Source: Oscillospiraceae bacterium | GTDB lineage: Bacteria > Bacillota > Clostridia > Oscillospirales > Ruminococcaceae | Assembly (NCBI GenBank): GCA_015067025.1 | Contig: SVNC01000003.1 | Location: forward strand, 1-64,000 | Direction: 5' to 3' | Length of the DNA stretch: 64,000 nucleotides | In this document: positions 1 through 64,000 of the stretch, piece by piece | Layout of the letters: every line of letters starts with the position of its first letter | How positions within the stretch are numbered: the first letter of the stretch is position 1 | The notes under the pieces: model-generated | Told to the model about the DNA's origin: nothing | The model's database searches: none | Seen by the model: the letters and a program-made list of their open reading frames with translations, nothing else | Translations under genes and position numbers: made by a program

Positions 1-2944
1 TGTAACCGTCAGCGGACGTATTTTTGTTCCAAGAGAGTACAAGGCTGTCGCTATACTTGGTAGGATTGCTAAAGCCTGTAATAGCTGATAACGTCAGCTT
101 GTCGACATAATTATCTTTATAGCTGTAATCGCAGTTTTTACAATCGTGCAGAGTATAACCCTGCTCTGCATAAGTGGGAGCTACTACTGTATCAGTGTAG
201 CTGTGACTTTTTTTAGCAATTCTTCCGTCGCTGTTCTTCCACGCAGCAAGGTCAGTAATTTCCGTTTCGCATATAGAATCTGCATAAAATTTACCACACG
301 AACATTTGTAATATGCCTTTACACCATAAGCAGTACAGGTAGCGTCCTTCTGTTCAATAAGGATGCCGGTATGATTATGCTTTTCCACAAGCAGTAATCT
401 GTTAGTTGATAAAGTGTTCTTATTATCAAATTTTATTGTCGGGTTCTTTCCTTTTACAAGCGTGTTATCACTGTCATACATTGCAAGGCAGATTATCACA
501 TCATCATCAAGCGTACCATTATATTCAAACAAAAACGCCTTTTCTGATTCATCCTGGAAAGTACCTTTTTCTATTCTGACAGGCTCACCGAAGGCTTCCA
601 GCTTATTCCCGTCCTTATCCGTAATTTCCGCACAAAGATCTATATTGAAAAATGCTGGAGCAAGTCCTGTGTTTTTTATGGTTACTTTCAGCTTGTTACC
701 GTTTCTTTTTGCCGATGTTACAGTGAAATTATAACCTAACCGATTATTCATTTCTTCTATAAGCTCTTTTTGTTCTCTATAAAATTCATAGCTATGACAG
801 CTATCCTGATCAAATGCATATATGGACAAATGTGAAATCTCTATAGTTTCACGAAAACGCTCAGGCGTCCATCTCAGATAATGTTTATCATAGTCCTTAA
901 CTATGCCCGCCTCTTCTGCAACTTCAGGCGTCAGCATCATTTTATACGGCAAAAAATTTTCGCCGATTACCGGTAAATTTGCTTTATAAGTCGGTCTTAA
1001 ATTCCATTCGTAGTTGTGAGATCCTATCAGTCCGTTAACACGCTTCGGGACACCAAGTGATAATGCGTAATCATACACTTCTCCATACGCACCCGAAGTA
1101 AGACAAAGCCAGGTTTTATCAAAAACTTCACTATAATACTTTATCATATCCTTCTGAATCTCAACGGAAGGCATCGCATTGCCGTTAAATGTAGAAGTAT
1201 GCCATTCGCCCCAATTTCCGAATGTGCTTATATCGATAAATTCAACACGTGGATCTCCGTCATAGCGTTCAGCGAGTGCAGATGCAAAATCCTTGCACGC
1301 CTGCAGGTATATAGGATCATCCCATTTAGGAAGGTCTAACTCAACTGAAGGATCGCTTACAAGAGTTGCACGTTCCTTCTTTGCTCCCTTATCATAAACC
1401 CACTGCGGAACAAAATCGTGTGCCTCTCCGTAATTATCGTGAGAACCCGAAAGATGTGAATATGGAAGAATCCTTATTCCATACGTCATTCCGTACTTTT
1501 CACAGGCCTCAAGCATATCATCTATAGATTCCCAGTTATACTTACCTTCATCTGGATTAAGTTCTTCCCATTTAGGCTCTCCGGTACAAATAGTTGACAT
1601 TTTCCAGGCGGTATTATTCATAGATCCGCCGATTCCGTAGGGATTGCTTGATTCGAACGCCCAAGGATTATATACTGTCATAACATACCCCTTATGTGGA
1701 TTAACAACGGGTGTGCCAGACACTTCCATATCATAATATATTGTTGACGACGTATCAAAATCCTTATAAGGATCTTCAACGATGCCTCCATTTGGTTTTG
1801 CGACTGAAAAAAGCTGTGCATATACAATTTCTGCAAGCATATCAGCACCGGATGCATTCATATGCAGTCCGTCAGTATAGTATTTTTTTGCTACCCTTGT
1901 AGTTTGCTCCATACAAAATTCCAGCCATGGTCTGTATAAATCAATAACTCCAACGTTATGCGTTATAGCCATTGCATCTATTTCTTTGCTAAACCATTTT
2001 TCAGTAAGTAGCGGATACTTCGTACAGTCACCCAGTTCACCCTGCTGTTTTACAAGGTAAACTGTCATTTCCTTTGCCTTTGCACGACAGATCATTTCTG
2101 TCATCCATGTAATATAATCCGAAGAATCAATCGCATCGGGATGCTCCTTATGCTGCTGCACATAGTCGTTGATTCCTACAGCCAAAAGAATGATATCGCC
2201 TTTTTTTCCATAGTGTTCAACGGTGGGAAATAACGAATCGTGCAGTGCCTTTGAAGTGATACCGCTTGCTGATATGTTACGTATATCGTACTTATTCATA
2301 TCAACGTAATTATGTAAATATTCTCCCCATCCACGCTTTGCATCAGACGGCACGTTGTAGTAGCTTGCAACTGTCGAATCACCACAAGTCCATATAGTAG
2401 GCTTTGTAGTTGTACCTGTTGACGTGAGCTGTATTTCAAGTGCACTTATTGAAAATTCGGTTCCTACGCCCGAGCTTGCATATATATTGAGTTGACCGTC
2501 AGTAACCGGAATAGTAAAGGTGTCAACCGCATTATTGCCTGTCATAAAGAAAAGCTGGGGTATCCCCTCTGCTTTAATTGTAGTTGAAGTGACATCACCT
2601 GTTGTAACCGTTATTTTATAAACGCCTTTCGGCAAATCAACATTAAATACATGATTAGGGACGTTTGAATTGAATCGCACTGCATCTGATAACGCCCCTA
2701 TACCACTTGCATCTACATTATCTACCGCAGCGGTATTTGCAAAACCGTATCCAACCTCCGAATCATAACCATCTTCAGCTGATACTCCTATATATCCTTT
2801 TTCAACTCCTGCCCCTCCGAAGTCAAACAGGAGTGTTTCTCCCACATTCAGAATTTCATTTTTCGCTTCTGCTGCCTGTGTTTTTAAAGGCAATAACGGA
2901 AAAATGAAAGCGACTGCGACAATTACTGCCAATATACGTTTCAT
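1..2944 (-). CDS. Secreted SGNH/GDSL hydrolase (rhamnogalacturonan acetylesterase-like) with C-terminal beta-galactosidase-like/DUF4832-like region; truncated at left edge
   Basis: Open reading frame on minus strand from ATG at 2944 with no stop to window start; N-term MKRILAVIVAVAFIFPLLPLKTQAAEA signal peptide; reads ...TIWTCGDSTVASYYN...GWGEYL... and ...VGINDYVQQ... (SGNH blocks), then ...NPHKGYVMTVYNPWAFESSNPYG.../...WGEWH... Absent from ORF track because it is open-ended. Confidence 0.8.
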   Translation of the reverse strand, partial: MKRILAVIVAVAFIFPLLPLKTQAAEAKNEILNVGETLLFDFGGAGVEKGYIGVSAEDGYDSEVGYGFANTAAVDNVDASGIGALSDAVRFNSNVPNHVFNVDLPKGVYKITVTTGDVTSTTIKAEGIPQLFFMTGNNAVDTFTIPVTDGQLNIYASSGVGTEFSISALEIQLTSTGTTTKPTIWTCGDSTVASYYNVPSDAKRGWGEYLHNYVDMNKYDIRNISASGITSKALHDSLFPTVEHYGKKGDIILLAVGINDYVQQHKEHPDAIDSSDYITWMTEMICRAKAKEMTVYLVKQQGELGDCTKYPLLTEKWFSKEIDAMAITHNVGVIDLYRPWLEFCMEQTTRVAKKYYTDGLHMNASGADMLAEIVYAQLFSVAKPNGGIVEDPYKDFDTSSTIYYDMEVSGTPVVNPHKGYVMTVYNPWAFESSNPYGIGGSMNNTAWKMSTICTGEPKWEELNPDEGKYNWESIDDMLEACEKYGMTYGIRILPYSHLSGSHDNYGEAHDFVPQWVYDKGAKKERATLVSDPSVELDLPKWDDPIYLQACKDFASALAERYDGDPRVEFIDISTFGNWGEWHTSTFNGNAMPSVEIQKDMIKYYSEVFDKTWLCLTSGAYGEVYDYALSLGVPKRVNGLIGSHNYEWNLRPTYKANLPVIGENFLPYKMMLTPEVAEEAGIVKDYDKHYLRWTPERFRETIEISHLSIYAFDQDSCHSYEFYREQKELIEEMNNRLGYNFTVTSAKRNGNKLKVTIKNTGLAPAFFNIDLCAEITDKDGNKLEAFGEPVRIEKGTFQDESEKAFLFEYNGTLDDDVIICLAMYDSDNTLVKGKNPTIKFDNKNTLSTNRLLLVEKHNHTGILIEQKDATCTAYGVKAYYKCSCGKFYADSICETEITDLAAWKNSDGRIAKKSHSYTDTVVAPTYAEQGYTLHDCKNCDYSYKDNYVDKLTLSAITGFSNPTKYSDSLVLSWNKNTSADGY

Positions 2945-3086
2945 ACTGATTTTCTCCTTTTGTTAGCATGTTAGTTGTAAAATATACCTGTATTATCCAC
3001 ACGTTGTGCGAACATAGTGACAAGCTGAGTTTTATTGTGTTATTACTAAAACGATTGTTACCAATTACAAAACCAATTGCAACAAA

Positions 3087-3115
3087 ATTATATCACATTA
3101 TTTTACAATGTGCAA
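3087..3115 (-). promoter_or_regulatory. Sigma-A-like promoter TTGCAC-17-TATAAT for the SGNH hydrolase gene
   Basis: Minus strand TTGCAC (3115-3110), 17-bp spacer, TATAAT (3092-3087). Confidence 0.7.
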
Positions 3116-3180
3116 CAGTTTTTGATGGATAAATCCTGTGATTTCAGTAGTTTTCAATACTTTTTGCACAACATAATTTC

Positions 3181-3468
3181 AGGGCGACTCATACGAGTCG
3201 CCCTCAGCGTGTAGACAAAGTCTTGTCTACACGCTGTCAGACGATGAAAAACGCACGCAGACGAGGAAGCCGTCCTGATAGGCGTACATAAAGTACGTTG
3301 AGGGACGGATGACGAAGTAAGCAAAAATGCTTTAGGGGAGCCGAAAACGGCTCCCCTAAACTTCTGTACATTAATTTTATACTTGCTCATAAAATTCGAA
3401 AAAAATTATGCATTTTTGCGGTGCGTGAGTTTGTCTTCAGTCTGACGGCGACTCATACGAGTCGCCCT
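3181..3468. repeat. Intergenic palindrome cluster: two copies of GGCGACTCATACGAGTCGCCCT bounding other hairpins
   Basis: Identical 22-mer at 3183-3204 and 3447-3468; hairpin CAGCGTGTAGACAA-AGTC-TTGTCTACACGCTG at 3205-3236; hairpin TTTAGGGGAGCCG-AAAA-CGGCTCCCCTAAA at 3331-3360. Confidence 0.85.
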
Positions 3469-3641
3469 CTTTCAATTTACTGATTGTTATTCATTTTAAG
3501 CCTTGATTATTCTATAAACAAAACATCTTTAAAGCCTGTTTTACTAAATCTCACAATATAGCCAAGCATCAGGCTTGTCAACTGCTTTTCCGAAAAACTC
3601 TATTACTTACATATAGAGTATTTTTCATATTCCTTTATTTT

Positions 3642-4193
3642 CTATATAAGTTTTTCAAAGCCGTAAATCCTTTTAAAGGCATATTTAAAGGAGATAGCTT
3701 CAACCGTTTTCTTATCGCTGTCCTTTATATAAGTTCCTTGCTTTATAAGCCAGTAATTCTGCCCATATTCATAAAGAGTAAGAGAGTCGCTTTCTGTAAA
3801 AACATATACGTTTTTGCAGGACAAAACGCTGTCGCCAAAGCTTATATCTTCCGCTTTTTCAGCATCTTCATACACTTTGAATTTGCTAAGATATTCCGAA
3901 AATTTTTCAGTATCAGTCACCTGAAAAGCATACTCTTTTATCGTTTCTTTGCACCCGCTCCCTATCGGAATATAAGCCGCCAGTAAATCGGCAGTATCCT
4001 TTCCGATAAGAACAGTATCAAGGATAGCAGTCTTTTCTTCCTCTGTAAACTCGGTTATAACATTCTGAAAAGATTCTTCCTTTACCCTTTCATTAAACAG
4101 ATAATTACACAGAAAAGCAAGACCTGTTACTATGAGCACAAGTATTACAACAGCTACAGTTACCTTTAAACAGCGTTTTTTCTTATCCGTCAT
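3642..4193 (-). CDS. Membrane-anchored hypothetical protein
   Basis: 183 aa ORF, single N-terminal TM helix, 1-bp spacing from ligA. Confidence 0.7.
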   Translation of the reverse strand: MTDKKKRCLKVTVAVVILVLIVTGLAFLCNYLFNERVKEESFQNVITEFTEEEKTAILDTVLIGKDTADLLAAYIPIGSGCKETIKEYAFQVTDTEKFSEYLSKFKVYEDAEKAEDISFGDSVLSCKNVYVFTESDSLTLYEYGQNYWLIKQGTYIKDSDKKTVEAISFKYAFKRIYGFEKLI

Positions 4194-6191
<1,998 letters not shown>

Positions 6192-6890
6192 TCAGTTTGC
6201 ATTTGATCCGTAATCATTTATTTTATCTATCGTATCGTCACTCGCCCCGATTACGTGGGTGTAGCTTTCGGGGATCTCGCCTACTATAATAGTTTCTGCT
6301 ATCAGAAAATCCGTGCTGACCGTTGTTTCTACAGTATAAAGCGGAATAAAGGAAACCGCAGTCACAGTCGTTTTCATAACAATTCTGTGCCGCGTCTGAT
6401 TTATACCTGCATCGGTAAATTCGCTTATAAACACAGCATTTGCATAGCCCTTCGGTTCTGAACGCATCTCCACTGCAGGTCCGGAACCCTGCAAAAACGG
6501 TATACCGATAAGTGTGCCTAAGGATAAATAAGTGGTATCCGTTCTGTTTTCCTTTAAGGTTTCGTTTATGACTGTCACAAGATCAGTTTTGAGTCTGTTT
6601 ATAAGAGGAGTGTTGCTTTTTACAGAGGTCACTCTGCCGTTTTCAGAGTAGGTAACCTCTACTAAATCGGAATACTCAATCCGTTCTTCGGCGGTATCAA
6701 GCTCTTCATTTATAGTTTTTAGTATAAGGTCTGTAATTACCGCTTCAGTCGTATATCTGCATATTCTTATAATATTCGGTCTTACGCTCGTATAGGTAAG
6801 CACTGCAACACCGATAAGTATAAAAGCCACACCTATAAGCTTTTTTCCGATTACTTTGCGAAGTTTTGATTTTCTGTCGTTATTTATCAT
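6192..6890 (-). CDS. yunB: Sporulation protein YunB
   Basis: 232 aa; GTLIGIPFLQGSGPAVEMRSEPKGYA and TVSTDFLIAETIIVGEIPESY as in YunB. Confidence 0.85.
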   Translation of the reverse strand: MINNDRKSKLRKVIGKKLIGVAFILIGVAVLTYTSVRPNIIRICRYTTEAVITDLILKTINEELDTAEERIEYSDLVEVTYSENGRVTSVKSNTPLINRLKTDLVTVINETLKENRTDTTYLSLGTLIGIPFLQGSGPAVEMRSEPKGYANAVFISEFTDAGINQTRHRIVMKTTVTAVSFIPLYTVETTVSTDFLIAETIIVGEIPESYTHVIGASDDTIDKINDYGSNAN

Positions 6891-6894
6891 AAAA

Positions 6895-6934
6895 CACCTG
6901 CTTTGCTCTTTTTACAAGATATTCAAAGCAGGTG
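6895..6934 (-). terminator. Intrinsic terminator downstream of M18 aminopeptidase
   Basis: CACCTGCTTTG ... CAAAGCAGGTG inverted repeat; T-rich flank on minus strand. Confidence 0.6.
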
Positions 6935-6950
6935 ATTTTTATGTTTTGCT

Positions 6951-8366
6951 TTATGCTAACTTATAGAAGGCTGAGAATGCCTTATAAGCCATATACACGT
7001 CGTTCTTTGCTGTAATTTCAAAGGGTGCGTGCATTGAAAGTACGGGAACGCCCACGTCAATCGTATCAATATTGAGGTTTGCGATATATGCCGCTACAGT
7101 TCCGCCGCCGCCGAAGTCAACCTTACCAAGCTCGCCTGTCTGCCATACTACGTTATTCTTATCAAGCATAGCGTGGATAAGTCCTACGTATTCAGCGTTA
7201 GCATCACTTGTGCCTGACTTTCCTCTTGCACCTGTATACTTTGTCACTACGATACCCTTATTCATATATGCACAGTTCTTTCGCTCATAGCCCTCAGGGA
7301 AGGTAGGATCAAAACCTGCATTTACGTCTGCTGAAAGGCACTTTGAGTTTGTCATTACCGTTCTGCCGTCACTGCCGCCGTTTTCTGCAAGATCGTAAAG
7401 GAAGAATTTAAGATAAGATGAGCAAAGACCGGTATTACCGTCACTGCCTGTTTCTTCCTTGTCTGTCAGCACACATACCGCTGTTTTATCAGGAGTACCC
7501 TTTATGTCAAGTAAGGCTGTAAAAGCTGTGTAGGAGCATACTCTGTCGTCCTGACCGTAGGCACCCACAAGGCTTCTGTCAAAGCCTACGTCACGGGATT
7601 TCATCGCAGGCACACATTCAAGCTCTGCACTTAAAAAGTCCTTTTCAACAACACCGTACTTTTCAAAAAGAATATTCATAAGATTAAGCTTTACCGCATC
7701 AGAGGTCTCATCCTCCTTGAAAGGACGAGAGCCGATAAGAATGTTAAGCTCTTCGCCTGTAATAAGCTTGTTTGCAGGACGCTTGTACTGCTCTTCTGCA
7801 AGGTGGGGTAAAAGGTCCGTTACAACAAAACAGGGATCTGCTTCATCTTCACCGATATTTACTGTAATGACTGTACCATCATTCTTTACAATTACACCAT
7901 GGAGTGATAAGGGAATAGCTGTCCACTGATACTTCTTGATGCCACCATAGTAATGAGTCTTGAAATAACCAAGCTCATCAGCCTCATAAAGAGGATTCTG
8001 CTTTAAATCTATACGGGGTGAATCAATGTGTGCAGCTGTGAGATTAACTCCGTTTGCAATATCCTGCTTACCGATAATTGCAAAGATTGCCGCTTTACCT
8101 CTGTTTACTGTGTAAACCTTGTCGCCTGCCTTATATTTTGCATTCTTATCAAAAAGCTTGAAACCTGCCTTTTCAGCCATTTCAACTGCTGTAGCACAAG
8201 CCTCTCTTTCAGTTTTGCCGTTATCTAAGAATTTCTTATAGCCTTCGCAGTACTTGTCAGCCTTTTTCTGCTCCGCGTCAGACATGATAAGAGTTGTGTG
8301 CTTCTTTGTATAAAAAAGCTTTTCCTTAAGTTCCTCTGCCTTTGATTTTTTTGTTTCCTTTGCCAT
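6951..8366 (-). CDS. M18 family aminopeptidase
   Basis: TAAHIDSPRIDLK, DKEETGSDGN, STDANAE-type motifs; start trimmed to MAKETKK by AAAGGA RBS. Confidence 0.93.
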   Translation of the reverse strand: MAKETKKSKAEELKEKLFYTKKHTTLIMSDAEQKKADKYCEGYKKFLDNGKTEREACATAVEMAEKAGFKLFDKNAKYKAGDKVYTVNRGKAAIFAIIGKQDIANGVNLTAAHIDSPRIDLKQNPLYEADELGYFKTHYYGGIKKYQWTAIPLSLHGVIVKNDGTVITVNIGEDEADPCFVVTDLLPHLAEEQYKRPANKLITGEELNILIGSRPFKEDETSDAVKLNLMNILFEKYGVVEKDFLSAELECVPAMKSRDVGFDRSLVGAYGQDDRVCSYTAFTALLDIKGTPDKTAVCVLTDKEETGSDGNTGLCSSYLKFFLYDLAENGGSDGRTVMTNSKCLSADVNAGFDPTFPEGYERKNCAYMNKGIVVTKYTGARGKSGTSDANAEYVGLIHAMLDKNNVVWQTGELGKVDFGGGGTVAAYIANLNIDTIDVGVPVLSMHAPFEITAKNDVYMAYKAFSAFYKLA

Positions 8367-8397
8367 TTTGAAAACCATCCTTTCTTAAATTTAAGAT

Positions 8398-8997
8398 TTA
8401 TTTTTCATTATATAATTTACAGTAAACCTCATAAGCATTACTGATCTTATCCACGTAATGTGCCGTGTCGGATTTAGGTATTTTTATAAGCTTGCCGTTT
8501 TCCGAATATTCGCTGTTTTCAAGCCATGCACTTACACTGCCGTTACCTGCGTGATATGCCGCCGCAATTTCTGTAAGTCCTCCGCCGAATTCGTCAGACA
8601 AGTATTTCAGCAGATAACAACCGTAACGGATGTTTGTTTTCGCTTCATACATACTGTCAAAGCTTATTTCGGGGTCGTTTTCTTCATCAAGTCTGTAGCG
8701 TATCCACTCAAAGGTTTCAGGCATTATCTGCATAAGTCCTCTTGCTCCAAGATAGGACTCTGCCTTTTCATCAAAACCGCTTTCAGTCTTTATAAACGCA
8801 TACACAAGAAAACTGTCAAGTCCGTACTCTTTACTGTACTGCATAACGTACTGGTGATATTTCAGCGGATGCGTTTCTCTTTGAAATCTGTCCACACCGT
8901 AACTGATACCGAAAAATGCAAGTACCGCAAGCACTGCAACGAGAAGTATCGCTACCGCGATTTTTGTTTTGCTGTTTTTCTTTCTTCTTGTTCTCAT
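8398..8997 (-). CDS. Lytic transglycosylase (SLT domain), membrane anchored
   Basis: YAFIKTESGFDEKAESYLGARGLMQIMPET; N-terminal TM. Confidence 0.92.
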   Translation of the reverse strand: MRTRRKKNSKTKIAVAILLVAVLAVLAFFGISYGVDRFQRETHPLKYHQYVMQYSKEYGLDSFLVYAFIKTESGFDEKAESYLGARGLMQIMPETFEWIRYRLDEENDPEISFDSMYEAKTNIRYGCYLLKYLSDEFGGGLTEIAAAYHAGNGSVSAWLENSEYSENGKLIKIPKSDTAHYVDKISNAYEVYCKLYNEK

Positions 8998-9590
8998 ATA
9001 CCTCTTTTAATCTGCCGAGCTATTTCTTCAGCCTTTTTCTGAAGTACGTCAGCAGTATCATTATTTTCTATGCAAAAGCTGCTTTTTTCTTTATAAAAGC
9101 TCTTGTCGTGCTGGGATGAAAGACGGCTTTCTGCCGCTTCTTCCGATATATTGTCCCTTGCCATAATACGCTTTACCGAAAGCTCTTTGTCACACACAAC
9201 GCTTACTACGCCATCACAGATAAAATCTATCCCGCTTTCAAAAAGGGTCGGTGCGTCAAGCAGTACGTAATTGTTATCTGTATTTTCTATCCCTTTTATT
9301 ACTCTGTAGGATATAAAAGGATAAATAGTATCATTCAGCAGTTTAAGCTTTTCTTTATCACTGAACACTATTGAGCCGAGCTTTTTTCTGTCAAGAGTGC
9401 CATCGGGATTTAAAACCCCGTCAAATTTTTCTGCAATTTCTTTAAGGCAGGCAGTTCCCTTTTCGGTAACCTCTCTCGCCACCATATCGCAGTTTATGAC
9501 TTCAAAGCCGTTTTCTTTAAAAACTTCGCTTACTGTAGTCTTTCCTGCACCTGACATACCTGTAAGACCATATATTTTCTTACTGTTCAA
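8994..9590 (-). CDS. coaE: Dephospho-CoA kinase
   Basis: GLTGMSGAGKTTVSEVF P-loop, LLDAPTLFESG; 4-bp overlap with SLT gene. Confidence 0.93.
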   Translation of the reverse strand: MNSKKIYGLTGMSGAGKTTVSEVFKENGFEVINCDMVAREVTEKGTACLKEIAEKFDGVLNPDGTLDRKKLGSIVFSDKEKLKLLNDTIYPFISYRVIKGIENTDNNYVLLDAPTLFESGIDFICDGVVSVVCDKELSVKRIMARDNISEEAAESRLSSQHDKSFYKEKSSFCIENNDTADVLQKKAEEIARQIKRGI

Positions 9591-9602
9591 AATATCACCA
9601 CT

Positions 9603-10616
9603 TTAAAGTTTTATGACGTTGAATGCCGCCGCACGAAGCAGTCTGTTATAAACCGCCGTTCCCACTCCCTTTTTCTCAGGACATCGTACGTAGGCTATGT
9701 CAGCACCAAGCTCATCTGTACGACGAAGCACCGCAAAAAGATTATGTGCCTGCTCTTCGGCAGTAATGCCGTAGCTCATCGTTTTTACTTTTATATCCTT
9801 TTCGTTTCCGAAAATGACACCGTAGAGGTTTTCTTCTTCCCTGCTGTTAAGAAAATCAGCAAAGGCTTTGTCATTATCCGTTTCTACTATTACTATTTTC
9901 GCTTTTGGAGAATAATGCTTATATTTTACACCGGGAGAAATAACCTTTTCGTTTTCCATAGGCTTTGCAAACACGTTTTTATCAGTTTCGACTTCGCAAA
10001 AGCGACTCAGCATCTCTTCTGTCACAGCACCGGGACGGAGTATTTTTACGCCCTTGCCGTTATCGGTAAAGCAGATCACTGTACTTTCTACTCCCTTTTC
10101 ACACTCACCGCCATCTATGATAAGCGGTATCCTGCCGTTCATATCCTGAAAAACGTGTGTGGCGGAAGTAGGACTGGGACTGCCCGAAAGATTTGCTGAG
10201 GGTGCCGCCAAAGGAAATCCGCACATCTCAATAAGATTTAACGTATCCTCGTTATCAGGCATACGTACTGCCACCGTATCAAGTCCGCCGCTCGTGGTAT
10301 CCGGAACTATGTCCTTCTTAGGAAAAATCATAGTCAGCGGTCCACTCCAGAAATTATCCGCAAGTATAAGTGCCAAGGGCGGAATTTCTCTTACGGAATT
10401 TTTAAGCATCGTAAGACTGCTGATATGGATTATAAGCGGATTATCCTGGGGTCTTCCTTTTGCTTCAAATATCTTTGCACAGGCGTTACTGTCATAGGCG
10501 TTTGCCGCAAGACCGTATACCGTTTCTGTTGGGATGCCGACTACCTCTCCGTTTTTTATAAGCTCTGCCGCCTTTTTCAGCGTTTCCATAGACGGCTTTA
10601 AAACTTCTGTTACCAA
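9603..10616 (-). CDS. ywlC: L-threonylcarbamoyladenylate synthase (Sua5/YwlC/TsaC)
   Basis: GEVVGIPTETVYGLAANA, KGRPQDNPLIIHI, SPGVKYKHYSPKA; long Sua5-type C-terminus. Confidence 0.93.
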   Translation of the reverse strand: MVTEVLKPSMETLKKAAELIKNGEVVGIPTETVYGLAANAYDSNACAKIFEAKGRPQDNPLIIHISSLTMLKNSVREIPPLALILADNFWSGPLTMIFPKKDIVPDTTSGGLDTVAVRMPDNEDTLNLIEMCGFPLAAPSANLSGSPSPTSATHVFQDMNGRIPLIIDGGECEKGVESTVICFTDNGKGVKILRPGAVTEEMLSRFCEVETDKNVFAKPMENEKVISPGVKYKHYSPKAKIVIVETDNDKAFADFLNSREEENLYGVIFGNEKDIKVKTMSYGITAEEQAHNLFAVLRRTDELGADIAYVRCPEKKGVGTAVYNRLLRAAAFNVIKL

Positions 10617-10625
10617 TATATCACC

Positions 10626-11702
10626 TTAATTTTCATTACTTGCCGCAAGCTTTGCCGCTCTGTCTGCGATTGCCAGTGCCTCGAACACTTCGTCGCAATC
10701 GCCGTTAAGCATTGCTTCAAGCTTATATAACGTTAGTCCTATTCTGTGGTCTGTGACACGGCTCTGAGGATAATTATAGGTTCTTATTCTTTCAGAACGG
10801 TCACCCGTACCTACCTGGATTTTTCTCTCTGCCGCGATCTTACTTGTCTGCTCGTTCAGTTTAGCTTCATAAAGCTTACTGTAAAGCATCTTCATAGCTT
10901 TGTCCTTGTTCTTGTGCTGGCTTCTTTCTTCCTGACATTCAACCACAACACCTGTGGGATGATGAATAATGCGGATAGCAGATTCCGTCTTGTTGATATG
11001 CTGACCACCTGCACCGCTCGAACGGAAGGTCTGAAACTCTAAATCAGCAGGATTTATTTCCACGTCCACCTCTTCAACTTCAGGAAGTACCGCTACCGTT
11101 ATGGTTGAAGTGTGAATTCGTCCCTGAGTTTCCGTTTCGGGTACTCTTTGTACTCTGTGTACGCCGCTTTCATATTTAAGCTTTGCATAAGCACCGTCAC
11201 CTTCAACAGAAAAGCTGATTTCCTTATATCCGCCAAGTTCTGTGGGGTTTGCGTTTATCACTTCCATCTTCCAACCCTTAAGCTGTGCGTACATGGTGTA
11301 CATTCTGTAAAGAGAGTTTGCAAAGAGTGCCGCTTCATCACCGCCTGCACCGCCTCGAATTTCAATAATTACGTTCTTGTCGTCGTCAGGATCTTTAGGT
11401 AAAAGCAGAATTTTAAGCTCTTCGGTATACTGTTCGATAAGAGCTTTATTTTCATCGTACTGTTGCTGTACCATTTCCTTGAAGTCCTTATCAAGTCCGC
11501 CCTCTGAAAGCATTGACTTTGCCTCTTCATAATCGTCATTTGCAGCCTTGTATTCTCTGTACTTATCAATTATGGGAGTAAGGTTTTTAAGCTCCTTCAT
11601 AAGATTTTTGTACTGCTCCTGATCATTTATAACGTTTATATCAGTAAGCTTTTCATTTATCTCATCAAATCGGATTTCCATTCCCTTTAATTTATCAATC
11701 AT
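10626..11702 (-). CDS. prfA: Peptide chain release factor 1
   Basis: RSSGAGGQHINKTESA; start chosen at MIDKLKGM with CAGGAGAAT RBS rather than 11747. Confidence 0.96.
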   Translation of the reverse strand: MIDKLKGMEIRFDEINEKLTDINVINDQEQYKNLMKELKNLTPIIDKYREYKAANDDYEEAKSMLSEGGLDKDFKEMVQQQYDENKALIEQYTEELKILLLPKDPDDDKNVIIEIRGGAGGDEAALFANSLYRMYTMYAQLKGWKMEVINANPTELGGYKEISFSVEGDGAYAKLKYESGVHRVQRVPETETQGRIHTSTITVAVLPEVEEVDVEINPADLEFQTFRSSGAGGQHINKTESAIRIIHHPTGVVVECQEERSQHKNKDKAMKMLYSKLYEAKLNEQTSKIAAERKIQVGTGDRSERIRTYNYPQSRVTDHRIGLTLYKLEAMLNGDCDEVFEALAIADRAAKLAASNEN

Positions 11703-11718
11703 TTCTATTCTCCTGTTT

Positions 11719-11913
11719 TTACTCTTGTTCTGTTTCAGCTGAAACAACAGATTTTATTTTTTTCTCACACTTTGATCTGGGTGTCATAAATTCTCTGCCG
11801 CATCCCGTACATCTGAGCTTAAAATCCGCTCCTATACGAAGTACTAACATATCCTTTGAGCCGCAAGGGTGCTCCTTTTTCATCTTAAGGATATCTCCTA
11901 CCTTTATATCCAT
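11719..11913 (-). CDS. DUF951-like small protein
   Basis: 64 aa MDIKVGDILKMKKEHPCGSKDMLVLRIGADFKLRCTGCGREFMTPRSKCEK. Confidence 0.85.
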   Translation of the reverse strand: MDIKVGDILKMKKEHPCGSKDMLVLRIGADFKLRCTGCGREFMTPRSKCEKKIKSVVSAETEQE

Positions 11914-12060
11914 TGTTTCATCTCCTGTCTGTTAATCATATTCCATATTATTTTACCACATTTTCTATAGTTTTTCAATCTTTAAACTATATTTTATGAA
12001 AAAATTAGCAGGTTTTAAAATTTTTTGACGACAGATAATAAAAGAAAAAGGAGAATTTTT

Positions 12061-12390
12061 ATGTCAGTAAAGATAAAAGCAAGATTTGACAGTACCGATA
12101 AAGCCGAATACGTGGCATCGAAAATAAACGAGAAATATACCGACACTCCTTGTGACGTAACAGCAATGTATGATATCACAGGCTATTACGGATACTGCAC
12201 AGTCGTACCGAACGTTATTGCAAACACAAGCTATCTGTCAGGCGTATTTTGTCCCGTTTTCCCCGAAAATGCCACAAGTGAAGAAGTAAACAGAGCTTCT
12301 TCTGCCCTTTTGCAAATAAAATGCTCTCCCGACAATTCGGAAGAGCTTGGTAGATTTATTTTATCCTGCGGCGGAAAAATAGCAGACTGA
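12061..12390 (+). CDS. Hypothetical protein
   Basis: ORF from MSVKIKARFD with AAAGGAG RBS; no family recognised. Confidence 0.65.
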   Translation: MSVKIKARFDSTDKAEYVASKINEKYTDTPCDVTAMYDITGYYGYCTVVPNVIANTSYLSGVFCPVFPENATSEEVNRASSALLQIKCSPDNSEELGRFILSCGGKIAD

Positions 12391-13230
12391 CTATATACCA
12401 AGAATTTCGGCAGCATTTTGCCATAATTCTTCATCGCCGAAATCTCTTCCGCTTTGCTGTGACAGCTTTTCCACAAGGGCTATACATTGCTCGTTGTAAT
12501 GCACACCCGTCTCGACTATTGCGATGATAGTCCTTGACCAGACGTTTGCGAAATCAAAAAGCCCGCTTTCGTAAAAGTCTTTTATAGCAGCTTCTCTGTC
12601 ATATGGCAGTTCTACAAGACTTGGAAATATATCATCTGCAAGAAACTCCACCACCGCCATCTGAGCCTTTGTCCTGCCGCTTACCGCCACTCCTACAGAA
12701 CCGGGATTAAGCAGTATCTTTCCGTCTCTTTCATAAATAAACGGCTTGTGGCTATGACCTAAGACGTGAAGCTTTGTTGTCTGATTTTTTATAAACTCAT
12801 CGGCGGTATTATCATAGGGTAATATAATTTCTCTTGAGTTATCATATCCTCCGTGACTGATACCAAAAGGTGCGTAATCCCCGATAGTAATTTCACTATA
12901 AACAGGCAAGGACAGAAACCACTCTATATCCTCTTCTCTAAGGTTTTCGTAGGTGTATAAAAGAGAACCCTGTTGACTGCCCTTTACCCAGGGAACGCCG
13001 TTTCTATAGGCGTTTTCCATATATTCTTCACGGTTACCTTTTATGTAAATGCAGGAGTGATCTCTTGAAAACTCCTTTATCATTTCAAGGGTCTTCTGAG
13101 GATAAGGAAAATCGGAGATATAGTCACCAAGATAACAGATATGATCAACGTCGTTTTCTTCTATATATTGGTAGCAAGCGGATAAAGCATAATAGTTGCT
13201 GTGGATATCGGATAAAAATGCTATCTTCAT
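12391..13230 (-). CDS. Metallophosphoesterase
   Basis: FLSDIHSNYYAL, YLGDYISD, KGNREEY, GHSHKP. Confidence 0.9.
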   Translation of the reverse strand: MKIAFLSDIHSNYYALSACYQYIEENDVDHICYLGDYISDFPYPQKTLEMIKEFSRDHSCIYIKGNREEYMENAYRNGVPWVKGSQQGSLLYTYENLREEDIEWFLSLPVYSEITIGDYAPFGISHGGYDNSREIILPYDNTADEFIKNQTTKLHVLGHSHKPFIYERDGKILLNPGSVGVAVSGRTKAQMAVVEFLADDIFPSLVELPYDREAAIKDFYESGLFDFANVWSRTIIAIVETGVHYNEQCIALVEKLSQQSGRDFGDEELWQNAAEILGI

Positions 13231-13247
13231 TATTTCCTCCTGTTTTA

Positions 13248-13277
13248 AAAGCCCGAAAGTAAATACCTTCGGGCTTT
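13248..13277 (-). terminator. Intrinsic terminator of the DUF4230 gene pair
   Basis: AAAGCCCGAA ... TTCGGGCTTT. Confidence 0.7.
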
Positions 13278-13293
13278 ACTATATGTTGTTTTA

Positions 13294-13959
13294 TCAGCCT
13301 TCTGCAGCACTTTCAGAAGTTGCGGAGCTGTTTTCCTGACTGCTTGTATCGTCAATTTTTATATTTTCATCCGTTACGTATAACCAGTTGACGTAATATT
13401 TCTTTCCGACCAATTCGCCAAGATTGCTGACATAATCCTCAATAAGCTTCTGTGCTCTCTGCTGAGCATTTTTAAGAAGCGTCATATCGTTTGAAGCAAC
13501 GTTCTGCATTTCCTTCTGTGCTTCCTTAAAGGCGGCTGTCTGATCCTCTGCCGTTACCGCCGCAGACCCGTTTGCAACTATCACAGACTGATACGTAAGG
13601 GTGTTTTCGTCAACCTTACAGCCAAGTACTTTGGCAGGCGGCATTGTAATAGTTACCTTTTCATCTTCTACCATTACATTGACAAGAGAAGCATCTATAC
13701 CTATAGTTACAACACCTGCGTATTCTATCCAGAAATGCTTGTCCTTTGTAAACCACAGAAATGATTCTGCTTTTTCCTCATAGAATTTTGCAACGTTATG
13801 ATAATAGCATTCCATAGTAGCAAGCTCGCAGATAGATCTCATCTTGGTGATCTCAGGCTCAGGTATCTTTTCGGGTACAGAGCTTTCTGATTGGGAACTG
13901 CAGGACGCACATATAATGCACACCGCAAGGGATAAAAACAAAGCAAATACTTTTCTCAT
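13294..13959 (-). CDS. DUF4230-like lipoprotein
   Basis: Lipobox LAVCIICASC; internal similarity to the neighbouring protein (ELATMECYYHNVAKFYE vs ELSTFEAVYNGVAKVYN). Confidence 0.7.
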   Translation of the reverse strand: MRKVFALFLSLAVCIICASCSSQSESSVPEKIPEPEITKMRSICELATMECYYHNVAKFYEEKAESFLWFTKDKHFWIEYAGVVTIGIDASLVNVMVEDEKVTITMPPAKVLGCKVDENTLTYQSVIVANGSAAVTAEDQTAAFKEAQKEMQNVASNDMTLLKNAQQRAQKLIEDYVSNLGELVGKKYYVNWLYVTDENIKIDDTSSQENSSATSESAAEG

Positions 13960-14573
13960 TCCTCCACCTCCGGTAATATTATTTCAAGCGTATATTCTTC
14001 ATCAAGCTGGCTCACAAAGGGATTTATAAGTGCCTTTATAACATTCTCTGCATTCTGCTGAGCAAAGGAATAAATGTCCTTTTGCCTTCTGCTTTCTACA
14101 GTAGCATCCTCTATGCACGCTTTATACGCTTCTTCCGAAACAGATGCATTATTTGCCGCAGCGTTCTGGAATATGTAGTCAAGAGTAGTAATATCGACTG
14201 TCACGTCGGTAATAGTGACCTCAGGAAGTGTTGCTGTTATTTTTTTCGCTTCATTATCAACGCTGATACCAACCTGTTCAAAATCAATACCCGCCTTTAT
14301 CTTTGAGCAATAGCTGACGTAATAATCGATGTTGATGGGTTTTTGTTTGTTGTAGACCTTTGCGACACCGTTATACACAGCTTCAAAGGTTGAAAGCTCG
14401 CTGACGTTTATAACCTCTTCAAGCATAGCTTCGGTTATAATTTCCTTTTTGGGTTCTTCCGGCTTATTTCCGGATACTATCGCTAACACTACAGCTACCG
14501 TTACCAATATAACGATTATGATAAACGTAACTATCGTTTTACCGGAAATATAAAACTTGTTTTTTGCTTCCAC
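13956..14573 (-). CDS. DUF4230-like membrane protein
   Basis: N-terminal TM then SELSTFEAVYNGVAKVYNKQKPI; GTG start at 14573 preceded by GGAGG (ORF track gives 14615). Confidence 0.7.
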   Translation of the reverse strand: MEAKNKFYISGKTIVTFIIIVILVTVAVVLAIVSGNKPEEPKKEIITEAMLEEVINVSELSTFEAVYNGVAKVYNKQKPINIDYYVSYCSKIKAGIDFEQVGISVDNEAKKITATLPEVTITDVTVDITTLDYIFQNAAANNASVSEEAYKACIEDATVESRRQKDIYSFAQQNAENVIKALINPFVSQLDEEYTLEIILPEVEE

Positions 14574-14748
14574 AGGCTTTACCTCCAATAAATAATTGTC
14601 GACATTATCCGACAATTCAATTATAGCACACTATAAACCTAAAAATCAATAACAGAAGGATAATTTTTCAAATTTAAAAATCGTTTCTTTGCTTAAAGAA
14701 ATATATCAAAAAAATGTCGTTTTTCTTAAAATTATAACTTTTTCGCTA

Positions 14749-14777
14749 TTGATTTTTCTCCTCACTTGTGATAGAAT
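14749..14777 (+). promoter_or_regulatory. Promoter TTGATT-17-TAGAAT upstream of GGDEF gene
   Basis: Hexamers with 17-bp spacer, 5' UTR ~185 nt. Confidence 0.45.
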
Positions 14778-14970
14778 GATAGTATGTGTAAGTTATATAC
14801 TGAGGAGTATTCCGGACGGAACGGATTTTACACAACCTCAGAAATGATATATTCAAAAAAGTCGTATAAACATAAAGAAAGAAAAAGAAAAATCAAAAGT
14901 GACAACAGGTCGATTATCATAGTCAAACGGAAGGCCATGATATATCCCTCCTGCTAAGGAAGGCATCATT

Positions 14971-16713
14971 ATGAAAAAATCGCTGAAAACCAAATTTGTC
15001 GTAATGACGTTTATATGCGTGCTTCTTGCTGCCATAGCCATAGGCAGTATAAGTCTTATCAGCTCAAGTCTGATCGTTGACAAGAACTCCAGCACCATCA
15101 TCTCTCTTACCTCATCCAAAAACGCACAAAGCATAAATACTATTATGTCAAGTATTGAGCAGTCGGTTAAAATCCCTCACTCCTACGCCGAAAATATGTA
15201 TACGAGTGCAGAGGATTATCAGTATAATCACTATCTTCTTGAAGAATATATAGAAGCTATGAACGTACTGCTGAAAAACGCTGCAGAAAACACCCCGGGT
15301 GCTGTTGCGGCTTACATAAGATTTGCTCCCGAGCTTGACCTTCCCTACGATGGTAGCCTTCTTGTATATAATGAAAATGGAGACCCTAACCCGCCTGAGG
15401 AAAACTCTGATGAAACACCTTCCACCGAACCCGGGTTCTACCCTCACACTATGACAGATCTGACAGACCTTGAAGTGAAAAAGGAAACCATGTGGTATTT
15501 TTATCCCAGAATGACCAATTCAGCTCAGTGGATAGATCCATACACCGATCCCAATCGTTCCAATAATACATATATGATATCTTACGTTATGCCGATAATA
15601 ATAAGCGGAAACTTTGTCGGCGTCGTTGGTATGGATATTGATATGAAGCTTGTCACAAGCACTATCGACAGCATAAAGATCTATGATACGGGCATAGCCT
15701 TCCTTTGCAATGATAAGGGTGATATAATCTATCACAAAAACTATCCCAAGGGTGTATCAAACGAAAATTTCAAATCCTTCTTCGGTGTGGATAAGGAAAC
15801 CCTTGTAAATACCAATTCAGAAAATATTATTTCCGCTCCCACAACTGACGGAGGACACAGAATGTTATCCGTTCAGCGTCTTGCAAATGATATGATACTT
15901 GTTCATTCTATTCCCGCAAACGAAATAGTTGTTGACAGAAATAATCTTATTACCCAGATAGTTTTAGCGTTGTTTATAGTACTCGGTGTAGCATTCATCA
16001 TCACAATGGAAACAGTAACCATCCTCTTCAAACCTATAAAACATCTGACTGAAGTATCAAAACAGATCGCATCAGGTGACCTGGATGTCGAAATAGAATG
16101 TAGATCAAAGGATGAAATAGGTACACTTGCAGACAGCTTCAGAACTACCGTAGGAGAGCTTAAGCGATTTATCGGCAAGATAAATAAACAGGCGTTTACC
16201 GATGCTCCCACCGGTGCAGGTAATAAAGCGGCTTATGCCGATGCAATAAAACGTGTTGAAATCATCACAAAACACCCCGATTCAAGCTATGCGGTTATTG
16301 TTATGGATATCAACTATCTCAAGATGTACAATGACAGACACGGACACGAATTCGGTGATATGCTCATTTCCGATGCTTCTGAACTAATCCGCGGTGTTTT
16401 CGGAGATTACGAAATATTCCGAATTGGCGGTGATGAGTTTGTATGTATAATCATCAACCCTGAGGACGGCGTCTGCGAAAAGCTTAAATCACGTTTCAAA
16501 GAAGCTGTCAATAAATTCAACGAGGGCTCAACAAGATACGAGCTTGGTCTTCACGTGGCTATCGGCTATGCTCAGTACAAGGGCTACGATACCAACGATA
16601 CATATACGGACGTATTTGCCCGTGCAGATAAGGATATGTACTACGATAAGGTCGAAATAAAGAAAAACGTCAAAATGCCTGAAGGCTACGTTGACGACAG
16701 AACAGTTAACTAA
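14971..16713 (+). CDS. Membrane diguanylate cyclase: Cache-like sensor, HAMP, GGDEF
   Basis: Two TM segments, PIKHLTEVSKQIASGDLDVEIECRSKDEIGTLADSF (HAMP), FRIGGDEFVCII (intact GGDEF). Confidence 0.9.
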   Translation: MKKSLKTKFVVMTFICVLLAAIAIGSISLISSSLIVDKNSSTIISLTSSKNAQSINTIMSSIEQSVKIPHSYAENMYTSAEDYQYNHYLLEEYIEAMNVLLKNAAENTPGAVAAYIRFAPELDLPYDGSLLVYNENGDPNPPEENSDETPSTEPGFYPHTMTDLTDLEVKKETMWYFYPRMTNSAQWIDPYTDPNRSNNTYMISYVMPIIISGNFVGVVGMDIDMKLVTSTIDSIKIYDTGIAFLCNDKGDIIYHKNYPKGVSNENFKSFFGVDKETLVNTNSENIISAPTTDGGHRMLSVQRLANDMILVHSIPANEIVVDRNNLITQIVLALFIVLGVAFIITMETVTILFKPIKHLTEVSKQIASGDLDVEIECRSKDEIGTLADSFRTTVGELKRFIGKINKQAFTDAPTGAGNKAAYADAIKRVEIITKHPDSSYAVIVMDINYLKMYNDRHGHEFGDMLISDASELIRGVFGDYEIFRIGGDEFVCIIINPEDGVCEKLKSRFKEAVNKFNEGSTRYELGLHVAIGYAQYKGYDTNDTYTDVFARADKDMYYDKVEIKKNVKMPEGYVDDRTVN

Positions 16714-16715
16714 AA

Positions 16716-16747
16716 TATGCTGTGTGTGAATTTTCATACACAGCATA
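16716..16747 (+). terminator. Intrinsic terminator
   Basis: TATGCTGTGTGTGAA/TTTCATACACAGCATA followed by T-run. Confidence 0.8.
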
Positions 16748-16774
16748 ATTTTTTAAATTTTTTTATATAAACTA

Positions 16775-16803
16775 TTGATATTAATTTCAAAATAGTATAT
16801 AAT
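16775..16803 (+). promoter_or_regulatory. Promoter TTGATA-17-TATAAT for nifSU
   Basis: Consensus -10, 1-mismatch -35, 17-bp spacer. Confidence 0.7.
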
Positions 16804-16885
16804 AGAAAACGGACTAAATAGGTGCGATTTCAGTAGAGAAATATAAAAGCTGAAATCCTTCACATAAAGAAAGGACTTGTATAAA

Positions 16886-18082
16886 ATGCTCAAAACAAGG
16901 ATTTATCTTGACAATGCCGCTACCACAAAGGTAAGCGACAAGGTTCTGGACGCTATGCTCCCCTATTTAAAGGAGGGCTACGGCAACCCTTCATCAATCT
17001 ACACCCTTGGCAGAGAGGCGGCAATTGCTGTAAACAATGCCAGAAAGCAGGCTGCAACAGCTTTAGGGTGCGAGGAAAACGAAATATACTTCACAAGCTG
17101 TGGCAGTGAAAGTGACAACTGGGCAATAAAAGGCACTGCAAAAATGATGGCGGCAAAGGGTAAAAAGCACATCATCACATCTGTTTTTGAACATCACGCA
17201 GTATTACACCCTTTAAAGGCACTTGAAAAGGAAGGTTACGAAGTAACCTACCTCCCCGTTTACGAAAACGGTGTTGTAAAGGCTGAGGACGTAGCAAACG
17301 CTATCCGTCCTGATACCGCATTAGTTACTATTATGTACGCAAATAACGAGATAGGTACTATCCAGCCTATCGCTGAGATCGGTGCTATCTGTAAGGAAAA
17401 GGGAGTAATATTCCACACAGACGCAGTTCAGGCTATCGGTAACGTACACATCAATGTTAAGGAACAGAATATCGATATGCTGTCCCTCAGCGGTCATAAG
17501 ATACATGCTCAGAAGGGCTGCGGTATCCTTTATATCAATAAGAAATACCGCCTGCCAAATCTTATCGACGGCGGTGCACAGGAAAGAAACAGAAGAGCCG
17601 GTACAGAAAACGTTCCTGCAATCGTTGGTCTTGGTGTTGCTCTTACAGAAGCCTGCAACAACATTGACGCAAAGAACGCTAAATTAAAGCCATTACAGGA
17701 TAAGATCTATGACGCCGTTATGAAGATCGACAGAGTTCATTTAAACGGCGACAGAGAGAAAAGAATGGCAAGCAACTTAAACTTCTCCTTTGAAGGCGTT
17801 GAAGGTGAAAGCCTTCTGCTTCAGCTTGATCTTCAGGGTATTGCCGCATCCAGCGGTTCTGCCTGCACATCAGGCTCACTCGATCCCTCTCACGTGCTTT
17901 TGTCAATAGGACTCCCCCACGAAATCGCTCACGGCTCACTCCGCATTTCAATGTCCGAATACACAACTGAGGAAGAAGTTGACGCATTACTTCAGGTTCT
18001 TCCTGAAATTATTGCAAAGCTGAGAAGTATGTCACCCTTATGGGAGCATATAATCAAGGGCGAAACCTTTAAAATAAAGTAA
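16886..18082 (+). CDS. nifS: Cysteine desulfurase (NifS/IscS family)
   Basis: [29 protein letters not shown] (PLP lysine), [20 protein letters not shown] start at 16886 preferred to TTG 16877. Confidence 0.95.
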
Positions 18083-18109
18083 AACATACCGAAAGGAAGG
18101 ACATAAATA

Positions 18110-18541
18110 ATGTTATATTCAGAAAAAGTAATGGATCATTTCGCAAATCCCAGAAATATAGGAGAGCTTGAAAATGCCGACGGCGTTGGTGAAGTCGGTA
18201 ACGCAAAATGCGGAGATATCATGAAGATGTATCTCAAGATCGACGGCGGCATCATAACAGACGTAAAGTTCAAGACCTTTGGTTGCGGTGCGGCTATCGC
18301 TACAAGCTCAATTGCTACAGAGATGATCAAGGGCAAATCCGTAGAGGACGCTTTAAAGCTTACAAACAAGGCAGTTGTAGAGGCTCTCGACGGTCTGCCT
18401 CCTGCAAAAATTCACTGTTCTGTTTTAGCAGAACAGGCAATCAAGACTGCACTTGCAGACTATTACACTCGTCAGGGCATTGATCCTACACCTATCGTTG
18501 GTGTTATCGAAGAGCATTGCGAAACCTGCTGCGAGGAATAA
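18110..18541 (+). CDS. nifU: Fe-S cluster assembly scaffold NifU/IscU
   Basis: VMDHFANPRNIG, GNAKCGDIMKMYL, FGCGAAIATSS, KIHCSVLAE. Confidence 0.95.
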   Translation: MLYSEKVMDHFANPRNIGELENADGVGEVGNAKCGDIMKMYLKIDGGIITDVKFKTFGCGAAIATSSIATEMIKGKSVEDALKLTNKAVVEALDGLPPAKIHCSVLAEQAIKTALADYYTRQGIDPTPIVGVIEEHCETCCEE

Positions 18542-18551
18542 CAGAAATCAG

Positions 18552-18574
18552 AAAGCCCCTTATAAAGGGGCTTT
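18552..18574 (+). terminator. Intrinsic terminator of nifSU
   Basis: AAAGCCCCTTATAAAGGGGCTTTT. Confidence 0.85.
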
Positions 18575-18675
18575 TATTACAGAAATTTATCCCACCATCT
18601 TAATCGGAGTGGTCATAAAGAAGTAAATCCAGAGAAGCATTGATTTCTTCTCTGGATTTTATTATTCCCTAAAAA

Positions 18676-19458
18676 TCATAATCTGTCCAATGTTATTTTT
18701 ACAATAAATATTATCAGGTAGTGAAGCGGATAAAAGATATAGAAAAACCATTTAGCAAAATTAGGGTGTTTGCCTTTTTTACCATTATAAAATATAGTCA
18801 TGCAAAGATATGCCGCCATAAAAACTGCAAGCATAACGAACATATACAAAATTAACTTGAATGCAGGAACTGTACCCAATGAGAAAAGATTTATTGAAGT
18901 ATGAATAACTATCAGTAAGCTATACGCAATAAATCTTGCTTTCGGTCTGTCCCTTAAGATATGCAGTAATAATATGAATAATACACCAAAAATCATCCAG
19001 TCGGAATAAAGCAAAACAGTCGCAGCATCGCACAGGATAATTAGCAATATTCTCTGCCACAGCTTGAATTTACTTTCCCACGCAATAATGGAAAGCAATC
19101 CGAAAAACAGTGTAAATATCACATTGAACGTCCACCAACCGTATAACGGCTGAAATATAAGCCAGTGAAAAGGCTGTGAAATACAAGCAAACAATAGCAG
19201 TCTTAATGCATATTTCTTTCTGTCCCTTGTATATTTGTATCCGTCGGCTATAAAGAAAAACATAACAGGAGGACAAAAAAGTGATAAGCCCGAAATGAGA
19301 AGCAACGGTAGAGGAAGTTCATATAAAGCAAGTTCGTTCTCCGGATGATTCATAAGATTTATCCAGGCTATCATGTGACCTATAAACATTGGAATATATG
19401 CAAGATATTTCATCATGTCACGATTCAATACCTTGACATTGCTGGTAATAATCTTCAT
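18676..19458 (-). CDS. TraX-family membrane protein
   Basis: Polytopic; KYLAYIPMFIGHMIAW, FFFIADGYKYTRDRKKYALRLLLFACISQPFHW. Confidence 0.75.
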   Translation of the reverse strand: MKIITSNVKVLNRDMMKYLAYIPMFIGHMIAWINLMNHPENELALYELPLPLLLISGLSLFCPPVMFFFIADGYKYTRDRKKYALRLLLFACISQPFHWLIFQPLYGWWTFNVIFTLFFGLLSIIAWESKFKLWQRILLIILCDAATVLLYSDWMIFGVLFILLLHILRDRPKARFIAYSLLIVIHTSINLFSLGTVPAFKLILYMFVMLAVFMAAYLCMTIFYNGKKGKHPNFAKWFFYIFYPLHYLIIFIVKITLDRL

Positions 19459-19631
19459 AACAAAACGCCTTCCGACAAATTCAAAGATGCTGATAAAATA
19501 ATTATAACAAGAATATCAGAAATAGTCAATAACATAAGTAACGCAAAGCCACTTTTGACATTTCATCAAAAGTAGCTTTGTAATACTTCTATATAACTAT
19601 CCATCTTATGATGGTGGGATTTGCTTTTTTA

Positions 19632-21041
19632 TCAGTGTGTAAGAAGCAAAAGCACTATAAACATAAGTGCAAGTACATAGGTGCTGATTTTTACCTTTTT
19701 GCTGTTACCTGTGAAAAGCTCGATAACTACGTGGGAAATCATACCGAAGGCAATACCGTAGGAAATGTTGCCCGTAAAAGGCATAACTGCAACCGTCAGA
19801 AATGCGGGAACTGCAATTTCAAGCTTGTCCCAGTCAACGTCCTTTATAGAGCTCATCATAAGAACACCTACGTAAAGGAGTGCGGCAGCAGTTGCACATC
19901 CCGGTATAAGCTGTGCTATAGGGCTTAGAAACATTGCTATAAAGAAGAATATAGCGGTAAATACTGATGTAAGTCCCGTTCTGCCACCCTCGGCTACACC
20001 CGCCGTAGATTCTGCAAAGGTTGTAACCGTTGACGTACCGCAAACAGCACCTACACAGGTTGCAACAGCGTCAGAAATCATAGCCTGATTTACTCTCGGA
20101 ATATCGTCGTCCTTTGTAAGCAGGTTGCCCTTTCGACAAGCAGCATAAAGATTGCCGAGTGTATCAAACATATCAACCATACAAAATGCAAGAGAGGTTG
20201 TAAGAATAACAATAACAAAGTTTGTTATTCCATTTGCTTCTATAAAGTGTGAGAAATCAAAACCCTCTGTGAATACCTTGAACAAGGATTGCTCTGTAAA
20301 CTCACCGAATGCGGCAAAGGGGCTTGTAAGAGAAATACTGAGCTTTTCATAGAACCGGGGTATCGTAAGACCAAAGAGGTAATATACAGCCATACCGATG
20401 AGTATCCCCCATAAAACTGAACCCTTTATGTTCTTCTTTGACATAACTACAATAGCAAAGAAGGAAATGAGGCAGACCACAAGAGGCATAATATCACCCC
20501 ACGCCATATTAAGAATATTGAACGAACCTAATTCCATACCTGATGAGGTTACTGTAACAATGCCTGAATTCTTAAGTCCTAAAAGTGCGATGAAAAGACC
20601 GATACCGGCAGGGATACCTGCTCTTACCATTGCAGGAATAGAGTCGAATATCTTTTTGCGAAGTCCTGTAACCGTAAGCAGGACGAATACGATACCGTCA
20701 ATAAGTACAAGCACCATAGAGTTTGCATAACTGAAGCCAAAGCCTAAACATACCGTATATACACAAAAAGCATTAAGTCCCATACCACTTGCCTGTGCCA
20801 AAGGCAGATTGGCGAGTAATCCGATAAGCAAAGTACCTATGATTGCGGATATCGCTGTAGCGATATAAATTGCACCAAAGGATACACCAAGAGGATTAGA
20901 ACCATCGCTGAGTGGGTCTGAGAAAATATTTGGATTAACCATAAGAATATATACCATCGCAAAAAAAGTTGTGAGAGCTGCAGAAAACTCTGTTCTTATA
21001 TTTGTTTTGCGAGCAGTCATTTCAAAAAATTTGTCCATCAT
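19632..21041 (-). CDS. NCS2 family (xanthine/guanine/uracil-type) permease
   Basis: 469 aa polytopic; ASGMGLNAFCVYTV, FAESTAGVAEGGRTGLTSV. Confidence 0.93.
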   Translation of the reverse strand: MMDKFFEMTARKTNIRTEFSAALTTFFAMVYILMVNPNIFSDPLSDGSNPLGVSFGAIYIATAISAIIGTLLIGLLANLPLAQASGMGLNAFCVYTVCLGFGFSYANSMVLVLIDGIVFVLLTVTGLRKKIFDSIPAMVRAGIPAGIGLFIALLGLKNSGIVTVTSSGMELGSFNILNMAWGDIMPLVVCLISFFAIVVMSKKNIKGSVLWGILIGMAVYYLFGLTIPRFYEKLSISLTSPFAAFGEFTEQSLFKVFTEGFDFSHFIEANGITNFVIVILTTSLAFCMVDMFDTLGNLYAACRKGNLLTKDDDIPRVNQAMISDAVATCVGAVCGTSTVTTFAESTAGVAEGGRTGLTSVFTAIFFFIAMFLSPIAQLIPGCATAAALLYVGVLMMSSIKDVDWDKLEIAVPAFLTVAVMPFTGNISYGIAFGMISHVVIELFTGNSKKVKISTYVLALMFIVLLLLTH

Positions 21042-21112
21042 AATAACTCCCCTTTTTTATAATCTTTTAAATTAATTATAACATATTATTTATAAAATGC
21101 AACAAAAAATCA

Positions 21113-21135
21113 CCCCTCCGATCAAGTCGGAGGGG
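21113..21135 (-). terminator. Intrinsic terminator of nifJ
   Basis: CCCCTCCGA-CTTGA-TCGGAGGGG (minus strand) followed by TGATTTTTTG. Confidence 0.85.
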
Positions 21136-21209
21136 CTTTAAACCTATTATGAATTATTCAATTCGGCTTTATTTATATGCCGTTTAAACGTAGCATCAAT
21201 TATTAAAAA

Positions 21210-24200
21210 TTACGCCTGGGGCTTGTAGTATTCTACAAGACCTACGAGGTCTTCGTAACGCTTCTTGGAGTTAGCAACAGCCTTATCAAAGAGTGCGTTA
21301 GCTCTGTCAGGGTTAGCACGCATGAGGGAGTTGTAACGAACTTCTCTCATCATGAATTCCTTGTAATCGCCTGTAGGAGCCTTGCTGTCGAGTGTGAAGG
21401 GGTTTGTTCCTTCGGGAGCAGCAGGGTTGAATCTGAATAAGTGCCAGTAACCAGCCTGTACAGCTTCCTTTTCTACCTTCTGAGCGATTGTAAGACCACC
21501 CTTGATACCGTGGTTGATACAAGGAGCATAAGCAATGATCAGTGAAGGACCGTCATATGCTTCAGCTTCAGCGATAGCCTTTAAGCACTGGTTCATATCA
21601 GCACCCATAGCGATCTGAGCTACGTATACGTAACCATACTTCATAGCGATACCGGAAAGATCCTTCTTCTTAACGTCCTTACCACCTGCAGCGAACTGAG
21701 CAACCGCACCTACGTTTGTAGCCTTGGAAGCCTGACCACCTGTGTTGGAGTAAACTTCTGTATCAAATACGAAGATGTTTACGTTCTTGCCGGAAGCGAG
21801 AACGTGGTCAACACCGCCGTAACCGATATCGTAAGCCCAACCGTCGCCACCGAAGATCCAGTTGGATTTCTTAGCGAGGAAGTCTTTAGCCTTGAGAACT
21901 GCCTTCTTTTCAGCACAATCACAATCGCAAGCTTCGAGCGCGGCAACTAATTCCTTAGTAGCGGCAGCGTTAGCCTTGCCATCGTTTGCTGTTTCAAAGT
22001 AAGCGTCGATCTTAGCCTTAACGTCAGCGTTTTCTGTCTTTTCAGCAATAGCCTTGAGCTGACCCTGAGCTCTTTCTCTTAATGTATCCTGAGCGATGAA
22101 CATACCGAGACCGTATTCAGCGTTATCCTCAAAGAGTGAGTTACCCCAAGCAGGACCCTTACCTTCCTTATTAACTGTATAAGGAGTTGAAGGAGCAGAA
22201 CCACCCCAGATTGAAGAACAACCTGTAGCGTTTGCGATGTACATTCTGTCACCGAAGAGCTGTGTGATGAGCTTAGCGTAAGGTGTTTCACCACAACCTG
22301 CACAAGCACCTGAGAATTCGAGGAGGGGCTGCTTGAACTGTGAGCCCTTAACTGTTGTTTCCTTGAACTTTTCAGCAACTTCAGGCTTTTCAGGAATTGT
22401 CATAGCGTAGTCGAACATAGCCTGTTCAGCCATCTGAGAATCAAGAGACTTCATTTCGAGAGCCTTTGTCTTGGAAGGACAAACCTGTGCACATACGCCG
22501 CAACCTGTACAGTCAAGTACAGATGTAACCATAGCAAACTTCATGCCGGGAAGACCCATAGCATCCTTCATCTTTGCACCAGCAGGAGCCTTAGCAGCTT
22601 CTTCTTCGGAAAGGATGATAGGACGGATTACTGCGTGAGGACATACGAATGAGCACTGGTTACACTGGATGCAGTTTTCAGGAATCCACTCGGGAACGTC
22701 TACTGCGATACCACGCTTTTCGTAAGCTGCTGAACCCTGAGGGAATGTACCGTCAGCCATATCTACGAATGTAGAAACGGGGAGACTGTCACCTCTCTGA
22801 GCGTTTACGGGGATAAGGATGTTGTTAACGAAGTCAACGAGATCCTTTCTGTCACCTGTTGCAACTGCTACAGGAAGTGTACCCTCAGCATCTGCCCAAG
22901 CAGCAGGAACGTCAACCTTAATTACTTCACCTGCACCTCTTTCGATAGCAGCGTAGTTCATATTAACAATTTCTTCGCCCTTCTTAGCGAATGACTTGTA
23001 TGCAGCCTTCTTCATGTAGTCGATAGCTTCATCAGCAGGGATGATGTTAGCGATTGAGAAGAATGCAGACTGTAATACTGTATTTGTCTTGTTGCCAAGA
23101 CCGATTTCCTTAGCAACCTTGATAGCGTTGATGATGTAGAAGTTGATATTGTTCTTAGCGATGTAAGCCTTAACGGGTGCAGGGAGCTTTTCATCGAGCT
23201 CTTCTACTGACCACTGGCAGTTAAGTAAGAATGAACCACCGGGGATAACATCCTGAACCATATCATACTTATCAATGTATGAGGGGTTGTGGCAAGCTAC
23301 AAAGTTAGCCTTGTTTACGAAATAAGTTGACTTGATGGGTGACTTACCGAAACGAAGGTGAGAAATTGTAACACCACCGGACTTCTTTGAGTCGTATGCG
23401 AAGTATGCCTGAGCATACATATCTGTGTGGTCACCGATGATCTTGATGGAGTTCTTGTTAGCACCAACAGTACCGTCTGAACCGAGACCCCAGAACTTGC
23501 AGCAAGTTGTACCTTCGGGAGTTGTGTTGGGGTTTTCACCGATAGGAAGTGAAAGACCTGTAACGTCGTCTTCGATACCGATTGTAAACTTAGCCTTTGT
23601 TGTGTTGTTGTATACAGCGATGATCTGTGCAGGGTTGCAGTCCTTAGAGCCAAGACCGTAGCGACCTGTGAATACGGGAACGTTCTGGAACTTGTCAGCC
23701 TGCTTTAATGCTGCTACTACATCGAGGTACAAAGGTTCGCCGAGTGCACCGGGTTCCTTTGTTCTGTCAAGAACAGTGATCTGCTTAACTGTAGAAGGAA
23801 TAGCGTCTACGAATGCATTTACAGCAAAAGGTCTGTAAAGTCTAACCTTAACGAGACCAACCTTCTTGCCCTGTGCGAGCATGTAGTCGATTGTTTCTTC
23901 GATTGTATCGCAAGCGGAGCCCATAGCTACGATTACGTGTTCTGCATCAGCAGCACCGTAGTAGTTGAACAGCTTGTAATCTGTACCGATTTCAGCATTA
24001 ACCTTGTCCATATACTTCTGTACGATCTCAGGGCAAGCATCATAGTACTTGTTGCTTGCTTCCTTAGCCTGGAAGAAGATGTCAGGGTTCTGAGCTGTAC
24101 CGTGAAGAACAGGGTGCTCAGGGTTTAATGCTCTGTTGCGGAATGCGTCGATAGCATCGTGATCAACCATCTTATCGAGTGTATCATAATCCCAAACCTC

Positions 24201-24749
24201 GATCTTCTGGATTTCGTGAGATGTTCTGAAACCGTCGAAGAAGTGAAGGAAAGGAACTCTTGCTTCAAATGTAGCGAGGTGAGCTACAGCACCGAGGTCC
24301 ATAACTTCCTGGGGGTTTGTTGAGCACATCATAGCGTAGCCTGTCTGACGGCAAGCGTAAACGTCGCTGTGATCGCCGAAGATTGAAAGTGCGTGTGTTG
24401 CAAGAGCACGAGCAGAAACGTGAATTACGCTGGGTAATAATTCGCCTGCGATCTTGTACATATTAGGGATCATCAGGAGTAAGCCCTGTGATGCTGTGTA
24501 AGTTGTTGTGCAAGCACCTGCTGAAAGTGAGCCGTGAACTGCACCAGCAGCACCTGCTTCTGACTGCATTTCTACAACCTTAACTTCCTGTCCGAAAATG
24601 TTCTTTCTTCCGGCAGTTGCCCAAGAATCTGTTACTTCAGCCATAACTGAAGAGGGTGTAATGGGGTAAATCGCAGCAACGTCAGTAAACGCATAGGATA
24701 CGTGACCGGCAGCGTTGTTACCATCCATAGTAAGTTTTTGTCTTCCCAT
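21210..24749 (-). CDS. nifJ: Pyruvate:ferredoxin (flavodoxin) oxidoreductase
   Basis: ~1179 aa; IYPITPSSVMAE, two 4Fe-4S motifs (CIQCNQCSFVCPH, CTGCGVCAQVCPS), TPP domain GDGWAYDIGYGGVDH; start at MGRQKLTMDG with AAAGGAGG RBS. Confidence 0.97.
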   Translation of the reverse strand: MGRQKLTMDGNNAAGHVSYAFTDVAAIYPITPSSVMAEVTDSWATAGRKNIFGQEVKVVEMQSEAGAAGAVHGSLSAGACTTTYTASQGLLLMIPNMYKIAGELLPSVIHVSARALATHALSIFGDHSDVYACRQTGYAMMCSTNPQEVMDLGAVAHLATFEARVPFLHFFDGFRTSHEIQKIEVWDYDTLDKMVDHDAIDAFRNRALNPEHPVLHGTAQNPDIFFQAKEASNKYYDACPEIVQKYMDKVNAEIGTDYKLFNYYGAADAEHVIVAMGSACDTIEETIDYMLAQGKKVGLVKVRLYRPFAVNAFVDAIPSTVKQITVLDRTKEPGALGEPLYLDVVAALKQADKFQNVPVFTGRYGLGSKDCNPAQIIAVYNNTTKAKFTIGIEDDVTGLSLPIGENPNTTPEGTTCCKFWGLGSDGTVGANKNSIKIIGDHTDMYAQAYFAYDSKKSGGVTISHLRFGKSPIKSTYFVNKANFVACHNPSYIDKYDMVQDVIPGGSFLLNCQWSVEELDEKLPAPVKAYIAKNNINFYIINAIKVAKEIGLGNKTNTVLQSAFFSIANIIPADEAIDYMKKAAYKSFAKKGEEIVNMNYAAIERGAGEVIKVDVPAAWADAEGTLPVAVATGDRKDLVDFVNNILIPVNAQRGDSLPVSTFVDMADGTFPQGSAAYEKRGIAVDVPEWIPENCIQCNQCSFVCPHAVIRPIILSEEEAAKAPAGAKMKDAMGLPGMKFAMVTSVLDCTGCGVCAQVCPSKTKALEMKSLDSQMAEQAMFDYAMTIPEKPEVAEKFKETTVKGSQFKQPLLEFSGACAGCGETPYAKLITQLFGDRMYIANATGCSSIWGGSAPSTPYTVNKEGKGPAWGNSLFEDNAEYGLGMFIAQDTLRERAQGQLKAIAEKTENADVKAKIDAYFETANDGKANAAATKELVAALEACDCDCAEKKAVLKAKDFLAKKSNWIFGGDGWAYDIGYGGVDHVLASGKNVNIFVFDTEVYSNTGGQASKATNVGAVAQFAAGGKDVKKKDLSGIAMKYGYVYVAQIAMGADMNQCLKAIAEAEAYDGPSLIIAYAPCINHGIKGGLTIAQKVEKEAVQAGYWHLFRFNPAAPEGTNPFTLDSKAPTGDYKEFMMREVRYNSLMRANPDRANALFDKAVANSKKRYEDLVGLVEYYKPQA

Positions 24750-24960
24750 TGGAATCGTCCTCCTTTGTATTTGCATGGGGATATTTTTTGTCCCACGCCT
24801 TCAACATAGTATTATATCACACCTTTAAGAAAATGTAAATATCAAAATCGGCTTTTTTTATTAATTTTTTAACAATCTCCGTGATTTTGCAAATAAAAAT
24901 TTTTCTTAGAAGGGATATTATGTAAATTTTTAAAAAGAAATTTTATTTTATCTTTTTCTC

Positions 24961-24989
24961 TTGCTTTTTTCTTTATTTTGTACTATACT
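24961..24989 (+). promoter_or_regulatory. Promoter TTGCTT-17-TATACT for DUF1846 gene
   Basis: Overlaps the 5' end of the ORF-track call, supporting a downstream start at 25072. Confidence 0.6.
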
Positions 24990-25071
24990 TAGAAGTGTGT
25001 TTTGGTATACAGAAATTAAAGTGCAGACTCACATTTCAAAGCAAGACGCACAAGAAGGGACGGTAATATAT

Positions 25072-26550
25072 ATGAACGGCAGGAAAATCGGATTTGACAA
25101 CGATAAATATCTGAAAATGCAGTCCGAACACATAAGAGAGCGTATCTCCCAGTTCGGCGACAAGCTGTATCTTGAATTCGGCGGAAAGCTTTTTGACGAC
25201 TTTCACGCTTCTCGTGTTCTCCCCGGCTTTAAGCCCGACAGTAAGTTGCAGATGCTTTTACAGTTAAAGGATGAAGCTGAAGTAGTTATAGTCATAAATT
25301 CAGCCGATATCGAGAAGAATAAGGTGAGAGGTGACCTCGGTATAACTTATGATGCAGAGGTAATAAGACTGCTGAGCATATTCAGAAAGATCGGTCTGTT
25401 TGTCGGAAGTGTCGTTCTTACCCAGTATGAGGGACAGACAAGCGCAAACGTGTTCCAGCAAAGACTTGAAGCACAGGGCGTAAAGGTTTATCATCATTAT
25501 CACATCAAGGGCTACCCTTCTGACCTTGAATATATAATGAGTGATGAAGGCTTCGGCAAGAACGATTATATAGAAACCTCCCACAGACTTGTAATCATCA
25601 CCGCACCCGGACCCGGCAGCGGAAAGATGGCAACCTGTTTATCCCAGCTCTATCACGAGCATAAGAACAATATAAATTCAGGCTACGCAAAATTCGAGAC
25701 CTTCCCTATCTGGAATATGCCGCTTAGCCATCCTGTAAATCTAGCTTACGAAGCGGCAACTTCTGATTTAAACGACGTCAATATGATAGACCCCTATCAT
25801 CTTGAAGCCTACGGCGAAACTACCGTAAATTACAACAGAGACGTTGAGATATTCCCCGTTTTAAATGCAATGTTTGAACGCATTTCAGGAGTATCGCCCT
25901 ACAAATCACCCACCGATATGGGCGTAAATATGGTAGGCAACTGCATTGTTGATGATGAAGTGGTATGCGAAGCCTCCCGTCAGGAGATCGTCAGAAGATA
26001 TTATACCGCATTATGCAACAACCGTTTAGGCACTGTTGCCGATGACGAAGTCTACGGACTGGAGCTTTTAATGAAGAAAGCGAAAGTAACAAAGGACGAC
26101 AGAAAGGTGATAGCCGCCGCACTTCAGAAGGAAGAACAGACCGGCTATCCTGCCGCAGCTATGGAATTACCTGACGGCACTATTATAACCGGCAAGACGT
26201 CAAATCTTCTCGGTGCATCCTCTGCTCTGCTCCTTAACGCACTAAAATATTTTGCAGGAATTGACGATGCGGCATTGCTTATGTCACCGCAGATAATTGA
26301 GCCTATACAAAATCTCAAGGTTCACCATTTAGGTAATATGAACCCACGACTGCATACCGACGAATCGCTTATTGCACTTTCAATATGTGCAAATACCAGC
26401 GAGCAGGCTAAAAAGGCTATAGAGCAGATAGACAAGCTCCGTGGCTGCGAGGTACACTCCACCGTTATGCTGTCATCCATCGATGAAAGAACCTTTAAAA
26501 GACTTGGTATAAACCTCACCTGCGAGCCTAAATATCAGACGAATATGTAA
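25072..26550 (+). CDS. DUF1846 domain protein
   Basis: MNGRKIGFDNDKYLKMQSEHIRERISQFGDKLYLEFGGKLFDDFHASRVLPGF; family highly characteristic. Confidence 0.92.
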   Translation: MNGRKIGFDNDKYLKMQSEHIRERISQFGDKLYLEFGGKLFDDFHASRVLPGFKPDSKLQMLLQLKDEAEVVIVINSADIEKNKVRGDLGITYDAEVIRLLSIFRKIGLFVGSVVLTQYEGQTSANVFQQRLEAQGVKVYHHYHIKGYPSDLEYIMSDEGFGKNDYIETSHRLVIITAPGPGSGKMATCLSQLYHEHKNNINSGYAKFETFPIWNMPLSHPVNLAYEAATSDLNDVNMIDPYHLEAYGETTVNYNRDVEIFPVLNAMFERISGVSPYKSPTDMGVNMVGNCIVDDEVVCEASRQEIVRRYYTALCNNRLGTVADDEVYGLELLMKKAKVTKDDRKVIAAALQKEEQTGYPAAAMELPDGTIITGKTSNLLGASSALLLNALKYFAGIDDAALLMSPQIIEPIQNLKVHHLGNMNPRLHTDESLIALSICANTSEQAKKAIEQIDKLRGCEVHSTVMLSSIDERTFKRLGINLTCEPKYQTNM

Positions 26551-26555
26551 AATAG

Positions 26556-26588
26556 ATCCTGAAAAGAACTGAAATTTCTTTTCAGGAT
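26556..26588 (+). terminator. Intrinsic terminator
   Basis: ATCCTGAAAAGAA/TTCTTTTCAGGAT followed by TTTTT. Confidence 0.85.
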
Positions 26589-26605
26589 TTTTCATTTTAT
26601 AAAAA

Positions 26606-26630
26606 TCAGGCGACCAAAAAGGTCGCCTGA
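26606..26630 (-). terminator. Intrinsic terminator of 26642-27148 gene
   Basis: TCAGGCGACC-TTTTT-GGTCGCCTGA (minus strand). Confidence 0.8.
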
Positions 26631-26641
26631 AACTTTATTTA

Positions 26642-27148
26642 TTATTCTTCCGATGAAGATTGCGACGATGAAGTCATCGCATCAACCATTTCTGCCGCCT
26701 GATTTGCAACGCCTTCGGTAACCAGTTCCTGAACGTCCTGCTCTTCTTCATCCTCAAATTCTTTCTTGTACTTTTTCGGATCATCGTTATCGGTACGTTT
26801 CATCATTTCCGCCTGCTTGTAAAGATCAGGCATAGCTTCTGCTAATTTTTTCTTATCGGAAAGCGGAACGTAATCACCGTTCATTATACGCATTGCGATT
26901 TTCAGGAGCTTGCCGTAATCTCTCATCATAGCACCCTGAGTGCTACCATTTTTCTCGTTCTCACGTTGGTTTTGCAGCTCCATTTTGGCGTATTCAAGAT
27001 CGGCACGGCGTTTTTCCTGTAGCTTCTGTAATGGGGAGGTCTTTTCTTCCTGCTGTATCTTTTCTTCTTCTGGAATTTCAGCAGGCTTTCCTTCCATCTT
27101 CAGTCCGTTAAAGCTTGCACTTGAAAATGACACGTTATTAATAGTCAT
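26642..27148 (-). CDS. Hypothetical acidic/coiled-coil protein
   Basis: 168 aa charged protein, good RBS and terminator; no family recognised. Confidence 0.65.
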   Translation of the reverse strand: MTINNVSFSSASFNGLKMEGKPAEIPEEEKIQQEEKTSPLQKLQEKRRADLEYAKMELQNQRENEKNGSTQGAMMRDYGKLLKIAMRIMNGDYVPLSDKKKLAEAMPDLYKQAEMMKRTDNDDPKKYKKEFEDEEEQDVQELVTEGVANQAAEMVDAMTSSSQSSSEE

Positions 27149-27181
27149 AGAATAACCTCCTTTACAGATTTTTAACGTAAA

Positions 27182-28450
27182 TTACTTTGAGAAATTATAC
27201 TTTTCAGTAAAATCAAAGGTTGCAAAATAATCCTCAGGTGTTTCTGCTCTTCTTATCAGCTTATATGAACCATCGGGCTTTAACATAACCTCTGCTGAAC
27301 GGAGCTTACCGTTATAGTTATAACCCATTGAGAAGCCGTGAGCACCCGTATCGTGGATATAGATGATATCACCCATTTCAATTTCAGGTAACATTCTGTC
27401 AATTGCAAACTTATCGCAGTTTTCGCAAAGACCGCCTGTTACGTCGTACATATGGTCACAGGGAGCGTTTTCTTTGCCCATTACGGTAATGTGGTGGTAT
27501 GAACCGTAAACTGCGGGTCTCATAAGGTTTGCCGCACAAGCGTCAAGACCGATATATTCCTTGTGGATGTGCTTTTCTCTGATCGCTGTTGCAACGAGAG
27601 CACCATAAGGAGCAAGCATAAATCTGCCGAGCTCTGTATAGATTGCCACATCGCCAAGACCGGCAGGAACTAAGATCTCTTCATATGCTTTTCTTACGCC
27701 TTCACCGATAGCTAAGATGTCGTTAGCTTCCTGATCGGGCTTGTAGGGGATACCAACGCCGCCTGAAAGGTTGATAAAGCTGAGTTCAACGCCTGTCTTT
27801 TCCTTTATTTCAACGGCTGTTCTGAACATAATACCTGCAAGTACGGGATAGTACTCATTTGTAAGAGTGTTGCTGGCAAGGAATGCGTGCATACCAAAAC
27901 GCTTTGCACCCTTTTCCTTAAGAACACGGTAGCCCTCGATGATCTGCTCGTGAGTGAAGCCGTACTTTGCATCCTTAGGGGTATCCATTACGTTGCCCTT
28001 TTCGCTGGTCTTGAATTCTCCGCCGGGATTGTAACGGCAGGAAATAGTTTCGGGGATACCTGTCAGCTTTTCAAGAATATCAATGTGTGTAAAGTCGTCA
28101 AGGTTTATAATAGCCCCTAACTTATATGCAAGCTCAAAGTCGCAGTCGGGTGTTGCATTGGAGCTGAACATAATGTCGTGCTGCTTTGCACCTACTCTGT
28201 CAGATAACATAAGCTCTGTGTAGGATGAGCAGTCAAAGCCGCAGCCCTCTTCCTGTAACACTTCCATAATGAAGGGGTTGGGGGTAGCCTTTACTGCAAA
28301 ATATTCTCTGAAGCCCTTGTTCCAGGAGAACGCCTGCTTTAACTTCTTTGCATTTTCTCTTATTCCCTTTTCATCGTAAATATGAAAAGGGGTGGGGATA
28401 TCGCTGATGATCTCTTCTAATTTTTCCTTTGATACAAATGGTGTTTTCAT
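27182..28450 (-). CDS. lysA: Diaminopimelate decarboxylase (LysA-like)
   Basis: EYFAVKATPNP (PLP Lys), INLSGGVGIPY, ELGRFMLAPYG, DVTGGLCENCDKF. Confidence 0.9.
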   Translation of the reverse strand: MKTPFVSKEKLEEIISDIPTPFHIYDEKGIRENAKKLKQAFSWNKGFREYFAVKATPNPFIMEVLQEEGCGFDCSSYTELMLSDRVGAKQHDIMFSSNATPDCDFELAYKLGAIINLDDFTHIDILEKLTGIPETISCRYNPGGEFKTSEKGNVMDTPKDAKYGFTHEQIIEGYRVLKEKGAKRFGMHAFLASNTLTNEYYPVLAGIMFRTAVEIKEKTGVELSFINLSGGVGIPYKPDQEANDILAIGEGVRKAYEEILVPAGLGDVAIYTELGRFMLAPYGALVATAIREKHIHKEYIGLDACAANLMRPAVYGSYHHITVMGKENAPCDHMYDVTGGLCENCDKFAIDRMLPEIEMGDIIYIHDTGAHGFSMGYNYNGKLRSAEVMLKPDGSYKLIRRAETPEDYFATFDFTEKYNFSK

Positions 28451-28535
28451 AATATTTCTGTCCTTTCTTTTTCGGTTAGTCTTGACTAACTAATTATATA
28501 GTACTACACTTTTACGTATTTGTCAATAGGGATTT

Positions 28536-29345
28536 TTAAACTCCCATATATTTTTCAAGGAATTTAACCGACATATTTATCCACTGTTTGCAATTGTCGC
28601 GGTAGAAATAGTCGTTCCAGCCTGTGACCTTATCGCAGGTGGAAAGTCCGTGAGGGCCTTCGTCAAACATATGAAGCTCACAAGGAACTTTATTTGATAC
28701 ACAAGCCTTAGCCATAACAAGACTATTCTGGGCGGGTACGCAGTCATCGTTTGCGGTGCACCATAAGAATACGGGCGGTGTCTTGGGTGTTACTCTGTTT
28801 TCAATAGAGAGTTTTGAAAGCTCGTCTCTTGTGGCATCTTCACCGAGAAGCACGTCAAAAGAACCCTTATGGGGATTTGTAACGCCGCTTATTACGGGAT
28901 AGCTGAGTATAGCCGCATTGGGTCTTATATCCTCGGGAGTGCAGGATAAGGGTTTATATACCGCAGGATCTCCCCACATTGTAGCCATACAAGCCGCAAG
29001 GTGGCCGCCTGCACTTGCTCCCCATACTGCTATTTTCTGAGGGTCGATGCCGAATTCTTCGCATCTTTGTCTCAGCTTAAGTACTGCATACGCCGCATTG
29101 TGAAGCGCTGAGGGGTAACGTGTGTTACAACTGTAATTAAGGATAAAGGCATTGTAGCCCTCGGCAAGATAACGCATTGCTACAGGCTCACCCTCTCTTG
29201 CGGAGCAGTATTCGTAACCGCCACCGGGGAAAATAAGGATAGCAGGTCTTTTTTCGCAGAACTGAAGACCTTCTACGTTATCCAGCATATAAGCCTTTAA
29301 GTAGACGGTTCTTTCTTCATTTAAATAGTAGGTTTTTATCACCAT
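28536..29345 (-). CDS. Alpha/beta hydrolase (esterase/lipase, BD-FAE-like)
   Basis: ILIFPGGGYEYCSAREGE, VWGASAGGHLAA (GxSxG), DEGPHGLS. Confidence 0.88.
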   Translation of the reverse strand: MVIKTYYLNEERTVYLKAYMLDNVEGLQFCEKRPAILIFPGGGYEYCSAREGEPVAMRYLAEGYNAFILNYSCNTRYPSALHNAAYAVLKLRQRCEEFGIDPQKIAVWGASAGGHLAACMATMWGDPAVYKPLSCTPEDIRPNAAILSYPVISGVTNPHKGSFDVLLGEDATRDELSKLSIENRVTPKTPPVFLWCTANDDCVPAQNSLVMAKACVSNKVPCELHMFDEGPHGLSTCDKVTGWNDYFYRDNCKQWINMSVKFLEKYMGV

Positions 29346-29395
29346 GATATATGATTCCTTTCCGTATGGAATTTTGATTATAGTTACCTATTATT

Positions 29396-29424
29396 ATTGT
29401 ACTACTTTTCTATACAAAAATCAA
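29396..29424 (-). promoter_or_regulatory. Promoter TTGATT-17-TACAAT for the alpha/beta hydrolase
   Basis: Minus strand hexamers; lies 20 bp from the left edge of the inverted-repeat element. Confidence 0.6.
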
Positions 29425-29648
29425 GCGGTAGAACATAATTAAGGTAAATTGTTGTTTATAGGGTTGCCGTAGGCATTGTAGCCCCCAACCCCCTTACCCC
29501 CTTCCCCCTTAGGGAAGGGGGATAAATGAGGGGCTACCGCCCCTTGTGACCCTTTGGGGCTACCGCCCCAAACCCCGTGCATATCAAGGCTTGTGGGTTG
29601 TTTGCAAAATGAAATTACAACAACATTGTAGCACCGCCGTTTACGAGG

Positions 29649-29724
29649 CTGCGACGCCCTTTAGGGCAATAAACCACCGTTTATATCGGCGTTTACGGGC
29701 AATTTACCACCTTGTTTTAATTAT
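29649..29724 (+). repeat. 76-bp direct repeat, copy 1
   Basis: CTGCGACGCCCTTTAGGGCAATAAACCACCGTTTATATCGGCGTTTACGGGCAATTTACCACCTTGTTTTAATTAT. Confidence 0.95.
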
Positions 29725-29913
29725 CACCTTAATGTAGGGGGTGCCCCCCCGGACGCCCGCCGCCGAAGGGAGCAGTCCGATAGGACTGCGTGACTTTATG
29801 AAAATGCAATTTTCATAAAGTTTAGGCTACCGCCCATGTAGCAGTCTGAAAGACTGCGACGGTCTTTAGACCAATGACCCCTTTTGGGGCTACCGCCCCA
29901 GCAGTCCAAGGGA

Positions 29914-29989
29914 CTGCGACGCCCTTTAGGGCAATAAACCACCGTTTATATCGGCGTTTACGGGCAATTTACCACCTTGTTTTAATTAT
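29914..29989 (+). repeat. 76-bp direct repeat, copy 2 (identical)
   Basis: Exact copy of 29649-29724. Confidence 0.95.
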
Positions 29990-30556
29990 AATCATTTCCG
30001 TAGGGGCGTCTGTTTCGCAAGAAACAGACGAGGTCTTTAGACCAACGACTACTTAGACGCCCGAAATTATCGCATAAACAAAAACCGCCGTAGGCGGATT
30101 TATTAAAATTTATCCGCCGTAGGCGGATTCCATCATTAGCGAAGCGGCATCATATGCCCGACAGGGCATATATCATTCATCACGTCTGCGAAGCAGATAT
30201 ATCATTGTTGTTTGAACGCTTGGCGTTCAACAAGTTTCCCATTGTTTTTAAAATCAAAGATTTTAAAAACCGTCTCAGTCCCTTGGACTGCTCCCGCTCC
30301 CAATTCCGCCTTTACAAGCCATTGCAATTGGCAAAACATTATGAACGGCGGTGTTACAATGTTGTTGTAATTTTTTCAAATAACCCACAAGCCTTGATAT
30401 GCAAGGGGTTTGGGGCGTAGCCCCAAACAAGGTCGCAGGGGCGGTAGCCCCCGTATTTTCCCCCTTTCCTCAGGGGAAAGGGGGTCAGGGGGTTTGGGGC
30501 TACAATGCCTACGGCAACCCTATAAACAACAATTTATCTCTCCCCAAATACAAAAT

Positions 30557-30584
30557 AAAAGAGGAAGTCTGCACTTCCTCTTTT
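30557..30584 (-). terminator. Intrinsic terminator of the LytTR regulator gene
   Basis: AAAAGAGGAAGT-GCAG-ACTTCCTCTTTT on minus strand. Confidence 0.8.
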
Positions 30585-30604
30585 ATATATATAATAGTAT
30601 CCGG

Positions 30605-32365
30605 TTATATTGATAATCTTGACTTGAAATCCTCGACGTACTTTCTTGATACCTTTATTTCCTCGTTATTGCTGAGAGTCACGATAATGGTTCTGTCAGG
30701 ACCGGGTCGGAAATTGACTACCTTTTTCATATTAAGCACCATTGACTTTGATATACGTACAAAGCCTCTTGTATTAAGCTGCTCTTCAATTTCAAACAGC
30801 TTTTGCTTTATCTCGTACTTTCCGCTTTTCAGAGCAATATGTATCTTGCTGTTTATAGCTTCAAAATACAGTATATTTTCAACTACCACCTTACACATAA
30901 CGCCGTTTTTATTTGCAAAAATATTAATATCGTCATTTATCGGTGTAGGATTATTAATAACGGTGCTACTTTCTGCATTCTTTTCTGCAGAATATGACTG
31001 TAAAGCGGGCTGCTGCTGGGGGACCGCAGATTTTCTTGCTTCTTCAAGCTGATTTAAACGCTCAATAGCAATTGATACTATCTTGGCAAATTTAAGGGTT
31101 ATTTCATCGTATATTGCAGGGGTATCATACATAACAGTCATAAAGCCGTACATCTTACCATTGAATACAAGCGGCAGTACAAAAGTAAAGGAACTGTCAC
31201 CGCCAACGTCAATGGATATACCGTCCGGAAGAATACGACTTGCAACAAATTCCTTTTCAGGAGTCTTATCATATTGGTCTTCAACAAAGAAAACACAGGT
31301 TGCGTGCAGATTATCTTCATTGATCAGAGAAATGCTGACGCCTTTTCTTCCCGATATAAGATAAACGTTTTTTCTCATAATGTCAACGAACTCATCAAAA
31401 TTCTTTACCGTATAGAGCTTTTCTTCGATATTGCTGTTTCTGAAAAGCATTTCGTTATGCTCCTGCTTTTCTCTCTGTTCAAATTTAAAGCGTGTATTTC
31501 TCTGTGGCATTATACCACAGCCACAGCTTATACCAAGGGACAGTACCGGCTGAGGAGGTCTCTTTTCAGGAGCAGTCAGCCCTGTTATTTTATTATAAAG
31601 CATAGCCATAGCATCATATCCCGATATTTCACCATCAATAATAACTGTTGAAATAGAAAGTATGTTTCCAAGCTTTTCGGGAGATCTTGAAACGCACATT
31701 ACCTTGATATCATCGGGGATACGATAATTGTACTGATACATACATTTAATAAAGGTCCTTGCAATAGGCTCATTGATACATACAACTGCATCGGGTATAG
31801 GGAGTACTTCTCTTGCAATATTATCCGCTAATGTTTCTGCACAATCCGTCCAGTAGCCACCATAGAAAACGTCATTTTCATTAAAGCTAAGACCGTGCTT
31901 TTTCAATGAATCCTTTGCTCCGTTTATCTGAGCGTTGATAGTACTTTTTCTGCCACCGAGTACATATATATGCTGACAATTATGTTTTTCTATCAGATGG
32001 TCAAATATCAATTCCATATACTTTCCGCTTCCGCGGCTCTTTACGTGATCAACGTCCTCAAATTTACCTACAGATACAATAGGGATGTCACATTGTTCTT
32101 TTATCTTTGCAGATATATCCATAAGAACCTCGGTATGAGCACCAAAGCTGGTGGCAATAACTATAACACCGTCATACTCGTTGAAATTGACAAGGTCAAA
32201 TACTTTGTCCTCTCCTCCTGTAATAAGCTCGCAAAGCTGCAACATAGAAAAGGTTGTAGTTGAAAAGCCAAGTGTATTAGCTGACTTTTCAATCCCGAGA
32301 AGATAGGATATGGTATCATTTTCCCTTATGTCTGACATCAGTACACATATTTTGTATTTAAGCAT
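30605..32365 (-). CDS. LytTR-family regulator with N-terminal PBP1/LacI-type sensor-like domain and central GAF-like region
   Basis: N-term YKICVLMSDIRENDTISYLLGIEKSANTLGF...HIYVLGGRKSTINAQINGAKDSLKKHGL (periplasmic-binding-protein-like fold, no signal peptide); C-term FANKNGVMCKVVVENILYFEAINSKIHIALKSGKYEIKQKLFEIEEQLNTRGFVRISKSMVLNMKKV (LytTR). Confidence 0.85.
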   Translation of the reverse strand: MLKYKICVLMSDIRENDTISYLLGIEKSANTLGFSTTTFSMLQLCELITGGEDKVFDLVNFNEYDGVIVIATSFGAHTEVLMDISAKIKEQCDIPIVSVGKFEDVDHVKSRGSGKYMELIFDHLIEKHNCQHIYVLGGRKSTINAQINGAKDSLKKHGLSFNENDVFYGGYWTDCAETLADNIAREVLPIPDAVVCINEPIARTFIKCMYQYNYRIPDDIKVMCVSRSPEKLGNILSISTVIIDGEISGYDAMAMLYNKITGLTAPEKRPPQPVLSLGISCGCGIMPQRNTRFKFEQREKQEHNEMLFRNSNIEEKLYTVKNFDEFVDIMRKNVYLISGRKGVSISLINEDNLHATCVFFVEDQYDKTPEKEFVASRILPDGISIDVGGDSSFTFVLPLVFNGKMYGFMTVMYDTPAIYDEITLKFAKIVSIAIERLNQLEEARKSAVPQQQPALQSYSAEKNAESSTVINNPTPINDDINIFANKNGVMCKVVVENILYFEAINSKIHIALKSGKYEIKQKLFEIEEQLNTRGFVRISKSMVLNMKKVVNFRPGPDRTIIVTLSNNEEIKVSRKYVEDFKSRLSI

Positions 32366-33011
32366 TATCTTACCTCCGTTTGAAATAGAATTCCAATTTC
32401 TTCTTTAGTTATAGTATAAATAAATTTGTAATTAAAGTCAAATATATTCCGACCAGATGCACAAAATAAGGATAAAATGCCGAAATGCCACATTTTTAGC
32501 CTTAGTTTCCACGACAAGTTGCCAACTTTGACAACTTGCCACGCAATATACGCAACAAACAGAATTGCACCTTGTCAATTCAAGATGCCGAAAACAATTC
32601 TGTGCAGGTTGCCTTTTCGTTCCGTTTGTCACTACCAACCTGCCGACCGCTTGTCCGATGCAACAAACCCTCTGTTTAAAAGGGTTTTTGAACGATTGTA
32701 CCACTTGTCGTATTGATAAGCGGTACATTTTTCCGTTTAAGTTGTAATTTTAGTCAAAAAATCTTGTCTTTTCATCACAGAATAAGCGGTCAATTTTATG
32801 TGTACCGCTTATCCGTCCATCCCCCTTAAACACGCTATATAAAGCGGAATTTCAGCTTTATGTAAACTTCACAAATCAGTTTCACAAAATATAAAAAAAT
32901 CAGAATTTTTGCTCAAAAATGAAAAAAGGGCAACTTAATTCAAAAATCGGATTTTGTAATCGTTTACAAAATACAAGTTGCCACAAATTCAGGGATAATA
33001 AAGCAAAAGTG

Positions 33012-33040
33012 TTGCCAAAATGCCGAATATGGGATATACT
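33012..33040 (+). promoter_or_regulatory. Promoter TTGCCA-17-TATACT for the secreted orphan
   Basis: Hexamers with 17-bp spacer; predicts ~215-nt 5' UTR. Confidence 0.6.
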
Positions 33041-33264
33041 TTAGTCAGACGAGAGAAACCGAGGTGCACATCGGGAGTAGCTCAGACGGAAAGAGAATAA
33101 AAAATACAAGCACAGTATTTAAAACGTCACAGCACTACGTCACACCAACATCTTTATAAAAAACAAAACCTTTTATTCGCAAACTACTAAAACGCAAAAG
33201 TAAAAACCTTAAAAGAAAACAAAAAATTCAAACACAACATTTTAACTAAAAAGGAGTATTTATC

Positions 33265-34395
33265 ATGAACAAGAAATTTAAGGCAATCATCGCCGGCGTA
33301 ATGGCAACAGCTACAGTAGCAACAATGGCTTTCAGTGCATCAGCAACAAACGTAACAAATTCAAATGATGACGGCAATTTCGTTTACTCATCACAGTACA
33401 ACGACTGCAGAACAGGTGCCGCAGGCGGTTATGTATGGAACACAGCAGCAACTCAGGCACTTTATCCTGAATTCACAAAGAGCTATCTGAGCACAAAGCC
33501 CACCTATGTTTCATCCAAGACACACTCCAGCGGAATGATGGTTGCTATGCTTGATAAGTCCATAACAACATGGGAAGACGCTAAGAATTACGTAAAGAAC
33601 CTTACAGTAAAGGATAAGAATGGCAATGTGCTTTTATGTAAGGTAGAACGTGACAGTGCAACAGGCAGATTCGGTCTTCGTGCTTTGAATATAGAACAGG
33701 TTGAATATAAAATCAGTAAAACTGTAGTCAACTCAAGAGTTGAGGTTAAATACACCTTAAAGGGCTTATGGGTAGGTGCAAACTTCAACGTATTTGTATC
33801 CAATGTGACTTATACCGGCGGTGGAGAAAGCTATAAGGCAAACGGCAGAGATGGCTTTGACAAAGCTGATTGGTACACATATTATACGTTCAAGTCAAAC
33901 GAAGCACTTCGCAATGCAAAATACTATCTTGGAAATGGTCTGTCAAAAGAAACCCAGAAATTCACATTCGATGCTATATTAGACAAGGATGGTAAACAGC
34001 GTAATCTTACAAGAGTGACTCATACGAATACAGTAAATAATAAGAGTTACGTAGGTCTTGAAGCTTACTCATTAAACGGTAAGTGCACTGAAAAGGTTGC
34101 TACATACGATTTCGGTAAAAATAATAATTTTGTACTTTTCAAAAAATCAGGCTCCACACTGTATATGTATTATGGTAACGGCAGGGATGTTGACTATGAT
34201 GTTAAATGGCAGAACGACTCAAAAATACTTAGCGTTATTAAGTACCAAAGCGGTTATGGTCTGAAGCGTTCAGGCGATTTGGATGGTATAACCGAAGTAA
34301 AATGCTACGCCGGCTCACAGATTAAGTCATACAACGGCGAATATTATCTTGACGAAGGATTACCTGTAGGCAGCTTCAAGCCCAGCGAAGTATAA
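33265..34395 (+). CDS. Secreted protein of unknown function
   Basis: 376 aa, signal peptide MNKKFKAIIAGVMATATVATMAFSASA, AAGGAG RBS, terminator follows. Confidence 0.8.
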   Translation: MNKKFKAIIAGVMATATVATMAFSASATNVTNSNDDGNFVYSSQYNDCRTGAAGGYVWNTAATQALYPEFTKSYLSTKPTYVSSKTHSSGMMVAMLDKSITTWEDAKNYVKNLTVKDKNGNVLLCKVERDSATGRFGLRALNIEQVEYKISKTVVNSRVEVKYTLKGLWVGANFNVFVSNVTYTGGGESYKANGRDGFDKADWYTYYTFKSNEALRNAKYYLGNGLSKETQKFTFDAILDKDGKQRNLTRVTHTNTVNNKSYVGLEAYSLNGKCTEKVATYDFGKNNNFVLFKKSGSTLYMYYGNGRDVDYDVKWQNDSKILSVIKYQSGYGLKRSGDLDGITEVKCYAGSQIKSYNGEYYLDEGLPVGSFKPSEV

Positions 34396-34429
34396 TAATT
34401 ATATTCCCCAAATGATAAAATGATAAATA

Positions 34430-34461
34430 CGGAGACCCTCAGAGAAATCTGAGGGCTTCCG
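34430..34461 (+). terminator. Intrinsic terminator
   Basis: CGGAGACCCTCAGAGAAATCTGAGGGCTTCCG followed by T-run. Confidence 0.85.
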
Positions 34462-34606
34462 TTTTTTTGTTATACGGATATTTACGTATGCTTTTTTTAG
34501 CTTTTTAGCACAGCGTAATTATTGCACAAAAAATCCTTGTCCTATTGCATAAAAAGAGTTAGTTTTTACAATTTTGATACATTTAAGGATAAATTGAAAT
34601 TTTCTA

Positions 34607-34635
34607 TTGACAGTATCTTTTTCTTGTGTTAAAAT
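34607..34635 (+). promoter_or_regulatory. Promoter TTGACA-17-TAAAAT for the ABC exporter operon
   Basis: Consensus -35, 17-bp spacer. Confidence 0.65.
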
Positions 34636-34779
34636 AGCTGAGCGAATAAAGAAATCGAGACAAAAAGGGACGGAATAAAATAGATTTTTACAATTTATTT
34701 TCTTTTTTGTACAATTACCCCTGATCGTTTTTTGAAAACGTAAAAATCAGCTTTTAGCTTTAAGGAAAGGAAGGATAAA

Positions 34780-36534
34780 ATGTTCCAGTTAAAATGGCTC
34801 TGGGAAAATTTAAAGGGCTATCGTCCCGTGTATGCGGTGGCGCTTACTATGTCTATTATCAATATGTCGTTTTTCCTTGTAGGTCCTATCATTACGGAAA
34901 AAATAATATCTATCTTCATCACCTCCCCTGACGCTCTGTCAAATATCGAGAATCAGAGAGATCTTTTAATAACACTCTGCGTTGCGATGATACTTTTCGT
35001 ATTCGTCCGCACCTGCTTACAGTTTGTTGCAAAGACCCTTTATGAAATAGTATCTCAGGGTGTATTACAGAAGGTAAGAAACGAGCTTTTCCGCCGTATT
35101 CAAAATCAGGATATGCACTTTTATGATACACATACGAGAGGCGACCTGGTTACCCGTCTTACAGGTGACTTAGAGCTTATCCGTCATTCGCTTGCGTGGA
35201 TCATTATGATGGTGGTAGAAAGTCTTGCACTGTTTATCTACACTATCATTTATTTCTTCATTGTTGACTGGCTGATGACGTTATGCATCCTTTCCCTTGC
35301 CCCTATACTCTGCATCGTATCGAGAATGTTCTCAAAGAGAGTAAGACAAAGATACGTGGTACTTCGTGAAAAGCTTTCAAAGCTCAACACAAAGGCACAG
35401 GAAAACATTGCCGCTAACCGTGTTGTAAAGGCTTTTGCAAGAGAAGAATATGAGATGGAGGACTTTGACAAGTTCAACAAGGACTACTGCGAACATAACC
35501 AGAAGGCGGCTATGGTATGGCTCACCTTCCAGCCTTACATAGAAACACTTGCTCAGGGCTTATGGGTAGTACAGATGTTAGCGGGCGGTATCTTCGTTAT
35601 AAACGGAAGAATAACCCTTTCCGAATACACAGTCTTTTCAGGTCTGCTGTGGACTATCTCCAACACTATGAGAAATATCGGTATGCTTATTAACGATATG
35701 CAGAGATTCTTTGCAAGCGTTACAAAGATAATCGAAGTATACTACACAAAGCCTGATATCGTAAACGAGCATAACTGCGACGAAAGACCCAAGATAAAGG
35801 GCGATATCCGCTTTGAAAACGTTTCTTTAAAATTTGGCGAAACTACGGTTCTCCGTGACATAAATCTTGATATAAAGGACGGCGAAACTGTCGTTATAAT
35901 GGGTGCAACAGGCTCAGGCAAGACAACGCTTATGAATCTTATTGCAAGATTTTACGATACCACAAAGGGTAACGTTTTTGTCGGCGGTAAGAACGTAAAG
36001 GATTATGAGCTGGATATCCTACGTTCAAACATCGGTATGACAACTCAGGAGGTACTGCTCTTCTCCGATACCGTTGACGGCAATATCGCTTACGGCGATT
36101 CTGATCTTCCTTTTGAAGAAGTAAAGCAGTATGCACATCTTGCGTCTGCTCACTTTATCGAAAAGATGCCCGAACAGTATGATACAATTATCGGCGAAAG
36201 AGGCGTAGGTCTTTCAGGCGGTCAGAAGCAGAGAATTGCTCTTGCCCGTGCTATGGCGATAAAGCCTGCTATTCTCATTTTAGACGATACAACTTCCGCC
36301 GTTGATATGGAAACTGAGATCGAAATACAGGAAAATCTCACAAACTTAGGTTACTCTTGTACAAAGCTTATCATTGCACAGCGTACCTCTTCTGCCCGTC
36401 ACGCTGACAGAATAGTTATCTTAGAGGATGGAAAGATAAAGGAATGCGGTACTCACGACGAGCTTATGGCATTAAAGGGATATTACCACGAGATATATAC
36501 TCTCCAGAACGGTTTAGAAGAGGAGGCGGTTTAA
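34780..36534 (+). CDS. ABC exporter subunit (TMD-NBD), degenerate catalytic site
   Basis: GATGSGKTTLMN, LSGGQKQRIALARA, LILDDTTSAVD, IIAQRTSSARHADRI. Confidence 0.93.
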   Translation: MFQLKWLWENLKGYRPVYAVALTMSIINMSFFLVGPIITEKIISIFITSPDALSNIENQRDLLITLCVAMILFVFVRTCLQFVAKTLYEIVSQGVLQKVRNELFRRIQNQDMHFYDTHTRGDLVTRLTGDLELIRHSLAWIIMMVVESLALFIYTIIYFFIVDWLMTLCILSLAPILCIVSRMFSKRVRQRYVVLREKLSKLNTKAQENIAANRVVKAFAREEYEMEDFDKFNKDYCEHNQKAAMVWLTFQPYIETLAQGLWVVQMLAGGIFVINGRITLSEYTVFSGLLWTISNTMRNIGMLINDMQRFFASVTKIIEVYYTKPDIVNEHNCDERPKIKGDIRFENVSLKFGETTVLRDINLDIKDGETVVIMGATGSGKTTLMNLIARFYDTTKGNVFVGGKNVKDYELDILRSNIGMTTQEVLLFSDTVDGNIAYGDSDLPFEEVKQYAHLASAHFIEKMPEQYDTIIGERGVGLSGGQKQRIALARAMAIKPAILILDDTTSAVDMETEIEIQENLTNLGYSCTKLIIAQRTSSARHADRIVILEDGKIKECGTHDELMALKGYYHEIYTLQNGLEEEAV

Positions 36535-38319
36535 ATGGCAAGAAATAAATACGATATTGACGAAACCCTTGAAACCCCATTTAATATCGCCCACTTAAAG
36601 CGTGCTCTCGTATACGTAAAGCGTTATAAATGGAAGATGATAACCGCCTTTACCTTATCGGCAATTTCTGCAGTTGTTGCCTTATTCGCTCCCCTTATCA
36701 CAAAGGAGGTAGTTGACAACGCTATTCCGATGGGTATGAACGGCGATGAAAAGGCTATACCTTATATCATTCTTTTAGCATCCCTCTTCTTACTTACAAT
36801 AGTTGTCAGCGTTATACTCGGTAACATCCGTCAGAGAATAATGACAAAGGCGGGTCAGATGATAATTTATGATATCAGAAAGGATCTTTTCAAGCATCTG
36901 CAGGAGCTTCCTTTCCAGTATTATGACGACAGACCCCAGGGTAAGATACTTGTAAGAGTTGTAAACTACGTAAATAACGTTTCGGATATGCTGACAAACG
37001 GCATTATAAACTTTGTGCTTGAAATATTCAACATCATATTCATCACAGTATTTATGTTTATGGTGGACGTAAGACTTGCTCTCGTTATTTTTGCAGGCGT
37101 GCCGGTGTTCATTCTTGTTATGGTCATCTTAAAGAACAAGCAAAGAAGAGCGTGGCAGCAGGTATCAAACAAGAACTCAAACCAGACGGCTTATCTTGCA
37201 GAAAGTATAAACTGTATCAGAGTAACACAGAGCTTTGCAAGAGAAAACGAGAATCTCGGTATCTTCCGCAGACTTTCAACTGCTTACCGCAAGGTATGGA
37301 TGAAGGCGGTTACTATCAACCACTGCATTCCTTTTGCGGTTGATAATATAAGAGCTACAGTTGACTCGGGACTTTACTTTGTAGGTCTGCTGGTTATCGG
37401 CTTCCCTGCGGTTTCACTCGGTAGCATACTTGCTATGAGCAACTATTCTTCACGCTTCTGGCAGCCTATTATCAATATTGCAAACCTCTATAATAACTTC
37501 ATTAACGCTATAGCTTACCTCGAAAGAATTTTTGAAACTATGGATGAGCCTGTGCCTGTAAAGAATGCAGTAGACGCTTATGAACTTCCTAAAATCACAG
37601 GTAAGGTAGAATTCAAAAACGTGACCTTTGCTTATGAAGAAGGCAAGAACATTTTAGAAAACGTAAGCTTTACGGTAAATCCCGGTGAGAGCGTTGCTCT
37701 TGTAGGTCCTACCGGTGCAGGTAAGACAACTATTATAAATCTGATATCAAGATTTTATAATATCAACGACGGTGCTGTATACATAGACGGTCACGATATC
37801 AGCAAGGTGACTTTACATTCACTTCGTGAGCAGATGGGTATAATGCTTCAGGACAGCTTTATATTCTCAGGCAGTATCGAAAGCAATATCCGTTACGGTA
37901 AGCTTGACGCTACAGAAGAGGAAATTATAAACGCATCCAAAACAGTATGTGCCCACGACTTTATCGAAGGACTTGAAAAGGGCTATCAGACAGAAATGTT
38001 TGAGGGCGGTTCACAGCTTTCAGGCGGTCAGAGACAGCTGGTTTCCTTTGCAAGAACGCTTATCTCCGATCCTAAGATACTTATTCTTGACGAAGCGACC
38101 TCGTCCATTGACGCAAAGACTGAAAAAGAACTGCAAAAGGGTCTGAACGAGCTGTTAAAGGGCAGAACAAGCTTCATTATCGCTCACAGATTGTCTACCA
38201 TCAGAAACTGCGACAAGATAATGTTTATCAACAATAAGGGTATCACAGAGGCAGGTACTCACGAAGAACTGCTCAGCAAAAAGGGAGATTATTATAATCT
38301 CTATATGGCACAGAAATAA
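36535..38319 (+). CDS. ABC exporter subunit (TMD-NBD), canonical catalytic site
   Basis: GPTGAGKTTIIN, LSGGQRQLVSFARTL, LILDEATSSID, IIAHRLSTIRNCDKI. Confidence 0.93.
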   Translation: MARNKYDIDETLETPFNIAHLKRALVYVKRYKWKMITAFTLSAISAVVALFAPLITKEVVDNAIPMGMNGDEKAIPYIILLASLFLLTIVVSVILGNIRQRIMTKAGQMIIYDIRKDLFKHLQELPFQYYDDRPQGKILVRVVNYVNNVSDMLTNGIINFVLEIFNIIFITVFMFMVDVRLALVIFAGVPVFILVMVILKNKQRRAWQQVSNKNSNQTAYLAESINCIRVTQSFARENENLGIFRRLSTAYRKVWMKAVTINHCIPFAVDNIRATVDSGLYFVGLLVIGFPAVSLGSILAMSNYSSRFWQPIINIANLYNNFINAIAYLERIFETMDEPVPVKNAVDAYELPKITGKVEFKNVTFAYEEGKNILENVSFTVNPGESVALVGPTGAGKTTIINLISRFYNINDGAVYIDGHDISKVTLHSLREQMGIMLQDSFIFSGSIESNIRYGKLDATEEEIINASKTVCAHDFIEGLEKGYQTEMFEGGSQLSGGQRQLVSFARTLISDPKILILDEATSSIDAKTEKELQKGLNELLKGRTSFIIAHRLSTIRNCDKIMFINNKGITEAGTHEELLSKKGDYYNLYMAQK

Positions 38320-38340
38320 GTATTTTCCAAAATGCATATA

Positions 38341-38374
38341 AAATCCCCTCGGTTTTAACAAACCGAGGGGATTT
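38341..38374. terminator. Bidirectional intrinsic terminator
   Basis: AAATCCCCTCGGTTT-TAAC-AAACCGAGGGGATTT between convergent genes. Confidence 0.85.
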
Positions 38375-38382
38375 TATTATAT

Positions 38383-38919
38383 TCACTTTTTATCATCGGG
38401 GAATATATTAAACCACGCTCTGTCCGAAAAATCAAGCTTTTTCGGTGCAGTTACTTCTCCGTCGGCAATGCCTACGGGTAAGAAGCAGATAAGCTCGTAT
38501 TCATCGGGGACACCGAGAATCTGTGCCATTTTATAGCCTATTCTGTCCTCGTCGGTGATATGACCCTCATACCAACAGCTCTGATAACCGAGGTCTGTTA
38601 TCGCAAGCAGCATATTCTCTATTGCCGCTGAATAATCCTGCACCGCAAAGCATTTATCTCTGTAGGCGTTTATCCTTCTTGTTAAAACGCATATCATCGC
38701 AGGAGCGGTTTCAGCAACAGGTGGGTCAATAACGCTACGTAATTTTTTCATTACCTCTTTGTCATCTACCGCAATAAGACTCGTGGTCTGCTTATTACAT
38801 CCTGAGGGGGCGTCGAGTCCTGCTTTCATTATGGTTATAAGATCTTCTCTTGGTACAGGGGTAGATTTGTATTTTCCTCTGTAGCTGTGCCTTTCGCTTA
38901 TAGTATCAATTATACTCAT
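38383..38919 (-). CDS. Nitroreductase family protein
   Basis: ISERHSYRGKYKSTPVPREDLITIMKAGLDAPSGCNKQ. Confidence 0.9.
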   Translation of the reverse strand: MSIIDTISERHSYRGKYKSTPVPREDLITIMKAGLDAPSGCNKQTTSLIAVDDKEVMKKLRSVIDPPVAETAPAMICVLTRRINAYRDKCFAVQDYSAAIENMLLAITDLGYQSCWYEGHITDEDRIGYKMAQILGVPDEYELICFLPVGIADGEVTAPKKLDFSDRAWFNIFPDDKK

Positions 38920-39884
38920 TTTACACCTTTATTCTTTCCGAAATCCTTTGCAAACTGAGGCTTTGGTGCGGTAAATTCCTTTTTATCAAGGTAGGAAAGA
39001 ATACCCGCATCTGTGCTGAACTCGAAAATCAGCTTATAACTGCAAAGTGCCTGATATTTAAAGCCGTACTGTTTATTAAGCTTATTGCTACCATACTTTC
39101 CGTCACCTAAAAGCGGATGTCCGATATAGGCTAAATGTGCTCTTATCTGATGGGTTCTGCCTGTAAGCAGATCCACTTCTAAAAGCGAATTATTGCCGTC
39201 ATAATCCAGCACCTTATACTTTGTTTTTATAGTAAGATTATCCTTTGTCTTTCTGTCATATATCTTTACTGTATTCGTATTACTATCCTTCTGCAGATAG
39301 GCGGTAAGGGTTGCAGATTTCGGTTCTACCTTACCTGACGCTATGCAAAGATACAGCTTTTTAAGCTCTCTATCCCTTATCTTCTGACTCATAACACGGA
39401 GCGCTTCGGCGTTTTTTGCCGCTATCACTATTCCGCAAGTGTTACGGTCAATTCTGTTACAAAGGGATGGGACAAAGGTATTTTCCTTTTCGGGAATATA
39501 CTCACCCTTTTTATAAAGATAGCTTTTTATTCTGTTTATAAGGGTGTCAGGGTCTTTTGATTCATCTTCATGAACCACCATGCCCTGAGGCTTATTTATA
39601 AGCAGGATGTTTTCATCCTCATAGACGATATCAAGCTCTGATGAAACGGTTGTGAAGTCTTCGTCCGCTTGTTTTGGTTCGAGTAATTCATCCTTTACAA
39701 AAAGTTTTATGATATCATTTTCTGCTATATGTGTTTTAGGGTCGCATTTCTTACCGTTAAGCTTTATGCAGTTCTTTCGGGAAAGCTTGCAGATATTGCC
39801 CATAGTAAGAGCAGGAAAACATTTTATCAAAAATCTGTCAAGTCTTTGTCCACCATCGTTTTTAGATACTTTTATCTCTCTCAT
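38916..39884 (-). CDS. RluA-family pseudouridine synthase with S4 domain
   Basis: DRFLIKCFPALTMGNICKLSRKNCIKLNG, CNRIDRNTCGIVIAAK, LLTGRTHQIRAHLAYIGHPLLGD. Confidence 0.93.
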   Translation of the reverse strand: MREIKVSKNDGGQRLDRFLIKCFPALTMGNICKLSRKNCIKLNGKKCDPKTHIAENDIIKLFVKDELLEPKQADEDFTTVSSELDIVYEDENILLINKPQGMVVHEDESKDPDTLINRIKSYLYKKGEYIPEKENTFVPSLCNRIDRNTCGIVIAAKNAEALRVMSQKIRDRELKKLYLCIASGKVEPKSATLTAYLQKDSNTNTVKIYDRKTKDNLTIKTKYKVLDYDGNNSLLEVDLLTGRTHQIRAHLAYIGHPLLGDGKYGSNKLNKQYGFKYQALCSYKLIFEFSTDAGILSYLDKKEFTAPKPQFAKDFGKNKGVK

Positions 39885-40105
39885 TTTTGTATTCTGTCAA
39901 AGCCGAAGGATGCGAAATGCTCTATAGCTTTAGTAAAAAAGTCAGAACTGTTCTGGCTGTTTTCTGCCACTTTGGTCAGCCCGTTTTTCGCCTTTTCAAA
40001 GGCAAGCTGCATAGCAGGAGTATCCTGTGCTTCAAGCCAGAGCTGATTTTCCCATATTCCGTATTTAAGATTTATTATATAAGCCTTAGTTTTTATATTT
40101 TCCAT
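39881..40105 (-). CDS. Small hypothetical protein
   Basis: 74 aa, 4-bp ATGA-type overlap with downstream gene. Confidence 0.6.
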   Translation of the reverse strand: MENIKTKAYIINLKYGIWENQLWLEAQDTPAMQLAFEKAKNGLTKVAENSQNSSDFFTKAIEHFASFGFDRIQK

Positions 40106-40122
40106 AATCTTTTCCTCAGAAA

Positions 40123-41316
40123 TTACAGCTTGCTTCCCTTTGCACCGCCAAGCTTACCGCCTGTAAATCCGTCTAAGATATTACTTTCAAAGCTGAAGGT
40201 CAGTGCCTTTATTTCTCTTTCTCTTTTAAGAGCTAAAGATATCATCTCGCTGAGGAGCTCTGAATACTTTACTCCCACAGGCTCCCATAAATAGAAGGAT
40301 AAACTGCCGGGGATAGTGTTTATTTCGTTAAGATAAACGTTCCCGTTTGATTTATCGATCATAAAGTCAATACGTGAAACGCCGCTGCAACCAAGGCACT
40401 TGAACGCCTTTACTGCAAGTGTTCTTATTTTCTCTCTCGTTTCATCATCTATATCAGCAGGTATCTTTCTTTTGAGTGTCGCCATACCTGAAGATTTTCC
40501 ACCCTTATCACCTGAAATATACTTATCCTCAAAGGAAAGGATATCATCGCTGTTTACAGGCTCTTCACACTCAGAGGCACGGGCAGTTGCATAGTCACCG
40601 CATACAGAGCAGTTAATTTCCTTAAGCTCTGTGATAGCGTGCTCTATAAGAAGTCTTGAAGCGTAAGTAAAGGCGTTATCCAAAGCCTCGTCAAGCTCTT
40701 CTTCGTTTCTTGCAAGCTCTATGCCAACGCTGGAGCCTAAGTTTACAGGCTTTACTATAAGGGGGAAGCCTATCTTTTCCTTGATCTTAGCCTTTATTCC
40801 CTCTTCATCCTTTGCATAGTCACTGATGTGAGCTACCATACAATCAAGTACAGGGATATCGTTATCCTTGAAAACTGTCTTCATAACGTACTTATCCATA
40901 CCAACAGCAGAGGATAATACGTCGCAACCTACGTAAGGCAGACCAAGTGTCTGCAAATAACCCTGAAGTGCACCGTCCTCTACGTTTGTACCATGTACTA
41001 TAGGGAATGCAACGTCAATGTAATCAATAGTATTATTACCGAATTTCTTTGCAGGATAACGGGATAAAATCACCTTGTTGCCGTCGTTAATGAGTATAAC
41101 TCTTGTGCTTTCCTTAAGTAATGCAGATATGCTCTTATAGGATGCGATGTTGCCTATCTTTTCGCCCACGTACATTTCGCTGTTTTTTGTAATGTATATC
41201 GGGATAACGTCATACTTTTTCTTGTCAATAGAATTTATAGCCTGAATAGCGGAGATTATTGATACCTCGTGTTCTACACTCTTTCCGCCGAAGAAAACAC
41301 CTACTTTTATTTTCAT
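40123..41316 (-). CDS. ddl: D-alanine--D-alanine ligase family
   Basis: VGVFFGGKSVEHEVSIISA, VKPVNLGSSVGI, NEINTIPGS; start trimmed to MKIKVGVFFGG. Confidence 0.94.
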   Translation of the reverse strand: MKIKVGVFFGGKSVEHEVSIISAIQAINSIDKKKYDVIPIYITKNSEMYVGEKIGNIASYKSISALLKESTRVILINDGNKVILSRYPAKKFGNNTIDYIDVAFPIVHGTNVEDGALQGYLQTLGLPYVGCDVLSSAVGMDKYVMKTVFKDNDIPVLDCMVAHISDYAKDEEGIKAKIKEKIGFPLIVKPVNLGSSVGIELARNEEELDEALDNAFTYASRLLIEHAITELKEINCSVCGDYATARASECEEPVNSDDILSFEDKYISGDKGGKSSGMATLKRKIPADIDDETREKIRTLAVKAFKCLGCSGVSRIDFMIDKSNGNVYLNEINTIPGSLSFYLWEPVGVKYSELLSEMISLALKREREIKALTFSFESNILDGFTGGKLGGAKGSKL

Positions 41317-41344
41317 AGTGTCTGTTCCTTTCTTTACGTCTTTA

Positions 41345-42910
41345 TTAATAATTGTCAGGCAGATCGTTTTCAAGAAGGATTATCTTCTTTTTGCCGCCTG
41401 TTTTAAGAGTATCAGCCTTTGCAAGAGCATCCTTTAAATCCTTTGCAACGTATATCTTATCTTCAGGATAACCTGCCTTTAAAAGACCTGCCTTTATCGG
41501 TACTGCCTGACGTTCGCCGACTGCTATACAGAAGTCGCAAACTTCTGCCGCCTGCATACCGAATTTTTCGTTAAGCTCGTATTCCTTTTCGCCAAGCTCA
41601 ACCATACCGGGAGATACTAAAACCTTGTAGCCGTCAAATACCGCAAGAGTATCAAGTGCCGCCTTTGCACCACTGGGATTTGAGTTAAAGGCATCGTCTA
41701 TAATAATGGAATTTGTTCCCTTTATTATCTGTAATCTGTGGGGTACACATTCAAGTCTTTTTACAGGGAGTGCAAGCTCGTCAAAGGACACACCGAGACG
41801 ATGAGAAATTGCAATTGCACCGACAATATTCTGAACGTTGTTTTCGCCGATAAGCTTCGTCACAAATTCTTTACTTTCATCACCGTGACGAACAATGAAC
41901 TGTGTTCCCTTTTCGCTGACGGAGAGGACTTCCGCTGTGTAATCGGCATCGCCTTTAAGTCCGTAGGTCACCTTTATCTTACTGCAAGGTTTGTTTCTGA
42001 TATAGTCATTATCATAGTTCAGCACTATCATACCGTCATCGGGCAGGCTGTCAGCAAGCTCGAACTTTGTCTTTACGATATTTTCCATAGACTTGAACAT
42101 TTCAAGATGTGCAGGACCTATAGAAGTAATAATACCGTGCTTAGGATGTACGATATCGCAGATTTCCTTTATTTCGCCAACACCCTTTGCTCCCATTTCG
42201 CAAAGGAATATTTCGTGGGTCGCATTAAGACTGCCTCTTACAACCTTTACAACACCCATTGTGGTATTATAGCTTTCGGGGGTCATAAGCACACGATATT
42301 TTGCGGAAAGAAGCTTTTCAAGATAGAACTTTGTACTTGTCTTGCCGTAGCTGCCTGTAAGACCTACTACCGTAAGGTCGGGCAGTTCCTTTATAATTCT
42401 CTTTGCATCATTTATATAATGACGGTTTACGCCTGCTTCTATCGGCTTATTGATAACGTTTGCGATAATTGTGCCGAAGAGATTTACTATCTGCATAAGA
42501 CAGAGAATTATCATCGAAAGGGGTGTAAAGCCCATAAAGAGCGGTACAAGCACCATAACTGCGGTAAAGATTATTCCCCAGGTTACACACATACGGATAA
42601 CTCGGGGTGTGAAAACTAACTTTTTCTTTGCTTTTTTTGCTTTTATAAAAACACAGTTAAAGCACATAAAGCCTGAAGCAATAAAAAGTGTAGACGCCTT
42701 TACGTCATTGCAGATAAGAAGCGTCACTATCGAAGCGATAGTAAATATATGACGGACAATAACACTTCCGATATTTATTCCCATCCACTTTAACTGCTCA
42801 TTTGCGTGGTAGGAATTAAGTTGGAACATATGCATATAGTGTTTGAAATTTATCACACACACCGCTGTGAGAACGATATAGAAAATCACTATGGATATAA
42901 TCTCTAACAT
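41345..42910 (-). CDS. murF: MurF-like Mur ligase with N-terminal multi-TM domain
   Basis: VVGLTGSYGKTSTKFYLEKLL (P-loop), IIDDAFNSNPSGAKAAL, several N-terminal hydrophobic helices. Confidence 0.88.
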   Translation of the reverse strand: MLEIISIVIFYIVLTAVCVINFKHYMHMFQLNSYHANEQLKWMGINIGSVIVRHIFTIASIVTLLICNDVKASTLFIASGFMCFNCVFIKAKKAKKKLVFTPRVIRMCVTWGIIFTAVMVLVPLFMGFTPLSMIILCLMQIVNLFGTIIANVINKPIEAGVNRHYINDAKRIIKELPDLTVVGLTGSYGKTSTKFYLEKLLSAKYRVLMTPESYNTTMGVVKVVRGSLNATHEIFLCEMGAKGVGEIKEICDIVHPKHGIITSIGPAHLEMFKSMENIVKTKFELADSLPDDGMIVLNYDNDYIRNKPCSKIKVTYGLKGDADYTAEVLSVSEKGTQFIVRHGDESKEFVTKLIGENNVQNIVGAIAISHRLGVSFDELALPVKRLECVPHRLQIIKGTNSIIIDDAFNSNPSGAKAALDTLAVFDGYKVLVSPGMVELGEKEYELNEKFGMQAAEVCDFCIAVGERQAVPIKAGLLKAGYPEDKIYVAKDLKDALAKADTLKTGGKKKIILLENDLPDNY

Positions 42911-42932
42911 AACATAAATCTCTTTTCTTTGT

Positions 42933-43712
42933 TTATTTTATTTCTAAAAAGGATGCAAGCACCCGTGAAAAGGTGTACCAGCCCTCTAAAAAGGCGTAGT
43001 GTCCTGTGCCCTCGATAACGACAAGACCACTATCAGGGATAAGCTTTTCCATAAGCTGACCGTCTGATAAGGGGGTAGCGTCGTCCTTATCGCCCCATAC
43101 TAAAAGTGTGGACTGCTTTATTTCTGACAGCAAGTGAGTCAGATCCTCGTTCACCACGTTTACAAGTGTGGCTCTCATTACGGGAGAAGCGGTGCGATAA
43201 TCGGCACTGCCTCTTTTGTTTCTCATATTTTCAACGGCATCGGGAAAGAGCTTTTTCATAGGAGCTGTACTCATAACCGCTCTGCCCATTTTATACATTT
43301 TGGTATTTACCTTTGATTTAAGGCTTTGCTTAGGCTTTATACCTGCACTGTCGGTAAGGATTATTTTGGGCGGATTTATCGTTGGGTTCTCCCCTGTTAC
43401 AGATTTTATAATTACTCTGCCGCCAAAGCTGTGACCTAATACAATAGGGTCTTTAAGGTCAATTTCCTTACAAAATTTTGCTACGAATGTTACATAGTCG
43501 TCTACACACCAGGGCTCTTTAGGCTCATCACTTTCGCCAAAGCCCGGCATATCGGGTGCTACTACTCTCATTGAGGGGCTTACCATATCAATTATCTTCT
43601 GAAAAAGGGTGATATTTGATCCCCAGCCGTGAAGCAGTAAAATCGCATTTTTGCTGTTTTTATTACCGATATCAACGTAGTTTATATTAAGTCCATCTAT
43701 ATTTATAAACAA
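42933..43712 (-). CDS. Alpha/beta hydrolase
   Basis: LLLHGWGSNITLFQ, VLGHSFGGRV; TTG start at 43712 preceded by AAGGAG. Confidence 0.88.
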   Translation of the reverse strand: MFINIDGLNINYVDIGNKNSKNAILLLHGWGSNITLFQKIIDMVSPSMRVVAPDMPGFGESDEPKEPWCVDDYVTFVAKFCKEIDLKDPIVLGHSFGGRVIIKSVTGENPTINPPKIILTDSAGIKPKQSLKSKVNTKMYKMGRAVMSTAPMKKLFPDAVENMRNKRGSADYRTASPVMRATLVNVVNEDLTHLLSEIKQSTLLVWGDKDDATPLSDGQLMEKLIPDSGLVVIEGTGHYAFLEGWYTFSRVLASFLEIK

Positions 43713-43880
43713 GGCTTTTCTCCTTATCTTTCGTTTTTGAGCATACATATATATTATATTATTTTTATGCTATGATGTCAAGAAAAAGAGCGTAAAATAT
43801 GACGATTCCTGACGACAAATATTGATTTTCCGACAGTTTTTTCGTGACAAAAAAACGTAGATGTATTAAGATATGAAAAA

Positions 43881-43909
43881 GGCTGTAACAGTCATAAACC
43901 ATTACAGCC
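43881..43909 (-). terminator. Intrinsic terminator of ECF transporter gene
   Basis: GGCTGTAA...TTACAGCC. Confidence 0.65.
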
Positions 43910-43916
43910 GTATTTT

Positions 43917-44450
43917 TTATTTTGTTATCTTACTGAGTACACCCGTTTTGGCAACTGCCGTAGACATTATCACTCCGCTTATCACACCGAATATACCCTG
44001 AACGAGATTTCCGGGGATAGTGAGAAAAGCACCTGTCACATTTCCACCAAGTAAAATTATGCTATAGCAGAAGTAACCGACCGTCATAACAAATTCTGCC
44101 GCAAAAGCTCCTGTTGCCCTGCCCGCAAACTTTGCATTCGGTTTTGCTTTCGTTACCGCCTTATAACAGTAAAAAGCCGCTATTGCCATAAATCCCTTGA
44201 TAATAAAAGTTCCCGGAACGTATATGGCGTAGCCTGTAAGTAAATCTGCAAGGGCTGATCCTACCGCTCCTGCTATCGCCGCATAAGGCATACCAAGCAT
44301 GAAAGTTCCTGCTACAATAAAGCCGTCGCCTAAATTCACGTATCCGCCCGTCACGGGCACGGGAATCTGTATAAGCATTGTAGCTACACAGATAAGTGCA
44401 GTAAGTGCTGAAGTTAAAACAATGTTTTTTATCTTTTTATCGTTTTTCAT
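43917..44450 (-). CDS. ECF transporter S component-like membrane protein
   Basis: ALTALICVATMLIQIPVPVTGGYVNLGDGFIVAGTFMLGMPYAAIAGAVGSALADLLTGY. Confidence 0.85.
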   Translation of the reverse strand: MKNDKKIKNIVLTSALTALICVATMLIQIPVPVTGGYVNLGDGFIVAGTFMLGMPYAAIAGAVGSALADLLTGYAIYVPGTFIIKGFMAIAAFYCYKAVTKAKPNAKFAGRATGAFAAEFVMTVGYFCYSIILLGGNVTGAFLTIPGNLVQGIFGVISGVIMSTAVAKTGVLSKITK

Positions 44451-44479
44451 AAAGTCACCTTCTTTCTTTTGTCTGAATC

Positions 44480-44773
44480 TTACATTTTACCTTTTTTCAT
44501 ATCGTTTGCGGAATATACTACTTCGGCATAGATAGCCGCGATAACCTTGTAAAGCTCTACGGGTATACATTCGCCGCTGTTAAGCATGACGAGAAGGGCG
44601 GCCGTACTGTCGTCACGATATACGGGTACGCCGTTTTCATCCGCAATATTTATAATCTTTTTAGCAAGCTCTCCAAGTCCTGAGGCTACTACTACGGGAG
44701 CATAGCTCATTTCAGGATTGTATTTTAAGGCTGCCGCCGCCTGCTGACCAAAATTTCTGCTACGCTTGGACAT
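44480..44773 (-). CDS. FlhB C-terminal-domain-like protein (YlqH-like)
   Basis: 97 aa; APVVVASGLGELAKKIINIADENGVPVYRDDSTAALL resembles cytosolic FlhB/EscU domain. Confidence 0.8.
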   Translation of the reverse strand: MSKRSRNFGQQAAAALKYNPEMSYAPVVVASGLGELAKKIINIADENGVPVYRDDSTAALLVMLNSGECIPVELYKVIAAIYAEVVYSANDMKKGKM

Positions 44774-46631
44774 TAAGACCTTTCCTCCTGTCTACTATTT
44801 TCGGAAATACCTCGGTAAGATTATGAGGCTTTCTCAGTACTGCCGTTTCCATTTTTACAGGCTTATAGCCTATATTTCTTATGATAAGATCGATCTTGTC
44901 GGTAAAACGCTTCACCCTGTAGTCAAAACCTTCGGGATAAAGGAAGGACAGACTGATATTTTCGCCTAATGCGTACATATCTACTTCAAATCTGCCAACG
45001 GATTCTATATCAAAAGTCAAAAAGAGATGATAGTTCTTCTGCCCTACGGGTGTATTGTTAGGGTTGTTTTCATCGTTATCCACCCAAAGCTCGCCGAATG
45101 CCTTTGTATCTTCAAACTGTAAAGGAAGAACGTAGTGTGCAAGGGGTGTAAATACACCGGGGGCATTTAAAAGGCTCTGCAGAAGATTTGACGCATTGAA
45201 GTTATCAAGAGACTGTATAGCCTCGTGATTTATATTTTTTGCGATAAAGTCTGTCAGCTTATCAAGAGTTGAGGGCGATGAAGGAATGTTGCTGGTGGCA
45301 GGAAGCTCTTTACGCTGTGCCATCGTATTTACGATTTCGGTAAAGGTTCTGAACACGTCCTCACGCTGATCTATATCGGGCATTTCCTTTAAAATATTGT
45401 TGAGATACTCGACAAGCGTCGTCATATCGGCGATACCTTGGATTTCCTTATGTATAACGGGTATCATCTGACGGGACTCAGTGCCGCCAAGCATAGACAT
45501 CAGGATATTCTTGATGGTCTGAAGACCCGACTGCTCTCCGTCCATAAAAGGATTTGACAAAAATTCCAGCTTTTCGGGGGATAAATCTATACCCTCAAGA
45601 TATTCTTCACTGCTTAAATGTGACTTTATGAACAAAGAAAGGGAAGAATTTTCGTCTTTATTGTCAAAAATGCTAAAAAACTCTTGATTTTCTTTTTGAT
45701 TTAGTGTATTATTATAAGTATCAGAATTATCTTCCATTTCACTAAGCTGCTTTGGACTGAAAAGTTTCTGAAGCAGATTATTGAAGGCAGTAGATAACTC
45801 CTTTCGCATCTCGTTTGACGGTATGTAGGTCAGCAGATTTGCGAAGCTCTCCTTCAGCATATACCTGTTGGTGTTATATCGAGAAAGATTATGTACTATA
45901 AGAGGAATAAAGGTCTGGGTTCTCTCATCGTTGAGAAGACTCGCTGATACGTCCTTTAAAAGTGCAAGAGTTTCACCTTTGAGCGGTTCAAACATATGCT
46001 CCGCATCCTCAGCACCCCACTGGTTAGAAAGCTTTGTAAGCTTTGCGGAAAGAGAAGCATTCGGAGAAAAGTATTCAGACAGGAATTTGAGATTTGCACT
46101 GAGTGCGTTAAGTATCTCTTCCTTATTGCTTGAAAAGTTCAGAGCCTTTAAAAGATTTCCTATATTGTCCTTTATTTCAGGGCTTGTGGTAGTTTTTAAA
46201 ATTCCGTGGAGGAGCTTATAGAACTCATCTCCGCTGAACATGGTGTTCTGCTTTTCCTGATTACGTATTTCTTCAACAAGTTTTTCAGGACTTAAGTAAA
46301 AGCTTTTGATAAGCTCATCCATATCACCGTAAAGCTCGGTGTATCCGCTTATCATAGTCTGCTCTAAAATATCGGAGCTTAAGAGGTTTTTAAGGGTCTC
46401 AACAGCCATTGTGGGATCTTTTATCTGTACCGTAAGCGGTGCAAGATTCTTTCTTCCCATCATCATAGCGGCGGCTGAGCCACTATCCTCCTGAGACGTA
46501 CCTGCAGCCTTTAAGGGCTGGGTAAGCTCGACCATATCAAAGGGTTCTATATTACCATCATACTGACGATTAGTAAAAGAATAGCTTTTGTTATTCGATA
46601 CAGGGGATGTCAGCTGTGGGATATTAGGCAT
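44760..46631 (-). CDS. YlqG/FliK-C-like protein
   Basis: Directly precedes FlhB-C-like gene; C-term TFDIESVGRFEVDMYALGENISLSFLYPEGF; start chosen at MPNIPQLTSP. Confidence 0.6.
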   Translation of the reverse strand: MPNIPQLTSPVSNNKSYSFTNRQYDGNIEPFDMVELTQPLKAAGTSQEDSGSAAAMMMGRKNLAPLTVQIKDPTMAVETLKNLLSSDILEQTMISGYTELYGDMDELIKSFYLSPEKLVEEIRNQEKQNTMFSGDEFYKLLHGILKTTTSPEIKDNIGNLLKALNFSSNKEEILNALSANLKFLSEYFSPNASLSAKLTKLSNQWGAEDAEHMFEPLKGETLALLKDVSASLLNDERTQTFIPLIVHNLSRYNTNRYMLKESFANLLTYIPSNEMRKELSTAFNNLLQKLFSPKQLSEMEDNSDTYNNTLNQKENQEFFSIFDNKDENSSLSLFIKSHLSSEEYLEGIDLSPEKLEFLSNPFMDGEQSGLQTIKNILMSMLGGTESRQMIPVIHKEIQGIADMTTLVEYLNNILKEMPDIDQREDVFRTFTEIVNTMAQRKELPATSNIPSSPSTLDKLTDFIAKNINHEAIQSLDNFNASNLLQSLLNAPGVFTPLAHYVLPLQFEDTKAFGELWVDNDENNPNNTPVGQKNYHLFLTFDIESVGRFEVDMYALGENISLSFLYPEGFDYRVKRFTDKIDLIIRNIGYKPVKMETAVLRKPHNLTEVFPKIVDRRKGLNVQA

Positions 46632-46779
46632 AAGGTTCATTCCTTTCATACATATTATGTAAAGGGTGACCACTGGGAGTGGCTATACATATAGTTTAGC
46701 ACACTTTTTCGGATTTATCAATATCAATCTTCAGAGATTGTACAAAAAACAAGAAATTTTCAGAAAGGCGGTTTTCTAT

Positions 46780-48843
46780 ATGGCAAAGGTTGAAGCAGGC
46801 ATGGAATCCATGCTCGAGGCGTACATATTCGAAACCAACTCGCTGCTTGAGCAGCTCGACGAAATTTTACTGAGAACGGAGGACGCAGGCTTCTTTGTAG
46901 AAGAGGACATTAACGAAATTTTCCGTATAATGCACACCATTAAGGGCTCTTCTGCAATGATGGGATTTGAAAATCTTCAAAATCTCGCTCACAAGGGCGA
47001 AGATATGTTCTTCGTAATCAGAGAAAAACCTGAAATTGCAAAGGATGCTCCCTTTGTATACGAACTGATATTCGAAGTTTCAGACTTATACAAGGCGGAG
47101 ATCGAATATATCCAGACCAGCGACGATGACGATTTCACTCCTACTGATTTCTCTGAAAACTACACAAAGCTTATGGATGCCACTAAAAAGCTGAAGGCAA
47201 TGGCGGCAGGCGAAGCAGTTCCTGCTGACGCTCCTGCAGCAAGCACGACCGCTGCAAAGGATGCACCCGTTATCGTAAGCGGTGGCGAAGGCTCAATGAC
47301 AGTAAGAGTATTCTTTGAAGAAGGCTGCGGAATGGAAAACCTCCGTGCATTCCTCTTACTCACAAAGATAAAGGAAGAGGGACAGATAATCTCTCATATT
47401 CCCGCAGACGTAGAAACTAACGCTGAAGCTGCAAAGGTAATTGTAGACAGCGGCTTTATCATTACCTTTAAGGGCTTTGACGGCAATAACGATGCCGTTA
47501 TCAAGGCTATCGAAACAGCACTTAACGTTGCTTCCTACGAAATAGTTGAAACTGTAAGTGAGGAAGAAGCAAAGAAGGAAGAAAAGAAGAAAGAAGCTTC
47601 CTCCGGTGCAGCCGCTCCTAAGAGCAGTGCAAAGACTGATGACGCTAAGAAGTCCAGCGGCGGCGGACAAAAGCAGAGCCTTATCAGCGTAAACCTTGCT
47701 AAGCTCGACCAGCTCCACGATATCGTTGGCGAGATAATAACAACAGAATCAATGGTTATCGCTAACCCTGACCTTGAAGGTCTCAGACTTGAAAGCTTCT
47801 CCAAGGCTGCAAGACAGCTCAGAAAACTTACTGATGAGCTTCAGGACGTTGTAATGTCTATCCGAATGGTTCCTCTTGCAGGTGTATTCCAGAAGATGGG
47901 ACGAATCGTCCGTGATATGAAGATGAAGCTCAACAAAGACGCTGAGCTTATCCTCGAAGGTGAAACAACAGAAGTTGATAAGAGCATCGTTGATAGCTTA
48001 AACGATCCTCTTATGCACCTTGTAAGAAACTGTATGGACCACGGTATTGAAACCGACGTTAATGAAAGAATTGCACTCGGCAAGCCGGCAAAGGCTACTG
48101 TAAAGCTTGCCGCAAAGCACTCTTCAAACGAAGTTATCATTACAGTATCTGACGATGGTAAGGGTATCAATTGCGAAAAGATACTCGCAAAGGCTGTTAA
48201 GAACGGTCTGCTCACAAAGCCTGAAAGCGAATACACAAATAAAGAAATCCAGAATATGATCCTTCTCCCCGGCTTCTCCACAAACGAACAGGTTACAGAG
48301 TACAGCGGCCGTGGTGTTGGTATGGACGTTGTTAAGTCAAGCATCGAACAGGTCGGCGGTACACTTACCGTTGACAGTGAAGAAGGAAAGGGTACAAGCT
48401 TTATCATCAAGATCCCTCTGACACTTGCAATCGTTGAAGGTATGAAGCTTAAGGTTGGTACTACAATATTTACAGTTCCGATCTCCTCTATAAGAGAAAG
48501 CCTTATGGTTGGCAACAATAAGCTGATAAACGACACTCAGCAGGGCGAAATGATAATGATCAGAGGTATCTGCTATCCTATTTTAAGACTCCACGAAAAG
48601 TTCAAGATGCCCACAGACGTTACAGATCTCAACGAAGGCATTCTCCTTCTTGTTGACGTTGACGGCAAGTCGGTATGCTTATTCGCAGACAGACTTATCG
48701 GCGAACAGCCTGTAGTAGTTAAGCCCTTCCCCAAGTATTTAAGCCAGTACAATATCAAAGCAGAGGGTCTGTCAGGATGTACTGTTATGGGTGATGGTAC
48801 AATTTCACTTATTATAGATGTAAACACACTTATAAACAGCTGA
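46780..48843 (+). CDS. cheA: Chemotaxis histidine kinase CheA
   Basis: HPt IMHTIKGSSAMMGF, LMHLVRNCMDHGIE, GRGVGMDVVKSSIE, C-terminal CheW-like; start trimmed to MAKVEAG. Confidence 0.95.
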   Translation: MAKVEAGMESMLEAYIFETNSLLEQLDEILLRTEDAGFFVEEDINEIFRIMHTIKGSSAMMGFENLQNLAHKGEDMFFVIREKPEIAKDAPFVYELIFEVSDLYKAEIEYIQTSDDDDFTPTDFSENYTKLMDATKKLKAMAAGEAVPADAPAASTTAAKDAPVIVSGGEGSMTVRVFFEEGCGMENLRAFLLLTKIKEEGQIISHIPADVETNAEAAKVIVDSGFIITFKGFDGNNDAVIKAIETALNVASYEIVETVSEEEAKKEEKKKEASSGAAAPKSSAKTDDAKKSSGGGQKQSLISVNLAKLDQLHDIVGEIITTESMVIANPDLEGLRLESFSKAARQLRKLTDELQDVVMSIRMVPLAGVFQKMGRIVRDMKMKLNKDAELILEGETTEVDKSIVDSLNDPLMHLVRNCMDHGIETDVNERIALGKPAKATVKLAAKHSSNEVIITVSDDGKGINCEKILAKAVKNGLLTKPESEYTNKEIQNMILLPGFSTNEQVTEYSGRGVGMDVVKSSIEQVGGTLTVDSEEGKGTSFIIKIPLTLAIVEGMKLKVGTTIFTVPISSIRESLMVGNNKLINDTQQGEMIMIRGICYPILRLHEKFKMPTDVTDLNEGILLLVDVDGKSVCLFADRLIGEQPVVVKPFPKYLSQYNIKAEGLSGCTVMGDGTISLIIDVNTLINS

Positions 48844-48885
48844 TAAACGGCTTATCACAAAATCTAAGATCGGGAGGATAATACT

Positions 48886-49413
48886 GTGGCAACAGTAAAC
48901 TATAACGAAAAACTTCAGGCACTTTTAAGCAGCCAGGCTGAAATCGAGGCTGCTAAGAAGGACGCCTCAAATCAGGAGATAACCAAGGTTCTTACCTTTA
49001 ATATAGGCGAACAGGTATATGGTATTGAAATCCCCTATGTTGTTGAAATCATAGAGGTTTCTCCCATTACGGCTGTACCCGGAGTTCCTGAATACATAAA
49101 GGGTATCATCAACGTACGAAGCAAGATCGTGCCTGTAGTAAACATAAGAAGCAGATTCGGCAAGCCCGAAATTCCCTTCACAGAACGTACCTGCGTAATC
49201 CACGTATCAACCGGTGATACATCCGTAGGTCTTATCGTTGACAGTGTTGCTGATGTAATTTCTATTTCAGAAAAGCACATCTCAAGAACACCTGAATTAA
49301 ACAATATAAACCAGAGCAAGTTCATTAAATTTATTCTTGAAATGAACGATGGCATCAAACTTGTTCTTGATGTAGCAAAGCTTATTGACGATCAGATCCG
49401 CGAGGACACCTGA
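48886..49413 (+). CDS. cheW: Chemotaxis coupling protein CheW
   Basis: VLTFNIGEQVYGIEIPYVVEIIEVSPITAVPGVPEYIKGIINVRSKIVPVVNIRSRFG; GTG start. Confidence 0.94.
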   Translation: MATVNYNEKLQALLSSQAEIEAAKKDASNQEITKVLTFNIGEQVYGIEIPYVVEIIEVSPITAVPGVPEYIKGIINVRSKIVPVVNIRSRFGKPEIPFTERTCVIHVSTGDTSVGLIVDSVADVISISEKHISRTPELNNINQSKFIKFILEMNDGIKLVLDVAKLIDDQIREDT

Positions 49414-49435
49414 TTTAAAGAAAGACGGTGCTTAA

Positions 49436-50251
49436 TTGTTAAAGATAAACGATAAGGAATTCGAGCGTCTTGTATCCTATATGCGTGATAATTACGGTAT
49501 AAACCTTACTCATAAAAGAGCACTCATTGAAGGCAGACTCAGCAATGCACTCATCGAGCGTGGTTTTAAGAACTATAACGACTATATGGATATGTGTTTT
49601 TCCGATAAAACGGGAAAGGAAATCGACAAGCTGATAATAAAGCTCACCACTAATCATACGTATTTTATGAGAGAGCCTGAGCATTACAGCTTTCTTACTT
49701 CAACCGTCCTTCCCTTTATAAAGGAAGTAAACAAGACAAAATCTATGAGGATCTGGAGTGCCGGCTGTTCAAGCGGCGAAGAAGCCTATACAACAGCAAT
49801 GCACATAAATGAATTTTTAGGTATCGAAAAAAGAAATTGGGATACCAGAATTCTTGCAACGGATATTTCCCTGAAAATACTTTCAAGTGCTCAGGAGGGC
49901 AAATATGCAGCCGCAGGTATGCAGGACCTGCCTGACGCGTGGAAGACAAAATACTTCGACAAATGTGAAGATGATAAATACAAGGTTAAACCGTTTCTTC
50001 GTGATGAGGTAATCTTCCGTACCTTCAACCTTATGGAAGAAATACCTTTCAGAAAAGCCCCCTTTGATCTTATCTTCTGTCGCAACGTAATGATCTACTT
50101 TGAGATGGAAACCAAGATTGAGCTTGTAAAACGCTTCTACGACGTACTCCGTCCCGGCGGATATCTCTTTATTGGTCACGCAGAAAGTATTCCGAGAGAT
50201 ACCACGAACTACGAATACATAAAACCTGCAATCTACAGAAAACCGCTATAA
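49436..50251 (+). CDS. cheR: Chemotaxis methyltransferase CheR
   Basis: TNHTYFMREPEHY, RIWSAGCSSGEEAYTTAM, DLIFCRNVMIYF; TTG start. Confidence 0.94.
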   Translation: MLKINDKEFERLVSYMRDNYGINLTHKRALIEGRLSNALIERGFKNYNDYMDMCFSDKTGKEIDKLIIKLTTNHTYFMREPEHYSFLTSTVLPFIKEVNKTKSMRIWSAGCSSGEEAYTTAMHINEFLGIEKRNWDTRILATDISLKILSSAQEGKYAAAGMQDLPDAWKTKYFDKCEDDKYKVKPFLRDEVIFRTFNLMEEIPFRKAPFDLIFCRNVMIYFEMETKIELVKRFYDVLRPGGYLFIGHAESIPRDTTNYEYIKPAIYRKPL

Positions 50252-50260
50252 TCTGAAATA

Positions 50261-50290
50261 ATATTTCCGCCACATTTGTGGCGGAAATAT
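50261..50290 (+). promoter_or_regulatory. Perfect 13-bp-stem hairpin between cheR and cheB
   Basis: ATATTTCCGCCAC-ATTT-GTGGCGGAAATAT, no T-run after it. Confidence 0.7.
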
Positions 50291-50314
50291 GTATATACTA
50301 AGGAAAAACCTACT

Positions 50315-51415
50315 ATGAACAAAAAGAATGTCCCTCTTAATGTTGTTGTAACAGGCTCAAGTCCTGCAATCAATCACATAATAACAGACATTATAAACCG
50401 CAGTAATATGGACTTCACAGCCGTCATTTCTGACTCGGCTGATATTGCTATGTCGGAATGTGGTTGCGTAGTAATAAGTGAATATATTCTGAGCAACGAT
50501 TTCGCTATTCCTGATGCCATAAGGGATAAGCCTGTGATACTTGTAACAGGCAATAAAGATGCTTTGGAAAGGCCCTCTGCCTTTGGTGCTTACAAAGTCA
50601 TCAAAAATGCCGATGGCGGTATTGAAGGTCTTGAACGCTTTAAAAAAGCGTTGCTTTGCTCTCTTGATGAGATAAGAACAAAGCCTCAGAAAAGTCACGA
50701 AAAACCAAAAGCGATAAAGCCTGAAAAAGTGAAGAAAGTTCCGCCATGTGCTGAAACAACCGAAAAAGCAGAAGCAGTAAAACCTGCTCCCCAGGTGACG
50801 ACACCTAAAAATATAACGACAAAAATTCCTGCTGATATAAAGGAAAGGGATATAAAACTCATTGCTATCGGGGCAAGTACAGGCGGCACAGATGCTATAA
50901 TTGAAGTCGTCCAGAACCTCCCTGCCGATACTCCACCCGTAGTTATCGTTCAGCATATGCCCGAGGGCTTTACTAAAATGTACTCAGAAAGGCTTAACCG
51001 AATTTGTATAATGGACGCTAAGGAAGCGGAAGACGGCGACAGACTCCGCAAGGGTCTTATAATCCTTGCTCACGGTGCAAAGCAGATGCGAGTTTATAAA
51101 GACGCTCTCGGTTATTACATAAAAAGTGAATTCGGGGAAAAGGTATCGGGACATTGTCCGTCGGTAGACGTGCTTTTTGATTCTGTATCAAAAATTGCAG
51201 GAGAGGAGGCACTCGGCGTTATTCTAACAGGAATGGGCAGAGACGGTGCAAGAGGTATGAAAGCTATGCATGACGCCGGTTCATTCACGATAGGTCAGAA
51301 TAAAGAGACCTGTGTTGTATACGGTATGCCAGCCGTAGCATATGACGAAGGCGGTGTATCGATACAAGCACCCCTTGATGAAATCGGTGATATTATAATT
51401 CAGATAACAAAGTAA
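50315..51415 (+). CDS. cheB: CheB methylesterase with atypical N-terminal region
   Basis: LIAIGASTGGTDAI, VVIVQHMPEGFT, LTGMGRDGARGM; start at MNKKNVPLN. Confidence 0.9.
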   Translation: MNKKNVPLNVVVTGSSPAINHIITDIINRSNMDFTAVISDSADIAMSECGCVVISEYILSNDFAIPDAIRDKPVILVTGNKDALERPSAFGAYKVIKNADGGIEGLERFKKALLCSLDEIRTKPQKSHEKPKAIKPEKVKKVPPCAETTEKAEAVKPAPQVTTPKNITTKIPADIKERDIKLIAIGASTGGTDAIIEVVQNLPADTPPVVIVQHMPEGFTKMYSERLNRICIMDAKEAEDGDRLRKGLIILAHGAKQMRVYKDALGYYIKSEFGEKVSGHCPSVDVLFDSVSKIAGEEALGVILTGMGRDGARGMKAMHDAGSFTIGQNKETCVVYGMPAVAYDEGGVSIQAPLDEIGDIIIQITK

Positions 51416-51432
51416 CAGAAAGGAAATTTTTT

Positions 51433-53442
51433 ATGACAAAGGCAAGAAAATCACTTTCCGTAGTTTCTGCTTTAGTTGCGGTATTTTTCGCATTACTTTT
51501 GGTATGTAATATGCAGACACCCGCTTCAGCAGCAGTTACGGGCAAAACGGCAAATCAGATAGTATCAGAAATGGGTGTAGGCTGGAATTTAGGCAATACC
51601 CTTGACGCAACAGGCGGCAGCGGACTTAACACCGAAACCTCCTGGGGTAATCCTAAAACCACAAAGGCAATGATCGACGCTGTAAAGGCTCAGGGCTTCA
51701 ACACGGTACGTGTTCCTGTTTCCTGGGGCAAGCATATGTCTTCAGATCTCACAATCGACTCTGCCTGGATGGCAAGAGTAAAGGAAATCGTTGATTACTG
51801 CATAGATAACGATATGTATGTAATTTTAAACATCCATCACGATAACGATATCAGAACAGACGGTTACCCCTTCTTCTATCCGAACAGCACCTACAAGGAT
51901 CAGTCAATAAAGTTTGTAAAGGCTGTATGGACTCAGGTTTCTGAAACCTTCAAGAACTACGACCAGCATCTTGTTTTTGAAACTCTTAACGAACCCAGAC
52001 TTATCGGCACAAGCGATGAATGGTGGTTCCCTGTAAACAGCCCCAGTGCTACTGTAGCGGACTCGATCGCTGTTATAAATGAACTTAACCAACAGGCTCT
52101 CAACGTTATCAGAGCTTCCGGCGGCAACAATGCAGAAAGATGCGTTATGATCCCCGGTTACGGCGCGTCGATCGACGGATGTACAACACCCGGATATAAG
52201 CTCCCTACGGACACAGCGTCAAACAGACTTATCGTATCTGTTCACGCTTATACCCCTTATAACTTTGCCCTTAACGCAAGCGGAACGTCTTACTTCTTAT
52301 CCAGCGGCAAGAACGAGATAAACAATCTTTTCAACACTCTGAAGTCAAAGTTCATAAACAATGGTATACCCGTTGTAATCGGTGAAACAAGTGCCTCCAA
52401 CAAGAAGAATTCTGCCGAAAGAGTAAAATGGGCAGAATACTATATGGGTATGGCGGCTGAACTTGGTATCCCCTGTATGCTCTGGGATAACAACGTAGAA
52501 TACAGCGAAGATAATCTTGGTGAAAACCACGGTCATCTCAAACGTTCTACCCTCAAGTGGACAGACCAGGCCTTTGTTGATGCAGTGGTAGAGCCGTTCT
52601 GCAATCTCAAAAAGGTAACAGGCTTTGAGGTCGGCGGTACGACTTCTACTGCACTCAGACTGAACTGGGATAAAAACACATCTGCAGGCGGATATATCAT
52701 TGAACAGTACAAAAATGGCAGCTGGACAAGAATAGCAAGAATAGCAGGTAATTCTACAACAACATACAGAGTTTCAGGTCTTACAGCAGGCGAAACTTAC
52801 AAATTCAGAATTAAGGCATACAAGATAGAAAACTCCGTTGCAATATATAGTAATGAAACTGAGCTTTCTGCACGTACAAAGCCTACAAACGTAACAGGAT
52901 TTTCACTTAAGGGCAAGTCAGGTACAGCTCTCAGACTCGGCTGGAACAAAAACACCTCTGCCGATGGTTACATTATAGAGCAGTACAAGGACGGCAAATG
53001 GACAAGAATAGCAAAGATAACAAACAATGCAACCACGTCATACAGGGTAACAGGTCTTAAGGGCTTTACAGAATACAAATTCAGAATGCGTGCATACAAT
53101 ATGAGCGGCACGACGCCTCTTTACACAGCATATACCGAAGTAGGAACGTGGAAGACAAATCCCTCAGCGATATCAGGCCTTGAAATAGGCGGCAGAGCTT
53201 ACAGTGCGCTCCGCCTTAACTGGGAAAAGAATGATTCTGCCAAAGGCTACATCATCGAAATGTACGAGAACGGCAAATGGACGAGAATAGCAAAGATAAC
53301 CTCAAACGCTACTCTAACATACCGTAAGGCAGGTCTTAAAAACGGTACTACCTACAAGTTCAGAGTTATGACCTACAACTTTGAAGGCAACACACCTGTT
53401 TACAGTGCATATACAGAAATAAGCGGAAAAACAACCGGATAA
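51433..53442 (+). CDS. Secreted GH5-family glycoside hydrolase (endoglucanase-like) with three C-terminal FN3 repeats
   Basis: Signal peptide; GVGWNLGNTLDA, NTVRVPVSWG, FETLNEPR (acid/base Glu), VVIGETSA (nucleophile Glu); FN3 repeats starting ~52615, 52891, 53170. Confidence 0.93.
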   Translation: MTKARKSLSVVSALVAVFFALLLVCNMQTPASAAVTGKTANQIVSEMGVGWNLGNTLDATGGSGLNTETSWGNPKTTKAMIDAVKAQGFNTVRVPVSWGKHMSSDLTIDSAWMARVKEIVDYCIDNDMYVILNIHHDNDIRTDGYPFFYPNSTYKDQSIKFVKAVWTQVSETFKNYDQHLVFETLNEPRLIGTSDEWWFPVNSPSATVADSIAVINELNQQALNVIRASGGNNAERCVMIPGYGASIDGCTTPGYKLPTDTASNRLIVSVHAYTPYNFALNASGTSYFLSSGKNEINNLFNTLKSKFINNGIPVVIGETSASNKKNSAERVKWAEYYMGMAAELGIPCMLWDNNVEYSEDNLGENHGHLKRSTLKWTDQAFVDAVVEPFCNLKKVTGFEVGGTTSTALRLNWDKNTSAGGYIIEQYKNGSWTRIARIAGNSTTTYRVSGLTAGETYKFRIKAYKIENSVAIYSNETELSARTKPTNVTGFSLKGKSGTALRLGWNKNTSADGYIIEQYKDGKWTRIAKITNNATTSYRVTGLKGFTEYKFRMRAYNMSGTTPLYTAYTEVGTWKTNPSAISGLEIGGRAYSALRLNWEKNDSAKGYIIEMYENGKWTRIAKITSNATLTYRKAGLKNGTTYKFRVMTYNFEGNTPVYSAYTEISGKTTG

Positions 53443-53450
53443 AAAAGCAA

Positions 53451-53485
53451 AACGCCTATGCTTATACAGTTTAAGCATAGGCGTT
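53451..53485. terminator. Bidirectional intrinsic terminator
   Basis: AACGCCTATGCTTA/TAAGCATAGGCGTT between convergent genes. Confidence 0.85.
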
Positions 53486-53489
53486 AATT

Positions 53490-54326
53490 TTATTTTCTGA
53501 GCATGATCTTATATACAAGGCCTGTGATGCAGCTGGGAGTTATAAAAAGCATAAACTGTCCTATACAGGGCAGAATGTAATCCCAGAAGCTTGAAAAGCC
53601 CATCTTATATATCTTTTTTCTCACCGCAAAAAAGCTCTTCGTATTCTTCCAGTTGCGTCTTCTTTTAAGATTATCCTTGTTTACCCTGTAGCGTACAAGC
53701 ACTTCAGGAATATTTGCCGATTTTGCACCTGCCATCAGCATACGCACCATAAAGTCATAATCCTCACAACGGATAAGCTCGTTCGAGTATCCGCCTATCT
53801 TTTCAGCAATGGACTTTCTATACACAAGAGTCTGATTGTTGAAGGGGGCTCTTCTCTTTGCAAATTCAACTATTCCCTCGTGAGTTGTAGGAGTCTGTCT
53901 TATACCTATCGATGAATTGTCAGCACTCTTGAATTCTTCGATATAGCTGCCTAAAATATCAGTATCAGGGTTTTCTGATAAAAAGCTCATCTGTTTTTCA
54001 GCCCTGGTTTCAACGCATACATCATCCGAGTCCATTTTCATAACGAACTCATTTTTACAATGCTTTAAGCCTTCGTTTGCACAGTAGGCTGTTCCTTTAT
54101 TTTCAGGGAGCTGTATTACCTTAAGCACATCACTAAGCTTGTCCTTATATTCGGATATTGACTTATTAAGTTCTTCGCTGAGCGGCCCGTCGCATACAAG
54201 CACTATCTCGTCAGCGGGATAGGTCTGACTGCACAGGCTGTCCATGCTTGCCTTAAAGTATTCGTTATTTTCGCCCTTATACACAGACATAAGGACGCTG
54301 TACGGTTTTAATATTCTTTTTTCCAT
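53490..54326 (-). CDS. Glycosyltransferase family 2
   Basis: YSVLMSVYKGENNEYFKASMDSLCSQTYPADEIVLVCDG, MDSDDVC; start trimmed to MEKRILKP. Confidence 0.9.
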   Translation of the reverse strand: MEKRILKPYSVLMSVYKGENNEYFKASMDSLCSQTYPADEIVLVCDGPLSEELNKSISEYKDKLSDVLKVIQLPENKGTAYCANEGLKHCKNEFVMKMDSDDVCVETRAEKQMSFLSENPDTDILGSYIEEFKSADNSSIGIRQTPTTHEGIVEFAKRRAPFNNQTLVYRKSIAEKIGGYSNELIRCEDYDFMVRMLMAGAKSANIPEVLVRYRVNKDNLKRRRNWKNTKSFFAVRKKIYKMGFSSFWDYILPCIGQFMLFITPSCITGLVYKIMLRK

Positions 54327-54460
54327 ACTGTTCCTTCCGTCTGTCGTGATTGTAAAGCAATTATAAACTATTTTATCATATTTATGATTTATTGTCAACC
54401 CGAAGAAAGTATGTTATTTGCCTTTGTTATCAAGTTGTAATCGTTTTTTCGACACAAAAT

Positions 54461-54489
54461 AATTCCCTGCTATTTTATAGCAGGGAATT
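54461..54489 (-). terminator. Intrinsic terminator
   Basis: AATTCCCTGCTAT-AAA-ATAGCAGGGAATT. Confidence 0.8.
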
Positions 54490-54506
54490 ATATCCAGATA
54501 CCGGTT

Positions 54507-55172
54507 TTAAAAGTTTTCACCACATTTACTGCAGAACATCTGATCATCAGGAACAGATGCACCGCAATGTGGACATATAGCAATCCTGCCTATATCCTCA
54601 CTGCTGACTGTTTCATAATCAACCACTTCATCAAATACGTCGCTTCTTTTTCTGAAATAGATAAAATTGATAACAAAGTAAATGCCCATCTGAATAAATG
54701 TAACGATTACTGACGTCACTACCGTTTCCTGATTTATACCGTATGCCTCCATCGCCATTACATCATTTATGTAAGCCGATAAAGCAGAACTTACAACACT
54801 TACCGCATAACCTGATACAAAACCGATAATCAGTTGCTGGTAACCGCTTTTGGGAAGATATGTCATTACTATATATCGCCACACGCAGACACCAATGTCA
54901 AGAAGGATAAGAATTACACTCATAACACAATACATTGTGAAAGCGTTGCGGCAGCCCACTGATATTTTTTCAGCGAAATCCGGATGATTAAAAGTAGAAG
55001 ATATGTTCATCATAACGTAAAGCAATCCGAGCGTATTTATAGCGGCAAGCACCAAAGATGCGTATTTTACAAGCTTAAACCACGTGAGTGGAAGCGGGCA
55101 ATTAATTTCCTTTCGCTTTGCTACTGCCAGTATCTTTTCCTTTTTTTCTTTTAGTGTTTTACGTTTAGACAT
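54507..55172 (-). CDS. Membrane protein with C-terminal zinc ribbon
   Basis: Four predicted TM helices; CPHCGASVPDDQMFCSKCG. Confidence 0.75.
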   Translation of the reverse strand: MSKRKTLKEKKEKILAVAKRKEINCPLPLTWFKLVKYASLVLAAINTLGLLYVMMNISSTFNHPDFAEKISVGCRNAFTMYCVMSVILILLDIGVCVWRYIVMTYLPKSGYQQLIIGFVSGYAVSVVSSALSAYINDVMAMEAYGINQETVVTSVIVTFIQMGIYFVINFIYFRKRSDVFDEVVDYETVSSEDIGRIAICPHCGASVPDDQMFCSKCGENF

Positions 55173-55254
55173 ATCAGCACCTCCGATATACTTTGTTCTG
55201 CTTAGTATATCATTATTTCAAATATATGTCAAGATATTCCCGACTAAATTAATT

Positions 55255-55278
55255 TCCCCCACCGCAAGCGATGGGGGA
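55255..55278 (-). terminator. Intrinsic terminator of AraC-GGDEF gene
   Basis: TCCCCCA...TGGGGGA. Confidence 0.65.
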
Positions 55279-55283
55279 TCATA

Positions 55284-56105
55284 TCAGATATTAAAAACAT
55301 CGGGATCAAGACTTGCCGCCGAAATCAGATCAGTGAACAGCGTGCTGTAGTGCTTACAATTATCGCCGATAAGCATTGCACCCGATCTTACATAAACAGG
55401 GATATCCGTACCTTTGAAATCAATAGGATCGCCGTTCTGTGACAGAACGCCTTCAGCGAAATCTATCACCTGCTGTTTATCGGATAAACCGGTAATAACT
55501 GCAAATTCATCACCACCTATACGGAACATTACCATATCGTCGGTAAGCTGTTCCTCCACCCTTCTTACCGTTTCACGGATATAGCAGTCGCCTGCCTCGT
55601 GGCCGTAATTTTCGTTTATTGCCATAAGCCTTGCAGAATCAAAGGTAACGATATACGTACCCTTTCTTTCTCTTATAAATTCATATAGATCTGAAACATC
55701 AAACTGTCTTCTCATAACGATTTCTCCTTCGTACTGTACCGCTACAGGCATATTCAGTTTTGGACATATACCTGTAAAACGGCGGTTTTTCTTGAATTTT
55801 GAGGGCGTTTCTCCCCACACACGTGTAAAGGCTCTTGTAAAAGCCTCTGAGGAGCTGTAGCCGTAATTTAGTGCAGTATCAAGTACAGACACACCGCTTT
55901 GTATATCCCTTGCCGCAAGGCTCATACGCCTTTTGGTAATATACTCTCCGACGCTGAAATGAAAGACGTATCTGAAAAGCTTCTGAAGGTTTGATAATGA
56001 ACAGAATGCCGCCTTTGCACAGTCCTCCTGCGTCATTTCTTCATTTATATGCTCTTCTATGTAATTGAGCACCGTTGTCAGAATTGTAAGTCTGCTGTTT
56101 TCCAT
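55284..56105 (-). CDS. AraC-type HTH fused to GGDEF domain
   Basis: CAKAAFCSLSNLQKLFRYVFHFSVGEYITKRRMSLAARDIQ...YGYSSSEAFTRAFTRVWGETPSKFKK (AraC HTH); MFRIGGDEFAVITG. Confidence 0.9.
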   Translation of the reverse strand: MENSRLTILTTVLNYIEEHINEEMTQEDCAKAAFCSLSNLQKLFRYVFHFSVGEYITKRRMSLAARDIQSGVSVLDTALNYGYSSSEAFTRAFTRVWGETPSKFKKNRRFTGICPKLNMPVAVQYEGEIVMRRQFDVSDLYEFIRERKGTYIVTFDSARLMAINENYGHEAGDCYIRETVRRVEEQLTDDMVMFRIGGDEFAVITGLSDKQQVIDFAEGVLSQNGDPIDFKGTDIPVYVRSGAMLIGDNCKHYSTLFTDLISAASLDPDVFNI

Positions 56106-56196
56106 ACTGTTTCTCCTGCTTATATTAACGATCGTTACAATTATAGTATATCACAGATTTAAATAATTTCCTGATAATTTGAGTAAAGTTAAAATA

Positions 56197-56223
56197 ATTC
56201 CCCGAAGGATATCTTCGGGGAAT
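56197..56223 (-). terminator. Intrinsic terminator
   Basis: ATTCCCCGAAG...CTTCGGGGAAT. Confidence 0.8.
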
Positions 56224-56229
56224 CTGATA

Positions 56230-56643
56230 TTATTCTTCATTTGCCTCGGGTACAAAGCTGTAATCATCAGGTTCTTCGTCTGTTGCCACAAGTCTGTTTG
56301 CACAGCTACGGCAATAGGTATCGGAAAACTTGTTCTTTGTTCCGCATACGGGACAGGTAAGTATCTTCCTTGCAGTTTCGATTTCAGCATAAACCTTACG
56401 CATTTTAGCATAGAGTGCTTCTATCTCCATAACCGATTCAGAGATTTTTGTAGAATCTGCGCTGTCGTGCTTTACCATACCGTAAACTGTCTTACCAAGC
56501 TCGGTATACTTTGCCTTTATCTGATTATCAAGCTGAACGCATTTTAACTTAAGCTTTGAGATGCGATAGATCTCGTCTGCCTTTTTAAGTCCGGCGTCAG
56601 CAATATCCTTTGCCTTGTTCTTTAAATCGTCCTTAAGTTCCAT
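56230..56643 (-). CDS. Coiled-coil protein with zinc ribbon
   Basis: CPVCGTKNKFSDTYCRSCANRL; amphipathic N-terminal half. Confidence 0.75.
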   Translation of the reverse strand: MELKDDLKNKAKDIADAGLKKADEIYRISKLKLKCVQLDNQIKAKYTELGKTVYGMVKHDSADSTKISESVMEIEALYAKMRKVYAEIETARKILTCPVCGTKNKFSDTYCRSCANRLVATDEEPDDYSFVPEANEE

Positions 56644-56726
56644 TTACGGTAAGTCCTTTCAGTTTAATTTTGATATCATTATTGTATCATAATCTGTAAC
56701 TTTTTTCAAGTATGACAGCGGGCATT

Positions 56727-57368
56727 TCAGAACATATCATACATATTACTGCTGCCAAGATACATATTATACTTTTTTTCGTCCTCTAAAGTTGTTGCAC
56801 CACCGTGCCCCGGGTAGAGAGTGTAATTTTCTCTGAGGGCAGAAATTCTCTTAAGAGTTTCTCTCTGAGCTTTTATATCTCCTGAATAGAAATCGGTTCT
56901 TCCTACTGAACCTTCAAATATAGTGTCACCTGTAAAAACGCTGTTATTTACAAAGTACATAACGCTGCCTTTTGTATGTCCGGGAGTGTGCATAACTGAT
57001 ATTTCAAGCTCGTCAAGGAATATCATATCACCGCCTGAAAGCAATACGTCTGCTTCAAAGGGCTTATAGGTATATCCGGGAACTAAGTATGCTACGTTCT
57101 TTATGGTGTCGTTCAGCATACATTCATCGTCAGCGTGGATATATACCTTTGCCCCCGTTATCTCCTTAAGCTCTGCCACAGCACCCGTATGGTCAAAATG
57201 GCCATGAGTAAGCAGTATCTTTGTCAGAGTGAGAGAATTTCTCGAAAGCTCTTCGATTATTTTGTCACATTCTCCTGCAGGGTCTATCATCGCCGCATTT
57301 CCTTCATCGGACACTAAAAGATAGCAGGATGTATCAAGCTCGCCTAAATTCATTGTGATTATCTGCAT
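56727..57368 (-). CDS. MBL-fold metallohydrolase (glyoxalase II-like)
   Basis: LLTHGHFDHTGAV, HTPGHTKGSVMYF, YPGHGGATTL. Confidence 0.92.
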   Translation of the reverse strand: MQIITMNLGELDTSCYLLVSDEGNAAMIDPAGECDKIIEELSRNSLTLTKILLTHGHFDHTGAVAELKEITGAKVYIHADDECMLNDTIKNVAYLVPGYTYKPFEADVLLSGGDMIFLDELEISVMHTPGHTKGSVMYFVNNSVFTGDTIFEGSVGRTDFYSGDIKAQRETLKRISALRENYTLYPGHGGATTLEDEKKYNMYLGSSNMYDMF

Positions 57369-59542
57369 TATAACTTACCTGCTCTTTCTGCATTGATAAC
57401 GCCTGCGACCTTTTCAATTCTCAGGATTATATTCTTAAGCTGTTCCGCGCCGCTGACTTCAACTGTTACTGTAATATTAGCGTTACCGTTCTTAAGCTTA
57501 TGGGCGTTTATTTCATAGATCGGCAGACGATTTGCGGCAATAAGAGTGGTAACGTCCGCAATGAGTGCGGTTCTGTCTTCGGCAATTATATCGATAGTTG
57601 CTCTGAAAAAGCTACTCATACTGCCTGCCCACTGGGCTTTTATCCATCTGTCTTTGTTTTCGCTTTCAAGACCGATCGATACGTTTTTACAGTCGCATTT
57701 GTGAATCTTTACACCGTAGCCTCTTGTGATAAAGCCTATGATCTCATCACCCGGAAGTGGCGTACAACACTGGGCAAAATTTACTACACAGTCATCAATG
57801 CCGTCAAGGACGACTCCGCCCTTCTGTGCCTTTTTATTATAATGAGAGATCGTTTCTTCAACATCGACGGGCTGAGATGCCTGCATCAGTTTCTGTTGCT
57901 TTATCTGTTCTTCCTTAAGTCTTGTGATAATTTTAGAAAGCTGAACACCGCCGTAACCGATAGCCGCATACAGATCTTCTACCGTATTAAGTCTTTGGCG
58001 ATGGGCTATCTGAAGGAGCAAATCATCATCGTGGGTAAGCCCGTTACGACGAAGCTCCTTCTCAAGAAGGAGAGTACCGCATTCGATATTCTCTTCTCTT
58101 CTTTCACGCTTGAACCAGGCTCTTATCTTTGCCTTTGCTTCATTGGTTCTTGCAATGTCGCCCCAGTTTCTGTTAGGGCCGTAGTTTTCGCTGTTCGTGG
58201 TTATAATCTCTACGATTTCACCTGTAACAAGCTTATGGTCAAGGGGTACCATTCTGCCGCCGACCTTCGCACCCGTCATATGGTTTCCGACCTGGGTGTG
58301 TATTGCATAGGCAAAGTCGATAATATTTGCACCTACGGGGAGTGTAATAACATCGCCCTTTGGGGTGAATACGTATACGTCATCGGGAGCAAGGTCAATT
58401 TTGATAGCTTCGGAAAGCTGTTCTACATCGTCTGCTTCCTGCTGTTGTTCAAGTAACTGTCTTATCCAGTCAAAACGCTTTTCACCGGCTACACTGCCGT
58501 TTATACCAGCCTTGTACTTCCAGTGTGCCGCGATACCGTACTGAGCGGTATTGTGCATTTCTACCGTTCTTATCTGCACCTCAAAGGGTATACCCTCTCT
58601 GCCGATAACGGTGGTATGCAAGGACTGATAGCGATTGGGCTTTGGCATTGCGATATAGTCCTTGAAGCGATAAGGCATGGGTCTGAATATATCGTGGATT
58701 ATACCAAGTACGTTATAGCACTCGATAACCGACTGTAAAATTACTCTTACCGCATAGATATCGTATATTTCGGAGAAATTCTTACCCTTTACGTATACCT
58801 TTTTATAGATACTGTAGATACTCTTTACTCTGCCTTCGATTATCGGCGGAGGCTGGATATCGGAGATACGGTCGGTAATCATTGTCTTGATCTTGTTTAT
58901 AAATGCATCACGCTCATCCTTATGGAGTGCTAACTGCTCTTCTATATCCTTAAAGCCGAAGGGATCAAGGTAGCGGAGCGATAAGTCCTCCATCTCCTCT
59001 TTGACGTCACTGATACCGAGTCTGTGAGCTATAGGAGCATAGAAATTCATAGTTTCAAGAGAAGTCTTGCACTGCTTTTCAGGAGGACGGCTCTCTAAAG
59101 TACGCATATTGTGAAGTCTGTCTGCAAGCTTTATAATAATTACACGAAGGTCCTTTGACATAGCGATAAGGATCTTTCTGATATTCTCTGCCTGCTGTTC
59201 TTCCCTCGTATTAAGGGGTACCTTACCGATCTTTGTAACGCCGTCTACAAGGCGTGCCACGTCCTCGCCGAACTTTTTCTGAAGTACGTCAAGTCCTATG
59301 TCGGTATCTTCAACCACGTCGTGTAAAAGTGCCGCACAGATAGTATCTGTATCCATGCTGAATTTGTCAACAAGGATATAAGCAACCGCTACGGGATGGG
59401 AAATGTACGGGTCGCCTGAGCTTCTTTTTACGCCTTCGTGAGCCTTGTCAGCAAGCTCATAAGCGGCTTTTATTTTTGGAATATCATAACTTTTATCAAG
59501 ACTTTCTATCTTTTCTATAAGCATTTCGATTGTGTAAACCAT
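57368..59542 (-). CDS. relA: RelA/SpoT-family bifunctional (p)ppGpp synthetase/hydrolase
   Basis: YISHPVAVAYIL...LLHDVVEDT (HD), KPNRYQSLHTTV (synthetase), TGS and ACT domains. Confidence 0.96.
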   Translation of the reverse strand: MVYTIEMLIEKIESLDKSYDIPKIKAAYELADKAHEGVKRSSGDPYISHPVAVAYILVDKFSMDTDTICAALLHDVVEDTDIGLDVLQKKFGEDVARLVDGVTKIGKVPLNTREEQQAENIRKILIAMSKDLRVIIIKLADRLHNMRTLESRPPEKQCKTSLETMNFYAPIAHRLGISDVKEEMEDLSLRYLDPFGFKDIEEQLALHKDERDAFINKIKTMITDRISDIQPPPIIEGRVKSIYSIYKKVYVKGKNFSEIYDIYAVRVILQSVIECYNVLGIIHDIFRPMPYRFKDYIAMPKPNRYQSLHTTVIGREGIPFEVQIRTVEMHNTAQYGIAAHWKYKAGINGSVAGEKRFDWIRQLLEQQQEADDVEQLSEAIKIDLAPDDVYVFTPKGDVITLPVGANIIDFAYAIHTQVGNHMTGAKVGGRMVPLDHKLVTGEIVEIITTNSENYGPNRNWGDIARTNEAKAKIRAWFKRERREENIECGTLLLEKELRRNGLTHDDDLLLQIAHRQRLNTVEDLYAAIGYGGVQLSKIITRLKEEQIKQQKLMQASQPVDVEETISHYNKKAQKGGVVLDGIDDCVVNFAQCCTPLPGDEIIGFITRGYGVKIHKCDCKNVSIGLESENKDRWIKAQWAGSMSSFFRATIDIIAEDRTALIADVTTLIAANRLPIYEINAHKLKNGNANITVTVEVSGAEQLKNIILRIEKVAGVINAERAGKL

Positions 59543-59566
59543 ATAAAAGCCTCCTTTTCTTTCAGT

Positions 59567-61588
59567 TTAATCGGTGCAGGATTTCTTTATCTTTTTAACC
59601 ACAGCACTTTGTTCGGGAGCTATCTTCTTATCTCCCTTTATAAAGTTCATTCTGCCATTCACTCTGTCCAGCTCCAGATAGCCGAATTCAGAAAATATAT
59701 GCAGACACATCATAAACAGACAATAATTTACTCCCTTTGATAGTGCCATCTGCACTGCACTGTTTATATCGTTTGTTTTTCTTATAATATCAAAGGGTAT
59801 CTTCATATTCTGAGGTGTTGGAACGATGCGGTCGTAAAGCTTTTTATCCACTTTTTCGCCTCGTAAGATCTTTTCATAGATGTTTTTTGCCGCTAAATAC
59901 TTATCCTGACTGAAATCAGATAGTCTTATATCCTTTACTCTGACGCTTACGTTCTTTGTGTTATTATATTCATTCACCTCTAAATTTGCAAGCACATCCA
60001 CTTTATCACCGATAAAGTAAGCAAATTTATCGTAGGAAAGCGTAAAGCATAAGAATTTAAGCTGTTTTCCCTTATATTCCGCTGTAAATGAAGTGTACTT
60101 ACCATCCTTTAAAGGTCTTGATGAAGTGATAACGCACTCTTTCATAAGGAATAAGGGTGCAGTATTCTGTTCGCCAAAGGGCTGCATATACTGAAGGTTT
60201 TCTATCTCGCTTATTGAAATATGCTCTGCATCAGGTTCAATATCAGCTTCAATAGTCATTGCAGGCATTGATGGAAATTTTTCCGCCGCATATATGTACA
60301 TTCTCTGTCTGAATTCTTCAATGAATTCTTTTTTTATCGAAAAACCTGCCGCCTTTACGTGACCGCCGAATTTTGTCAGCAGTTCACTACAGCTTTCAAG
60401 AGCTGAGTAAATGGAAAAGCCCTCTACACTTCTTGCTGAGCCTCTCGCTTCATTACCTTCAATACCGATAACTATGCAGGGCTTTTCATAAAGCTCTAAA
60501 AGTCTTGCACTGACGATGCCGATTATTCCGCGATTCCAGCCTTCGCCGCAGACTATAAGCACTCGTTCGTTGAAAATACGTGGATTTTCCTGAAGGCTCG
60601 CTATCGCCTTTTCGAGTATATCATTTTCCGTTGTCTTGCGGCTTGTGTTAAGGTCACAAAGCTGTGTTGCAAGCATGTCAGCGGTTTTTCTGTTCTGGGC
60701 AAGTAAAAGCTGTGCCGCCACATCAGGACTGCCATATCTGCCTGCCGCATTTATTCTCGGACAAAGCCCGAAAGCGATACCTGTAGAAGTCATATCCTCA
60801 GGGTCAAGTCCTGCCGCTGATATAAGGGATAAAAGTCCCTCGTTCTCACTGTACTGCATTTCGGAAAGTCCTCTGCGGACGATTATTCTGTTTTCGCCTG
60901 TAAGGGGTACAACGTCTCCTATTGTGCCTATTGCCGCTAAATCAGCATATTGTTCAAGCATACCATCTATGTCCTGCTCCATTGCCATAATAAGCTTCAA
61001 TGCTACTGCACAACCTGCAAGGTGCTTATAGGACGAAAAATCATCCTGTCTGTGAGGGTCAACGACTGCTTCTGCCTGCGGCAGTTCCTCAGGCGGCTGA
61101 TGATGGTCGGTGACAACAAGCTTCATACCCAGTTCGTATATAAGCTTTGCTTCTTCTACCGCAGAAACGCCGTTATCCACAGTTATAATAAGGCTTGTAC
61201 CTCTGTCTGCAAGCTTTCTTACGCTATCACAGCTAAGCCCGTAGCCTTCGTCACGGGATGGAATATACCAGTCCACGTCTGCACCGAGTGCGTCAAGATA
61301 GCTGTAAAGCATCACTGTAGCGGTAACGCCGTCACAGTCGTAGTCACCGTATACCGTTATTTTTTCTTCATTCTGTATAGCTTCGTCTATAGCTTCTACC
61401 GCCTTGTCCATATCCTTTATAAGAAAAGGATCAGAAAGCGTATCGCCGTTAAAATATTCCTGTGCCATAGCTGACGTCTGTATACCACGGGACACCAGCA
61501 GGTCGCAGATAACAGCAGGAAGCTTTGTTTCCAGCATAAGGCGGTTTGATATTTGTTTGTCTATGCTTTTTACAAGCCACTTTTTCAT
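59567..61588 (-). CDS. recJ: Single-stranded-DNA-specific exonuclease RecJ
   Basis: VYGDYDCDGVTATVMLYSYL, VTDHHQP, INAAGRYGSPDVAAQLLL, GGHVKAAGF. Confidence 0.95.
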   Translation of the reverse strand: MKKWLVKSIDKQISNRLMLETKLPAVICDLLVSRGIQTSAMAQEYFNGDTLSDPFLIKDMDKAVEAIDEAIQNEEKITVYGDYDCDGVTATVMLYSYLDALGADVDWYIPSRDEGYGLSCDSVRKLADRGTSLIITVDNGVSAVEEAKLIYELGMKLVVTDHHQPPEELPQAEAVVDPHRQDDFSSYKHLAGCAVALKLIMAMEQDIDGMLEQYADLAAIGTIGDVVPLTGENRIIVRRGLSEMQYSENEGLLSLISAAGLDPEDMTSTGIAFGLCPRINAAGRYGSPDVAAQLLLAQNRKTADMLATQLCDLNTSRKTTENDILEKAIASLQENPRIFNERVLIVCGEGWNRGIIGIVSARLLELYEKPCIVIGIEGNEARGSARSVEGFSIYSALESCSELLTKFGGHVKAAGFSIKKEFIEEFRQRMYIYAAEKFPSMPAMTIEADIEPDAEHISISEIENLQYMQPFGEQNTAPLFLMKECVITSSRPLKDGKYTSFTAEYKGKQLKFLCFTLSYDKFAYFIGDKVDVLANLEVNEYNNTKNVSVRVKDIRLSDFSQDKYLAAKNIYEKILRGEKVDKKLYDRIVPTPQNMKIPFDIIRKTNDINSAVQMALSKGVNYCLFMMCLHIFSEFGYLELDRVNGRMNFIKGDKKIAPEQSAVVKKIKKSCTD

Positions 61589-61623
61589 ATTCTATCCACG
61601 CTTTCAATGATCCTTAATAGAAA

Positions 61624-62502
61624 TTATATCTGACTGATAAGCTCCTTAAGCTCTTCTCTTGTAAACTTATATTTCTTGTCGCAGAAATGACAGCATACCT
61701 CTGTTTCAGGATCTTCCTCTGCAAGCTTTGTAAGCTCTTCCTTACCGAGTGCAACAAGCACCTTTTCGGTTCTTTCTCTTGAACAGTCACATCCGTAAAC
61801 TGCGTCCCAGCTGTCAAGTATCTCGCCACCAAGTCCCTTGAGTCCTTTAAGGGCAATCTCATCAGGCGTCATACCATCTTCAAGCATAGTAGTCACCGAT
61901 TGCATATCCTTGATGTTTTCTTCAATAAAATCTATAGCAGCCTCATTTACGGGAGGTACAAGCTGAATTATATATCCGCCTGCTCTTTTAATGGTAAGGT
62001 CGGTATCCACAAGTACGCCTAAAGCACATACTGTAGGTATCTGCTCACTTACTGCATAATACTGGGTTATATCAAAGGCGATCTCACCGCTTACTATCGG
62101 TATCTGTCCCATATAAGGCTCTTTAAGACCAAGGTCCTTTATTACCGCTAAGTAACCGTCTCTGCCGACGATGCCACCCACATTCAGCTTGCCGTTAGCT
62201 TCGTTCAAGGGCAGGTCTGCAAAGGGGTTATCCATACAGCATTTTACGTTGCCCCAGCAGTCTGAAACTGTGGTTATTGTACCGATACTGCCTCCGCCGT
62301 TTATTCTGAGCGTCAGTCTGTCGCCCTCGTTTTTCATAAGTGCACCCATCATACAAGCCGCAGTCGCGAGTCTTCCCGCCGCCGCTGAGGCTGTAGCTGA
62401 CGTGCCGTGTATTCTGTGTAATTCGTTTACTATATCAGTTGTATCTATAGCTGTACATAAAGCACTTCCGTCATCGGATAATGCTCTTACTATTCTTCCC
62501 AT
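61624..62502 (-). CDS. hslO: Hsp33 redox chaperone
   Basis: CDCSRERTEKVL and CHFCDKKY (redox-switch cysteines). Confidence 0.95.
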   Translation of the reverse strand: MGRIVRALSDDGSALCTAIDTTDIVNELHRIHGTSATASAAAGRLATAACMMGALMKNEGDRLTLRINGGGSIGTITTVSDCWGNVKCCMDNPFADLPLNEANGKLNVGGIVGRDGYLAVIKDLGLKEPYMGQIPIVSGEIAFDITQYYAVSEQIPTVCALGVLVDTDLTIKRAGGYIIQLVPPVNEAAIDFIEENIKDMQSVTTMLEDGMTPDEIALKGLKGLGGEILDSWDAVYGCDCSRERTEKVLVALGKEELTKLAEEDPETEVCCHFCDKKYKFTREELKELISQI

Positions 62503-62517
62503 ATTACTACCCTTCTT

Positions 62518-63264
62518 TTATTTTCTCTTTCTGCAACAAAAAAGCACCTTTTCGCTGTTTTCATCGCCCTTTTTTTCTGTCAGATATTCGTATCTGTCCA
62601 TAACCTCAAAACCTGACTGTAATAAAAGCTCCTCTATTTCTGACAAAGGAAGAGCTATCTCTGAAAAATCCTCTGCAAAACGGATATAGCTTCCGTCCTC
62701 CTGCTCGGTAAAGATATCAAGACAGATATCCACTCTGTCCTGTTCTTCTTCTGATGTGTAATAGTTCTGCCATACACAGTAGACCTTTTCAACATCATAG
62801 ACGTAAGTGTTATCCGAAAGTATCTCTCTGTGCTTTTTTACAGTATTCATGTCAAACAAAAAAAGTCCGTCAGGATCTGTAAAAAGCGAAACGGATTTAA
62901 AACAATCAAGTATATCTTCCTTGCTGTCAAGGTGATTTATGCTGTCCAGTACGCATATAGTAGTATCTATCGTACCGTACATATCGAGATTACACATATC
63001 CTGACATAAATACTCTATGCCGTCGTGATCTTTTTCCTTAGCAACGGACAGCATATCGACGCTTAGATCAACACCGATAACGTCGTAGCCAAGCTTTTTC
63101 ATCTCACGGCTGACGCTGCCTGTACCGCAGGCTAAATCAAGTAATATCCCACGCTTACCGCCGTGGGATATATTAACTCTGTCATAATATGTTGCAAGCT
63201 CTTTATAGTCTATATTTTCAGTAAGTGCGTCATAAACCGACGCAAACTGTCCATATGCCGCCAT
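62518..63264 (-). CDS. Class I SAM-dependent methyltransferase
   Basis: LLDLACGTGSVSREMKKLGYDVIGVDLSVDML. Confidence 0.92.
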   Translation of the reverse strand: MAAYGQFASVYDALTENIDYKELATYYDRVNISHGGKRGILLDLACGTGSVSREMKKLGYDVIGVDLSVDMLSVAKEKDHDGIEYLCQDMCNLDMYGTIDTTICVLDSINHLDSKEDILDCFKSVSLFTDPDGLFLFDMNTVKKHREILSDNTYVYDVEKVYCVWQNYYTSEEEQDRVDICLDIFTEQEDGSYIRFAEDFSEIALPLSEIEELLLQSGFEVMDRYEYLTEKKGDENSEKVLFCCRKRK

Positions 63265-63557
63265 TATTCTTCTTCCTTCATTCTGTCGAAGACGATGGAA
63301 TATCCGTCGTTGCCACCCTGAAGCGAGCGGTTTACACGGCTTATCGTTGCGGTGCTTGCACCTGTGATATCAACAATATCGCTGTATACGTTGCCGTTTA
63401 TTAAAAGCTTTGCAACGTGTAATCTCTGTGCCATTGACTCAAGCTCTCTTATCGTGCAGAGATCCTCAAAAAAGTCATAACATTCTTCCACAGTCTGAAG
63501 CTGTAATATAGCCTTGAAAAGCTCGTCCTTATCCTTTGAAATAAGCTTTGTATTCAT
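63264..63557 (-). CDS. YerC/YecD-type TrpR-like DNA-binding protein
   Basis: FFEDLCTIRELESMAQRLHVAKLLINGNVYSDIVDITGASTATISRVNRSLQGGNDGY. Confidence 0.9.
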   Translation of the reverse strand: MNTKLISKDKDELFKAILQLQTVEECYDFFEDLCTIRELESMAQRLHVAKLLINGNVYSDIVDITGASTATISRVNRSLQGGNDGYSIVFDRMKEEE

Positions 63558-63704
63558 AGTGTGTTTCCTTTCGTGAAAAACATTTTATGATTAAGGTTAT
63601 TGCTATATCTATTTTACCACTCTAAAGTATAAAAGTCAAGCATATTTGGTTAAATTGAGGTAATTTCAGAAATCCCGACACTATATGTAGCTTTTCCGAA
63701 AAAA

Positions 63705-64000
63705 TTATTCCTTTACCGCCTTGTTATCGTTAAAGATATCAAATACTCTTTTGTGGGTCTTACTTACTCTTATAGGCTTTAAATCGGGAGTTACAAAAAA
63801 GTGTCTTGTCTTACCCACAGCCTTTAGCTGACCATTCTCCTTGCCCGTTACCGTATAGGTGATAGTCATTTTAAAGCCGTTGAACTCTGTAATTTCAAGG
63901 TCGATAAGTACGGTTTCATCAAATCTTACTGCGTTCTTATACTCACATTCTGCGGATAAAACGGGTATCATAACACCGTCGGCTTCCATTTCGGAATAGG
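63705..64000 (-). CDS. Acyl-CoA thioesterase (4HBT fold), truncated at right edge
   Basis: YSEMEADGVMIPVLSAECEYKNAVRFDETVLIDLEI; frame is open through the window end so the ORF-track Met is internal. Confidence 0.8.
   Translation of the reverse strand, partial: YSEMEADGVMIPVLSAECEYKNAVRFDETVLIDLEITEFNGFKMTITYTVTGKENGQLKAVGKTRHFFVTPDLKPIRVSKTHKRVFDIFNDNKAVKE

Follow-up and report, generated by a model that had tools for sequence, protein, structure and literature searches.

Within the 64-kb stretch of DNA analyzed here (the window), a long inverted repeat lies between two genes on the minus strand, one encoding an alpha/beta hydrolase (28536-29345) and the other a periplasmic-binding-like plus LytTR-domain protein (30605-32365). 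To its right lies the terminator of the LytTR-domain gene and to its left the start of the hydrolase gene. The first-pass annotation had described 41-bp perfect ends, imperfect arms of about 195 bp continuing inward and no protein inside, and each of these observations held on re-analysis. The two 41-bp ends are exact reverse complements of each other (Table 1), and the arms align at 88% identity over about 200 bp (29442-29641 against 30344-30539), with the inward inverted homology falling into three blocks (103, 46, and 30 bp, with 89%, 93%, and 97% identity, respectively). The internal open reading frames of 60, 63, and 88 amino acids have no Pfam match. No other 20-mer inverted matches up to 5 kb apart were found in the whole window, and the element contains 19 hairpins with a stem of at least 6, whereas 56 other window stretches of equal length average 3.3 and never exceed 8. 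The inverted repeat is therefore real and far beyond chance. Its best-supported termini lie slightly beyond those first proposed, at a 15-bp box, GGTAAATTGTTGTTT, and its inverted partner. As for the signals said to flank the element, the terminator on the right is real as sequence, whereas the left-hand promoter scores only a weak 9/12, and promoter-like matches in the region of the element are little above chance.

Table 1. Parts of the window copy and the adjacent terminator
Feature	Position	Strand	Evidence or remark
Whole composite mosaic repeat	29443-30538	.	Longest of 17 box-bounded copies in the genome
Left end box GGTAAATTGTTGTTT (family consensus GATAAATTGTTGTTT)	29443-29457	+	Box count against reversed control
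Right end box, exact consensus	30524-30538	-	Box search of the genome
Perfect 41-bp end, left: box, GCCGTAGGC hairpin, start of C-rich module	29445-29485	+	
Perfect 41-bp end, right copy	30496-30536	-	
Inner arm module (GCATATCAAGGCTTGTGGGTT ... TTACAACAACATTGTA ... CCGCCGTT)	29564-29641	+	Inverted partner 30344-30417; about 8-13 other loci
Inner arm module, right copy	30344-30417	-	Inverted homology
89-nt direct repeat, copy 1	29636-29724	+	93% to copy 2
89-nt direct repeat, copy 2, reaching REP module	29901-29989	+	93% to copy 1
GGAG-tagged hairpin (GGGAGCAGTCCGATAGGACTGC)	29768-29789	+	Sequence, hairpin list
GTAG-tagged hairpin (GTAGCAGTCTGAAAGACTGC)	29838-29857	+	Sequence, hairpin list
GTAG REP module (GTAGGGGCGTCT ... 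AGACGCCC), loop expanded by two extra hairpins	30000-30062	+	
Internal truncated end box (ATTGTTGTTT), then GAACGC..GCGTTC hairpin; apparent left edge of second element	30203-30230	+	
Intrinsic terminator of LytTR-domain gene, outside the element	30555-30586	-	

The repeat belongs to a multicopy family with common ends and mosaic interiors

The first-pass annotation had made its mobile-element reading depend on the sequence not being single-copy. When the genome from which the window comes (2.41 Mb in 29 contigs) was searched, the element proved to be multicopy, with 135 partial matches over many contigs; pieces of it recur at about 35-40 places, mostly intergenic, and, allowing up to one mismatch, a 37-mer taken from the perfect end is found 14 times. 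The 15-bp end box, with the consensus GATAAATTGTTGTTT, has 60 copies in the genome at up to one mismatch, compared with 1 in the reversed control. Together, the recurring pieces and the 60 boxes support the reading as a non-autonomous mobile or repetitive element. Because none of 59 genomes of the same genus has more than 3 copies of the box, and none has it above chance level, the box family is species-limited as far as sampled. The sole part of the element shared with some congeners is a C-rich hairpin module (query 971-1064). One congener with a one-contig genome (G014, contig C1) carries copies of this module and seven near-identical full IS200-type Y1 transposase genes. Spread on phages was considered and rejected, as the 26-nt element end had no exact match in IMG/VR.

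Seventeen clusters in the genome have a plus-strand box on the left and a minus-strand box on the right; they span 211 to 1096 bp, the window copy being the longest. Compared side by side, the same boxes enclose differing interiors, and alignments of the window copy to other loci start or stop recurrently at about 29571, 29643, 29763, 30011, 30203, and 30291, mostly at hairpins. Boxes also occur in tandem about 104 bp apart, and behind each of them come a palindrome, which differs from box to box, and a C(T/G)GCC...ACGGC stem. An intact single unit with 195-bp arms, as originally proposed, is thus ruled out: the members are mosaics with different interiors, and what they share is the 15-bp end box. 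All 16 elements that could be scored lie between open reading frames; the flanking genes are convergent or both on the minus strand in 13 cases and divergent in only one. A 45-bp inverted pair of end boxes around one palindrome (contig C13, 16345-16389; L128) is possibly the smallest family member. Contigs C6, C7, C9, C12, C13, C17, C18, C20, C21, C24, and C25 end inside repeats. Since the assembly breaks there, both the copy number and the longest copies are underestimated. Taken as a statement on the repeat family alone, the region is almost certainly a non-autonomous, non-coding mosaic repeat of a species-limited family of intergenic hairpins.

The window copy as an apparent composite of two oppositely oriented elements

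The window copy contains a truncated end box, ATTGTTGTTT, at about 30203, followed by a GAACGC..GCGTTC hairpin; in other elements the same hairpin directly adjoins the terminal box. This point is also where eight alignments with other loci begin. Immediately to the left of 30203 lies the segment of the copy that other loci share least, a series of small hairpins that are unrelated to one another and joined by ATCAT-like linkers. Runs of short hairpins with unrelated stems and a conserved GTGATGT / ATCAT-like linker were observed both at 30130-30200 of the window and on contig C21 (20408-20850; L049, 5300-5850). On the simplest reading, the window copy would unite one element, spanning 29443 to roughly 30200, with a second in the opposite orientation at about 30203-30538. 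Two opposite elements that each bear the same end module would have perfect 41-bp ends as a consequence.

REP modules accompany the family, and the genome has one RAYT-like gene

Among the modules of the window copy is a hairpin of the GTAG REP design, GTAGGGGCG(A/T)CTNNNAG(T/A)CGCCC, and GTAG plus hairpin is the classical design of REPs (PMC8266576, PMC3733652). The short-loop form, GTAGGGGCGNCT..AGNCGCCC, occurs 23 times in the genome and 0 times in the reversed control, with about two thirds of the 23 copies in or beside mosaic elements; the REP in the window differs in that its loop is enlarged by two further hairpins. The genome thus holds what characterizes REPs, a short hairpin tagged with GTAG or GGAG in many copies. 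The covariation count for this REP was obtained from sequences chosen for perfect stems and is not independent proof. The whole unit is not a BIME of alternating REPs; it comprises one expanded REP, other tagged and untagged hairpins, and the end boxes.

The only Y1 / IS200-type transposase gene in the genome (contig C25, 11656-12387) has as its best match the NCBIfam family of REP-associated tyrosine transposases (RAYT), with an E-value of 3.8e-16 and 59 bits where the cut-off is 80. The family REP is found at 11530, on the 3' side of the gene, and twice within it, at 11840 and 12083, in frame and with the frame intact. The locus therefore has the make-up of a RAYT gene (HUH plus Tyr) beside its REPs, at a family score below the curated cut-off. 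End boxes, which are not REPs, do not flank the gene, the nearest being about 1.5 kb away. Among 60 genomes of the genus, the REP is present in several copies only in this genome (23) and in G004 (9), and both are among the approximately nine genomes with a RAYT-like gene; as it is based on two genomes, this correlation is suggestive only.

RAYT genes of Clostridia often carry paired REPs in frame

We scanned 80 RAYT loci (L210-L289) from named genomes, mostly of Clostridia, for GTAG hairpins. Inside the RAYT frame their density was 2.16 per kb; it fell to 0.90 per kb in the adjoining 400 bp and to 0.17 per kb farther off, and 50 of the 80 genes had at least one such hairpin inside. Counted regardless of a hairpin, GTAGGG occurred 3.4 times per kb in RAYT genes versus 0.39 elsewhere. 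In 36 genes a plus-strand REP typically lies 123 nt before the HUH codons and a minus-strand REP about 45 nt after them. The two REPs of a pair share their first 11 bases in 27 of these 36 genes, where 10,000 partner shuffles gave an expectation of 2.7 and a maximum of 10; the test is inflated by relatedness, but the matched pairs span at least 15 different stems. Across the Clostridia RAYT genes, including the one on contig C25 of this genome (11656-12387), paired in-gene REPs nearly always have the same stem, and the stems vary between genes.

In the predicted structure of one of these proteins (L212; mean pLDDT 88.6), the residues encoded by the REPs map to two loops on the surface, at about 41-48 and 94-101, where confidence is lower. 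Relatives of the RAYT found here match the REP-bound E. coli enzyme (structure 4ER8) in sequence, with an E-value of 6.1e-13, and also in fold. We followed two REP types through 24 genomes: they were present in 8/8 genomes whose RAYT carries the type, with copies beyond the gene itself in five of the eight (up to 94 in total), and in 4/20 genomes without the type in their RAYT in each test. The genome of Ruminococcus sp. U_126731 (G093; L269) harbors GTAGGGGCGGATANNATCCGCCC 94 times, most copies being arranged in inverted pairs with a distance of about 47 bp; this population is REPIN-like and matches the REP inside that genome's RAYT gene.

REPs within RAYT genes are not wholly new, as in-frame REPs have been reported for subclass 2.4 (RAYT group 4) (PMC6006769). 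The matched inverted pairing around the HUH codons in Clostridia was not found described in the literature surveyed, and a search for literature on such repeats in Ruminococcus or Clostridia returned nothing relevant. Speculatively, the Clostridia RAYT genes might serve as reference copies of their REP type, with both REPs of the in-frame pair around the HUH-coding segment renewed together whenever the type changes and hairpin modules copied out from there into box-bounded mosaics, an idea that we consider rather improbable.

How the family may have spread

We interpret the element as a BIME/MITE-like mosaic whose hairpin modules are probably moved by the RAYT of the genome. For the whole statement, a two-member composite of a mosaic hairpin family with modules mobilized by RAYT on single-stranded DNA, we estimate a probability of about one half. 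The enzyme would recognize GTAG plus hairpin on single-stranded DNA, with single-stranded GTAGGGGCGACTATCAGTCGCCC, the GTAG strand, as a candidate substrate; the E. coli enzyme handles GTAG hairpins on single-stranded DNA in vitro (PMC8266576). By cutting and pasting REP-bearing pieces, it may have caused hairpin modules to be inserted, duplicated, and shuffled, and recombination between copies may then have given rise to the long symmetric composite in the window. The RAYT step is proposed for the hairpin modules and not for the box-bounded unit as a whole. Counting against a role of RAYT are the match under the NCBIfam cut-off, the fact that the boxes are not REPs, the correlation based on two genomes and the fact that no copy was caught moving.

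The ends of the elements bear on a different mode of transfer. The first-pass annotation had seen no convincing target-site duplication, and the flanks of the 17 elements likewise show none beyond a possible TA. If this two-base duplication were real, it would point to an enzyme other than RAYT. As only TA, seemingly part of the ends, could be duplicated, a TA-duplicating transposase is a serious rival. The elements could be a MITE family moved by a cut-and-paste transposase, for example of the TA-duplicating IS630/Tc1-type, acting on the GATAAATTGTTGTTT ends, with the REPs as later passengers. Such an origin would fit the clear terminal inverted repeats at both ends of the 17 elements, the TA at the matching place in both ends of nearly all of them, and some elements that are seemingly boxed yet lack an exact REP. 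However, conservation extends beyond the TA to its outer neighbors (G, then A or G), which makes the TA appear to belong to the end rather than to the target, and the exchange of modules in the interiors is far above the MITE norm. In the loci examined, there is also no such transposase, nor any large open reading frame as a candidate autonomous parent, between the boxes, although copies at contig ends are cut off and long ones may have been lost there. On balance, we regard this origin as possible and less probable than movement of the modules by RAYT. For the LytTR-domain gene next to the element, 60 relatives yielded no ortholog with more than 37% identity, and the named genome collection yielded none; for want of a close ortholog of this gene, no orthologous site was aligned and no empty site found.

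An unlikely alternative is that the family spread mostly through events between palindromes, namely homologous recombination, gene conversion, and replication slippage, in which case transposition would not be ongoing and the boxes would be relics of an old element. The mosaic structure, the boxes in tandem at intervals of about 104 bp, whose units have diverged, and the absence of a target duplication all agree with such processes, but many boxes and modules are identical or nearly so at distant loci with unrelated flanks, which requires copying to new sites. Two further readings of the first-pass annotation, a nucleoid-protein site and a giant structured RNA, gained no specific support because the interior is not conserved as a unit, and the structured RNA was dropped as no Rfam family matched the window. 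That the region encodes a giant RNA with a 390-nt arm duplex and a function of its own is very improbable: its predicted fold is very stable with the arms paired (-613.6 kcal/mol, a value without a shuffle control at such length), but the long duplex is peculiar to the window copy, other members differ in ends and interiors, and the element sits after a terminator without a strong promoter of its own.

Relation to known repeat families

The family shares with REP/BIME repeats and their RAYTs (PMC3733652, PMC8266576, PMC6006769) the GTAG-tagged hairpins, the intergenic, mosaic, and clustered occurrence, the siting mostly between convergent or same-strand genes, and a single HUH/Y1 RAYT gene with the same REP, including in-frame REPs as in subclass 2.4. 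Unlike REP/BIME repeats, its members have a non-REP inverted box of 15 bp at their ends, are up to 1.1 kb long, and contain many non-REP hairpins. GTAG REPs have been listed for Proteobacteria, Cyanobacteria, Chloroflexi, and the PVC group, with Clostridia absent from the list (PMC3733652). TIRtrons and the TIR repeats of RAYT-like (TIRYT) genes are likewise inverted-repeat families linked to tyrosine transposases, and include degenerate REPs joined to unrelated stem-loops (PMC3733652). In TIRtrons, however, the TIRs flank the transposase gene, whereas the boxes described here do not flank the RAYT gene.

In its terminal inverted repeats and lack of coding capacity, the element also resembles a MITE, and bacterial MITEs such as RUP, NEMIS/Correia, and ERIC have terminal inverted repeats of about 15 bp and are non-coding, intergenic, and multicopy (PMC3733652). 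In contrast to them, the family has mosaic interiors and no duplication beyond TA. Bacterial MITEs are usually 70-300 bp long, with a conserved interior and a target duplication. The BOX elements of Streptococcus pneumoniae are modular hairpin repeats with a variable number of internal units; by this general description only, the family resembles them in its modular hairpins, and the BOX elements differ in size and modules.

The family is more than a peculiarity of a single locus and is of a known kind, REP/BIME- and MITE-like; what sets it apart is its size, its assembly from modules between end boxes, and its host group. It breaks assemblies of this species, and assemblers should expect it. 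Most knowledge of REP/RAYT systems comes from Proteobacteria and Cyanobacteria, and the way in which REPs spread has not been settled. A new set is provided by this genome together with some 80 additional RAYT loci, the majority of them clostridial: here the transposase gene carries its own REP type within its coding sequence, so that the pairing of REP and transposase is directly testable.
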